A stretch of DNA of 40,895 bases from Bacillota bacterium. Lineage in GTDB: Bacteria; Bacillota; Dethiobacteria; DTU022; UBA8154. The position numbers and the translations under genes were made by a program. The notes beneath the pieces were generated by a model. It was not told where the DNA came from, did not search any database, and saw nothing but the letters and a program-made list of their open reading frames with translations. The stretch covers positions 1 through 40,895 of the forward strand of contig DUQX01000103.1 in assembly GCA_012837615.1 (NCBI GenBank), given 5' to 3'. Positions within the stretch are counted from its first letter, which is position 1. Each line of letters begins with the position of its first letter. Positions 1-40,895 of the stretch are shown piece by piece.

Positions 1-123
1 ATAACCCTGACTGGCCAAACAATAGGTAATCGCTGAAGTTAATGTCGTCTTGCCATGGTCTACGTGCCCTATCGTCCCTACATTAACATGAGGCTTGGTC
101 CTCTCAAATTTCTTCTTGGCCAT
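1..123 (-). CDS. tuf: Elongation factor Tu, N-terminal part (cut by window edge)
   Basis: EF-Tu is the GTPase that delivers aminoacyl-tRNA to the ribosome. The 41 visible codons begin [20 protein letters not shown] and continue through the P-loop GHVDHGKT, which is the canonical EF-Tu N-terminus. The ATG is preceded by GGAGG at a normal spacing. The gene continues beyond position 1. It is the last visible member of a tRNA-fMet, tRNA-Thr, tRNA-Met, tuf unit on the minus strand; many bacteria carry a tuf copy directly behind tRNA genes. Only the first tenth of the protein can be seen, so a second tuf copy elsewhere cannot be judged. Confidence 0.97.
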
Positions 124-233
124 CTTTTTTCCTCCTTAGTCCAAAGTGCAAATTAATACCGGCTTAAACACCCAAAACACATTATAAGAAGAATACACAT
201 CAAAAAAAAACAATCCCATAAAAAAATAAAAAT

Positions 234-310
234 TGGTAGCGGCGCAGGGATTCGAACCCCGGACACTACGGGTATGAACCGTATGCTCTAACCAACTGAG
301 CTACGCCGCC
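234..310 (-). tRNA. tRNA-Met (CAT), elongator type
   Basis: A 77-nt cloverleaf reads on the minus strand with the CCA end encoded. The acceptor arm is GGCGGCG with CGCCGCT, closing with a G-U pair. The D arm contains AGCTCAGTTGGTTAGAGC and the T arm GGGGTTCGAATCCC. The anticodon loop TTCATAC gives CAT. The paired position 1-72 and the absence of the initiator-type GGG/CCC anticodon stem mark it as elongator methionine, although a CAT tRNA could be modified to read AUA (tRNA-Ile2). It lies one base from tRNA-Thr and 110 bases before tuf. Confidence 0.96.
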
Positions 311-311
311 A

Positions 312-387
312 TGGAGCTCACGACCGGATTCGAACCGGTTACCTTATCCTTACCAAGGATACGCTCTGCCTATTGAGCTACGTGAGC
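312..387 (-). tRNA. tRNA-Thr (GGT)
   Basis: A 76-nt cloverleaf with encoded CCA. The acceptor stem GCTCACG / CGTGAGC is perfectly paired, the D arm holds AGCTCAATAGGCAGAGC, the T arm is CCGGTTCGAATCCGG, and the anticodon loop TTGGTAA gives GGT. It is co-directional with its neighbours and separated by a single base from tRNA-Met, so the two are certainly cut from one precursor. Confidence 0.97.
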
Positions 388-453
388 GCTACATTATCCA
401 ATAATCCTATCTTTTTATAGAATAATATATAAAATCGCTATAGAATTGAATTC

Positions 454-530
<77 letters not shown>

Positions 531-677
531 TCGTTTCACAGCCTGTTAGCATTTACAGGCATTTAATAAATATGATTACTAAATGGAGATGAGATTAAAT
601 AAGATAATATCTATATCTTTATATCTATGCTTATATACCTACACATAATATCTGTGCTATTATCACATGCAAAAGTA

Positions 678-706
678 ATTTTAGCACCAATCAAATTGTT
701 TGTCAA
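678..706 (-). promoter_or_regulatory. Sigma-A promoter of the tRNA-tuf unit
   Basis: On the minus strand there is a perfect -35 TTGACA (701-706), a 17-bp spacer, and -10 TAAAAT (678-683). Transcription would start near 671, about 140 bases before tRNA-fMet. No competing promoter of this quality lies closer to the tRNAs. The match is read directly; use in the cell is inferred. Confidence 0.8.
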
Positions 707-736
707 GGGAAACAAAAACAAAAATGTGTTTAATCT

Positions 737-777
737 GTGATAATGTCACCTTGTTAACTATCGTGATAATATGTCAC
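737..777. promoter_or_regulatory. Two palindromic operator-like boxes
   Basis: GTGATAATGTCAC (737-749) and GTGATAATATGTCAC (763-777) are two imperfect palindromes of the same GTGA...TCAC type, centred 27 bp apart. They lie just upstream of the -35 of the tRNA-tuf promoter and just downstream of the ABC ATPase stop codon. The half-site resembles CRP/FNR-family half-sites, but the spacer lengths (5 and 7) differ from the usual 6. The regulator is unknown. No strong terminator is visible in 531-786. Confidence 0.4.
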
Positions 778-786
778 TGTTAATGC

Positions 787-2088
787 CTAAAATTCCCCAA
801 AAACGTTATCGCTTGTTCTATGAGCTTCCAGAACAGAAAGCAATGTTTCCTTATCCGGCAGTACCAGGGCACCCTTGGCCTTGATCCTTTCGTAAACCGC
901 CCCGGCCTTTCCCCCACTGTAATCCCTGTATGAAAAAGGCTGTTCTTCCAGCATCAGCACCCTTAACCGCGAGGAAATAGCCTCCTCAACAGCTTCAAGG
1001 TTGCGCATATTCCCATAACCAAAAGGAATGGACGGTATTATAACGAAATCGGCTTTCCGAATCAAGGCAAGATGCCGGTTGTAGTACTCGTCGGATATTG
1101 GGGAAAAAGGGGGCAGGGTGACCACAGGCAACCGGTGATAGCTAGCAAACTGGTGGCTGCTGTCCTGCTGCGTTACCGGTCCAACGGAGAGCTGAAAACC
1201 CGCATCACGAAGAAGGGATAGTACGGGCACCGCCTCCTCCCCCCCGCCGATTACATGAACTTTTTGTCCGGCGTTCCGGCAACCCTGTTTATCCGGCTGC
1301 CAATGTTTTAAAACAGTAACAACCAGTTTGCCATGCAAAGGGCTACGCCCGACAACTACCGGCGTATGGTAGGCGGTATTCAAATTATCGGGGGTTATAA
1401 CTTCTTCAGGTTTGCCGATAGAAAGAACTTTTTTATCGGAAAGCAAAATAAAAAAATCAAAAAACTGGGAAGCCAGGTTCAAATCGTGAATAGCTGCAAT
1501 AATTGTAATACCCTTTTCCCGGTTTAGTTTTCGCGCCAGTTCTAAAAATTCTACCTGAAAATTGATATCCAGGTTTGCTGTAGGCTCGTCAAGCAACAAT
1601 ATTTCGGGCTCCTGAGCAAGGGCACGGGCGATTACAACCCGCTGCCTTTCTCCCCCGCTTAAACTGGTAGCTGCCTGCTGCGCAAGATGAGCAATCCCGG
1701 TCGTTTCCATAGCGGCCTGCACTATTTCCCTGTCCCGCGGAGTTTCTTTCTGGAAACGTCTCAAATACGGATAGCGCCCCATGGAAACAATTTCTTCGAC
1801 GGAAAAATCAAAATCGACAACTGTATCCTGCGGAACAACGGCCATTAACTTCGATACCCTGTTTAAAGGCAGTTTATGCAAATCACTGTCATCGAGGTAA
1901 ATAGTGCCGCGGGTTGGCTTCAGTACGCGGCTAATACAGCGCAGTAGTGAAGATTTCCCGGCCCCGTTCGGCCCGATTAGGGCAACAAACGCCCCTTCAT
2001 GAATTGAAAAATGAAGGCCATCGAGAGCAGTAAACGCTCCATACTCTACTGTAAGATCAAATATATCCAATTTAACGCCCAAAGACAC
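787..2088 (-). CDS. FecE/BtuD-type ABC transporter ATPase with C-terminal extension
   Basis: Cytoplasmic ATPase of a FecCD-family importer (siderophore, heme, cobalamin or related metal complex). Residues 1-260 are a complete ABC domain: Walker A GPNGAGKS (39-46), Q-loop Q87, signature LSGGE (143-147), Walker B ILLLDEP (163-169) and H-loop H201. Residues from about 275 to 433 form an extra domain beginning KVHVIGGGEEAVPVL, not part of a normal 255-residue FecE, and looking like a nucleotide- or ligand-binding fold. It follows the permease stop by 6 bases, with AGGGGG in between. The GTG start is close to that RBS, so a TTG at 2082 is a possible alternative. No substrate-binding protein is adjacent, so the substrate cannot be assigned. 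Confidence 0.9.
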   Translation of the reverse strand: MSLGVKLDIFDLTVEYGAFTALDGLHFSIHEGAFVALIGPNGAGKSSLLRCISRVLKPTRGTIYLDDSDLHKLPLNRVSKLMAVVPQDTVVDFDFSVEEIVSMGRYPYLRRFQKETPRDREIVQAAMETTGIAHLAQQAATSLSGGERQRVVIARALAQEPEILLLDEPTANLDINFQVEFLELARKLNREKGITIIAAIHDLNLASQFFDFFILLSDKKVLSIGKPEEVITPDNLNTAYHTPVVVGRSPLHGKLVVTVLKHWQPDKQGCRNAGQKVHVIGGGEEAVPVLSLLRDAGFQLSVGPVTQQDSSHQFASYHRLPVVTLPPFSPISDEYYNRHLALIRKADFVIIPSIPFGYGNMRNLEAVEEAISSRLRVLMLEEQPFSYRDYSGGKAGAVYERIKAKGALVLPDKETLLSVLEAHRTSDNVFGEF

Positions 2089-2094
2089 AACCCC

Positions 2095-3192
2095 CTAATT
2101 GCGGGTAAAATAGCGGATGTTCTTCTGCCTGCGCAACAAATAAAGAAAGAACGGCGCCCCAAGAAGCGCGGTAATGATACCTACCGGAAGCTCCGTCGGG
2201 GCGATTATGGTCCTGGCCAGCGTATCCGCACCGATCAGCAGGATAGCCCCCGTTAAAGCAGAGGCAGGTAAAAGAAAATGATGGTCGGGACCGGCTACCA
2301 GGCGCACTATGTGTGGGACAACCAATCCAACAAAACCTATAATTCCGCTGGTTGAAACCGCCGCAGAAACTAGCAGCGATGCCGCTATCAGGAAAATCTT
2401 TTTAAACATTTCAGCATCTATCCCCAGGAAATAAGCGGTATCCTCCCCCAGCAGCAGGGCGTTAAGCTCTCTGGCAAAAAAATAGATCACCAGAAGACCC
2501 ACCAGAACATAAGGAGCCATTCCTGTTATATAGCTCCATCTAGCCCCTTCAAGCCCCCCCATCATCCAAAAAACAATCTGATGCATTTTTTCCCCCGCAA
2601 AATAGACAAAAAGAGAAACAAGTGCACTGAGAAAAGCGTTCACTGCAATACCTGCCAGAAGTAGCGTCATCACCGGAACCAGGTTGCCCGTCCGCGATAA
2701 ACGGTAAACAAGCAAAATAGCGGCCAGTCCCCCGGCAAAAGCCATAATTGGAACCGCCCCGAAGCCGGCAAACCCCAGGGAAATGCCGGATACGATAGCG
2801 AAAGAAGCCCCCAGGGCCGCACCCGAGGATACGCCGATAATATAGGGATCTGCCAGCGGGTTGCGGAAAAGACCCTGAAAAGTTGCCCCCGCAACTGCAA
2901 GTGCAGCGCCGACCAACCCGGCCAGTATAACCCTGGGTAGCCGAATGTTCAGGACGATATCCCTGCTAGTATCCGTTATCGCTGTATTAAAGCTATGACC
3001 GCTAATTTTCTCCAGGATAATACAAAAAATCTCGGTTCTATTTAAATAAACAGCACCTATACTGACAGCATAGACAAAAGAGAAAAATAGGGCTGTCAGC
3101 AATAACAGCAAACATACTCTTTTGCGCCAGCGCGTATGTAGAAAAACACCGGAGTTGTTTTTAGACGGAGGGACCCTTTTTTCCGGCGACAT
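2095..3192 (-). CDS. FecCD-family ABC transporter permease
   Basis: Membrane subunit of a metal-chelate or cobalamin importer. It has about ten hydrophobic segments and the family core motifs RLPRVILAGLVGAALAVAGA, FQGLFRNPLADPYIIGVSSG, GIIGFVGLVVPHIVRL and ELPVGIITALLGAPFFLYLL. The open frame extends to a TTG at 3330, but the ATG at 3192 is preceded by GGAGG at 6 bases while the TTG has no RBS, so the shorter 365-residue form is chosen; that length fits the family. It is the first gene of a two-gene operon with the ATPase and diverges from glgC. No cobalamin riboswitch was recognised upstream. Confidence 0.93.
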   Translation of the reverse strand: MSPEKRVPPSKNNSGVFLHTRWRKRVCLLLLLTALFFSFVYAVSIGAVYLNRTEIFCIILEKISGHSFNTAITDTSRDIVLNIRLPRVILAGLVGAALAVAGATFQGLFRNPLADPYIIGVSSGAALGASFAIVSGISLGFAGFGAVPIMAFAGGLAAILLVYRLSRTGNLVPVMTLLLAGIAVNAFLSALVSLFVYFAGEKMHQIVFWMMGGLEGARWSYITGMAPYVLVGLLVIYFFARELNALLLGEDTAYFLGIDAEMFKKIFLIAASLLVSAAVSTSGIIGFVGLVVPHIVRLVAGPDHHFLLPASALTGAILLIGADTLARTIIAPTELPVGIITALLGAPFFLYLLRRQKNIRYFTRN

Positions 3193-3342
3193 ATTCCGCC
3201 TCCATTTTTTGAGCTTAAAAGAAAAATCTGCAGATAATCCAGGCGCAAGTAATCCCAGCAGGATAAACTGCAGTCCGATACCTTTCTTATTTCGAAGAAT
3301 ACCATATATTCGTTCATATTTCCAGAGCAAAAAGGGGAAAAT

Positions 3343-3434
3343 ACTCTTTACGTTTAGAGGGAGAAATTTGAGACAGCGCTAATTTTTTACAACCATAGCA
3401 AAGAATTTCAAAAAATCTCTGGAGAGTAAAGAGT
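3343..3434. promoter_or_regulatory. Inverted repeat between the divergent permease and glgC genes
   Basis: ACTCTTTAC (3343-3351) and GTAAAGAGT (3426-3434) are perfect 9-bp inverted copies 74 bases apart, the second ending 5 bases before the glgC ATG. The spacer is AT-rich and also has weaker complementary stretches (AAATTTGAGA against TCAAAAAATCTC), so a glgC leader could fold into a long stem. This may be an operator pair or an RNA fold; it is only a pattern match. Confidence 0.3.
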
Positions 3435-3439
3435 GCAAT

Positions 3440-4699
3440 ATGAGGAATTCGCGGCTAAATTGCCTGGCCATACTCCTTGCCGGCGGAGAAGGGAAAAGGC
3501 TCGGGCTCCTTACTAAGGAAAGGGCAAAGCCGGCAATAGCTTTTGGGGTAAAATACCGCATTATAGATTTTAGCCTGAGCAACTGCGTAAACTCCGGTAT
3601 AAAGACAATTGGGATTCTTGCTCAATACAGGCACCACACTATTACTTCTTATATCGGCGACGGCAGTTCCTGGAACCTCCATCGGGCAGCGGGAGGAATG
3701 ATTACCGTTCTTTCCCCGGCTAAACGAAATGAAGAAAGAAACATTTATCGGGGTACTGCCGATGCCGTTTTTCAGAATCTGAATTTCATTAAGCTGCATA
3801 ACCCCTGCCTTGTCCTGGTTCTAGCGGGTGATCATATATATCAAATGAACTATAGGAAGCTTATCGATTACCACATAGAGCAACAAGCCGAAGTTACGAT
3901 AGCATCAACTGAAGTGCCCTGGGAGGAAACAAACCGTTTTGGGATTTTGAACACGGAGACTAACGGGCGCGTAATTGACTTTCGAGAAAAGCCCAAAAAG
4001 GCACCAAACAACCTGGCTTCTATGGGAATCTACCTTTTTCACCCAAAAATCCTAGAAAAATATTTGCAACAGGACCAAAAAAATCCCCAATCCAGCAACG
4101 ACTTCGGTAAAGATATACTGCCGCTGATGATGGCAGATAATCGCCGTATTTTTGCCTATCCCTTCCGAGGTTACTGGATGGACGTCGGCACTGTAAGGTG
4201 TTTCTGGAAAGCCAATATGGAGTTGCTACAGGAAAACCCCCGGCTGGAGCTCCACAACAAGGATCGGCCAGTTTACACCGCAGGGGTCAACCAGCCCCGG
4301 TATTATCGATCCGGAAGAAAAATTAAACGCTCCCTGGTTGACAGCGGGTGCCGGATAGCGGGGGAAATAGACCACTCCTTGCTTTTTAACGGCGTAGATG
4401 TGGGAAAGGGCTCAATAATCAGAGACTCCATAATCATGGCCGATGTACGGATCGGAACAAATACAACCATTGAAAAAGCGATAATCGACCGAAACAGCAT
4501 TGTAGGCAACAACTGCCGGATTTGCCCTTCTAGCAATAAAGGAGATGATCTAATTCTTATAAAAGAAAACAGTATAATCCCCCACAATTCAATAATCGAG
4601 AGCACCGGGAAGAAAACCGCCGCCGGTCCTCTCCATGAATTTTTGCGGAGGGCTGTGAAGGGAGGAGATGCCTATGAAAGTGCTGTTTATCGCTTCTGA
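3440..4699 (+). CDS. glgC: Glucose-1-phosphate adenylyltransferase
   Basis: Makes ADP-glucose from ATP and glucose-1-phosphate, the committed step of bacterial glycogen synthesis. The N-terminal nucleotidyltransferase half shows LAGGEGKRLGLLTKERAKPA (near 13-32), RIIDFSLSNCVNSGI, YRGTADAVFQN, the GDHIYQMNY metal/substrate loop, FREKPKKAP and GYWMDVGTV. The C-terminal part has the hexapeptide-repeat rhythm of a left-handed beta helix (GVDVGKGSIIRDSIIMADVR). The 419 residues are normal for GlgC, and the GDH and SNCVNSG motifs argue against the non-catalytic GlgD paralogue. It overlaps glgA by 26 bases. Confidence 0.95.
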   Translation: MRNSRLNCLAILLAGGEGKRLGLLTKERAKPAIAFGVKYRIIDFSLSNCVNSGIKTIGILAQYRHHTITSYIGDGSSWNLHRAAGGMITVLSPAKRNEERNIYRGTADAVFQNLNFIKLHNPCLVLVLAGDHIYQMNYRKLIDYHIEQQAEVTIASTEVPWEETNRFGILNTETNGRVIDFREKPKKAPNNLASMGIYLFHPKILEKYLQQDQKNPQSSNDFGKDILPLMMADNRRIFAYPFRGYWMDVGTVRCFWKANMELLQENPRLELHNKDRPVYTAGVNQPRYYRSGRKIKRSLVDSGCRIAGEIDHSLLFNGVDVGKGSIIRDSIIMADVRIGTNTTIEKAIIDRNSIVGNNCRICPSSNKGDDLILIKENSIIPHNSIIESTGKKTAAGPLHEFLRRAVKGGDAYESAVYRF

Positions 4700-6113
4700 A
4701 GCGGTACCTTTTATAAAGACCGGCGGCTTGGCTGATGTTATCGGAACTTTACCCCTGGAGCTGAGGAAACTGGGTATTGATGCCCGCCTTGTGCTGCCAA
4801 AATATGGTGATATAGATACTACATTTCAGGATAAAATGGTTCTTAAAAACACGCTGTCCATCAAGTTAGGAGGAAAATATCATCAGGGCGCCCTTTTAAA
4901 AATGGAATGTGACGGGGTTCCCTGCTACTTTATTGAACATGATTACTTCTTTAACCGGAAAGGAATATACGGATTTGAAGACGACGCCGCGCGCTTCGCT
5001 TTCTTTTCCAGTTTTGTTTTAGAGATCCTTCCCCGCCTGGATTTCCGTCCGCAAATCCTGCACTGCCATGATTGGCATACAGGGATGGTCAGCTTTTTAC
5101 TAAAAACCCGGTATAGCGAAAGGATGTATTATAAAAGAATACGCACACTTTTTACGATCCACAATCTCGGTTATAAGGGCCTGTTCCCCAGAAAAACAAT
5201 AGAGGATTTATTTGAAATAGAACCGCAGCAATATTTCACAATAAACAGCATTGAATTTTTTGGACAGGGAAGTTACCTCAAGGGAGGATTGGTTTTTTCT
5301 GATTATATAACAACTGTCAGTAAGACCTATGCCCGGGAGATCCAAACCCCGTTCTATGGTGAAGGGCTTGATGATATCCTCAGAAAGCGGAGTAATCATC
5401 TACAGGGAATCCTGAACGGCCTGGATTACCAGCACTACAACCCCCTTTCTGACCCGAGTATATTCGTTCCTTTCAGGTATTCCTTTGAAAAGAAACTGGA
5501 AAACAAGCTGAAACTGCAGGAAATTTTGAGGCTTCCACAGGACAGGGAAATTCCGTTGATCGCTTTTATAAACAGGCTTGTAAAACAAAAAGGACTGGAT
5601 CTAATCAACCAAGCCAGAGATGAGTTGCTCGGCATGAATACCCAGCTAATTTTTTTGGGTAAGGGTGAAGAAAAATACGAGGTTTTTTTGCAACAGCTAG
5701 CAGATAGTTATCCCGACAGGGTCTCCGCGAATATTATTTTTGATGATACGCTGGCGCGCAAAATATACGCCGCCTCCGATATGTTTCTAATGCCATCCCT
5801 TTATGAACCCTGTGGCATCAGCCAGTTAATCGCCATGAGCTACGGAAGTGCACCAATTGTAAGAGAAACAGGCGGCCTTAAAGATACCGTAAAAGAGTTT
5901 AACAAATTTAGCAAAGAAGGCAATGGTTTCAGTTTTAAAAATTACGACGCCTTTGAAATGCTCTCCACTATAAAAAGAGCCGTAAAACTTTACAGGGATA
6001 AACATATCTGGAGCAAGCTAATGAAAAATGCTGTGGAAACAGATTACAGCTGGAAAAAACCGGCAAAGGATTATTTGGAGCTGTACAGGCGCATGCTCAA
6101 TGCTACCTGTTAG
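4674..6113 (+). CDS. glgA: Glycogen synthase (ADP-glucose, GT5)
   Basis: Transfers glucose from ADP-glucose to the growing alpha-1,4-glucan. It starts MKVLFIASEA and carries the ADP-glucose lysine motif KTGGL (15-19), HCHDWHT, the C-terminal NRLVKQKGLDL segment and the E-x7-E region EPCGISQL. At 479 residues it has family length. An in-frame ATG 6 bases earlier (4668) leaves only 2 bases to the GGAGG at 4661-4665, whereas the ATG at 4674 leaves 8, so the latter is chosen. Its start lies inside the end of glgC, giving translational coupling. No branching enzyme or phosphorylase gene is in the window. Confidence 0.95.
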   Translation: MKVLFIASEAVPFIKTGGLADVIGTLPLELRKLGIDARLVLPKYGDIDTTFQDKMVLKNTLSIKLGGKYHQGALLKMECDGVPCYFIEHDYFFNRKGIYGFEDDAARFAFFSSFVLEILPRLDFRPQILHCHDWHTGMVSFLLKTRYSERMYYKRIRTLFTIHNLGYKGLFPRKTIEDLFEIEPQQYFTINSIEFFGQGSYLKGGLVFSDYITTVSKTYAREIQTPFYGEGLDDILRKRSNHLQGILNGLDYQHYNPLSDPSIFVPFRYSFEKKLENKLKLQEILRLPQDREIPLIAFINRLVKQKGLDLINQARDELLGMNTQLIFLGKGEEKYEVFLQQLADSYPDRVSANIIFDDTLARKIYAASDMFLMPSLYEPCGISQLIAMSYGSAPIVRETGGLKDTVKEFNKFSKEGNGFSFKNYDAFEMLSTIKRAVKLYRDKHIWSKLMKNAVETDYSWKKPAKDYLELYRRMLNATC

Positions 6114-6132
6114 CCGGGACCTGCTGACCGCC

Positions 6133-6172
6133 GGCTGCCCGCCTGCTAGCGGGCGGCTGCAGTTTATAATTT
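6133..6172 (+). terminator. Probable terminator after glgCA
   Basis: A 10-bp GC-rich stem (GGCTGCCCGC 6133-6142 with GCGGGCGGCT 6149-6158, including G-T pairs) closes a 6-base loop and is followed by GCAGTTTATAATTTT. It lies 20 bases after the glgA stop codon. The T-rich tail is imperfect. Confidence 0.6.
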
Positions 6173-6257
6173 TGAACGGAAAACGAAAATGACCGGGAAA
6201 CTCTTTTACGAGGCAGGACAGAAACCCTGAATAGCGATGAAAGCTACCTACGGGTAC

Positions 6258-6456
6258 TTAAAAGCTTTATAACTGCTCAGAGCAAACACAAACAGGCCAT
6301 AGGGAACGGCAGCTGTCATGTGTGCGAAAAGTCACAGCACCTGTCACTCTGAACGTAGTGAAGAGTCAGGATCCTTCGCTAGCGCTCAGGATGACAACCT
6401 GATAGCCTGATAGCCTGATAACCTTGCGCATAGCTGAGCAGTTACAAAGCTTTTAA
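6258..6456. mobile_element. MITE-like repeat, copy 1 (best preserved)
   Basis: A 199-bp non-coding element is bounded by 23-bp terminal inverted repeats (6258-6280 and 6434-6456) with one mismatch; the core of each end is TAACTGCTCAG. Inside are oppositely oriented modules of the GTCACTCTGA / CAGGATGACA type around GGATCCTTCGCT, and three tandem copies of CCTGATAG near 6400-6420. Related copies occur at 19962-20146 (reverse orientation) and 24638-24830, with a solo end at 14710-14770. There is no ORF, so it would depend on a transposase in trans. It sits between the convergent glgA and GT4 genes. Confidence 0.75.
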
Positions 6457-6516
6457 TAAAGTGTACGAGAGAAGACACGGGTTCCGGGTTGCAGTTGAAA
6501 CATTGAACAACCAGGC

Positions 6517-7794
6517 TCATACCGGTTGAAGCGACTTTTTCTTTTGCTCTCCCCCCTTCTTCGCCGTTACTTCATCCCATCTTCTTTCCATCAATGCACT
6601 TTCCTGCCAGCGCTTATTTTCCGGAGAAAAAATTATTTCTTCATAAAGCTCGGCTGTTTGCCGGGCAATTTTCTCCCAGGAATAAACATTTATCGCCTTG
6701 ACATAAGCCTTTTCCGCCAACGAAGCTGCCCAATCTTCCGCTCCGAGAATGCGGCAAACCTGTTCCGCGAGAGACCAGGCATCATTGGGATAAATCTTTA
6801 ATCCATCTATTTCATGCTCAACTATTTCATCAAGCCCCCCAACGGACGATACAACTACGGGCGTCCCGGAGGCCATAGCTTCAAGGGCAACAATACCAAA
6901 GGGCTCGTATAAACTGGGAAAAATAGCTACTGCTGCAGCATGGTATAGCTCATTACGCGCCTGATCATCGATATATCCTAAGAAATGCACTTTGCCTTCC
7001 AGCCCCAGTTCCCGGGCACGGTTTTTTAGATTTGCTTCAAATGGGCCTTTGCCCGCAATAACAAATGTCGTTTGCGGATAACGTTCCAGAATTATCGGCG
7101 CCGCTTCAAGCAAAATTTGGATCCCCTTTTCCTGCACAAGACGGCCGATATAAAAAACAATCTTCTGGTCGTGGTTAAAATGAAACCGCTCCAGGGAAGG
7201 TTTTTTATCTGCCGGCCGATAAGCTTCGGGACGGATGCCGTTGGGGATAATTTTGATCTTATCCCCGGGAAGATGAAATACATGTTTTAATTCCTCTTCC
7301 ATGTATTTGCTACAGCAGATTACCTTCCATGCTTCATAGGTCAAAAGCCATTCTATATCGCTGATATACCGCTGCTCGCCGGAATAAAGCCCGTTATTCC
7401 TTCCAAACTCGGTAGCATGAATAGTGGCCAAAAGTGGCATGTTGTAGATATGTTTAAGTCCGCGGGCAGCATAAGTAACAAGCCAGTCATGGGCGTGAAC
7501 AAGATCGTATTTACCCTCCCGGTTGCTGAGAACTGCACCCTGTTCCAATAAAGCAAAATTTAACCTCTGCACCCAATCTATAAAATCCCTTTCGTTGCCT
7601 CCGTGATAAGGGTTGACCCTCCATACCCCGATTCCTTCCATTACCTCATGCTCTGGTAATTCGTCTCCTCCCGCTGTAATTAATTCTACTTGGATTCCTC
7701 CCGCTACAAGGGCCCTGGATAGTTCAAAGACATGCTGGGATAATCCACCTACGCTCCGAGGAGGAAATTCCCAACTGAGCATTAAAATGCGCAT
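6517..7794 (-). CDS. GT4-family glycosyltransferase (glycogen/starch synthase-like)
   Basis: A retaining GT-B glycosyltransferase of about 425 residues. It begins MRILMLSWEFPPRSVGGLSQ, has HAHDWLVTYAA, IPNGIRPEAY, YIGRLVQEKGI and the donor-site E-x7-E motif EPFGIVALE. Such proteins often annotate as glycosyl transferase group 1 or as an alternative glucan synthase; its position convergent with glgCA suggests a role in glucan or cell-surface polysaccharide synthesis, but the acceptor is unknown. The frame is open up to 7941, but the ATG at 7794 has AAAGGATG upstream and matches the family start, so the shorter form is used. Confidence 0.88.
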   Translation of the reverse strand: MRILMLSWEFPPRSVGGLSQHVFELSRALVAGGIQVELITAGGDELPEHEVMEGIGVWRVNPYHGGNERDFIDWVQRLNFALLEQGAVLSNREGKYDLVHAHDWLVTYAARGLKHIYNMPLLATIHATEFGRNNGLYSGEQRYISDIEWLLTYEAWKVICCSKYMEEELKHVFHLPGDKIKIIPNGIRPEAYRPADKKPSLERFHFNHDQKIVFYIGRLVQEKGIQILLEAAPIILERYPQTTFVIAGKGPFEANLKNRARELGLEGKVHFLGYIDDQARNELYHAAAVAIFPSLYEPFGIVALEAMASGTPVVVSSVGGLDEIVEHEIDGLKIYPNDAWSLAEQVCRILGAEDWAASLAEKAYVKAINVYSWEKIARQTAELYEEIIFSPENKRWQESALMERRWDEVTAKKGGEQKKKSLQPV

Positions 7795-7928
7795 TGCTGT
7801 AACATCCTTTCCGATCCATTTTGCCCTTATTATTTCCAACAAAAGAAAGGAGTATGTTTTTTCCCAATAAAAGACCAGGCTATTTGCCCGGGGAAAGGAA
7901 TCAGGAGGCAAGAGGAACCCCGGAATAG

Positions 7929-7998
7929 TGCAAATAAACAATAATCCAAGCCTGGCCTTTTTTTAATAAATAGTGTGCAATTATGCAAGCCTGGCCCC
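7929..7998 (-). repeat. Two direct copies of a REP-like motif
   Basis: On the minus strand GGCCAGGCTTGCATAATTGC (upstream edge near 7996) is followed about 39 bases later by GGCCAGGCTTGGATTATTG (upstream edge at 7957). Both run into TTGCAC and TATT, so the unit is roughly 30 bp and directly repeated. The same core, GGTCAGGCTTGCA, flanks the element at 24606-24904 and ends the gene at 29611. The first copy supplies the last codons and stop of the amidohydrolase. Confidence 0.6.
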
Positions 7999-8823
7999 GA
8001 AGAGCTGCAAGGCGTTTTTTCCGCAGATCATTTCAATTTCAGCAGACTTGAGCCCCGACTCGCGCAGTTCTCTCAGATAACGGCGCTGGGTTATCAGGGG
8101 ATAATCGCTTCCCAAAAGAATTTTATCCAGTATGCCGATCTCCCTGGTAACGCGGTAAATGTTTTTTTCGTATAAAAACGGGCCGGCAGCGGTATCATAA
8201 TAGACCTTCTGCAGCTGTTTTCTCATCTCCGGCATCAGCTCATAAAAAAGCAGGCCCCCGCCCCAGTGGGCGTAGATAATGGTCAGCTCAGGATGCCGGA
8301 TAGCAAATTCCGCCGCTTCGACCACGGATACATCTCCTTTTCCGGCGTAATAATGCCCTACAATTTCGTTGATGTGCAGCAGCAGCGGCAAATTTCTCTC
8401 CTCACAAAGAGAGGCCAGTTTCCCCGCTTCTTTCCCTTTTAGATCAAATTTCTGGCCCCAGGGAAAGAGCTCGCCTACCCCGACAGCTCCCAGATCGCCG
8501 CAGCGTTCAATTTCTCTTTCCATACCGGGATCCGAAGGAAAAACAACAGCCATGGGTAGTAACCGGCGGGGATTGCGGGAAGCCGCATCCAGCACGTAAT
8601 CGTTCATCTCCCGGCAAAGGCCCGGATCTGCAGCTGCAAAACCGCTGATTGCGGCCATCTCTACCCCGCTCTTATCCATCTCCGCTAAAAGATCTTCCGC
8701 GGTTGCATACTTATTTTTGGGACTGGAGCAGATCAGGTTGAGAAACTCATCCTTTTCCAGGTATCTATCTATTCTTTTGATTACATCCGGAGGAAAAACA
8801 TGGACATGAACATCGAACAACAT
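7981..8823 (-). CDS. Amidohydrolase-family metal-dependent hydrolase
   Basis: A cytoplasmic TIM-barrel hydrolase of the amidohydrolase-2 type, about 280 residues. Metal-ligand motifs are visible: DVHVHVF at the N-terminus (HxH), LLLHINEIVGHYY, IYAHWGGG and the C-terminal GSDYPL aspartate. The substrate is unknown; relatives include decarboxylases and lactonases. The ATG at 8823 is preceded by AGAGGGGG at about 8 bases, so it is preferred over the upstream start at 8850. The final residues GARLA and the TAA stop are encoded by a REP-like motif, suggesting that the repeat replaced the original terminus. It is separated from nrdD by 41 bases and probably co-transcribed. Confidence 0.85.
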   Translation of the reverse strand: MLFDVHVHVFPPDVIKRIDRYLEKDEFLNLICSSPKNKYATAEDLLAEMDKSGVEMAAISGFAAADPGLCREMNDYVLDAASRNPRRLLPMAVVFPSDPGMEREIERCGDLGAVGVGELFPWGQKFDLKGKEAGKLASLCEERNLPLLLHINEIVGHYYAGKGDVSVVEAAEFAIRHPELTIIYAHWGGGLLFYELMPEMRKQLQKVYYDTAAGPFLYEKNIYRVTREIGILDKILLGSDYPLITQRRYLRELRESGLKSAEIEMICGKNALQLFGARLA

Positions 8824-8864
8824 GAGCTGTACCCCCTCTTTATTACGCAATTACAGGCTAACAA

Positions 8865-10943
8865 TTACACGACGCTGAATACTTTACGCTCTTTAAATTC
8901 ACTTTGCTTCCCTTTGTTCCAGTTCTGTACCGGGCGATAAAAACCGACGACCCTGCTCCAGACCTCCGTTTCCTTCCCGCAATAACTGCACTGATACTGC
9001 TCTCCGGGCAGGTATCCGTGATCCTGGCAAACGCTGAAGGTCGGGGTAATGGTAACATAAGGAATACGGTAACCGCCCATAATTCTTTGCAGCAATTTTT
9101 TACATACTTCTATATCCTCCAGCCTTTCCCCCAGGAACATGTGGAATACAGTCCCCCCGGTATATTTTATCTGCAGTTCTTCCTGCAGGTCGAGGGCGGA
9201 AAAAACATCGTCGGTATATCCCGCAGGAAGCTGGGTGGAGTTAGTGTAATACGGAACATCCTTTCCGGCGGTAATAATCTCCGGATAGAGCTCGCGATCT
9301 ATTTTTGCCAGCCGGTAAGCGGTACCCTCGGCAGGGGTGGCTTCAAGATTAAAGAGCTGCTCGGATTCTTTTTGGAATTGAAGCAGTAGTTCCCTCATAA
9401 AATCGAGAACTCTGAGGGCAAACTGCCGGCCTTCCTCGGAACAAATATCCTTTCCTAAAAAGTTTAGAAGCCCCTCGTTCATTCCGACGAGGCCAATCGT
9501 ATTGAAATGGTTGTACCAGTAACCGCCAAACCTTTCTTTTACAGAATGCAGATAATGACGGGAATAAGGGTACAGCCCCAATTCAGTCATCTTTTCCAAA
9601 ACGTTTCTTTTTATCAGCAAACTATCCCTGGCCAACTCCATATACTTTTGCAAACGCTCAAAAAATTCGTCTTCATCGGCGGAAAGATAGCCGAGGCGGG
9701 GAATATTGATCGTTACTACGCCCACCGAACCCGTCAACGGGTTGGCTCCGAAAAGGCCGCCGCCTCTTTTTCTCAGCTCCCGGTTGTCCAATCTCAAGCG
9801 GCAGCACATACTGCGCACATCTTCCGGTGAAAGATCGGAATTAACGAAATTGGCAAAGTAGGGAATACCGTACCTGGCCGTCATCTCCAAAATCCTCTCA
9901 ACCACAGGGCTCCCCCAATCAAACTGGGGCGTAATATTGTAGGTGGGAATGGGAAAAGTGAATATCCTGCCCCTGGCATCGCCCTCCATCATCACTTCAC
10001 AAAAGGCCAGGTTGAGCATGTCCATCTCTTTCTGGAACTCCCCGTAAGTCTCGTTTTTAAATTCTCCTCCGACAATCGCCGGCTGGTTGGCCAGAACAGA
10101 AGATACGGTAACATCCATGGTAATATTAACAAAGGGAGTTTGGAAACCAACCCGGGTGGGAACATTGAGATTAAAAATAAACTCCTGTATTGCCTGTTTT
10201 ACTTCTTTATAGCTCATTTTATCGTAACGTATAAAGGGAGCCAGGTAAGTATCAAAATTTGCCAGAGCCTGCGCCCCGGCCGCCTCCCCCTGAAGAGTAT
10301 AAAAAAAGTTCACAACCTGCCCCAGCGCTGTCCGGAAATGCCTGGGAGGGGCGCTCTCCACTTTTTGGGAAACGCCGCTAAAACCGTTTTCCAGCAACTC
10401 TGCGAGATCCCACCCGCAGCAGTATGGTGCCAAAAGGCTCAGGTCATGAATATGAAAATCCCCCTGGCGGTGGGCCTCCCTGATCTCTTCCGGATAAACC
10501 TTTTCCAGCCAGTATTTCGAGGTAACCGCGGAGATAATATGGTTGTTCAATCCCTGGAGGGAGTAATTCATATTGCTGTTTTCGTTGATGCGCCAGTCTT
10601 CCCCTCCTAAATATTCCTGAAACATCTTCTCCGTATTGAGAAGCAGATGCTGGAAATTTCTGAGTTCCTCGTGCTGCTTGCGGTAAAGAATATACGCCTT
10701 GGCCGTTTTTGCATGACCGTTTTCGATAAGTACTTTTTCTACAATATCCTGTACATCTTCCACGCTCGGCAGCGTATCGCAATATTTCTCATTCAGAATA
10801 GTTACGACTTCCTGTGAAAGCTTACTAGCTGTTCGCCTGTCAGCACCGCCTACTGCCTTTGCTGCTTTAAAAATTGCATTTATTATTCGTTCCTGGTCAA
10901 AAGACACTACTCGACCATCTCTCTTGATAATCTTCTCCGGCAT
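8865..10943 (-). CDS. nrdD: Anaerobic (class III) ribonucleoside-triphosphate reductase
   Basis: Reduces ribonucleoside triphosphates to deoxynucleotides by a glycyl radical. Residues 1-95 are an ATP-cone (KRDGRVVSFDQERI...). The catalytic barrel follows, with DFHIHDL, NFFYTLQGE and GSVGVVTINIPRL. The C-terminus has a zinc site C639-x2-H642 with C652-x2-C655, and the glycyl radical G667 in RVVGFYRP. The usual fourth cysteine appears to be histidine. At 692 residues it is of normal size. No nrdG activase gene follows; the next gene is the amidohydrolase. Start: ATG with a GGAG/AAGAAG purine stretch upstream. Confidence 0.95.
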   Translation of the reverse strand: MPEKIIKRDGRVVSFDQERIINAIFKAAKAVGGADRRTASKLSQEVVTILNEKYCDTLPSVEDVQDIVEKVLIENGHAKTAKAYILYRKQHEELRNFQHLLLNTEKMFQEYLGGEDWRINENSNMNYSLQGLNNHIISAVTSKYWLEKVYPEEIREAHRQGDFHIHDLSLLAPYCCGWDLAELLENGFSGVSQKVESAPPRHFRTALGQVVNFFYTLQGEAAGAQALANFDTYLAPFIRYDKMSYKEVKQAIQEFIFNLNVPTRVGFQTPFVNITMDVTVSSVLANQPAIVGGEFKNETYGEFQKEMDMLNLAFCEVMMEGDARGRIFTFPIPTYNITPQFDWGSPVVERILEMTARYGIPYFANFVNSDLSPEDVRSMCCRLRLDNRELRKRGGGLFGANPLTGSVGVVTINIPRLGYLSADEDEFFERLQKYMELARDSLLIKRNVLEKMTELGLYPYSRHYLHSVKERFGGYWYNHFNTIGLVGMNEGLLNFLGKDICSEEGRQFALRVLDFMRELLLQFQKESEQLFNLEATPAEGTAYRLAKIDRELYPEIITAGKDVPYYTNSTQLPAGYTDDVFSALDLQEELQIKYTGGTVFHMFLGERLEDIEVCKKLLQRIMGGYRIPYVTITPTFSVCQDHGYLPGEQYQCSYCGKETEVWSRVVGFYRPVQNWNKGKQSEFKERKVFSVV

Positions 10944-11311
10944 AATTCTTCTTCACTCCTTAGCAAGCCTGTATCTTCCAGTAATTCAGCACAGCACCTA
11001 CCCGATACTGAAATAATATGGCCTAAATAATATAATAGTGCCGAATCCAGCTTTCCCTTCTTCCCGAAGGGAAAGGTTTCTTCTGGCACATACATCAAAG
11101 AAAGTATCCTAAAAAGTAATTCTCCATAAAAATAGGAAATCCTTCATAAAAAAAACAAGGCTCTGGAAAAAATCCGGAAAGAAAAAACAGCCCGGCAGAA
11201 GCTGCGAGTTGATTGGGTTGGGACGCTGTTAAACCCAAAAAAATAAAAAAACAAACCCCCCGATGCTGATTGTTCCTTAACGCTTATCGTTGTAGCTGCC
11301 CTTCTACCGAA
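10944..11311. other. Intergenic region upstream of nrdD
   Basis: 368 bases without a convincing gene. It separates nrdD from the DUF3160 operon. A 63-codon frame (10907-11098, minus) overlaps the nrdD start, has no RBS and matches nothing recognised. Runs of A/T around 11145-11160 and 11240-11255 and short complementary pieces (CAGC...GCTG near 11190-11205, followed on the minus strand by T6) may serve as a weak terminator of the upstream operon. No clean NrdR box pair could be found. Confidence 0.5.
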
Positions 11312-12253
11312 CTATTCAGCCAAATCTAAATCAATGCGTGTAAAGCCCCAGCCGTTCCATTTCCACAGGGTTACCTCTGTCCGTTTTGGGTCAGTATAAC
11401 TGCCCTCTAAGACCACCAGTTCGTTTTCACCGTCGCTGTTAATATCAATCAGGGCGGCACAGTAATTGGGGCGATCTAGGTTGGAAGACTGCCAGACCGG
11501 TTTAAAAGTTTCCTTTTCCAGCTTGAAGATGAAAAGGTGGTTTTTTACGCTCAAATCTTCTTCCTCTATCCAGAAGGGCCTGTAGGGGCCGAAGCTCCCC
11601 TCCTTCCATACCAGCAGGTTGAGCTCCAAAACCCCGTCATTATTGGCGTCACCCACGAAGAAATAGTCCACCCACCAGTCATCCTCAGACTGCCAGATAA
11701 TGCGGGAACCATCCTTTACCGTTACACGACCGTTGCGCAATACATATTTCTCCCGGATACCGTTCCCATCCAGGTCAAAATCTCTGCTTTGCACCAGCCT
11801 GTACTGCGGGAGAAACCCAGAAACCCCAAACAAGTATCGATCACCTGCGCCGAAAGCATCCTTTATCCCCGTTGTCAAAGCCGCATCCTCCGGGACGAGC
11901 TTTTCAGAGGCCATTGAGAGGCTTTGGCCGTTCAGAGCAACCCGAGGTGCGCCTTTATTACCACCGGCATTGACGATACCATGCACAAACCGTTTAACCT
12001 CAGGCAGAGGTATACTAGGGCAGCCGTACTCTTTTACTTCCCGGACATTGTTCCAAAAGTGCATGAGCTCCTCCACCGCCACCGGGCAGAGGGAATCATC
12101 TCTTTCCGGAAGCTTCATACGGGCCTTCCTGAAGGCTGTAAAGCTATTGAAATCCCCTCCTTCCTGTCGCTGCTGCGGAGAGGGAAACGCAACGGAAAAA
12201 CCCAGAAGCCCTGCTACCAGGAGGAAAGAGAGTATCAAACGGAAAATTTTCAC
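11312..12253 (-). CDS. Exported protein with calcium-loop-like repeats (FG-GAP/VCBS-like)
   Basis: Probably secreted or membrane-anchored, 313 residues. The start is taken as the GTG at 12253, which overlaps the TGA of the upstream gene in a GTGA arrangement; this gives a normal signal peptide, KIFRLILSFLLVAGLLGFSVA. A longer frame to 12322 would bury it. The C-terminal half has three acidic turn repeats, DFDLDGNGIREK, DANNDGVLEL and DINSDGENEL, like the loops of integrin-type FG-GAP or VCBS propellers, plus many aromatic residues. Function unknown. Tight coupling to the DUF3160 lipoprotein suggests that the two act together outside the membrane. Confidence 0.75.
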   Translation of the reverse strand: MKIFRLILSFLLVAGLLGFSVAFPSPQQRQEGGDFNSFTAFRKARMKLPERDDSLCPVAVEELMHFWNNVREVKEYGCPSIPLPEVKRFVHGIVNAGGNKGAPRVALNGQSLSMASEKLVPEDAALTTGIKDAFGAGDRYLFGVSGFLPQYRLVQSRDFDLDGNGIREKYVLRNGRVTVKDGSRIIWQSEDDWWVDYFFVGDANNDGVLELNLLVWKEGSFGPYRPFWIEEEDLSVKNHLFIFKLEKETFKPVWQSSNLDRPNYCAALIDINSDGENELVVLEGSYTDPKRTEVTLWKWNGWGFTRIDLDLAE

Positions 12254-14454
12254 GGGGCAATAAAGCTTTCCGTCCATCGGGCCAGGGGTGGCGCCTGCCC
12301 GGAGTCCAGCATCTCGTGCCATTTCCTATCTGTTAACCTGTCAACCAGCGGCCAGTGAAACTCGTAGTGAGAGTAGACTCCGCCCCGGGCTATTCTCAGG
12401 CTTCCATCAACCGGCACTACAGCGTAGATTTCAAAAATATGCCCCGTAGCCTCTTCCAGCACCGTTCCTCCGGGGTCGGTGGCCACATCGGCCACCAGGG
12501 CTGCCGGGTTATCCCCTATGGCAGAGCGGTGTTCCACGCCGGTATCCCGCAGGGCCTCCAGCCAGAAATGCTCTAACTGCCCGCCGTAGGAGCGGATCAG
12601 GTCATACTCTTCCTCGCTCAGCCCGACACCGGCAAGCTCTTTTTCTGAGATGGTCTTTAAAGAAAGTGCCAGCTGCTCCAGCCGCTCCAGGCTCTCCCGG
12701 TCCCTCTCGCTCAAAAGTTCACGGGAATCAAGCCCCTCCCGCGTCATCTTCACCAGCGCAGCCAAACGCGCATAGAGCTGTGGGTTCGGCTCCACATAAC
12801 CGCGATCGTCAACCCCGGCCATGCCGCCGCCCATTTCAGCGTATACCTGTTTGGCATAAAGGATAGTATCATGCTTGAGCTCGGTCCAGCTGGCCAAAAA
12901 GGTGTTCAGGTCTTTCCTGACCCAAGCCTTATTGCACATAAAGGAGGGAAACCCTTCACCCTTCTCCTCGAGCAGGGCATCCAGGGTATAAAGCCATCCC
13001 CAGTAGAGGTTCTGGACCCAGGTTTCCTGCTCCAGACCGGCGATACCTTCCTTCAGCCTGTTCATATTATCAACATAGCCGGCGTAATCCGTTTCCCCTG
13101 CAGCTTCCAGTATAGCATAAGCCTCCTCGGAACCCATAGCTGCGGGGATATCCAACGCCCTGGGCAGCATTCTCCGCTCGCCCTGGCTGTTCTCTTCCAC
13201 TTCGCGGTAGATTAAGCGCTGGAAAATGGAGGCATCCGGAGTAAAGCGCTGCCCCATGAAACGGAAACCCTTAATTTCCTGTTCGCGATCGGGCTGTAAA
13301 TCCGCATCAAAGATGGGAACGGAGTTGATAGCCGGGGGTTCCAACTCACCTGCCGCCTGCATAAAGGTCTCCCACCTCTTATCGCCGGAGGCCAGTTCCC
13401 CCAGCGCTACACCGGCACCGTAGATTTCTTGCAGCAGTTCCTGATACTCTAAAAAGGACAGATCGTCGCTCTTCCCTACAAAAAAACAGGTGGGCTGGTA
13501 GATCTTATCCCATTTTTGATAATTATCGTCCGTGCCAAGGGCCAGGGTCATTAAAACCGCTGATCTGGTTTCATCCTCGCTTTTCAGCCGGAAGGTCATG
13601 CGCCCGTACCACATCATGGCCTTAAAATATGATTGTAAGAGTTCGTCAGTATCGTAATGCCCCCGCGGAATGTACTGGGAATAATCCTCTTTTAAAGCCT
13701 CCATGATCGAAAGGTCCTGCCCCATATTCATAAGCGGGGAAACCTGTATGCCGGCGCGATCCGTAATAAGCTCAAGCTCCTGCTCCACTAACCCCTGCAC
13801 ATCTTCATGGACGGGCATTTGCAGGTCCAGCAGCCTCCCCGCCACAGCGAAAAAGCCCAGGTTCCTTTTGGCAGCGTTCCCCCATGCGGTATCTTTAAGT
13901 GCTGCATACTGCTTTTCGGACTCGGAGAGCATGGATGCGGTAAGCTCCCTTAACTCGGGCACCAGCTTATCTTTTTCTATAACCCGCAGCAGGTGGCTAA
14001 AGAAGAGGTGGTAATTGTGCAGCATGGAATCGGTGGTAATAAAGCTGGGCACCGGCTCATAACAGTTCATCTCATAGAGCATAAAAAACTCCCGGTGGTA
14101 TGTGTTTGGCACTACTACAAAGCCGTTTTCCACCAGCATCTGCTCCGCTTCCGGGGAGAGCTGAAACGTCTCCCTGTTGGTTACATTGCCCAGTCCGGGC
14201 TCCACCCGGTAAGGCTTTACCGCCGGGGCGAAATCCACCGGCTCCTCCTGATAAGCGCCAAACTCCGTAAGGAGGCCTAGCGGCCGAAGAGCCTTTTCTC
14301 CAGATTGCTCTTCTCCCGTTTTTTCGCCTGCACCTTGTTCCGCTTCTCTATCCTCACTTTCAAAATGTCCCTGCTCCCCACCGCAGCCCGCGGCAGCGGC
14401 AAGCAGTAACAGCATACAGACCGCCCAAAAACATATTATTTCTTTTCTTTTCAT
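12250..14454 (-). CDS. DUF3160-domain lipoprotein
   Basis: A 734-residue surface lipoprotein: basic start MKRKE, hydrophobic core and lipobox AAGC with lipidated C24, followed by a Glu/Gly-rich linker to about residue 60. The rest matches the DUF3160 family as I recall it, including VVVPNTYHREFFMLYEMNCY, FITTDSMLHNYHLFFS and, near the C-terminus, ALVADVATDP and EEATGHIFEIYAVVPVDG. The function of the family is not established. RBS GGGGG lies 12 bases before the ATG. It is the first gene of a two-gene operon. Confidence 0.85.
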   Translation of the reverse strand: MKRKEIICFWAVCMLLLLAAAAGCGGEQGHFESEDREAEQGAGEKTGEEQSGEKALRPLGLLTEFGAYQEEPVDFAPAVKPYRVEPGLGNVTNRETFQLSPEAEQMLVENGFVVVPNTYHREFFMLYEMNCYEPVPSFITTDSMLHNYHLFFSHLLRVIEKDKLVPELRELTASMLSESEKQYAALKDTAWGNAAKRNLGFFAVAGRLLDLQMPVHEDVQGLVEQELELITDRAGIQVSPLMNMGQDLSIMEALKEDYSQYIPRGHYDTDELLQSYFKAMMWYGRMTFRLKSEDETRSAVLMTLALGTDDNYQKWDKIYQPTCFFVGKSDDLSFLEYQELLQEIYGAGVALGELASGDKRWETFMQAAGELEPPAINSVPIFDADLQPDREQEIKGFRFMGQRFTPDASIFQRLIYREVEENSQGERRMLPRALDIPAAMGSEEAYAILEAAGETDYAGYVDNMNRLKEGIAGLEQETWVQNLYWGWLYTLDALLEEKGEGFPSFMCNKAWVRKDLNTFLASWTELKHDTILYAKQVYAEMGGGMAGVDDRGYVEPNPQLYARLAALVKMTREGLDSRELLSERDRESLERLEQLALSLKTISEKELAGVGLSEEEYDLIRSYGGQLEHFWLEALRDTGVEHRSAIGDNPAALVADVATDPGGTVLEEATGHIFEIYAVVPVDGSLRIARGGVYSHYEFHWPLVDRLTDRKWHEMLDSGQAPPLARWTESFIAP

Positions 14455-14568
14455 CAGAGTATATTCCCCCTTTAGCCAACTATACCGCGGTACCGGGTCT
14501 TCGACAATACCTAAAACCGGTATTAACCAATTTGAAGGCAGAACTTTTCAGTACCTAAATAATTAGAC

Positions 14569-14595
14569 GGAGGAAACCATTGTCAGGTTTCCTCC
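14569..14595. terminator. Perfect 10-bp hairpin
   Basis: GGAGGAAACC (14569-14578) and GGTTTCCTCC (14586-14595) form a perfect stem with a 7-base loop. On the minus strand it is followed by GTCTAATTATTT, so it could end codY transcripts that read leftward. The T tract is poor. It could instead be a protein-binding dyad upstream of the DUF3160 gene. Confidence 0.45.
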
Positions 14596-14709
14596 GGGAA
14601 AACATATTACCATGAAATTTTTGAAGTTTATTCAATCTATTTAAAACAGATAATACTTTTGACAATACTTTTAGAAGCGTGGTTTAACTTCAGCAGATTT
14701 TTTAAAAAA

Positions 14710-14770
14710 GTAACTGCTCAGCTATGCACAGGATTGTCATCCTGAGCGTTAGCGAAAGATCCTTTACAGT
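14710..14770. mobile_element. MITE-like repeat, solo end (copy 2)
   Basis: Begins GTAACTGCTCAGCTATG and continues through GTCATCCTGAGCGTTAGCG and GATCC, matching about 60 bases of one end of the copy at 19962-20146. The second end is missing, so this is a decayed or partial copy. It lies just downstream of codY. Confidence 0.65.
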
Positions 14771-14809
14771 CATACATGTTTTTTGCTTTTCTTTGTACAT
14801 TATTATATT

Positions 14810-15604
14810 TCAGGAAGGTGAGCTTCTGCTTCCAAGGTATTCAAATAAATAGGGATTATGCACCTTAATATATGTGCCTTTTGTACCCAGTGTCCACGAT
14901 TCCAGTATGCCTGCACTTTCCAATTTCCTCAGCGCATTGACGATTACGGAACGCGCAATACCCGCATTATCTGCAATTCTGCTGGCTACCATTAAGCCTT
15001 CGTCAGCGGTAAAATCCTTAAAACACTGCTCAATAACCTCCATCTCTGAATAAGAGAGCGCCTCCAGGGCCAATTTAACAACAGTACTGTGCCGCAGCTT
15101 TTCTTTAGACTCCCTGATCTCTTCTCGCAGAATTTCCATAGCAACTAAAGTTGCTACCCTTTCGGCAAGAATTAAATCTTCTTCCGTAAAAAGATCGCTA
15201 AAGCGAGAAAGTAGCATCGTGCCAAGCCGCCTATTCCTACCAATAATGGGAATAAGCGTCGCAACCTTACCGGCAAATGGACAATCAACACTATCTGAAA
15301 AGATACAGCCGCAATATTCCTCTTTTTTTAGATTGCACTGCAGTTTATCGCTTTTTAAAAGGAAAGCATTGGCCCTATCTGTGACGCGCCCTTTTCTTAC
15401 CTGCTGAAAAGAAATCCCGCAACTGTTATCATCCGCGAAAGCATACCCTATAAACGAGCCTTGCAAATCTAGAAGATACACGTTTGCCGTAACAACATCT
15501 TTTAGTACTTCAACCATTTCCTTATAATCAACGTAGCTCCCTTTTCCGTTCTGGAGGATCTTGTTCAATTGTCGTGTTTTTTCCAGCAATGGAGACACAA
15601 TCAT
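14810..15604 (-). CDS. codY: CodY-family GTP/branched-chain amino acid-sensing regulator
   Basis: Global transcription regulator of low-GC Gram-positives. The N-terminal GAF half has KEMVEVLKDVV and VATLIPIIGRNRRLGTMLLSR, then TEEDLILAERVATLVAMEILRE; the C-terminal winged helix has EGLMVASRIADNAGIARSVI and NALRKLESAGILES, very close to B. subtilis CodY. At 264 residues it is of family length. The ATG at 15604 has AAGGTGAGG upstream and is preferred to the GTG at 15613. Unlike B. subtilis CodY, the GAF part carries cysteines C90, C98, C100 and C108 in a symmetric C-x7-C-x-C-x7-C arrangement. It stands alone rather than behind hslVU. Confidence 0.93.
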   Translation of the reverse strand: MIVSPLLEKTRQLNKILQNGKGSYVDYKEMVEVLKDVVTANVYLLDLQGSFIGYAFADDNSCGISFQQVRKGRVTDRANAFLLKSDKLQCNLKKEEYCGCIFSDSVDCPFAGKVATLIPIIGRNRRLGTMLLSRFSDLFTEEDLILAERVATLVAMEILREEIRESKEKLRHSTVVKLALEALSYSEMEVIEQCFKDFTADEGLMVASRIADNAGIARSVIVNALRKLESAGILESWTLGTKGTYIKVHNPYLFEYLGSRSSPS

Positions 15605-15673
15605 TTCCCTCACCTTCTTACTAATTATTACATGATTTGCAAAGACGAAAGTCCTTAGGCTCGACGCTTTTCC

Positions 15674-15692
15674 TTGAGCAAGTAGTGCTCAA
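15674..15692. terminator. Hairpin between the CoA ligase and codY
   Basis: TTGAGCA (15674-15680) and TGCTCAA (15686-15692) form a 7-bp stem with a 5-base loop. On the minus strand it is the first hairpin after the CoA ligase gene, followed by GGAAAAG rather than a T tract, so it is a weak terminator or RNA-end stabiliser. AAAATTTTC next to it resembles half of a CodY box. Confidence 0.4.
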
Positions 15693-15729
15693 AATTTTCA
15701 ACCCTTACGTTCCTTTTTATTAAAATTTC

Positions 15730-17334
15730 TCATTTGGCCGAAAGGGCATTAGCGAGTTTCTCCCCTTTTTCGCGCAGCTTAAACCTTTGTATTTTACCGG
15801 TTGCGTTCTTTGGCAGCTCAGATACTATCTCAATCCAACGGGGATATTTATATTTTGCCAGCCTCTCCAGTGTCCATTTCTTAAGCTCCCCAATCAAATC
15901 CTCTGAACCCGTATACCCATTTTTCAGCACAACAAAAGCTTTGGGTTTAATTAACCCTTTTGCATCGGGGTGTCCTACTACCGCGCATTCCAATACAGCT
16001 GGATGCTGAAGCAAACAGCCCTCAACTTCAACCGGCGAAACCCAGATTCCCCCTACTTTAATCATGTCGTCACTCCTACCGGCACACCAGAAATAGCCCT
16101 CTTCATCAACATAATATTTATCGCCGGTATTCAGCCACTCACCTTTCATCGTCAAGCGGGTTTTTCCCATATTGCGCCAGTAATGTTGGGCAGCGCTGTG
16201 TCCTTTTACCAACAAAGTGCCGATTTCCCCGCATGGAACCTCCTGCCCGTCGTCATCGACGATTTTTAATTCATAGCCGGGGACCGGCTTTCCTGTAGAG
16301 CCCGGTTTAATATCACCGGGCTGGTTGGAGACAAAAATATGCAGCATCTCCGTTGACCCAATGCCGTCTAAAATATCAACGCCGAAGCGTTTCTTCCAGC
16401 GGTAATAGATTTCCTCAGGTAAAGCCTCACCTGCCGATACGCATATTCTCACGGAAGAAAGCTCATGATCGCCGTCGGGATCCGGTTTAACCCCCATTTC
16501 CTTATCTTGCCGTTCCTTGTACTCAAGCATCTGACCATAAAGAGTGGGCACGCCAAAAAATACTGTGGGACGAAAACGCTTCAGGTGATTGAAAACACTT
16601 TCAGGTGTCGGGCGGCTGCGGTTTAGCACCGCAGATGCCCCAACGGACATGGGAAAAAACATGCCGTTTCCAATACCATATGCAAAAAACAACCTGGCTG
16701 CTGAAAAACAAATATCATCTTCCGTAAGCATCAGCACCTTTTTGGCAAAGTTTTCTGAAGCACACACCGGGCTGTAATGAGAGTGCACCGTACCTTTCGG
16801 GGGGCCGGTTGACCCTGAGCTATACAGCCAGAAACCCACATCATCTTTAGTCGTAAACTCCGTTTTCAGCGTTGAAGGAGCGTTGTTTACTTTATGCTTA
16901 AAAGGAACCTGTGCTTCATCCTCCGTAAAAACGATCATATCACGAAGGTAAGGAAGATCTCCTTTGATTTTACTGATCAATGGGACCAGCTCTTCGGATA
17001 TCGCAAGTGCTTTGGCTCTGCTGTCGTTAAGCAAATATTCGTAGTCATCTGAAGTAAGCATTGTATTAACGGGAATAGGCACAGCGCCGATCTTCGCTGC
17101 TCCCCAAAAAACAGCATAAAATTGTGGCTCATCAAACATCAGCATCATCAAGCGGTCATCAATACCCAGACCTAAATTGCGCAATGCATTACCGGTCTTA
17201 TTGGCCATTTCCTGTATTTCGTTGTATGAATAACTGCGCTTTTCAGTATAAATAGCAACTTTATGTCCACGCCCCTGCCGTATGTTCCGATCCAGGAAAT
17301 AATCTCCGACATTGAAAAAAGTATGCTTATCCAT
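15730..17334 (-). CDS. Benzoate-CoA ligase family protein (ANL superfamily)
   Basis: Activates an aromatic or related carboxylate to its CoA thioester with ATP. The 534-residue protein has the AMP-binding P-loop YSSGSTGPPKGTVHS (171-185), FFAYGIGNGMFFPMSVGASA typical of benzoate-CoA ligases, GIGSTEMLHIF, the TGD motif in WLNTGDKYY, GRSDDMIKVGG, and the catalytic lysine K514 in PKNATGKIQRFK. Exact substrate (benzoate, hydroxybenzoate, cyclohexene carboxylate or other) cannot be read off. A sigma-54 promoter about 260 bases upstream and a neighbouring sigma-54 activator indicate substrate-responsive expression. GTTAACCTCC upstream of the ATG gives the RBS GGAGG. Confidence 0.9.
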   Translation of the reverse strand: MDKHTFFNVGDYFLDRNIRQGRGHKVAIYTEKRSYSYNEIQEMANKTGNALRNLGLGIDDRLMMLMFDEPQFYAVFWGAAKIGAVPIPVNTMLTSDDYEYLLNDSRAKALAISEELVPLISKIKGDLPYLRDMIVFTEDEAQVPFKHKVNNAPSTLKTEFTTKDDVGFWLYSSGSTGPPKGTVHSHYSPVCASENFAKKVLMLTEDDICFSAARLFFAYGIGNGMFFPMSVGASAVLNRSRPTPESVFNHLKRFRPTVFFGVPTLYGQMLEYKERQDKEMGVKPDPDGDHELSSVRICVSAGEALPEEIYYRWKKRFGVDILDGIGSTEMLHIFVSNQPGDIKPGSTGKPVPGYELKIVDDDGQEVPCGEIGTLLVKGHSAAQHYWRNMGKTRLTMKGEWLNTGDKYYVDEEGYFWCAGRSDDMIKVGGIWVSPVEVEGCLLQHPAVLECAVVGHPDAKGLIKPKAFVVLKNGYTGSEDLIGELKKWTLERLAKYKYPRWIEIVSELPKNATGKIQRFKLREKGEKLANALSAK

Positions 17335-17596
17335 GTTAACCTCCGTTTCCCAAATAGGTGATAGATTATTTTTCTCAAGGCATGTTATTTTGGCATTTTT
17401 TTTGCGTTGCCCGCAAATTAACCTCTCTGATTTAAACTCTGGACAAAGACAATAACCAAATTTAGCTGATTCCCAACATCAGTTTTCACCTTCTTTTGCA
17501 ATAATATTTGTTTTAAAATTCCCCCTCGGTAAAAATATTTTAATAATTACCCTAACCCGCCAACTTTGAATAGTTCCAATTATCTTATTATTTATT

Positions 17597-17612
17597 GCAA
17601 AATTAATGCCAA
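17597..17612 (-). promoter_or_regulatory. Sigma-54 (-24/-12) promoter of the CoA ligase gene
   Basis: On the minus strand TTGGCATTAATTTTGCAAT has the invariant GG (17610-17609) and GC (17598-17597) exactly 10 bases apart, matching the TTGGCAC-N5-TTGCA consensus at all but one or two positions. Transcription would start near 17585 and give a leader of about 250 bases. A sigma-54 activator gene lies next to it and a large dyad lies upstream. Confidence 0.8.
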
Positions 17613-17685
17613 TTACAATGTACCTCTTAAGAACACCGATGCCTGCTACAATACAAACAGACAGCGAATTAACTGCCACAAAGTA

Positions 17686-17741
17686 TAAAGTATTCATTTC
17701 TGCAATTTTTCAATAAATCAATTGCATAACTGAATACTTTA
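17686..17741. promoter_or_regulatory. Nested dyad, probable enhancer (UAS) for the sigma-54 activator
   Basis: Outer arms TAAAGTATTCA (17686-17696) and TGAATACTTTA (17731-17741) are perfect 11-bp inverted repeats. Inner arms TGCAATT (17701-17707) and AATTGCA (17720-17726) are perfect 7-bp inverted repeats. Both have the same centre, 17713.5, about 128 bases upstream of the predicted sigma-54 start. This is the normal distance for an activator binding site. Confidence 0.65.
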
Positions 17742-17915
17742 GATAAATATTGCCATTTTTTTAACTTTGCCCTGGCGTTCCTTATAGCTGATAGCAAAAA
17801 GATACAGCCTTAAGTACGCCTAATAATTTTTAATCACTTGCCTGGAGCAAATTTCGCTGCCGCATTTGGAACCGCAACAAACCTTCCCAAATCCCAAAAT
17901 GCATTGCTGCTCATT

Positions 17916-17944
17916 AAAAAACTCACGGAATAAACTCCGCGAGT
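17916..17944 (-). terminator. Intrinsic terminator of the sigma-54 activator gene
   Basis: On the minus strand ACTCGCGGA pairs with TCCGTGAGT (9 bp including one G-U) around the loop GTTTAT, followed immediately by a run of T residues. It lies about 120 bases after the stop codon of the activator and shows that the open frame spanning 17834-18070 is not a gene. Confidence 0.75.
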
Positions 17945-18062
17945 TGTAAAGATTGTACTACCAAGCCTTTGTTGTATCATCGAAACTCCGAACTCTGCAA
18001 AAGGATAATCCCCCGGCAATGCTAAATCAGTTTCGGGCGGATAAATAAGTTTAACAAAATAT

Positions 18063-19451
18063 CTATACACTAAGGTTTTGTTCTTTCAATTTTCTTGAAA
18101 GGCTGGAAAAGCTAATACCAAGCATTTCTGCCGCTTGTTTCTGGTTTTTGCTCTGTTCCATCGCCTTATTGATTACAGCCATTTCAAATTCCCTGGTCAT
18201 CTCTTTCAAGGGAGCAATTTCATGAACTGTAAACAGCTCTTTGTGCTCAGAAAAATAAAGATACTGAAAAGGAAGATCCGTTATTTTGATAATATTATCC
18301 TTGGATACAATTAATAACCGTTCCACTAAATTAGCCAACTCCCTTACATTCCCCGGCCAAGGATACCAATATAAATGTTTAATCAGCTCCTGGCTAAACT
18401 CTTTATTTTTTAGAGCATACCTTTGTTGAAATTTATTTTTAAAGTACGAAAAAAACATTGGTATTTCAACCATACGATTTCGCAGGGGGGGGATTGCTAC
18501 GGGAATAACATTAAGGCGGTAGTATAAATCTTCACGAAATTTTCCTTCGTCCACCATTTTCTTGAGATCCCTGTTCGTTGCAGCAACAATGCGTACATCT
18601 ACAGGCCTGGCCTCTGTACTTCCAACCCTAAATATTTTTTTATCCTGCAATACATTTAATAATTTGGGTTGTATTTCCAGGGATAATTCACCTACCTCAT
18701 CAAGGAAAAGGGTTCCCTTATGTGCAAGCTCAAAATAGCCTTTCTTGCCTTTTTTTAATGCGCCGGTAAATGAACCCGGCTCATAACCGAAAAGTTCAGA
18801 TTCAAAGAGATTTGCAGGTATGGAGGCACAGTTTATTTCAACAAAAGGACCTCCTTTTCTTTCACTGCGATCGTGGATAAGATGAGCGAACAGTTCCTTT
18901 CCTACGCCTGTTTCACCCTGAAGCAACACCGTGGATTCAACTTTGCTTAAATTAATCGCCAGATTTATTATTTCCTCCATGACACTACTGCAATATACAA
19001 GTTCATAATTATAGTTCTCACCCTTTATTTTTAAAATTTTATAAGCGTTTTCTAATCTATTATTTCTATTTCTGTTTTGGTATAAAGAAAAGTATTTCCT
19101 TTTATCACGTGATAAGCTTGAGTTGTCTCTAATATTACATATAACACATTCCAAAGCCCCTTCATAATCAAAAACAGGCGCTGAGGTTGCAATTACACTG
19201 TTGCCAACAGCGCTTTTTACTTCTCCAGTCACCATGCTCTTTTTTTGAATAGCCTCCAAGGCCGTAGATCTATTAATTAAATTCTTCTCTAACAAATTAT
19301 CCAGGCTTTTATACTTGACCATATTGATGCCCATCAAGGGATTGGTTGCCGGATTACAATAGAGAAGCTTCCCTTTGGCATCAGAGATAAAGAAACCATC
19401 GTTAGATACATCTAGCAAACCCGTTAAATTAACGGCTCCTTTAATTTCCAT
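18063..19451 (-). CDS. Sigma-54-dependent transcriptional activator (PAS-AAA-Fis)
   Basis: Enhancer-binding protein of 462 residues. Residues about 10-110 form a PAS sensor (LLDVSNDGFFISDAKGKLLYCNPAT), followed by a linker. The AAA+ domain has Walker A GETGVGKE (179-186), the sigma-54 contact loop GSFTGA (226-231, with Ser for the usual Ala), Walker B TLFLDEVGE (247-255), and YWYPWPGNVRELANLVERLL. The C-terminus is a Fis-type HTH, NQKQAAEMLGISFSSLSRKL. Lack of a receiver domain suggests direct sensing of a small molecule by PAS, as in aromatic-degradation regulators. The ATG at 19451 has GGAGG at 6 bases; an upstream GTG is less likely. It probably controls the adjacent CoA ligase. Confidence 0.92.
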   Translation of the reverse strand: MEIKGAVNLTGLLDVSNDGFFISDAKGKLLYCNPATNPLMGINMVKYKSLDNLLEKNLINRSTALEAIQKKSMVTGEVKSAVGNSVIATSAPVFDYEGALECVICNIRDNSSLSRDKRKYFSLYQNRNRNNRLENAYKILKIKGENYNYELVYCSSVMEEIINLAINLSKVESTVLLQGETGVGKELFAHLIHDRSERKGGPFVEINCASIPANLFESELFGYEPGSFTGALKKGKKGYFELAHKGTLFLDEVGELSLEIQPKLLNVLQDKKIFRVGSTEARPVDVRIVAATNRDLKKMVDEGKFREDLYYRLNVIPVAIPPLRNRMVEIPMFFSYFKNKFQQRYALKNKEFSQELIKHLYWYPWPGNVRELANLVERLLIVSKDNIIKITDLPFQYLYFSEHKELFTVHEIAPLKEMTREFEMAVINKAMEQSKNQKQAAEMLGISFSSLSRKLKEQNLSV

Positions 19452-19961
19452 AGGTTCCTCCACCTCACCTCAGCAATCAATTAATTAATAGATATTTATA
19501 TAATTGCATTATATAAAATTAAATTATAAGCTAAACTTGCAGAAGCATTTATGTAGATATTTTACCACTATAGGGATAATGCTCTCAATTAGAAATGTTT
19601 ACAATTCTCTTAATTACTATAACATAAAAATTTATGTATATCAATCCTTTTTCAGGACAATCTGGTTTAGCTTCCAGTACGGCTCAATAATGGATGTTAA
19701 TGGATGTTTTAAGGGTTGTCCTTTTATTATCATTAATGGAGAATGTCAAGTAATTTTTTCTCCGTTTTTTCATAGTATATGCTTTGCTTATATTCTTCTC
19801 TTTTTAGTAAAGAATTTTTCAAAGCATTTTCTAATGCATTATATCTTTTAATGCTTTGTGGCTAAAATTATTGTAATTATCTATAAAAGCATACGCTCTC
19901 ATTAAGAATATCTATTTCCCCCATTCAATAAATGGCACTATACTATTAATGTAACATATTT
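19452..19961. other. AT-rich intergenic region upstream of the activator
   Basis: About 500 very AT-rich bases. A 115-codon plus-strand frame (19504-19851) has no RBS and an amino acid composition expected of random AT-rich DNA, so it is not called. AAAGCATT (19821-19828) and AATGCTTT (19850-19857) form an 8-bp inverted repeat. TGGCAC near 19934 looks like a sigma-54 -24 element but has no GC at the required distance. Confidence 0.5.
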
Positions 19962-20146
19962 TGTAACTGCTCAGCTATGTGCAGGATTGTCACCCTGAGC
20001 GTTAGCAAAGGGTCCTTTTTCTGAGCGTTAGCGAAGGATCTTGGCTCTTCTCTGCTTTCAGAGTGACAAGTCATTTTTCATACTGTGGTTTTTTTCACAC
20101 CTGCCGTCTCTATGCCCTGTTTATGTTCTGCTCTGAGTGGTTGCCA
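19962..20146. mobile_element. MITE-like repeat, copy 3 (reverse orientation)
   Basis: Starts TGTAACTGCTCAGCTATG and ends CTCTGAGTGGTTGCC, a degenerate copy of the opposite terminal repeat. When reverse-complemented it aligns along its length with copies 1 and 4 (CATAGAGACGGCAGGTGT, GTCACTCTGA, GATCCTTCGCTAACGCTCAG, GGTGACAATCC). It ends 45 bases before yedE and so forms part of that gene's upstream region. Confidence 0.7.
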
Positions 20147-20191
20147 TTTTTTTATGATTTCCAAATTACATTTAGGTGGTGGTAGTTAACA

Positions 20192-21274
20192 ATGAAAAAC
20201 GTATTAGCAACCAAGTGGGGTATTGTCATCGTTGGTATTGTAATCGGTATTTTAGCTCCATTGCTGCAGCTATGGGGCAACCCTGCGAATATGGGTATTT
20301 GCGTGGCTTGCTTTGTACGTGATATTACAGGTGCGCTCGGCCTGCACAGGGCCCCTGTGGTACAGTATCTGCGCCCGGAAATTATTGGCTTTGTTCTGGG
20401 ATCTTTTGCTGCGGCATATCTGTTCAAGGAATTCAGGCCACGGCTGGGTTCCGCTCCTATTGTTAGGTTTATCCTGGGCGCCTTCGCCATGATTGGGGCC
20501 CTTATATTCCTCGGCTGCCCGTGGCGAGCGTTGCTTCGCCTCGCCGGGGGTGACTGGAACGCCGTACTGGGCCTGCTTGGCCTTGCTGCAGGAATCTGGA
20601 TCGGAACGAGATTTCTTATGAGTGGATACAATTTGGGAGCCACTCATAAGACCTATACGTCGGTGGGGTGGATTTTTCCCATTATTATGGCAGGTTTGCT
20701 AATCTTAATGCTCCTTAATCCGAAGACTCCGGGTGACCCCCAGAGCGGTATTCTTTTCTACAGTGTAGAAGGCCCGGGCTCCATGCACGCCCCTCTCATC
20801 ATTTCCCTGATTATAGGTCTTATAATAGGTTTCCTGGCACAGAGGAGCCGATTTTGCACCATGGGTGCCATCCGTGACTTAATTCTATTCAAACAGACCC
20901 ATCTATTTACAGGAATCATCAGCCTGGCTGTCGCCGCTTTTGTTACGAACCTGGCAATCAATCAGTTTAACCCCGGTTTTGCCGGGCAACCTGTAGCCCA
21001 TAGCATGCATTTCTGGAACTTTGCCGGTATGGCCCTTGCAGGCCTGGCATTCGCCCTGGCCGGCGGTTGTCCCGGACGCCAACTTTTCTTATCCGGCGAA
21101 GGTGACGGCGACGCTGCAGTATTTGTAATTGGAATGATTGCAGGCGCGGCCTTTGCCCACAATTTTGGGCTGGCCAGCTCCGCTGCAGGAGCCACCCCGG
21201 GGGGGATGGTCGCAGTTGTTATTGGGCTGGTGGCCTGCCTGTTGATCGGGTTTACCATGAGAGAAACAGTATAG
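20192..21274 (+). CDS. yedE: YedE-family membrane protein (putative selenium/sulfur transporter)
   Basis: Polytopic membrane protein of 360 residues with about ten hydrophobic segments and the conserved cysteine motifs of the YedE/YeeE family: GICVAC (35-40), FLGCPWRALLRLAGGDWN (C109), RSRFCTMGAIRD and AGGCPGRQLFLSGEGDGD. YeeE relatives import thiosulfate through a chain of cysteines; the YedE branch is tied to selenium metabolism by gene context. It is followed by TusA-like and DUF3343 genes, the usual company of YedE, but selD or selA are not here. RBS AGGTGGT precedes the ATG. Confidence 0.9.
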   Translation: MKNVLATKWGIVIVGIVIGILAPLLQLWGNPANMGICVACFVRDITGALGLHRAPVVQYLRPEIIGFVLGSFAAAYLFKEFRPRLGSAPIVRFILGAFAMIGALIFLGCPWRALLRLAGGDWNAVLGLLGLAAGIWIGTRFLMSGYNLGATHKTYTSVGWIFPIIMAGLLILMLLNPKTPGDPQSGILFYSVEGPGSMHAPLIISLIIGLIIGFLAQRSRFCTMGAIRDLILFKQTHLFTGIISLAVAAFVTNLAINQFNPGFAGQPVAHSMHFWNFAGMALAGLAFALAGGCPGRQLFLSGEGDGDAAVFVIGMIAGAAFAHNFGLASSAAGATPGGMVAVVIGLVACLLIGFTMRETV

Positions 21275-21287
21275 GAGGGATTTAGAT

Positions 21288-21509
21288 ATGAGTAATATCA
21301 TCGATGCCAGGGGATTGTCTTGCCCCCAGCCGGTTATCATGACCGTAAATGCAATAAAAAAAGCAAAAAAAGGCGATATTGTGGTTGTAGTGGATACTGA
21401 TACATCCAAAGAGAACGTAAGCCGCGCCGCCAGGGCTCAGGGCTGGGAAGTCGCCGAAATTCAACCGGAAGGCGATGGCTACAGGATTACCATAAAAAAG
21501 GAAGGCTGA
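21288..21509 (+). CDS. TusA/SirA/YedF-family sulfur carrier
   Basis: A 73-residue persulfide (or selenide) carrier with the family CPxP motif in ARGLSCPQPVI, C12 being the carrier cysteine, then the NAIKKAKKGDIVVVVDTD strand-turn and SRAARAQGWEV. It is cytoplasmic and 13 bases after yedE with GGAGGG as RBS, so the two are co-translated. By context it is likely to pick up the sulfur or selenium species that YedE delivers. Confidence 0.92.
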   Translation: MSNIIDARGLSCPQPVIMTVNAIKKAKKGDIVVVVDTDTSKENVSRAARAQGWEVAEIQPEGDGYRITIKKEG

Positions 21510-21510
21510 A

Positions 21511-21771
21511 ATGTTTAAAAGTCTTAGGAGAAAGAAACCCGATCCTGGTTTGCAAAACCAGGATCGGGGCATACTGGTTTTTGAAAATACTACCGAAGTT
21601 ATCAGAGCGGAAAAGGTATTAAAAGCGGAAGGATGGAAGATCAAGGTGAAAGCCCCGCCTCCGGAAATACGCGGATATAGAAAGATAAAGGTAGATACTG
21701 GCTTGTACGGTACAAAGAAGGGAGGAGTACAGTATGCCTCTCAAAGTTATAGCCGTCAGTTTTTATGGTAA
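21511..21771 (+). pseudogene. DUF3343-like protein, apparently truncated
   Basis: The first 55 codons look like a DUF3343 protein: RGILVFENTTEVIRAEKVLKAEGWKIKVKAPPPEIR. After that the resemblance stops, and the frame continues with unrelated residues to position 21771 while overlapping comEC (minus) by 131 bases. A second frame with its own GGAGG and ATG at 21734 reads MPLKVIAVSFYGN and then stops; it might be a shifted remnant of the C-terminal half. Start codon ATG lies one base after the TusA-like stop. It could be a short functional variant, but truncation by a rearrangement is more likely. Confidence 0.6.
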
Positions 21772-24172
21772 CAGCACCGTGAAGATCGGTCCTGTATAGA
21801 TGCACATTATTTTCCTGCAGAATGCTGAGAACATCCGGATGCGGGTGGCCAAAAGAATTGGCCCCAACAGAGATAACAACCGTATGAGGGGAAACGCGAT
21901 TGATAAGCTCTTGAAGATTGTCAAAGTAGCCGCCATGGTGCGGTGCCTTTAAAAGCCAGCATTCCGGCAACAACCCTTCTTTTAAAAGGTAATCCACCGC
22001 TTCAGCTTCAATATCCCCCGTAAAAAGAGCACCTGCTTCCCTGTAACGAAGATGCAAAACCAGCGAATTATTATTGGTATCGCTGGTTGTCCCGGCGAAA
22101 AGCTCTGCTGGAGGGCAAAGAACATCTATATAAATATCATCCCCCAACCGGAATGTGTCTCCTTTTTTGACAATTTCCCGGGATATGTTTTTTGATTCTG
22201 CCAGGGCTAACAACTCCCTGTAGGCAAGCGCTTCTGTTAAATCTGCATTTGTTACCAGCATTTCTACCGGAAATTTATCCAAAACGGCCAGCAGCCCCCC
22301 GTAATGATCCTCATGTGGGTGGCTGATGATGACCAGATCCAGCCTTTTAATCCTCCGGTGCTCCAGAAAAGGTACCACGACATAACGTCCCGGTGCATCA
22401 ATATTTCCTTTAAATGCCGAATTTCCCCCGCCATCAATAAGAATATTCTGGCCCAAGGGGGTATGTATAAAAATTGCATCCCCTTGCCCCACATCCAAGA
22501 AAACAATTTCCAGCTTCCCCGGAAATGCTCCGGGAAAGCTGCACCATATAAAAAAAAGCGCCAGGAGCAGCAACGAAGCCAATAAATGAAAAGGGCGGGC
22601 ATGCTGCCTGATCCGTGACCATAATGGAAGCAATAGTTTCCATCCGCCACCTAACAGCAACAGCAAAATATAATATAATATCATTTCAAAAATCCGGGGG
22701 GGATATACTTCCCGGTATGCAAAAGGCAGGGAACCAATTTCCCTGGCAATTAGCGTAACGTAAGCCAGAAGAGGAAAATTGGCCAGATTAAAAATTGAAC
22801 CCGCCAGCGGATACAACAAGCCCAGCAGCGAGGCAGCAAGACCCAGGCTCAACACAGCTGACATTACAGGTAAAATGAGCATATTGGAAAAAAGGGCCAT
22901 TAGGGATATTTCCCTAAAATAAAATGCGGTAAGGGGAATAACACCCAGCTGCGCGGCCAGAGTAACGGCTGCCAGAGAGGAAATGCTTTTTATCCTCGCC
23001 GGAGATATAAAAGCTACTGTTCTGCTAAACAATAAGGATATTTTCTCTGTTAAGATGGGGGTAAAGATAATGATAGATAACGTTGCCGCATAAGATAGCT
23101 GAAAACCAACGGTAAACAGAAAAAGAGGGTTGCAAACCAGAACAACCAGCGCGGCCGCAGCCAGGGCGGTCAGGAGATCATTGCTCCGCCCTAGCTGAAC
23201 AGCCCCCATAGCCATAAGGATCATAATAAAAGCTCTCAGCGTGGCTGGCTTACAACCGCAGATATAAATATAGGCAAAAAGAAACAGCGCTGAAAATAAA
23301 AAGGCCTGCCATCCTCTAAACCCGGCTCTTTTTGTAGCGTAAATAATAAATGCCGCTATCAACCCTACATGCAAACCTGATACAGCCAGTAAATGCGAAA
23401 GGCCCGAAGCCCTGAAAATACGTTCTATATCCGGGTCCAGCGCTCTTCGCTCGCTGAAAAGCATTCCCACCAGCAGACTACCTTCCTTTTGTGGCAGGTA
23501 AGCCTTCAGGATCTCCGACATCCTGTTCTTAAGAAGAAGAGCTGCACGGCGGGGGACGGAAAGTTCCGGAGAAAGGCCCAGCGGGACAAGGTCTTTCGCC
23601 GATGCATAAAAACTCACCGCTATCCCTTTGGCCTCCAGAAAGGCCCGGTGATTGAAACCGCCGGGATTGCGTCTTTCTTTCGGCTCATAAAGAACGCCCT
23701 GCAAAGATATTTTTTGGCCATACACCAGAGAGGTAAAAAGTTTCTCTTCATAGTCTTCTTTTTTACCGCCGGCAGCATTTAGCTGTACAGTCACCTGAGC
23801 CCTGCCGCTTACAGGGTGCTCCTCTCCATGGCAGATTATCTGCTGTGAACGAAGAGGGAAAACGACTTCATCCCCCCGCCACAAAGGCTCGTCCTCCACC
23901 ATACCCACCAGGACACACTTTTTCCCGTCAAAATCACGGATACTACCCCTGGCCCCCTCCAGCGCATAATGATACCTGATCCCTCCGGCAACCAAAAAAA
24001 CGAGTAAAAGGGGGATAAAAGCTTGCACCCCATTATTCTTATTAAGGATTTGCCATAAAGCCCAAAGAAAAGCGGCAGCCGCTGGAAGAATAAAAATATA
24101 AGTCGTAAAAAAACGTCCCAGGGTAATTCCCGCGACGTACGCCAGGGTCAAGAAAACAAGTGGACGGACCAT
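21641..24172 (-). CDS. comEC: ComEC/Rec2 DNA uptake channel protein
   Basis: Inner-membrane channel for single-stranded DNA in natural transformation, 843 residues. The N-terminal DUF4131 region is followed by the Competence domain with LLVGMLFSERRALDPDIERIFRASGLSHLLAVSGLHVGLI (motifs typical of ComEC) and many membrane segments. From about 560 on is a metallo-beta-lactamase domain with FLDVGQGDAIFIHTP, the metal motif SHPHEDHYGG, LFTGDIEAE and LKAPHHGG. The last 35 residues or so after KTDGYN are unusual and are encoded by the antisense of the DUF3343-like gene. RBS AAGGAG lies 8 bases before the ATG. No comEA is adjacent. Confidence 0.93.
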   Translation of the reverse strand: MVRPLVFLTLAYVAGITLGRFFTTYIFILPAAAAFLWALWQILNKNNGVQAFIPLLLVFLVAGGIRYHYALEGARGSIRDFDGKKCVLVGMVEDEPLWRGDEVVFPLRSQQIICHGEEHPVSGRAQVTVQLNAAGGKKEDYEEKLFTSLVYGQKISLQGVLYEPKERRNPGGFNHRAFLEAKGIAVSFYASAKDLVPLGLSPELSVPRRAALLLKNRMSEILKAYLPQKEGSLLVGMLFSERRALDPDIERIFRASGLSHLLAVSGLHVGLIAAFIIYATKRAGFRGWQAFLFSALFLFAYIYICGCKPATLRAFIMILMAMGAVQLGRSNDLLTALAAAALVVLVCNPLFLFTVGFQLSYAATLSIIIFTPILTEKISLLFSRTVAFISPARIKSISSLAAVTLAAQLGVIPLTAFYFREISLMALFSNMLILPVMSAVLSLGLAASLLGLLYPLAGSIFNLANFPLLAYVTLIAREIGSLPFAYREVYPPRIFEMILYYILLLLLGGGWKLLLPLWSRIRQHARPFHLLASLLLLALFFIWCSFPGAFPGKLEIVFLDVGQGDAIFIHTPLGQNILIDGGGNSAFKGNIDAPGRYVVVPFLEHRRIKRLDLVIISHPHEDHYGGLLAVLDKFPVEMLVTNADLTEALAYRELLALAESKNISREIVKKGDTFRLGDDIYIDVLCPPAELFAGTTSDTNNNSLVLHLRYREAGALFTGDIEAEAVDYLLKEGLLPECWLLKAPHHGGYFDNLQELINRVSPHTVVISVGANSFGHPHPDVLSILQENNVHLYRTDLHGAVTIKTDGYNFERHTVLLPSLYRTSQYLPLSFYIRVFPEAGLSP

Positions 24173-24525
24173 TAAAAAACTCCTTCACCCTGCAATTACA
24201 ATAGTCGAATATAATCATCCATATTAAGACCTGCATCATTTATATCATCTTGTTCAATAATTACAGGGCAACTTTTTATATCAAACACTTTTGAATTTTA
24301 TTATATTCCATTATACTCCATTTTTTGCTATCTTTACAATGGCGCTTTTTTTTAAAAAATTTCTCAAGATAAACATGCTCATAATTAGTAGAGGCAAAAA
24401 GTATAGGGGAAAGTTTTAATATAAGTTATAATTGCATGAAGGGATATTATTGTTTGATGTCAAATTAAACTAACATACGTTATGAATTAATATGCTTAAC
24501 ACTAATACTTAACACTAATATAAGA
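24173..24525. other. AT-rich spacer upstream of comEC
   Basis: About 350 bases without any credible gene. Very AT-rich, with repeated short words (ATACTTAACACTAATA near 24504-24521). It must hold the comEC promoter on the minus strand, but no clear match was fixed. Confidence 0.4.
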
Positions 24526-24592
24526 AACAACCCTTGAGCGGTTGTTGTAAATTATTTTGCATACTAAGCAAAATACCCTGATGATCTCAGGG
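24526..24592 (+). ncRNA. Three tandem hairpins, possible structured RNA
   Basis: Three perfect stem-loops follow one another: AACAACC/GGTTGTT (24526-24546, loop 7), ATTTTGC/GCAAAAT (24554-24574, loop 7) and CCCTGA/TCAGGG (24576-24592, loop 5). They end 13 bases before the left REP motif at 24606. No known riboswitch class was recognised. This may be the 5' end of a small RNA or the leftover flank of a REP-associated transposon. Confidence 0.35.
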
Positions 24593-24605
24593 AGGTGAAA
24601 AGAGA

Positions 24606-24904
24606 GGGTCAGGCTTGCATTATTGCATTATTTTATTGTAACTGCACAGAACAAACACAAAAAGTACATAGGGAACGGCAGGTGTCAGGTGTGCAAAAGT
24701 CACAGTACCTGTCACTCTGAACGTAGTGAAGAGTCAGGATCCTTCGCTCCTCTCAGGACAAGGATCCTTCGCTAACGCTCAGGATGACAATCTGACAACC
24801 TGCAATCTAGCGCATAGCTGAGCAGTTACATTTCATTAAAGCTTGGTACTGTTGGTATTGTTGGTGTGGTTAGGTTAGATGTGCAATAATGCAAGCCCGA
24901 CCCC
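24606..24904. repeat. Inverted pair of REP-like motifs enclosing a MITE
   Basis: A 22-bp motif, GGGTCAGGCTTGC followed by ATTATTGCA (24606-24627), is repeated in inverted orientation at 24882-24903 with one mismatch. Such head-to-head GTCAGGCTTGC motifs resemble the REP or terminal sequences handled by Y1 tyrosine (IS200/REP-associated) transposases. The interior is almost entirely the MITE copy 4, so the original distance between the arms was about 60 bases. No transposase gene is present. Confidence 0.65.
24638..24830. mobile_element. MITE-like repeat, copy 4 (nested)
   Basis: Left end TGTAACTGCACAG and right end CTGAGCAGTTACA; the interior matches copy 1 nearly throughout (AGGGAACGGCAGGTGTCAGG, GTCACTCTGAACGTAGTGAA, GGATCCTTCGCT, CAGGATGACAA) and has a short internal duplication of the GGATCCTTCGCT module. 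It lies within the REP-like inverted pair. Non-coding. Confidence 0.75.
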
Positions 24905-25026
24905 ACGCATTAGCAAAGGAGGTGGGAATAGAAAAAAATGCTTTAATTCGCTCCTAACCGTTAATAAACAAAAGAAGGCAGTTTTTTTGTTTTTCTAAAC
25001 CAACGCAAAGGGGGAAACTTGTTATC

Positions 25027-25629
25027 ATGAAAAAAACGAAAAAATTTTTGATCATCACTTTAATCCTCATTCTTACCTTGTTTATTTTCGGCTGTGCCCA
25101 GTCCGAAGTGAACAATGGAGAAAATGGAGAGGTTAATGCAGAAAATGAACAAAACGGAACAGGTAAAGCCGCAGAGGAACCCTCTGCTGAAGGAGAAGAA
25201 GGCAACAATGAAGGCGCGGAAAGCATTTCGGCAGAGATCGGGGAGTGGAGCATTACGATCGAGGTAATGGGAGAAGAAACACTGGAATTCTCCAATTTTG
25301 ACGCCGAAGAACTTGGTCCAAAAGAGATAGCGGCAACAGTGAAAGATAAAGAAGATATCGGTGAAGAACAGATCTGGACAGGAATTTTATTGGAAGATCT
25401 TTTAGAATTTGCCGGCGTAGATAATTTTTCCGTTATTTCCGTAATTTCTGCGGATGGGTCTACGCGTGAGTTTGACCCGGCAAGAATTAGCGAAGGCGCT
25501 ACAGGAATTGGCTGGATGGTAAACGGCGAGCCGTTGGATGCAGAGAGCGGCCCGGTACAGTTTATCGCCGATCAAAGAGGGCCGAAATGGTGGGTTAAGC
25601 AGGTGACAAAAATCGAGATCATTAAATAA
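25027..25629 (+). CDS. Lipoprotein with oxidoreductase molybdopterin-binding-like (SUOX fold) domain
   Basis: A 200-residue exported lipoprotein: MKKTKK, a hydrophobic segment, and C23 in FIFGC. A low-complexity Glu/Asn/Gly linker runs to about residue 70. The remaining 130 residues look like the small sulfite-oxidase-type molybdopterin-binding domain, with IWTGILLEDLLEFAGVD, SADGSTREF and the C-terminal GPKWWVKQVTKIEIIK, but no clear cofactor cysteine, so it is more likely a binding or scaffold domain than an enzyme. GGGGGAAAC precedes the ATG. It heads the FecCD-type operon, so it may help to capture or present the transported ligand. Confidence 0.75.
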   Translation: MKKTKKFLIITLILILTLFIFGCAQSEVNNGENGEVNAENEQNGTGKAAEEPSAEGEEGNNEGAESISAEIGEWSITIEVMGEETLEFSNFDAEELGPKEIAATVKDKEDIGEEQIWTGILLEDLLEFAGVDNFSVISVISADGSTREFDPARISEGATGIGWMVNGEPLDAESGPVQFIADQRGPKWWVKQVTKIEIIK

Positions 25630-25644
25630 CTATTGCTAACAACG

Positions 25645-26652
25645 ATGAAAAAAAAGATATTTTTAGCAATTCTTATCCTCACACCGCTTTTAACAATCTT
25701 TATATCGCTTTTCATCGGTAGGTACCCGCTGACTGTCGGGGAGGTGCTCACTGTTCTCGGCTACAAGTTTGGCTTTGTGGAAGCGGATCTTCCCTTAAAT
25801 AATATTAATGTAGTCTGGAACATTCGCCTACCCAGGGCTATTTTAGGAGCAATCGTTGGGGGCAGCCTGGCAGTCAGCGGAGCATCTTATCAGGGTTTAT
25901 TTAGAAACCCCCTCGTCAGTTCCGATATCCTGGGAGTATGTGCTGGAGCAGGCTTCGGCGCCTCCCTGGCAATTATTTTATTCCAGAGCCAACCGTTTTT
26001 TGTTTACCTGTTTGCCTTTGGCTTCGGCATCGGCGCGGTTGTCTTAAGTTACCTAATCGGTTTTCACTATCATACAACGCCAACGATCATGCTCGTTTTA
26101 GGAGGCGTCATCGTTAAAGCTATTTTTTCTTCTCTTATCTCCCTGTTAAAGTACATAGCTGATCCGTATGAGCATCTACCGAGTATTGTTTTTTGGCTAA
26201 TGGGCAGCCTGGCCACCGCCAGGTACGAAGATCTGTTACTTGCTGCCCTGCCGATGACAATAGGTATGATCGGCCTGATAGCAATGCGCTGGCGCTTAAA
26301 CATCCTCTCCATGGGAGATAAAGAGGCACAGGCTTTGGGGATAAATATTTTTTTTACAAAAAGCCTGGCAATCTTCTTTGCAACCCTATCTACTGCCGCG
26401 GCTGTCTGTGTAAGCGGGGTAATCGGGTGGGTAGGCCTTGTTATACCCCATATCGGCAGGATGCTCGTCGGTAATAACAATATAGTATTAATCCCGGTGA
26501 GCATTTCAATCGGAGCATCGTACCTGGTTCTTGTTGATAATCTAGCCAGAACGCTTACAGGCTCAGAAATCCCGCTGGGAATTCTGACATCTTTAATCGG
26601 GGCACCTTTCTTTATCTATCTGCTAAAGAAAACAAAAGGGAGAGGCTGGTAG
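25645..26652 (+). CDS. FecCD-family ABC transporter permease (second system)
   Basis: Membrane subunit of an importer for a metal-chelate, corrinoid or oxyanion (some FecCD-like permeases, such as MolB, take up molybdate). Signature stretches RLPRAILGAIVGGSLAVSGA, YQGLFRNPLVSSDILGVCAG, GVIGWVGLVIPHIGR and IPLGILTSLIGAPFFIYLLK are present, with about ten membrane segments, 335 residues. The ATG at 25645 is chosen over a TTG at 25633; neither has a good RBS, so it is probably translated by coupling to the lipoprotein gene that ends 15 bases upstream. Confidence 0.92.
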   Translation: MKKKIFLAILILTPLLTIFISLFIGRYPLTVGEVLTVLGYKFGFVEADLPLNNINVVWNIRLPRAILGAIVGGSLAVSGASYQGLFRNPLVSSDILGVCAGAGFGASLAIILFQSQPFFVYLFAFGFGIGAVVLSYLIGFHYHTTPTIMLVLGGVIVKAIFSSLISLLKYIADPYEHLPSIVFWLMGSLATARYEDLLLAALPMTIGMIGLIAMRWRLNILSMGDKEAQALGINIFFTKSLAIFFATLSTAAAVCVSGVIGWVGLVIPHIGRMLVGNNNIVLIPVSISIGASYLVLVDNLARTLTGSEIPLGILTSLIGAPFFIYLLKKTKGRGW

Positions 26653-26656
26653 TTTC

Positions 26657-27454
26657 TTGATCGAAATTCAAAACGCTTCTTTTGCCTATGGAAAAGAACA
26701 AGTGTTTAATAATATTAATTTGGAAATAAAAAAGGGAGAAATATTTTGCCTTTTTGGGCCCAACGGCTGCGGTAAATCAACTTTGATTCAGTGCATGCTG
26801 GGGATTTTAAAATTAACCAAAGGCATGATAATGCTAGAAGGAAAAAATGTTGCTCAACTGCGCCCCTTTGAAATCGCCAGAAAGCTGTCTTATATTCCCC
26901 AGTCGCACGAAAAGCCCTTCCCCTTTAAAGTTATGGATATCGTCTTAATGGGCAGGGCTTCCTATACAGGAATTTTTTCGCTCCCCGATGCCGAGGACGA
27001 GGCAATAGCTTTGGATGCTTTGGAACAGGTGGGGATGCACAGGTTTAAGGATAAGCCTTATACCCAGCTTAGCGGCGGGGAAACGCAGTTGGTCCTGGTT
27101 GCCAGGGCACTGGCACAAAAGACGCCTGTTCTGGTGATGGATGAACCCACGTCTCACCTCGATTTTCGTAACGAGCTGCGCTTTTTAGAAACAGTTGCCC
27201 AGCTGGTTAAAACTGCCGGGTTGACGGTGGTAATGGCAACCCATTTTCCCAACCACGCCTTTTACTTTGAGAATAACCAGGTCAGAACAAAAATCGCGCT
27301 GATGAATAATAAAAAAATTGTTGCCCAAGGATTTCCTCGAGAAGTGCTCACCGAGATACATATGTCCAATACGTTTAACATAACGAGCAAAGTGGTCTCT
27401 TATCAATGGGAAAAAGGGCATTTGAGATATATAGTGCCCCTAAAGACATATTAG
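26657..27454 (+). CDS. FecE-type ABC transporter ATPase (second system)
   Basis: A 265-residue ATPase with Walker A GPNGCGKS (34-41), signature LSGGE (138-142), Walker B VLVMDEP (158-164) and D-loop SHLD. Start codon is TTG at 26657, 4 bases after the permease stop, with AGAGG upstream; no other start fits the family N-terminus IEIQNASFAYG. Unlike the ATPase at 787-2088 it has no extra C-terminal domain. Confidence 0.93.
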   Translation: MIEIQNASFAYGKEQVFNNINLEIKKGEIFCLFGPNGCGKSTLIQCMLGILKLTKGMIMLEGKNVAQLRPFEIARKLSYIPQSHEKPFPFKVMDIVLMGRASYTGIFSLPDAEDEAIALDALEQVGMHRFKDKPYTQLSGGETQLVLVARALAQKTPVLVMDEPTSHLDFRNELRFLETVAQLVKTAGLTVVMATHFPNHAFYFENNQVRTKIALMNNKKIVAQGFPREVLTEIHMSNTFNITSKVVSYQWEKGHLRYIVPLKTY

Positions 27455-27485
27455 CTTAGCCTTACATTTTGGGGGAGGGAATCGA

Positions 27486-28592
27486 GTGTATAAGAAAAAG
27501 ATTATTGCCTTTTTAGCCATTTTACTTGTTTTTTTAATTTTAGGTTGCGGCCTGGCAGGTTGCAGTTCAGGTTGTACAGATCAAACGCCTTCTGCTTCGC
27601 TGGAAACAGAGCAGGCTATGATTACTGTTGTAGATAGTTTCGGGCGGAAAGTATCCGTTCCCAAAGAAGTAACCCGGATCGCGGCCCTCTATTCTTTTGC
27701 CGGTTATACGGTGAGCCTGCTGGGGCGGGGAAGCGACTTAATTGCTGTCCCTGGCGGTCTGCAGCGGGATCTGCTGCTAATGGAAATATTCCCGGAAATA
27801 GCCGATGCTGCCGTCCCCAGGGTTTCCGGAAAAATCAATATTGAAGAGTTGATGAGAGTAAGCCCCGATCTCGTTATTATCAGGGGGGATACGGCTGCCG
27901 ATAAAAAGGAGCTGGAAAAACTTGGTAATAGCGGGATTCCTTATATAATTGTCGAATACTCGACTATTGAAGAACAGCAGGAAGCGGTTTCGATCATTGG
28001 CAAGGCGATCGGCAGAACAGCAGAAGCTGAAAAATATAACGCGTATTACAACAAAATTCTACAGATGGTCGATGAAGCTGTCTCCGCGATCCCGCCGGAG
28101 GAAAGAACCAGGGTCTATCATTCTGAAAACCAGCCTACCAGAACGATTCATAGGGACTCTATTGCAGCGGATTGGTCCAAGGCGGCAGGGATAATCAACG
28201 TCTCAATCAATGCGGAGTTAGAACTTATTGGCAACGATTACTACTGCAGCCTGGAACAGGTTCTGATGTGGGATCCGGAGGTGATTATCGCCAATGAAAA
28301 TTCGGCGCTCGCTTATATCAAAGGTAATCCCCAGTGGTCGGGGATAAAAGCGGTACAAAACAACAGGGTTTACCAGCTTCCTTTGGGGATTTCACGCTGG
28401 GGGCATCCCGGTTCTGTGGAAATTCCCCTGGCTGTATTATGGACAGCAAAGACGGTTTATCCGGAAATACTGACCACTGTAAATATGGCAGAAGAAGTTG
28501 ATAATTTTTACCGCACTTTCTTCAATTTCGAGCTCAGCGATGAGCAAATTGAAAAGATATTAAAGGGGGAAGGTTTACGTGAACCAAAATAA
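27486..28592 (+). CDS. Periplasmic-binding lipoprotein of the FecCD-type transporter
   Basis: Substrate-capture protein of the cluster B (helical-backbone) type, 368 residues, anchored as lipoprotein through C26 in LAGC. The fold markers are VTRIAALYSFAGYTVSLLG, NIEELMRVSPDLVIIRGD, YCSLEQVLMWDPEVIIANENSA and the C-terminal W-rich stretch SRWGHPGSVEIPLAVLWTAKTVYPE. The GTG start at 27486 has GGGGGAGGG upstream. The ligand is not predictable from sequence alone; iron or other metal chelates, corrinoids and molybdate or tungstate are all known for such systems. Confidence 0.92.
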   Translation: MYKKKIIAFLAILLVFLILGCGLAGCSSGCTDQTPSASLETEQAMITVVDSFGRKVSVPKEVTRIAALYSFAGYTVSLLGRGSDLIAVPGGLQRDLLLMEIFPEIADAAVPRVSGKINIEELMRVSPDLVIIRGDTAADKKELEKLGNSGIPYIIVEYSTIEEQQEAVSIIGKAIGRTAEAEKYNAYYNKILQMVDEAVSAIPPEERTRVYHSENQPTRTIHRDSIAADWSKAAGIINVSINAELELIGNDYYCSLEQVLMWDPEVIIANENSALAYIKGNPQWSGIKAVQNNRVYQLPLGISRWGHPGSVEIPLAVLWTAKTVYPEILTTVNMAEEVDNFYRTFFNFELSDEQIEKILKGEGLREPK

Positions 28593-28606
28593 AGGAGGCT
28601 TCCCGT

Positions 28607-29359
28607 GTGAAGGTATTAATCTGCATAGATGATACGGATAATAAACAAAGTAGAGGAACAGGCGATCTGGCGCTCAAGTTTGCTACAGCAATTATAGAAA
28701 ATCGTTGGGGGACAACAACACCAATAACCAGGCATCAGCTTTTTGTACACGAGGATATCCCCTATACTTCGCATAACTCAGCCATGTGTTTCTCTGCTGA
28801 AATATTTCCGGGTTGTTTAAAATGGGTAATTGCTTTTGGCCAACAATTTTTAGAAAACGAATCTGCCGAGGGTTCTGACCCCGGCCTTTGTGTCGTTTCG
28901 CTCGACGAACTCAAATTCCCCGAAGAGCTAGTCCGATTTGGCCAAAAGGCAAAAACATCCGTATTAACAAAGAATAACGCGTATATAACTGCATCCAAAC
29001 TGGGAGTTCATCTTTCCGAGCACGGAGGGACAGGTGACGGCATAATAGGTGCTCTCGCTGGTGCCGGGCTTCGCCTAAGCGGCAATGACGGGCGGTTAAA
29101 GGGAAAGTACTACCTCGACAGCGACAACGGGATTATCAAAGTGAAAGAAATCTGTGCCCAATCGAATATTGACGAGGTCTGGACGGAGAACGGTGAAAAG
29201 CTTGATGAAAATGAAAGTGTGATGCTCGGTGAAAAAGTTAAGAGCGTCCTCCTGGCAGGAAAAATTGTTTTGCCGGTAGAGCCTTTGAGCAATCCTGAAA
29301 ATAAACAAGGAAAAGCAAAGTGGATTACTCTGTCCAGAGACAAAATCAGAAAATATTAA
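28607..29359 (+). CDS. TiaS-like protein (tRNA-Ile2 agmatinylcytidine synthetase-related)
   Basis: A 250-residue protein beginning MKVLICIDDTDNKQSRGTGD, which contains the IDDTD motif (7-12) that marks the archaeal TiaS kinase-like domain, and the second conserved block EHGGTGDGIIGALAGAGLRL (139-158). It is much shorter than archaeal TiaS (about 420 residues) and lacks the C-terminal OB-fold and zinc ribbon, so tRNA modification is unlikely. Bacteria normally use TilS for that job. Its GTG start lies 15 bases after the binding-protein stop, with GGAGG, so it belongs to the uptake operon. It may be an ATP-using enzyme acting on the imported ligand; this is inference. Confidence 0.7.
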   Translation: MKVLICIDDTDNKQSRGTGDLALKFATAIIENRWGTTTPITRHQLFVHEDIPYTSHNSAMCFSAEIFPGCLKWVIAFGQQFLENESAEGSDPGLCVVSLDELKFPEELVRFGQKAKTSVLTKNNAYITASKLGVHLSEHGGTGDGIIGALAGAGLRLSGNDGRLKGKYYLDSDNGIIKVKEICAQSNIDEVWTENGEKLDENESVMLGEKVKSVLLAGKIVLPVEPLSNPENKQGKAKWITLSRDKIRKY

Positions 29360-29426
29360 GAGATGCAATAAACTTGGGACAAGGTATAGGCGATATGATA
29401 TAAGAACAAACATCTATAGGACAGGG

Positions 29427-29466
29427 AAGGAGCAGGAAAACCGCTCACGCGGCTTTCCTGCTCCTT
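29427..29466 (+). terminator. Strong hairpin ending the uptake operon
   Basis: A stem of about 17 bp (AAGGAGCAGGAAAACCGC 29427-29444 with its complement 29449-29466, one mismatch) closes the tetraloop TCAC, followed by CGTTATAT. It lies about 70 bases after the TiaS-like gene and can also stop transcripts from the opposite direction. Confidence 0.75.
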
Positions 29467-29610
29467 CGTTATATCGCATGTAAGCACGTGCCTGCGCACA
29501 TGCCCTAGTAAGTTCTACTTCTACGCTCACCTGCGTGGTTAGTTTGACTAATACTATACTAAACATATATATATATTTACATTTACGCGGCAACTCGAAA
29601 AGCGAATGGC

Positions 29611-32600
29611 TCAAGCCTGACCTTTTCGTTTGTTCTGGCTCCGCTGTTTGGCCTGGAAGACCAGGCTTTCAATAAATTCTTCGCGGTTGGTATTGTCTTT
29701 GCCGTCATAGTAGATGGAGATCATCGGCAGGTTTAAATCCCTGCGCATCGCTCCCATCTGTGCCTCCACTACGGAACCGGGCATGCAGGTAAACGGTGCA
29801 ACAAAAATAGCCCCGGATACCCCGTTATGCCCGGCGAGGGCGCAGGCCCTGCCGATAGTCATCGGAGGTTCCCCCCCGTAATGCTTGGAGACATATTTTT
29901 GGGCATGGTTCCTGATTTCCTCCGGTGAAGGTTCTTCCAGACCGCCCAGATATTCACCGACTATCGATTCCAGCCGTTTCTCATCCCTGAGAGCCAGCCG
30001 GTTTACAAAACTATAACCGGTCTTCATGAGGAAATTAATGAGGCTTTTCTTCGTCTTGAAGGCTGCACAGGCCTCCTGGTAATTAATAAACACAGTATAG
30101 GTAAAAAGCTCCGAAGCCGGCGCCAGCGAAACTTCACCGCCCTCGCGCTCAATTTTCCTGATAATTTCCCGGTTGCACCGATCGTCCAAGCGGACATAAA
30201 ACTCCCCATTAACAATAATCAGGGGCCTTTTCCCACCAGAACGGGGCACTTGGGAAAACTCATCCACCGCCTCGCGCAGCAGTTCTTCCAGGGGGCGTAA
30301 GTGCTTTGCGCTCAACAAATGTGTAATGTTAACCCGCAAGCCCTCCAGTATCCGGCAGAGCTTCCTGGAATACTTTTCAAAGAGAGCATCGCTGGTTCCT
30401 TCCTCCAGCTCGTACGGCCTGGTGGCATGCAGTATTTTGTAAAGCGCATCCATGGCTACCATTCCATCGTAAACCCCCAGGATAAAACCTAGGCCAAATC
30501 TCTTAATTGCATCCTCTGCTCTAACAGAACAGATCCTGCTTTCACCAAAACCCGCCCTGTTAATGAGCAGGGATTGAGTAGGAGCGTAAAGACCGTAGCG
30601 GCAGGGGCCGCAGGCCCATCCCTGGAAAAACACCGTTTTATCCAGGTCGATGTTCTTCCCGTTAGAAAAAAGGTAATCCAAAAAATCCTGAACGTTCTGT
30701 ATCAGGGGAAGACACTCGTCCCCGTTTACAAACCGCCGCGCTAAAACCAGATCCTTATCTTTACTGCGGGGCAAGAGCTCTGCATCCACACCATAATTCT
30801 TAAACATGGCCTCAAAAACCCTGGCGTGATGAGTGGGTTCAGGAATAAGGATCTTTTCCCAATCCCGATCGGAAACCTTTTGTGTACGGGCGGAGTAAAA
30901 AAGAGACTTAACTGGTTCCTTTTGTGAACGGCAGGTATTTTTAAAAGCCTCCAGCCTGGTAATCATACCTGCTGGTGCAGTATGTTCATCCAGCGTTAAT
31001 CTCAGGTAACCGGTGAGGTTTCCCAAGTAATGGCGAAGCATGGCATTGGGACCGCATTTGAATGGATCCTGAAGAACTAAATGCAGAAGGGGAAGCCCTG
31101 TTTTTTCCGTCCTTTCGTTTAAGAAATTAACAAAGAAAACTGTGGATAGCATCTTCTGCAGCTGAATAGGATAAATATTATCGATGTGTGTAAGCAGTTC
31201 GGCAAGATACTTGTCGAACTCAATCCTTTCACTATCCAGCGCAGGATCTTTTATTTTACCCTCATACCAACCCCGCAGATATTCAAGGATAAACTCCTGA
31301 GGGACAGCCAGCAAGCCCCTCTGCAGGGCATAGTGCAGTGATCCCTTGGAAACAAAATCATCGTAAATGGTATAAGACCTGCCCAGGAAAATAGCCGTTA
31401 CCAGGCCTTTACTACCCTTTATCCTTTCCATAACCCGCCGGCTTTCCTCTAACATGGAGAGCTGATACAACTCCTGCGCCCGGTATCCAGAATCAAGAGC
31501 ATTTTCAAAGTCTTTCGGGCGGTACTTTTCCCCCATAATTTTTCTGGCAACCGGTTCCAGCTGGGATTTAATCATCTGCCTTCCTTCACGATAATTTAAC
31601 TGGGCATAGAGTATTTTCTCGTTATCTACCTGCAACGAATTGGCAACAGTCCCCCTTACGGTCTGTATAAGAGGGCAGGAAAAGGCGCGGGGCCAGTTTT
31701 CTGCCCAGGGAAGAGGCTCCATTGTCACAACCTCGGGGACAAAAATATAATCCAGCTCCATTTCGGTGAGCTCCTGATAATGCCCGATCAATACCTCCAT
31801 CGGATAACATATCTCGGTTTCAAGCTTTCTTTTCCCTTTTTCCAAGGTGTCTTCTGAGGTTAAGGAGGAGAGAACAACGCAAGCTCCCAGTTCCTTGAAG
31901 AAAGCGGCCCAGAAAGGATAAAGGTCAAAAAACAGCCCGCTGCGGGCAATGCCCACCCGGGGCCCCCCTTCTTTCAAAGGCTCACCGGCAGACTGATAAA
32001 AAATATCATTTCTGAGGGCAACATAATCCGGCAAATCATTTTCCTTTGATTTTTTCTCCAACCCTGAGTAACGGCCGCAGCGGTCGCCATAAATAAAGCT
32101 ACTGCCATCCAAAAATTTGATTACATCCAGTGTGCAGTTGTGTTCAAATTCGCATACCGCTTTACATTTGCGTTTTTCAACCGTGAAAGTATTTAATTTT
32201 TGCAGGCTGCGGAATGAGTACTGCGCCTCCTGCCCCGACTCATGGAACATCTTAGCTATCAGGGCGCTTCCCAGCGCGCCGGTAAGCTCCGGATAAGGAG
32301 GAACGGTTATGTCGCTGTCGCATTCGGCCGCAAATGCACTGGCCAGGGCATGGTTCTTCGCCGTTGCTCCGGTAAAAATAATTTTCCCCTCGAGGGGCCT
32401 ATTTTCCGCTGTTTTATTGATATAATTGCGAGCCGAGGAATAAGCCAGACTGGCCAACTGGGATGAAAGGGGCAGCCCGCGGGAAGCCGCGGTAGCAAGG
32501 CTGGTCTGGGAAAGGAGCGTACAGGTATCACCAAGATCTATGGCATACTCCGCTTCAAAAGACCTCCTGGAAAACTCTTCTTTAATTTTCACTCCTAGAA

Positions 32601-33975
32601 GTCCGGCAAGGTTTTCCAAAAAAGTACCGGTACCGGCAGCACAGACGGGATTCATATTATAATCATAAAGAACACCATTTTTTAGCTGCAGGAACTTGGA
32701 ATCTTCCCCGCCGATCTCTATGATGGAAAAAGTCCCCTCTTCACCGCAGAAGTACTTTACCCCTTCGGCCTGGCAGGTTATCTCGTCCACAGCATACTCC
32801 GCGTTCAAGATCTTCTGGGAAAGAAATCTCCCGGATCCCGTAGTACAGGCTTTAATCGGCGCTTCTTTTATCAAATCCCCATATTTTAGCTTAACTTCTT
32901 TCATTAATTCCAAAACCTGTAGCGCCGGGCGCCCGGCGGTAGGGAGATATATTCCTCCAATGAACTTTCCCCTGTTATCCAGAAGGACACACTTGGTTGA
33001 TACCGAGCCGCAATCAACTCCTAAGTATACATTGGAGAGGTCAAAGGATTTCTGTTCGGGAGGCAACTCCATATAATGGACCCGCTCGCCGTTAAGGGGA
33101 GGCAGCGGGTTTTCAGGAACATAGCTCCGGCTTAAAAGCCCTTCAATGTTGAAATCCTTTACCCGCAACCGGGCCTGTCCTTTTGCCGCTCCCAGGGCAT
33201 TAATATATTCATGGCCATCCGGAACTATCACATCGACAGAACGCTCTGCACAGTATTCCCTGATGTATTTCATCACCGCATCATTATTGGCAAATCCCCC
33301 GACGGCAATTAAAGTTCCCGGGCCTTTAATCCTGTTCTGTGCCACTCCGCTGAGTACCATATCCGCCAGTGCTCTGGCCATTCCGGCCGATACGGCTGCC
33401 TGAGTGGCGCCCTCATTTATCGCATGAGTCATATCCGATTTGGCAAAAACTGCACAGCGCCCGGAAATTTTCACCGCCGAATCCGTGCTGAGCGCTATCT
33501 TCGCCAGTTCACGGTCGTTATAACCCATTCTTGTAGCCTGCTGGTACCAGAAAGCACCACTTCCGGCGGCACACTGGCCGTTGCGGTTGAAAAAATGGAC
33601 AACTCCACCCGCCCCAAGCTCCAGGTAATACATGTTTTCATGGCCCAAGGATAAAACGGCGTAATTATCCAACTCCGGGAAATCGAGCCCCCCCTGCAGG
33701 GCTTCTATCTCCAGCAGAGGTTTGATACCGGCCTCTCTGGCCAGGAGATAGGCGTTGGTACCCGTTAACCCACAGGAAACCAGCTCTTCCTCCCTGCCTT
33801 CCAAAAGATAATGAAGGCATTTCCGGGATGCCTCCACAGGGTTACCTGCTGTTGGTATTGTAACCTTTTTTACCTGGTCTCCTTCAACCAGCACTCCTTT
33901 GACAGCAAAAGTGCCTAGATCTAGGCCCAGCCCGGGCAATTTATTATTCTTTTCTTGAACATTATCTCCAACCAC
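29611..33975 (-). CDS. Double acyl-CoA dehydratase activase (BadF/HgdC-type) with DUF2229 and C-terminal domains
   Basis: A 1454-residue protein of the CoA-substrate-specific enzyme activase group. Domain 1 (about 16-270) is an ASKHA ATPase, GLDLGTFAVKG, with cluster cysteines C135 (QCAAGSGAF) and C174 (RCAVFAKSDM), spaced 39 as in HgdC. Domain 2 (about 317-600) repeats it: GVDCGSVSTKC, VCAAGTGTFLEN and DTCTLLSQ. Then a DUF2229 region (GIARSGLFFDLYPFWAAFF) and a dehydratase-like C-terminal half (FFQGWACGPCRYG, APFTCMPGSVVEAQMG) follow. By analogy it hydrolyses ATP to drive low-potential electron transfer; its partner is not known. GTG start with GAGGTG. The last codons KGQA and TGA are a REP-like motif. 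Confidence 0.88.
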   Translation of the reverse strand: MVGDNVQEKNNKLPGLGLDLGTFAVKGVLVEGDQVKKVTIPTAGNPVEASRKCLHYLLEGREEELVSCGLTGTNAYLLAREAGIKPLLEIEALQGGLDFPELDNYAVLSLGHENMYYLELGAGGVVHFFNRNGQCAAGSGAFWYQQATRMGYNDRELAKIALSTDSAVKISGRCAVFAKSDMTHAINEGATQAAVSAGMARALADMVLSGVAQNRIKGPGTLIAVGGFANNDAVMKYIREYCAERSVDVIVPDGHEYINALGAAKGQARLRVKDFNIEGLLSRSYVPENPLPPLNGERVHYMELPPEQKSFDLSNVYLGVDCGSVSTKCVLLDNRGKFIGGIYLPTAGRPALQVLELMKEVKLKYGDLIKEAPIKACTTGSGRFLSQKILNAEYAVDEITCQAEGVKYFCGEEGTFSIIEIGGEDSKFLQLKNGVLYDYNMNPVCAAGTGTFLENLAGLLGVKIKEEFSRRSFEAEYAIDLGDTCTLLSQTSLATAASRGLPLSSQLASLAYSSARNYINKTAENRPLEGKIIFTGATAKNHALASAFAAECDSDITVPPYPELTGALGSALIAKMFHESGQEAQYSFRSLQKLNTFTVEKRKCKAVCEFEHNCTLDVIKFLDGSSFIYGDRCGRYSGLEKKSKENDLPDYVALRNDIFYQSAGEPLKEGGPRVGIARSGLFFDLYPFWAAFFKELGACVVLSSLTSEDTLEKGKRKLETEICYPMEVLIGHYQELTEMELDYIFVPEVVTMEPLPWAENWPRAFSCPLIQTVRGTVANSLQVDNEKILYAQLNYREGRQMIKSQLEPVARKIMGEKYRPKDFENALDSGYRAQELYQLSMLEESRRVMERIKGSKGLVTAIFLGRSYTIYDDFVSKGSLHYALQRGLLAVPQEFILEYLRGWYEGKIKDPALDSERIEFDKYLAELLTHIDNIYPIQLQKMLSTVFFVNFLNERTEKTGLPLLHLVLQDPFKCGPNAMLRHYLGNLTGYLRLTLDEHTAPAGMITRLEAFKNTCRSQKEPVKSLFYSARTQKVSDRDWEKILIPEPTHHARVFEAMFKNYGVDAELLPRSKDKDLVLARRFVNGDECLPLIQNVQDFLDYLFSNGKNIDLDKTVFFQGWACGPCRYGLYAPTQSLLINRAGFGESRICSVRAEDAIKRFGLGFILGVYDGMVAMDALYKILHATRPYELEEGTSDALFEKYSRKLCRILEGLRVNITHLLSAKHLRPLEELLREAVDEFSQVPRSGGKRPLIIVNGEFYVRLDDRCNREIIRKIEREGGEVSLAPASELFTYTVFINYQEACAAFKTKKSLINFLMKTGYSFVNRLALRDEKRLESIVGEYLGGLEEPSPEEIRNHAQKYVSKHYGGEPPMTIGRACALAGHNGVSGAIFVAPFTCMPGSVVEAQMGAMRRDLNLPMISIYYDGKDNTNREEFIESLVFQAKQRSQNKRKGQA

Positions 33976-34017
33976 TCGATCACCTCATTATCACTACAAT
34001 TAACCATCCCCGCTTTC

Positions 34018-34046
34018 TTTATACCCTCAAAGGAAGAAAGTGTCAA
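34018..34046 (-). promoter_or_regulatory. Sigma-A promoter of the double activase gene
   Basis: Minus-strand TTGACA (34041-34046), a 17-bp spacer and TATAAA (34018-34023) precede the GTG start by about 45 bases. It lies between this gene and lgt and shows that the activase is transcribed on its own. Confidence 0.75.
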
Positions 34047-34122
34047 GCCAGATTATAATTAATCAAGATAGAATTGCTAGAATTGCTAATACAGGAGGAA
34101 GTTTGCAAGGGTATAGTAAATT

Positions 34123-34872
34123 TTAAATATCTGCTTTATGGCGGTGTTTTTGGTACAGTAAAAGAAGCGCTCCAAAAGCAATAAATATCAACGAGGCGAT
34201 CTGCGCCTGGGATAATCCCCATAAGACTGCCGGGCTTACGCGGAAAAACTCAACAAAGAAACGATAGAAGCCGTAAAGGACCAAAAAATAAAGAAATATA
34301 AATCCTTGATAGTACTTGTTTTTTTTCAGGTAGCGAAGGGCAATAAAAATTATCAAGGCCGAAATAGAGGCATAAATCTGCGTGGGATGCCTCGGGTAGC
34401 TATCAATAACCGGATAGACCACACCCCAGGGCAGATCGGTTATATGCCCGTAGCAGCACCCGTTTAAAAAACATCCGATACGGGTAATAGCGTAACCGAG
34501 AGCGATAAAAGGTGATAAAAAATCCACATATTTCAAAAATGAAACCCTTCTGTAGTAGCAATAAGTAATTCCCCCCAGTAGGGCCAGAATTAGGCCGCCA
34601 TGAAAAGTCAGCCCTCCTTCCCTAAAGGCAAAAATTTTCCACCAGGGCTCGCCGGTAAATAATTCACGGTTAAGAAAAACATAGGCGAAACGGGAACCCA
34701 GAAGGGAAAGAATAATGCTCATGATAAAAATTTCAAAAAGATGTTCTTGATCTATACCCTCAGCTTCAGCCTCTTTCAGTGACCAGATTATTGCCGCGGA
34801 AAAGGCCAGAAAAAGCATAGCACCGTAGGAATAAATGGCAAAACCACCAATTTCAAATAATACCGGACGCAA
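34123..34872 (-). CDS. lgt: Prolipoprotein diacylglyceryl transferase
   Basis: Membrane enzyme that moves diacylglycerol from phosphatidylglycerol to the lipobox cysteine of prolipoproteins. The 249-residue protein has seven hydrophobic segments and the Lgt signatures FHGGLILALLGG, ITRIGCFLNGCCYGHITDLPWG and RHPTQIYAS. The TTG start at 34872 has GAGGGGG at about 8 bases and gives the expected MRPVLFEIGGF. The several lipoproteins in this window are its likely substrates. Confidence 0.95.
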   Translation of the reverse strand: MRPVLFEIGGFAIYSYGAMLFLAFSAAIIWSLKEAEAEGIDQEHLFEIFIMSIILSLLGSRFAYVFLNRELFTGEPWWKIFAFREGGLTFHGGLILALLGGITYCYYRRVSFLKYVDFLSPFIALGYAITRIGCFLNGCCYGHITDLPWGVVYPVIDSYPRHPTQIYASISALIIFIALRYLKKNKYYQGFIFLYFLVLYGFYRFFVEFFRVSPAVLWGLSQAQIASLIFIAFGALLLLYQKHRHKADI

Positions 34873-34933
34873 TAAAAAACCCCCTCAATAGTAAGTTGTT
34901 GTGGAGCAGGCTGGTGCGCGCTCCAAGTTCCAC

Positions 34934-35371
34934 TCAGAAAAGTTCGGCAGCGGCTTTTTGAGCAAGATGATCACAGCGATTATTGAACTCGTTATCGCTA
35001 TGCCCCTTTACTTTAATCCACCGAGCCTTATGATAGCGGCAGAGCTTTAGCAGTTCCCGCCAGAGGTCCTGGTTCTCGACGGGCTCCCTGGCAGCAGTTT
35101 TCCATCCGTTATGCTGCCATTTTTCCAGCCAGCCCTGTTTAAAGGCATTGATTAAATAAGCGCTGTCGGAAAAAAGCTCCACTTCACAAGGTTCTTTCAG
35201 CGCTTTCAGTCCTTCAATTGCCGCTTTTAATTCCATTCTCTGGTTCGTTGTATGCTTCTCGCCACCGTATATTTCCTTTTTATGATCATTATAGATTAAC
35301 AATGCCGCCCAACCGCCGGGGCCGGGGTTGCCTTTGCAGGAACCATCGGTATAAATAATTACTTTCTTCAT
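34934..35371 (-). CDS. rnhA: Ribonuclease HI
   Basis: Cleaves RNA in RNA-DNA hybrids. All four catalytic acids are present: D9 (YTDGSC), E47 (MELKAA), D69 (FSDSAY) and D134 (RCDHLAQ), with H124 in VKGHSDN. 145 residues, typical for the type 1 enzyme. It sits between thiE and lgt on the same strand, 19 bases after thiE, so it may be the tail of the thiamin transcript. Confidence 0.96.
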   Translation of the reverse strand: MKKVIIYTDGSCKGNPGPGGWAALLIYNDHKKEIYGGEKHTTNQRMELKAAIEGLKALKEPCEVELFSDSAYLINAFKQGWLEKWQHNGWKTAAREPVENQDLWRELLKLCRYHKARWIKVKGHSDNEFNNRCDHLAQKAAAELF

Positions 35372-35390
35372 TTTATTATATCAGTCCTTC

Positions 35391-36053
35391 TCATCTGATG
35401 GAGGTTCTCTGAGCTTCCACGATTACGCGGGCAATCTTGCCGGCTGCAAGCGTAATATCATCCGCCGCCACGATAGCGGAGATAACCGCAACTCCCGCAG
35501 CCCCCGCCTGTATAACCTGCCCAGCATTTTGTAAATTAATCCCGCCGATACCCACCACCGGAATATCAACCCCGCGGCATATTTCCGCAAAAGCCTGCAG
35601 GCCAATCGGTTCCCCCGCATCAGCCTTGGTTGACGTTGCAAAAACCGCCCCCGCGCCCAGGTAAGAAGCTCCCATAGCCTGCGCCTCACGCGCTTGCCGG
35701 GGGTTTTCTACCGAAACACCGAGGATCATCTCCGAAGGCATAATGCGGCGCGCGGCTTCAGCCGGCAAGTCATCCTGCCCCAGATGAACGCCGTCTGCAC
35801 CCACAGCAAGAGCGATATCCAGACGATCATTAATAATAAAGACAGCATCTTTCTCCCTGGTAATCGCCCTCAGCTCACGGGCATGCGAATAAAGTTCCCT
35901 GGAGGAGGCATCTTTCTCGCGCAGCTGTATACAGGTTGCCCCGCCATCGATGGCCTTCTCGACCACTTCAGCATGGGAGCGGCCCCGTGATAGCAGGCAA
36001 TCGGTTATTACGTAAAGTCTCAGGTAATCAGGTGTTCTGGGTATTTTCCTCAT
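35391..36053 (-). CDS. thiE: Thiamine-phosphate synthase
   Basis: Joins HMP-PP and thiazole phosphate to thiamine phosphate. A TIM barrel of 220 residues with YVITDCLLS, GGATCIQLREKDASSRE, INDRLDIALAVGADGVHLGQDDLP and VVGIGGINLQNAGQVIQAGAAGVAVISAI. The ATG at 36053 has AGGGTGAGG upstream and is preferred to the GTG at 36062. It is the last of the thiamin genes. Confidence 0.95.
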   Translation of the reverse strand: MRKIPRTPDYLRLYVITDCLLSRGRSHAEVVEKAIDGGATCIQLREKDASSRELYSHARELRAITREKDAVFIINDRLDIALAVGADGVHLGQDDLPAEAARRIMPSEMILGVSVENPRQAREAQAMGASYLGAGAVFATSTKADAGEPIGLQAFAEICRGVDIPVVGIGGINLQNAGQVIQAGAAGVAVISAIVAADDITLAAGKIARVIVEAQRTSIR

Positions 36054-36074
36054 AGTCCTCACCCTGCTTTTTCT

Positions 36075-36878
36075 TTATCTTATTTCTATTCTGGCCCGGC
36101 TTGAGAATTCCTGCGGGTTAAGGTGAAAAAGTGTATCCAAGAATCTCACTTTATATTCTGCCGGGCCGGTTACCTCCTTTTCAGCGGCTATTTCACCGGC
36201 CACACCCATGGCAGCCAGGGCAGCAGCAGCGGCCAGAAAATAGTCTTTTTCAACGGCGGCAAAAGCAGCCATCAGGGAAGCGCTCATGCAGCCGCTTCCC
36301 ACTACCAGGGGCAAAAAACTATGCCCGTTAAAAACCCTGGCGACTCTCTTACCGTCTGCAATCACATCCACAGGGCCGGTTACGGCCACAACCGCCCGGT
36401 AATCAAGCGCCGAAAGCAACCTTTTGACGCTTTCCAGGGGATCCCCGGCATCAATGCTCTGTATCCCGCTTATCTTAACCCCCTTTACCCCGGCCAGGAA
36501 GCCTATCTCCGCCCCGTTACCTTTTATTATAGCCGGCTCGATGGCCTTTAAAAGGCGCAGAGCTGCTTTGCTGCGATAGGCAGTTGCACCTGCCCCTACC
36601 GGGTCAAGAACAACCGGGATTCCGTTTTCCCCGGCCTTTTTACCCATTTTTATCATCGCTTCCAGCCGGTCCGGCAAAAGAGTACCTATATTGATCACGG
36701 CCGCAGAGGCGGCTTGCACCATTTCCTCAACCTCTTCCAGGGCATAGGCCATTACGGGCAGAGCACCGATACTCGACGTTATATTCGCACAGTCCCCACA
36801 GGTGACGATGTTGGTAATATGGTGAATTAGCGGCCTTTCCCGGCGTACTTTCTCCAAAATCTCCGCTCCTCTAAACAT
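36075..36878 (-). CDS. thiM: Hydroxyethylthiazole kinase
   Basis: Salvage enzyme phosphorylating 4-methyl-5-(2-hydroxyethyl)thiazole. 267 residues with PLIHHITNIVT, NGIPVVLDPVGAGATAYR, IIKGNGAEI and the catalytic-loop C197 in VVGSGCMSASL (as in the B. subtilis enzyme). The ATG at 36878 overlaps the thiD stop by 8 bases, with AAAGGGATG as RBS; a TTG at 36899 is less likely. Confidence 0.95.
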   Translation of the reverse strand: MFRGAEILEKVRRERPLIHHITNIVTCGDCANITSSIGALPVMAYALEEVEEMVQAASAAVINIGTLLPDRLEAMIKMGKKAGENGIPVVLDPVGAGATAYRSKAALRLLKAIEPAIIKGNGAEIGFLAGVKGVKISGIQSIDAGDPLESVKRLLSALDYRAVVAVTGPVDVIADGKRVARVFNGHSFLPLVVGSGCMSASLMAAFAAVEKDYFLAAAAALAAMGVAGEIAAEKEVTGPAEYKVRFLDTLFHLNPQEFSSRARIEIR

Positions 36879-37674
36879 GCAAGCATCCCTTTCTGGCAAA
36901 ATGATCCATGGGACCGTTACCGTGACCGAGTTTTAAACCAAAAGGAAGGATCGACTGCAGGTAATCGCGGGCTGCTTTCACTGCCAGCGGGATAGTCCTA
37001 CCCAGGGCAAGGTGGGCGGCAATGGCGGAAGCAAAGGTACAACCGGTGCCGTGCGTATCTTTTGTATCGATACGGGGGGCACGGAAGTAATAATACCTTT
37101 CTCCATCAAATAAAATATCCTCTACCATTCTCTTCCCCTGTGCATGTCCTCCTTTGAGCAAAACAGCGGAAGACCCGGCCGCATGGAGGATGCGCGCTGC
37201 CTCTTTCAGCGCGCCCGGTCCGTCCAGGGAACGGCCGCAGAGCACCTCGGCCTCCGGTATATTGGGAGTAATAATTGAGGCCAGCGGAAAAAGCTCCTGG
37301 AGCAATGCCGTCTGTGCCCCTTTTTCCAACAAAAGATCGCCGCTTTTTGCCACCATGACCGGATCCAGCACTACTTTTTTAATGCCATACTGTTTCAATT
37401 TCGCGGCAACCAATTTAATAATCTCCGCGCTGCCGAGCATCCCCGTTTTCACCACCGTTACTGGAAAATCGCTCATCACGGCATCTATTTGAGCCTCGAT
37501 TATTTTTAAATCGAGCATCTGCACTTTTTTTACAGCCGTTGTATTCTGAGCGGTAATAGCTGTTATAGCCGTCAGGCAGTAAACCCCCTGCGCAGCCATC
37601 GATTTCATATCTGCCTGGATACCCGCCCCTGCCCCGGAATCGGAACCGGCAATAGTTAAAACACATTTTCGCAT
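36871..37674 (-). CDS. thiD: HMP / HMP-phosphate kinase
   Basis: Phosphorylates hydroxymethylpyrimidine twice to HMP-PP. 267 residues with the ribokinase-like motifs TIAGSDSGAGAGIQADMK, AITAITAQNT, VLDPVMVAKSGD and the catalytic DTHGTGCTFASAIAAHLA. It follows the thiC remnant by 6 bases and overlaps thiM by 8. It can act on salvaged HMP even when ThiC is lost. Confidence 0.96.
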   Translation of the reverse strand: MRKCVLTIAGSDSGAGAGIQADMKSMAAQGVYCLTAITAITAQNTTAVKKVQMLDLKIIEAQIDAVMSDFPVTVVKTGMLGSAEIIKLVAAKLKQYGIKKVVLDPVMVAKSGDLLLEKGAQTALLQELFPLASIITPNIPEAEVLCGRSLDGPGALKEAARILHAAGSSAVLLKGGHAQGKRMVEDILFDGERYYYFRAPRIDTKDTHGTGCTFASAIAAHLALGRTIPLAVKAARDYLQSILPFGLKLGHGNGPMDHFARKGCLHV

Positions 37675-37680
37675 CTCATC

Positions 37681-38287
37681 TCAACTCTCCATTTTTAATT
37701 TAATGTTATTTTGTTTTACTGAAGCCAGAGACATCTCCCTGTCCCATTCTTTAGCCTTGGGGACACCCCTGACCACATCGGTCGCAGTGCAGTGTCAAAA
37801 AATCCACGCCTTCAGCTGCATGCTCCTCGATCACCAAAAAAAGATCATCCTCGGTCATCTTCAATACCGCCCCGGAGGAGAATCGCGCTTTCACCGCCGC
37901 TTCATAAATCGGAACAGTGCCCACAGGAACAGGTGATAACCCCAGCACCATTGAGCGGATCTCCCTAAGATCGTCGCCGGTGCTTAAATCCATGACCGCA
38001 TCGGCACCAGCCTCTAACGCTGCCTGCAATTTAATTCTTTCATTCTCCGCATCGGGGAAAGCCCCTGAGCTGCCGATATTAGCATTTACCTTTGTCCGCA
38101 GCTTATTCCCTATCCCGCGAGGATGCAAATTCTTATGTTTGATATTTGCAGGAATTACAACCGTTCCTTCTAAAAGCCCTTCCATGATTGTCTCTACCGG
38201 AAGGCTTTCATCAGCGGCAACAGCTTTAACCTCAGGGGTTATCTCTCCCTGTTTTGTTCTGGATACCTGGGTAAAAACTTTGTGCAT
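37681..38287 (-). pseudogene. thiC: Phosphomethylpyrimidine synthase remnant (internal deletion and frameshift)
   Basis: ThiC makes HMP phosphate from AIR. Codons 1-171 are a faithful ThiC N-terminus (GTVVIPANIKHKNLHPRGIG, TKVNANIGSSG, DAVMDLSTGDDL, IYEAAVKA, AEGVDFLTLHC), but the reading frame then gives DRCGQGCPQG and stops at 37751, against about 430 residues in intact ThiC. In the +1 frame the next codons read TDVVRGVPKAKEWDREMSLA, which resembles a segment much later in ThiC, before running into the thiD upstream region. The central barrel, much of the active site and the C-terminal CxxC iron-sulfur cluster are therefore missing. Reading-frame damage is certain; the deletion interpretation rests on family memory. 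Confidence 0.8.
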
Positions 38288-38394
38288 AATCTTTGCTCAC
38301 ATCCCATCTGTTTTTAAAAGAATAACTAGCATCCCGCTACCATTACTAAAGGTAACACCCCTGGCAAATCATCTGTAGATATACCGTATATTGG

Positions 38395-38913
38395 TTATAC
38401 CCTGTCGTAACCATTTTTTTTGCCAGCCGCCCTGTTCCAGAGCTTTAAAATAATTAGACCAATTAAAGATCCTGCCAGACTGCTCAACCCAAAAGGAACG
38501 ATAAAAGCATAAGCCAGTCCGGAAAAACCGAGCAGCCATTTTGCTACAGGAAAAGCTGCCAGGGCTCCGAACAGTCCTGTCCCGATAAGCTCACCTGCAG
38601 CCGCAAAATATTCTTTTTTCAGGTAACGATAGCCAAGACCGGCAAGCAGTGCTCCAAACATACTCCCCGGAAAAGCCAGCAGTGTTCCGGTACCCAGCAG
38701 ATTTCTAATTGTAGAAGTAAGAAACGCAGCGACCACAGCGGGCACCGGCCCCAGAATGGCGCCGGCCAGAACATTAATAGCGTGCTGAACGGGATAAACA
38801 TTTGAAACCCCTACCGGAATGGAAAAAGGAGAAGCAACCGTCCCCAGAGCTACCAGCAACCCAACTGCCGTAACTGTACGCAAAGAAAATGTTTTGGATA
38901 ATGAACTCTCCAT
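38395..38913 (-). CDS. thiW: ThiW, ECF transporter S component (thiazole uptake)
   Basis: A 172-residue membrane protein with about five hydrophobic segments and the ThiW-type core VALGTVASPFSIPVGVSNVY, PVQHAINVLAGAILGPVPAV and NLLGTGTLLAFPGSMFGALLAGL. S components give ECF transporters their substrate specificity; ThiW is assigned to the thiamin thiazole moiety by its constant position in TPP-riboswitch operons. The EcfA/T energy module is elsewhere. AAAGGAG lies 9 bases before the ATG. It is the first gene behind the riboswitch. Confidence 0.92.
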   Translation of the reverse strand: MESSLSKTFSLRTVTAVGLLVALGTVASPFSIPVGVSNVYPVQHAINVLAGAILGPVPAVVAAFLTSTIRNLLGTGTLLAFPGSMFGALLAGLGYRYLKKEYFAAAGELIGTGLFGALAAFPVAKWLLGFSGLAYAFIVPFGLSSLAGSLIGLIILKLWNRAAGKKNGYDRV

Positions 38914-39079
38914 TTTTATTAACTCCTTTCACCAAGCCATGAGTTGCCACTACACCTTGATCCTTCATCCTGTATAAACCCATACATTTAAATTTAATCC
39001 TTCTTTCTCAAGCAACTTCCATAATAGCAGCTAAAAGAGCAGAATAATTTAATTCTGAAGGGTTGGTAAACCATTTCCG

Positions 39080-39108
39080 AAATAAAGAACGGGCCAACAA
39101 GGGCCCGT
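39080..39108 (-). terminator. Riboswitch expression-platform terminator
   Basis: On the minus strand ACGGGCC (39108-39102) pairs with GGCCCGT (39095-39089) around CTTGTT, followed by TCTTTATTT. It lies 25 bases after the TPP aptamer and 170 bases before thiW, so TPP binding probably allows this terminator to form and stops transcription. Confidence 0.8.
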
Positions 39109-39132
39109 AATTAATTCAAAAGCATACAATCA

Positions 39133-39266
39133 CCTTCCCTACGCTGGCATTATCCACTCTCCTGGGCAGTATCCTATAAACTGCCTTTCAGAAGATAAAC
39201 AGGTTCAAAGGGTTAAGAAACTTCATCGCGTTTCTTTCTCAGCCTCCGCTTGGAAGCACCCCCGGC
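39133..39266 (-). promoter_or_regulatory. TPP riboswitch aptamer (THI element)
   Basis: The minus strand shows all conserved parts of the THI box: CCGGGGGTGC at the 5' side, GGCTGAGAAAGAAACGCG, AACCCTTTGAACCTG, and the 3' block GGATAATGCCAGCGTAGGGAA. A variable arm with CTGCCCAGGAGAG lies between the last two blocks. It is followed by an intrinsic terminator and preceded by a sigma-A promoter, and controls thiW-thiC'-thiD-thiM-thiE. Confidence 0.95.
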
Positions 39267-39284
39267 ATATTAAATTATAATATA

Positions 39285-39313
39285 ATTATACACTAACCGG
39301 AACATATTTCCAA
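39285..39313 (-). promoter_or_regulatory. Sigma-A promoter of the thiamin operon
   Basis: Minus-strand TTGGAA (39308-39313), a 17-bp spacer and a perfect -10 TATAAT (39285-39290). Transcription would start close to 39278, just before the TPP aptamer. Confidence 0.8.
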
Positions 39314-39330
39314 GAATGCCCTGCATTTTT

Positions 39331-39477
39331 TCAGGATCCGGCTTCGCCTGAAAAGATCGGTGCGTATCGCGTACTTATATAATCAACAATTTCACGAACT
39401 GCGGCCGCGGTCAGTTCTAATGCTGTAATTATCATCGGGGGTTTCGCCTCCCCCTGCACCGGCAGGATCACATCCAA
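39331..39477 (-). CDS. Small ORF of unknown function (48 codons)
   Basis: An open frame directly downstream of the TIGR04076-like gene, starting at TTG 39477 or at ATG 39435 (34 codons). The translation includes MIITALELTAAAVREIVDYI and ends SGEAGS; the middle is a plausible amphipathic helix. The only RBS-like stretch (GGGGGAGG) is also half of a hairpin with CCCCC, 39437-39454. Nothing similar is recognised. It may be a small protein translated with its neighbour or chance. Confidence 0.3.
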   Translation of the reverse strand: MDVILPVQGEAKPPMIITALELTAAAVREIVDYISTRYAPIFSGEAGS

Positions 39478-39484
39478 TAATGGA

Positions 39485-39766
39485 CTATTCTTTTATCCTC
39501 TTCAATTCTATACCGACTACATTATAGCGATCCATACATTCCAGGTAGATGGTATCCACATCTCCCCATTTTTCGGGAAAACTGCCGCCCATCTGCAACA
39601 TCACTACATAAGGATAGACATCGTGGTAAAAAGCCCCGCAGAGGCCACCCGTTTTATGCATGCTGAGCTCAAATTGATCTCCAACTTTGTGCCCGGCACT
39701 GCATGATCCCTTCACCTCTTTAATTGTCCCAATTACAGTGTAACCAATTCTCTCCCCTTCTCCCAT
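39485..39766 (-). CDS. TIGR04076-family small protein
   Basis: A 93-residue protein with the family features IGTIKEVKGSCSAGHKVGDQFEL, TGGLCGAFYHDVYPYVVMLQ and a terminal VVGIELKRIK. Two conserved cysteines (C22 in GSCSAGH, C43 in GGLCGAF) and a histidine could bind a metal or a cluster, but function is not known. GGGGAGG lies 11 bases before the ATG. It is on the same strand as the UPF0182 gene, 30 bases after it. Confidence 0.8.
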   Translation of the reverse strand: MGEGERIGYTVIGTIKEVKGSCSAGHKVGDQFELSMHKTGGLCGAFYHDVYPYVVMLQMGGSFPEKWGDVDTIYLECMDRYNVVGIELKRIKE

Positions 39767-39796
39767 AAAATTAGAACCTCCCCTTGCTTAATAAAT

Positions 39797-40895
39797 TTAA
39801 CCGGTATCAGCACTTATTTCAGCCAGTTCATCCAAAATAACCTCCAGTTCCTGCAAGAAGCTGCCGTAACCGGCCCAATCGCCCTCCCTCAAACTTTCCT
39901 GGGCTTCCTGGAACAACTGCTGTGCTCTACGGGCAAGCTCTGGAATGTCGGGGGGGAACGCAGTTCCGGATTCCGCCGTTCCATCTGGTTCTTCTTCAAC
40001 TGGCCCATCAAGACCGGGCCAATCGCCCGGAGTTGCTTGGCCTGGAGGGTCGTGAGCGCCAAAAATTGCTATCAGCGCCTCTTCCAAAGTGGGCTCCATC
40101 ACTACCTGCTCACCGAAACCGACGATAACCCGCGCCAACTCCGGAAGCTGGCTTTGCTCTGCCTCGAGAAAAACAGGTTCAACATACAAAATAGAATCGT
40201 TTACGGGAAGTACCAGCAAATTACCGCGAACGACACGTGAGCCCCTCTGGTCCCAGAGGGCAAGCTGCTGGGAAATAAGAGTATTCTGGTCAATACGCGT
40301 TTCGATCTGCATCGGGCCAAAGACCACCCTGTCTTTGGGGAAAAGGTAGACTACGAGCTCTCCATAATTTTCACCGTCGGAGCGTCCCGCCATCCAGGCA
40401 ATCATGTTGTCCCTGGTGGTCGGAGTAAAGGGAAGGATAAGAACAAATTCGGGGTTTTCTTCCCCAGGGAGTTCCAGGATTGTATAATATGGCTCTACAG
40501 GCTGGACTGTCCCCCTGTACTTTTCGTTCGGTATTTGCCAGAGGTCTTCCCTGTTGTAAAATACTACCGGATCCGCCATATGGTAAGTTGCAAAAACCTG
40601 CGCCTGCAAGCTCAGCAGTGTCTCCGGGTAACGCAGGTGCGCTTTAATTTCTTCCGGCATCTCCTCCAGGGACTTGAAAAGCACGGGGAAAATTTTCGCA
40701 TAAGTCGCCACCAAAGGATCAGATGGATCAACAATATAATAATCCACCGTACCATTGTAAGCATCTATCACTACCTTAACTGAATTGCGCATGTAATTAA
40801 TTCCACCGAAAGGCTCGGAATAAGGAAAATTATTTGTTGTGGTATAAGCATCCAGAATCCAATAAATCCCCCCGCCGGCTATTACCGGGTAGGGG
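39797..40895 (-). CDS. UPF0182 family membrane protein, C-terminal part (cut by window edge)
   Basis: The frame is open to the window edge: upstream of the internal ATG at 40792 it reads PYPVIAGGGIYWILDAYTTT and PYSEPFGGINY without a stop, so the true start lies beyond 40895. The visible 365 codons include NSVKVVIDAYNGTVDYYI, VFATYHMADPVVFYNREDLW, LPFTPTTRDNMIAWMAGRSDG and GNLLVLPVNDSILYVEPVF, all typical of the soluble C-terminal half of UPF0182 proteins, which have seven N-terminal membrane segments. The last 80 residues are an acidic, Pro-rich linker and a coiled-coil-like helix. Function unknown. Confidence 0.92.
   Translation of the reverse strand, partial: PYPVIAGGGIYWILDAYTTTNNFPYSEPFGGINYMRNSVKVVIDAYNGTVDYYIVDPSDPLVATYAKIFPVLFKSLEEMPEEIKAHLRYPETLLSLQAQVFATYHMADPVVFYNREDLWQIPNEKYRGTVQPVEPYYTILELPGEENPEFVLILPFTPTTRDNMIAWMAGRSDGENYGELVVYLFPKDRVVFGPMQIETRIDQNTLISQQLALWDQRGSRVVRGNLLVLPVNDSILYVEPVFLEAEQSQLPELARVIVGFGEQVVMEPTLEEALIAIFGAHDPPGQATPGDWPGLDGPVEEEPDGTAESGTAFPPDIPELARRAQQLFQEAQESLREGDWAGYGSFLQELEVILDELAEISADTG

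Follow-up and report, generated by a model that had tools for sequence, protein, structure and literature searches.

The 40,895-nucleotide stretch of Bacillota DNA analyzed here, referred to as the window, carries an operon (25027–29359) in which a FecCD-type ABC importer lies between a SUOX-fold lipoprotein and a short protein resembling TiaS, the archaeal tRNA(Ile2) 2-agmatinylcytidine synthetase. What such a system would import, and what an enzyme of this type would contribute to it, are the questions that the locus raises.

Components of the operon

The operon comprises five ORFs, all on the + strand and separated by intergenic gaps of 3–31 bases, with ribosome-binding sites that can be recognized by eye (e.g., AAAGGAGG upstream of the GTG at 28607). 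The first gene (25027–25629) encodes the 200-residue SUOX-fold (Oxidored_molyb) lipoprotein (Pfam PF00174, 4.5e-7). It is followed by a BtuC-like FecCD permease (25633–26652; PF01032, 8.5e-84), itself a conserved neighbor, whose real start is likely the ATG at 25645, by an ABC ATPase (26657–27454; PF00005, ABC_tran, 4.2e-30), and by a substrate-binding lipoprotein of the Peripla_BP_2 family (27486–28592; PF01497, 2.5e-20). By their Pfam assignments, the last three form a FecCD (type II) ABC importer, in which the permease is presumably a homodimer because the operon contains a single permease gene. The TiaS-like enzyme (250 residues; 28607–29359) completes the series. The gene downstream lies on the opposite strand, and a strong inverted repeat read from the sequence 3′ of the last ORF (AAGGAGCAGGAAA...TTTCCTGCTCCTT, ~29427–29466, + strand) is the probable operon terminator. 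The original prediction of five tightly spaced genes, comprising a complete FecCD importer and a SUOX-fold lipoprotein, agrees with the ORFs, the Pfam assignments and, for the lipoprotein, the matches of its AlphaFold2 (AF2) model.

The nearest characterized relative of the substrate-binding lipoprotein by sequence is MolA (HI_1472; 3psa/3psh, 3e-18), although higher-scoring relatives are present in the PDB (4ovk, 4e-31; 4pag, 1e-20). MolA binds both molybdate and tungstate, and the MolBC-A system to which it belongs (HI_1470-1472) is likewise a FecCD-type importer (PMC4031551). Descriptions of MolBC-A include neither a surface receptor nor a TiaS-like enzyme; MolBC-A also differs from relatives of the window operon in that these have Tuco-type riboswitch control and, in their Gram-negative versions, a TonB receptor.

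For the AF2 model of the SUOX-fold lipoprotein, the top structural match is to the pterin-binding protein PruR, followed by sulfite oxidases (prob 1.00); the match to PruR by sequence is not significant (E 0.39). PruR is a SUOX-fold periplasmic protein that lacks the Mo cysteine and acts with its partner DcpA in signaling, and its pocket is reported to be too small for the full cofactor (2026 pterin review). The window protein shares this fold, is also exported and has no Mo-ligating cysteine, since its sole cysteine is the lipobox residue C23, but it resides in an importer operon. The pterin contacts of PruR are N/D102, Y104 and W160; relatives of the lipoprotein display DGY and a C-terminal W, and the window protein displays DGS and WW, motifs for which no significant PruR alignment provides a placement.

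The TiaS-like enzyme

To our knowledge, the catalytic fold of the last gene product was previously known only from the archaeal tRNA-modifying enzyme. No Pfam family matched the protein, but residues 1–154 of the 422-residue TiaS profile align to it (7e-8), with a score of 31.4 bits that is far under the curated equivalog cut-off of 600 bits. The original prediction had proposed a TiaS catalytic module without its RNA-binding domains, and structure prediction supports both parts of this claim. The AF2 model is confident (pLDDT 92.8), and a Foldseek search of the PDB retrieves TiaS structures (prob 1.00, E 1e-9 to 6.5e-6, ~158 residues). Whereas TiaS has ~420 residues, the TiaS-like proteins have ~250, and the alignment reaches residues 1–158 of TiaS alone. 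The window protein thus consists of the TiaS catalytic module and a small beta-rich domain of ~90 residues, and lacks the OB-fold and zinc ribbon.

Similar comparisons can be made at the level of motifs. The TiaS-like family conserves IDDTD, RHQ, YTSHNS, SDPG and E-GG-G-G-IGALAG-GLR. The catalytic N-terminal fold and the IDDTD, N, (N/D)PG and G-G-IGALA motifs are common to TiaS and the TiaS-like family, whereas RHQ, YTSHNS and SEHGG are specific to the latter, a combination that suggests the same nucleotide chemistry directed at a different acceptor. Modification of tRNA was rejected as the function of the protein, which is short and is missing TiaS domains; TilS, which had been named beforehand as the enzyme that bacteria use, scores above its cut-off in 19/19 genomes with a TiaS-like gene. 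A likeness to the fold of the pterin kinase HPPK was considered too weak, as the small Foldseek matches are no better than those to many unrelated ferredoxin-like folds.

Among curated families, methanogenesis marker protein 11 (TIGR03280; function unknown) gives the best score. It outscores TiaS for the window protein over ~150 residues (positions 134–282 of 292; 5e-10), again far under its curated cut-off (39 bits versus 255.8 bits). The first 130 positions of its profile have no counterpart in the TiaS-like protein, and the host here is a bacterium rather than a methanogen. Searches of the open-access literature for methanogenesis marker 11 and for cofactor import yielded nothing relevant.

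Gene neighborhood and the tungsten/molybdenum link

The TiaS-like gene is distributed patchily, occurring in 19/299 genomes sampled from the phylum and 7/71 from the order, and is absent from the single other genome sampled of the window's genus. A scan of named genomes yielded 80 loci, in Bacillota, Desulfuromonadia/Geobacter, other Desulfobacterota and one Chloroflexi bin. An importer adjoins the gene in 60 of these, 39 of FecCD type and 23 of ECF type, with both present in 2, so that the predicted non-random placement relative to FecCD genes holds in this sample. Gram-positive loci typically begin with an Ig-like (Big_5) surface protein, followed by the FecCD permease, the ATPase, the binding protein and the TiaS-like enzyme; the SUOX-fold lipoprotein takes the first place in the window and in three other loci (L040, L047 and L076). 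In Gram-negative bacteria, the cluster also comprises a TonB-dependent receptor (in 15 loci) and TonB (in 10), the receptors scoring best, under cut-offs, on B12/siderophore families. In Syntrophomonas-type loci and in L105, the TiaS-like gene instead lies beside tupA/TupABC without a FecCD or ECF gene. The five-gene arrangement is not due to chance, given that families unrelated to one another share this order of genes.

Many relatives of the operon are directly preceded by a Moco/Tuco riboswitch (Rfam RF01055). With our own model, built from 20 Rfam hits and giving 82 matches across 100 loci, 36 of the 62 evaluable named loci show an RNA of this type upstream in the same orientation, and in 16 it lies no more than 500 bp from the start of the TiaS-like gene; the remaining 26 loci have none upstream. 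In a random survey, 9/18 genomes carry the riboswitch on the same strand at most 7.5 kb upstream, against 0.28 expected (P ~2e-13). Stem P3 is missing from all 20 aligned examples, and its absence has been tied to the tungsten cofactor (Regulski 2008, PMC2408646). The same study describes two P3-lacking RNAs in S. wolfei that precede unexplained "sulphite oxidase" genes (Regulski 2008, PMC2408646), which possibly encode SUOX-fold lipoproteins like that of the window. The related operons thus resemble members of the Moco/Tuco regulon in having a P3-lacking RNA at their 5′ end, and no description of a unit of TiaS-like, FecCD, ECF and TonB components was found within the literature on this regulon.

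The neighboring genes point in the same direction. Recurring neighbors of the TiaS-like loci are TupABC (15 loci), a molybdenum-storage homolog (16 loci; 6e-74 to the solved molybdenum-storage protein), MoeA (6 loci) and MobB (4 loci), and in one case (L099) the genes mogA, moeA, moeA, moaA and moaC come after the operon. The aldehyde:ferredoxin oxidoreductase (AOR) family, a family of tungsten enzymes, is encoded in 19/19 genomes with the TiaS-like gene and in 157/280 of the others (P 2.8e-5). The possibility that the TiaS-like enzyme stands in for a missing MoaE was rejected, as MoaE occurs in 7/19 genomes with the TiaS-like gene and in just 2/40 AOR-positive genomes without it. The tungsten/molybdenum (W/Mo) link, the ECF and TonB variants and the identification of methanogenesis marker 11 as the closest curated family extend beyond the original prediction.

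No Moco/Tuco riboswitch was found in the 850-bp leader of the window operon, for which 24100–25200 was scanned, either with Rfam at E 10 or with our model run without filters. Thus, for the window operon itself, the W/Mo link rests on homology to its relatives. In its closest relative (L047/L133), the same five genes are present, the TiaS-like protein is 60–61% identical, and the riboswitch lies directly 5′ of the SUOX gene, as it also does in L040. The corresponding region of the window's leader is occupied by a multicopy, MITE-like element bounded by 22-nt terminal inverted repeats (24606–24903, unstranded), of which 51 matching pieces, many of ~200 bp, occur in the same genome, so that the riboswitch could have been lost by rearrangement. 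The sole Moco/Tuco riboswitch found in the window's genome is truncated at the end of a contig. It stands before another FecCD operon, which encodes a methyltransferase together with relatives of the binding protein (27% identical) and of the FecCD permease (40%). The absence of a riboswitch from the window's leader and from the 26 evaluable loci was counted against the W/Mo reading.

Proposed function and its alternatives

Overall, the operon and its relatives probably mediate the uptake and ATP-dependent processing of a W/Mo complex, possibly the pterin cofactor, and would serve as a cofactor-supply system. A surface receptor would capture complexed W/Mo, whether as a chelate, as the W/Mo-pterin cofactor or as a product of the cofactor's breakdown; this receptor would be the SUOX-fold lipoprotein in the window, Ig-like or S-layer proteins in other Gram-positive bacteria, and the TonB-dependent receptor in Gram-negative bacteria. 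The binding lipoprotein would then pass the ligand to the FecCD importer, or to an ECF importer in other lineages, and the TiaS-like protein would act on it in the cytoplasm as an ATP-dependent enzyme, in the simplest case a kinase or nucleotidyl transferase, and so render the ligand usable for cofactor assembly. The analysis shows the genes and their order, the folds, the riboswitches of relatives and the co-occurrence with the AOR family and Mo/W genes; from these we infer that the ligand is complexed, that it contains the pterin, and which reaction the TiaS-like enzyme carries out. A narrower version, in which the system imports and salvages the W/Mo-pterin cofactor or fragments derived from it and the TiaS-like protein is the salvage kinase or nucleotidyl transferase, is put forward only tentatively. 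MolA kinship, the size of the PruR pocket, the retention of MoaC and the weak sequence match to PruR were counted against a complexed or pterin-containing ligand. Cofactor auxotrophy as a reason for import was not supported, since MoaC is kept in 16/16 good-quality genomes with the TiaS-like gene and none of these is an auxotroph in need of the cofactor.

It is also conceivable, if rather unlikely, that the importer takes up free tungstate or molybdate like MolBC-A, with the TiaS-like enzyme having a separate role in assembling the cofactor in the cytoplasm, such as activation of the metal or the pterin. The kinship of the binding protein with the molybdate/tungstate-binding MolA (PMC4031551) and the loci in which the TiaS-like gene adjoins only tupA/TupABC are consistent with this arrangement. 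However, a strong TupA homolog already exists in 15/19 genomes with the TiaS-like gene, which argues for a ligand larger than free tungstate, and TonB-dependent receptors would be needless for an oxyanion that permeates porins, so that a complex is the more probable ligand. That two unrelated importer types serve seemingly the same job likewise argues for a large ligand. In addition, MolA is a low-affinity protein suited to high molybdate, whereas the switch of these operons is expected to operate at cofactor shortage, and uptake of the free oxyanion would not account for the SUOX, Ig-like and SLH proteins at the surface.

Two further explanations carry far less weight. The SUOX-fold lipoprotein could be a pterin sensor in an operon devoted mainly to pterin signaling, as in the PruR-DcpA pair, to which its top structural match and the shared loss of the Mo cysteine would correspond. 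This is improbable, because the five-gene operon contains no DcpA-type signaling gene and, in most loci, Ig-like proteins replace the SUOX gene while the importer and the TiaS-like gene stay. Least credible is an ordinary siderophore, heme or corrinoid importer that merely adjoins an unrelated tRNA-modifying gene. The permease and ATPase score best on corrinoid/iron families, the top NCBIfam profile of the ATPase being a corrinoid ABC ATPase, and the TonB receptors behave similarly, but all of these matches are under their cut-offs; the riboswitch and neighboring genes indicate W/Mo, no cobalamin riboswitch is among the Rfam matches in the loci scanned, and the ubiquity of TilS in these genomes together with the missing TiaS domains argues against tRNA modification.

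As far as could be checked, the W/Mo-linked uptake-and-processing system is real, conserved, widespread and apparently undescribed; no account of the TiaS-like/importer unit was found in the open-access literature. The original interpretation is supported in part: the proposed import and modification of a metal complex or cofactor has good support, and neither of the refuting outcomes named beforehand, random placement relative to FecCD operons and failure to predict the TiaS catalytic fold, was observed, while phosphorylation of the imported ligand is a suggestion. Each cell that uses the Mo/W cofactor is believed to synthesize its own, since the cofactor is unstable when free, and we know of no bacterial uptake system described for the W/Mo-pterin cofactor. 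Isd-type heme acquisition employs the same list of parts, namely a surface protein, a binding lipoprotein, a FecCD importer and a cytoplasmic processing enzyme; ligand, enzyme and regulation differ, and the likeness is one of resemblance only. If the favored reading is true, riboswitch-linked uptake of the cofactor or of complexed W would change the view of how scarce metals are supplied in anaerobic communities that include Geobacter, Syntrophomonas, Sporomusa and their relatives. A large unnamed family of TiaS-like enzymes would also gain a testable function, and methanogenesis marker 11 a lead.

Related observations exist elsewhere. The route by which pterins cross membranes is unknown (2026 pterin review), and in Pelobacter carbinolicus, TonB-type channels near cobalamin and molybdopterin riboswitches may transport metals (Aklujkar 2012, PMC3543383). 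In a single locus (L076), a lipoprotein of the phosphodiesterase superfamily adjoins ECF genes and MobB, an arrangement that would fit the extracellular cleavage of a dinucleotide cofactor.

Tandem copies and neighbours of the TiaS-like gene

Tandem TiaS-like paralogues occur at three loci among the relatives, L037 (9648-11370), L038 (9562-11064) and L112. In the second copy of L037 and L038, as well as in its relative at L043, the IDDTD and YTSHNS motifs have degenerated, which suggests that these proteins have an altered function.

At L077 and about 14 other loci, the TiaS-like gene is followed by one for a small protein with a CYNCRYRRW...C terminus (8760-9002 in L077), which has no Pfam family assignment and is found in L040 as a C-terminal fusion to the TiaS-like protein (9463-10338). 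At L076, the TiaS-like gene is separated from an ECF importer with MobB by a gene for a lipoprotein with a phosphodiesterase/nucleotide pyrophosphatase domain (4949-6466).

Second FecCD operon and cofactor synthesis genes

The genome that contains the window also carries a second FecCD operon (contig C145; loci L138/L139, 1-4130), which encodes a methyltransferase, a binding protein and a permease. Immediately 5′ of it lies a P3-lacking Moco/Tuco riboswitch, truncated by the contig end.

MoaE, the large subunit of molybdopterin synthase, was not detected in 12 of the 19 genomes of the phylum survey with a TiaS-like gene, nor in 38 of the 40 AOR-positive survey genomes without one. MoaC was found in 17 of those 19 TiaS-like-positive genomes.

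Sequences flanking the window operon

Downstream of the five-gene operon, and convergent with it, is a gene for a 1454-aa protein with BadF/BcrA-type activase domains and DUF2229 (29611-33975). The window also contains a MITE-like intergenic repeat, the first copy of which (24606-24903) has 22-nt terminal inverted repeats, with further pieces at 6267-6391, 14701-14764 and 19962-20135; the repeat is multicopy, with 51 matching pieces across the genome.
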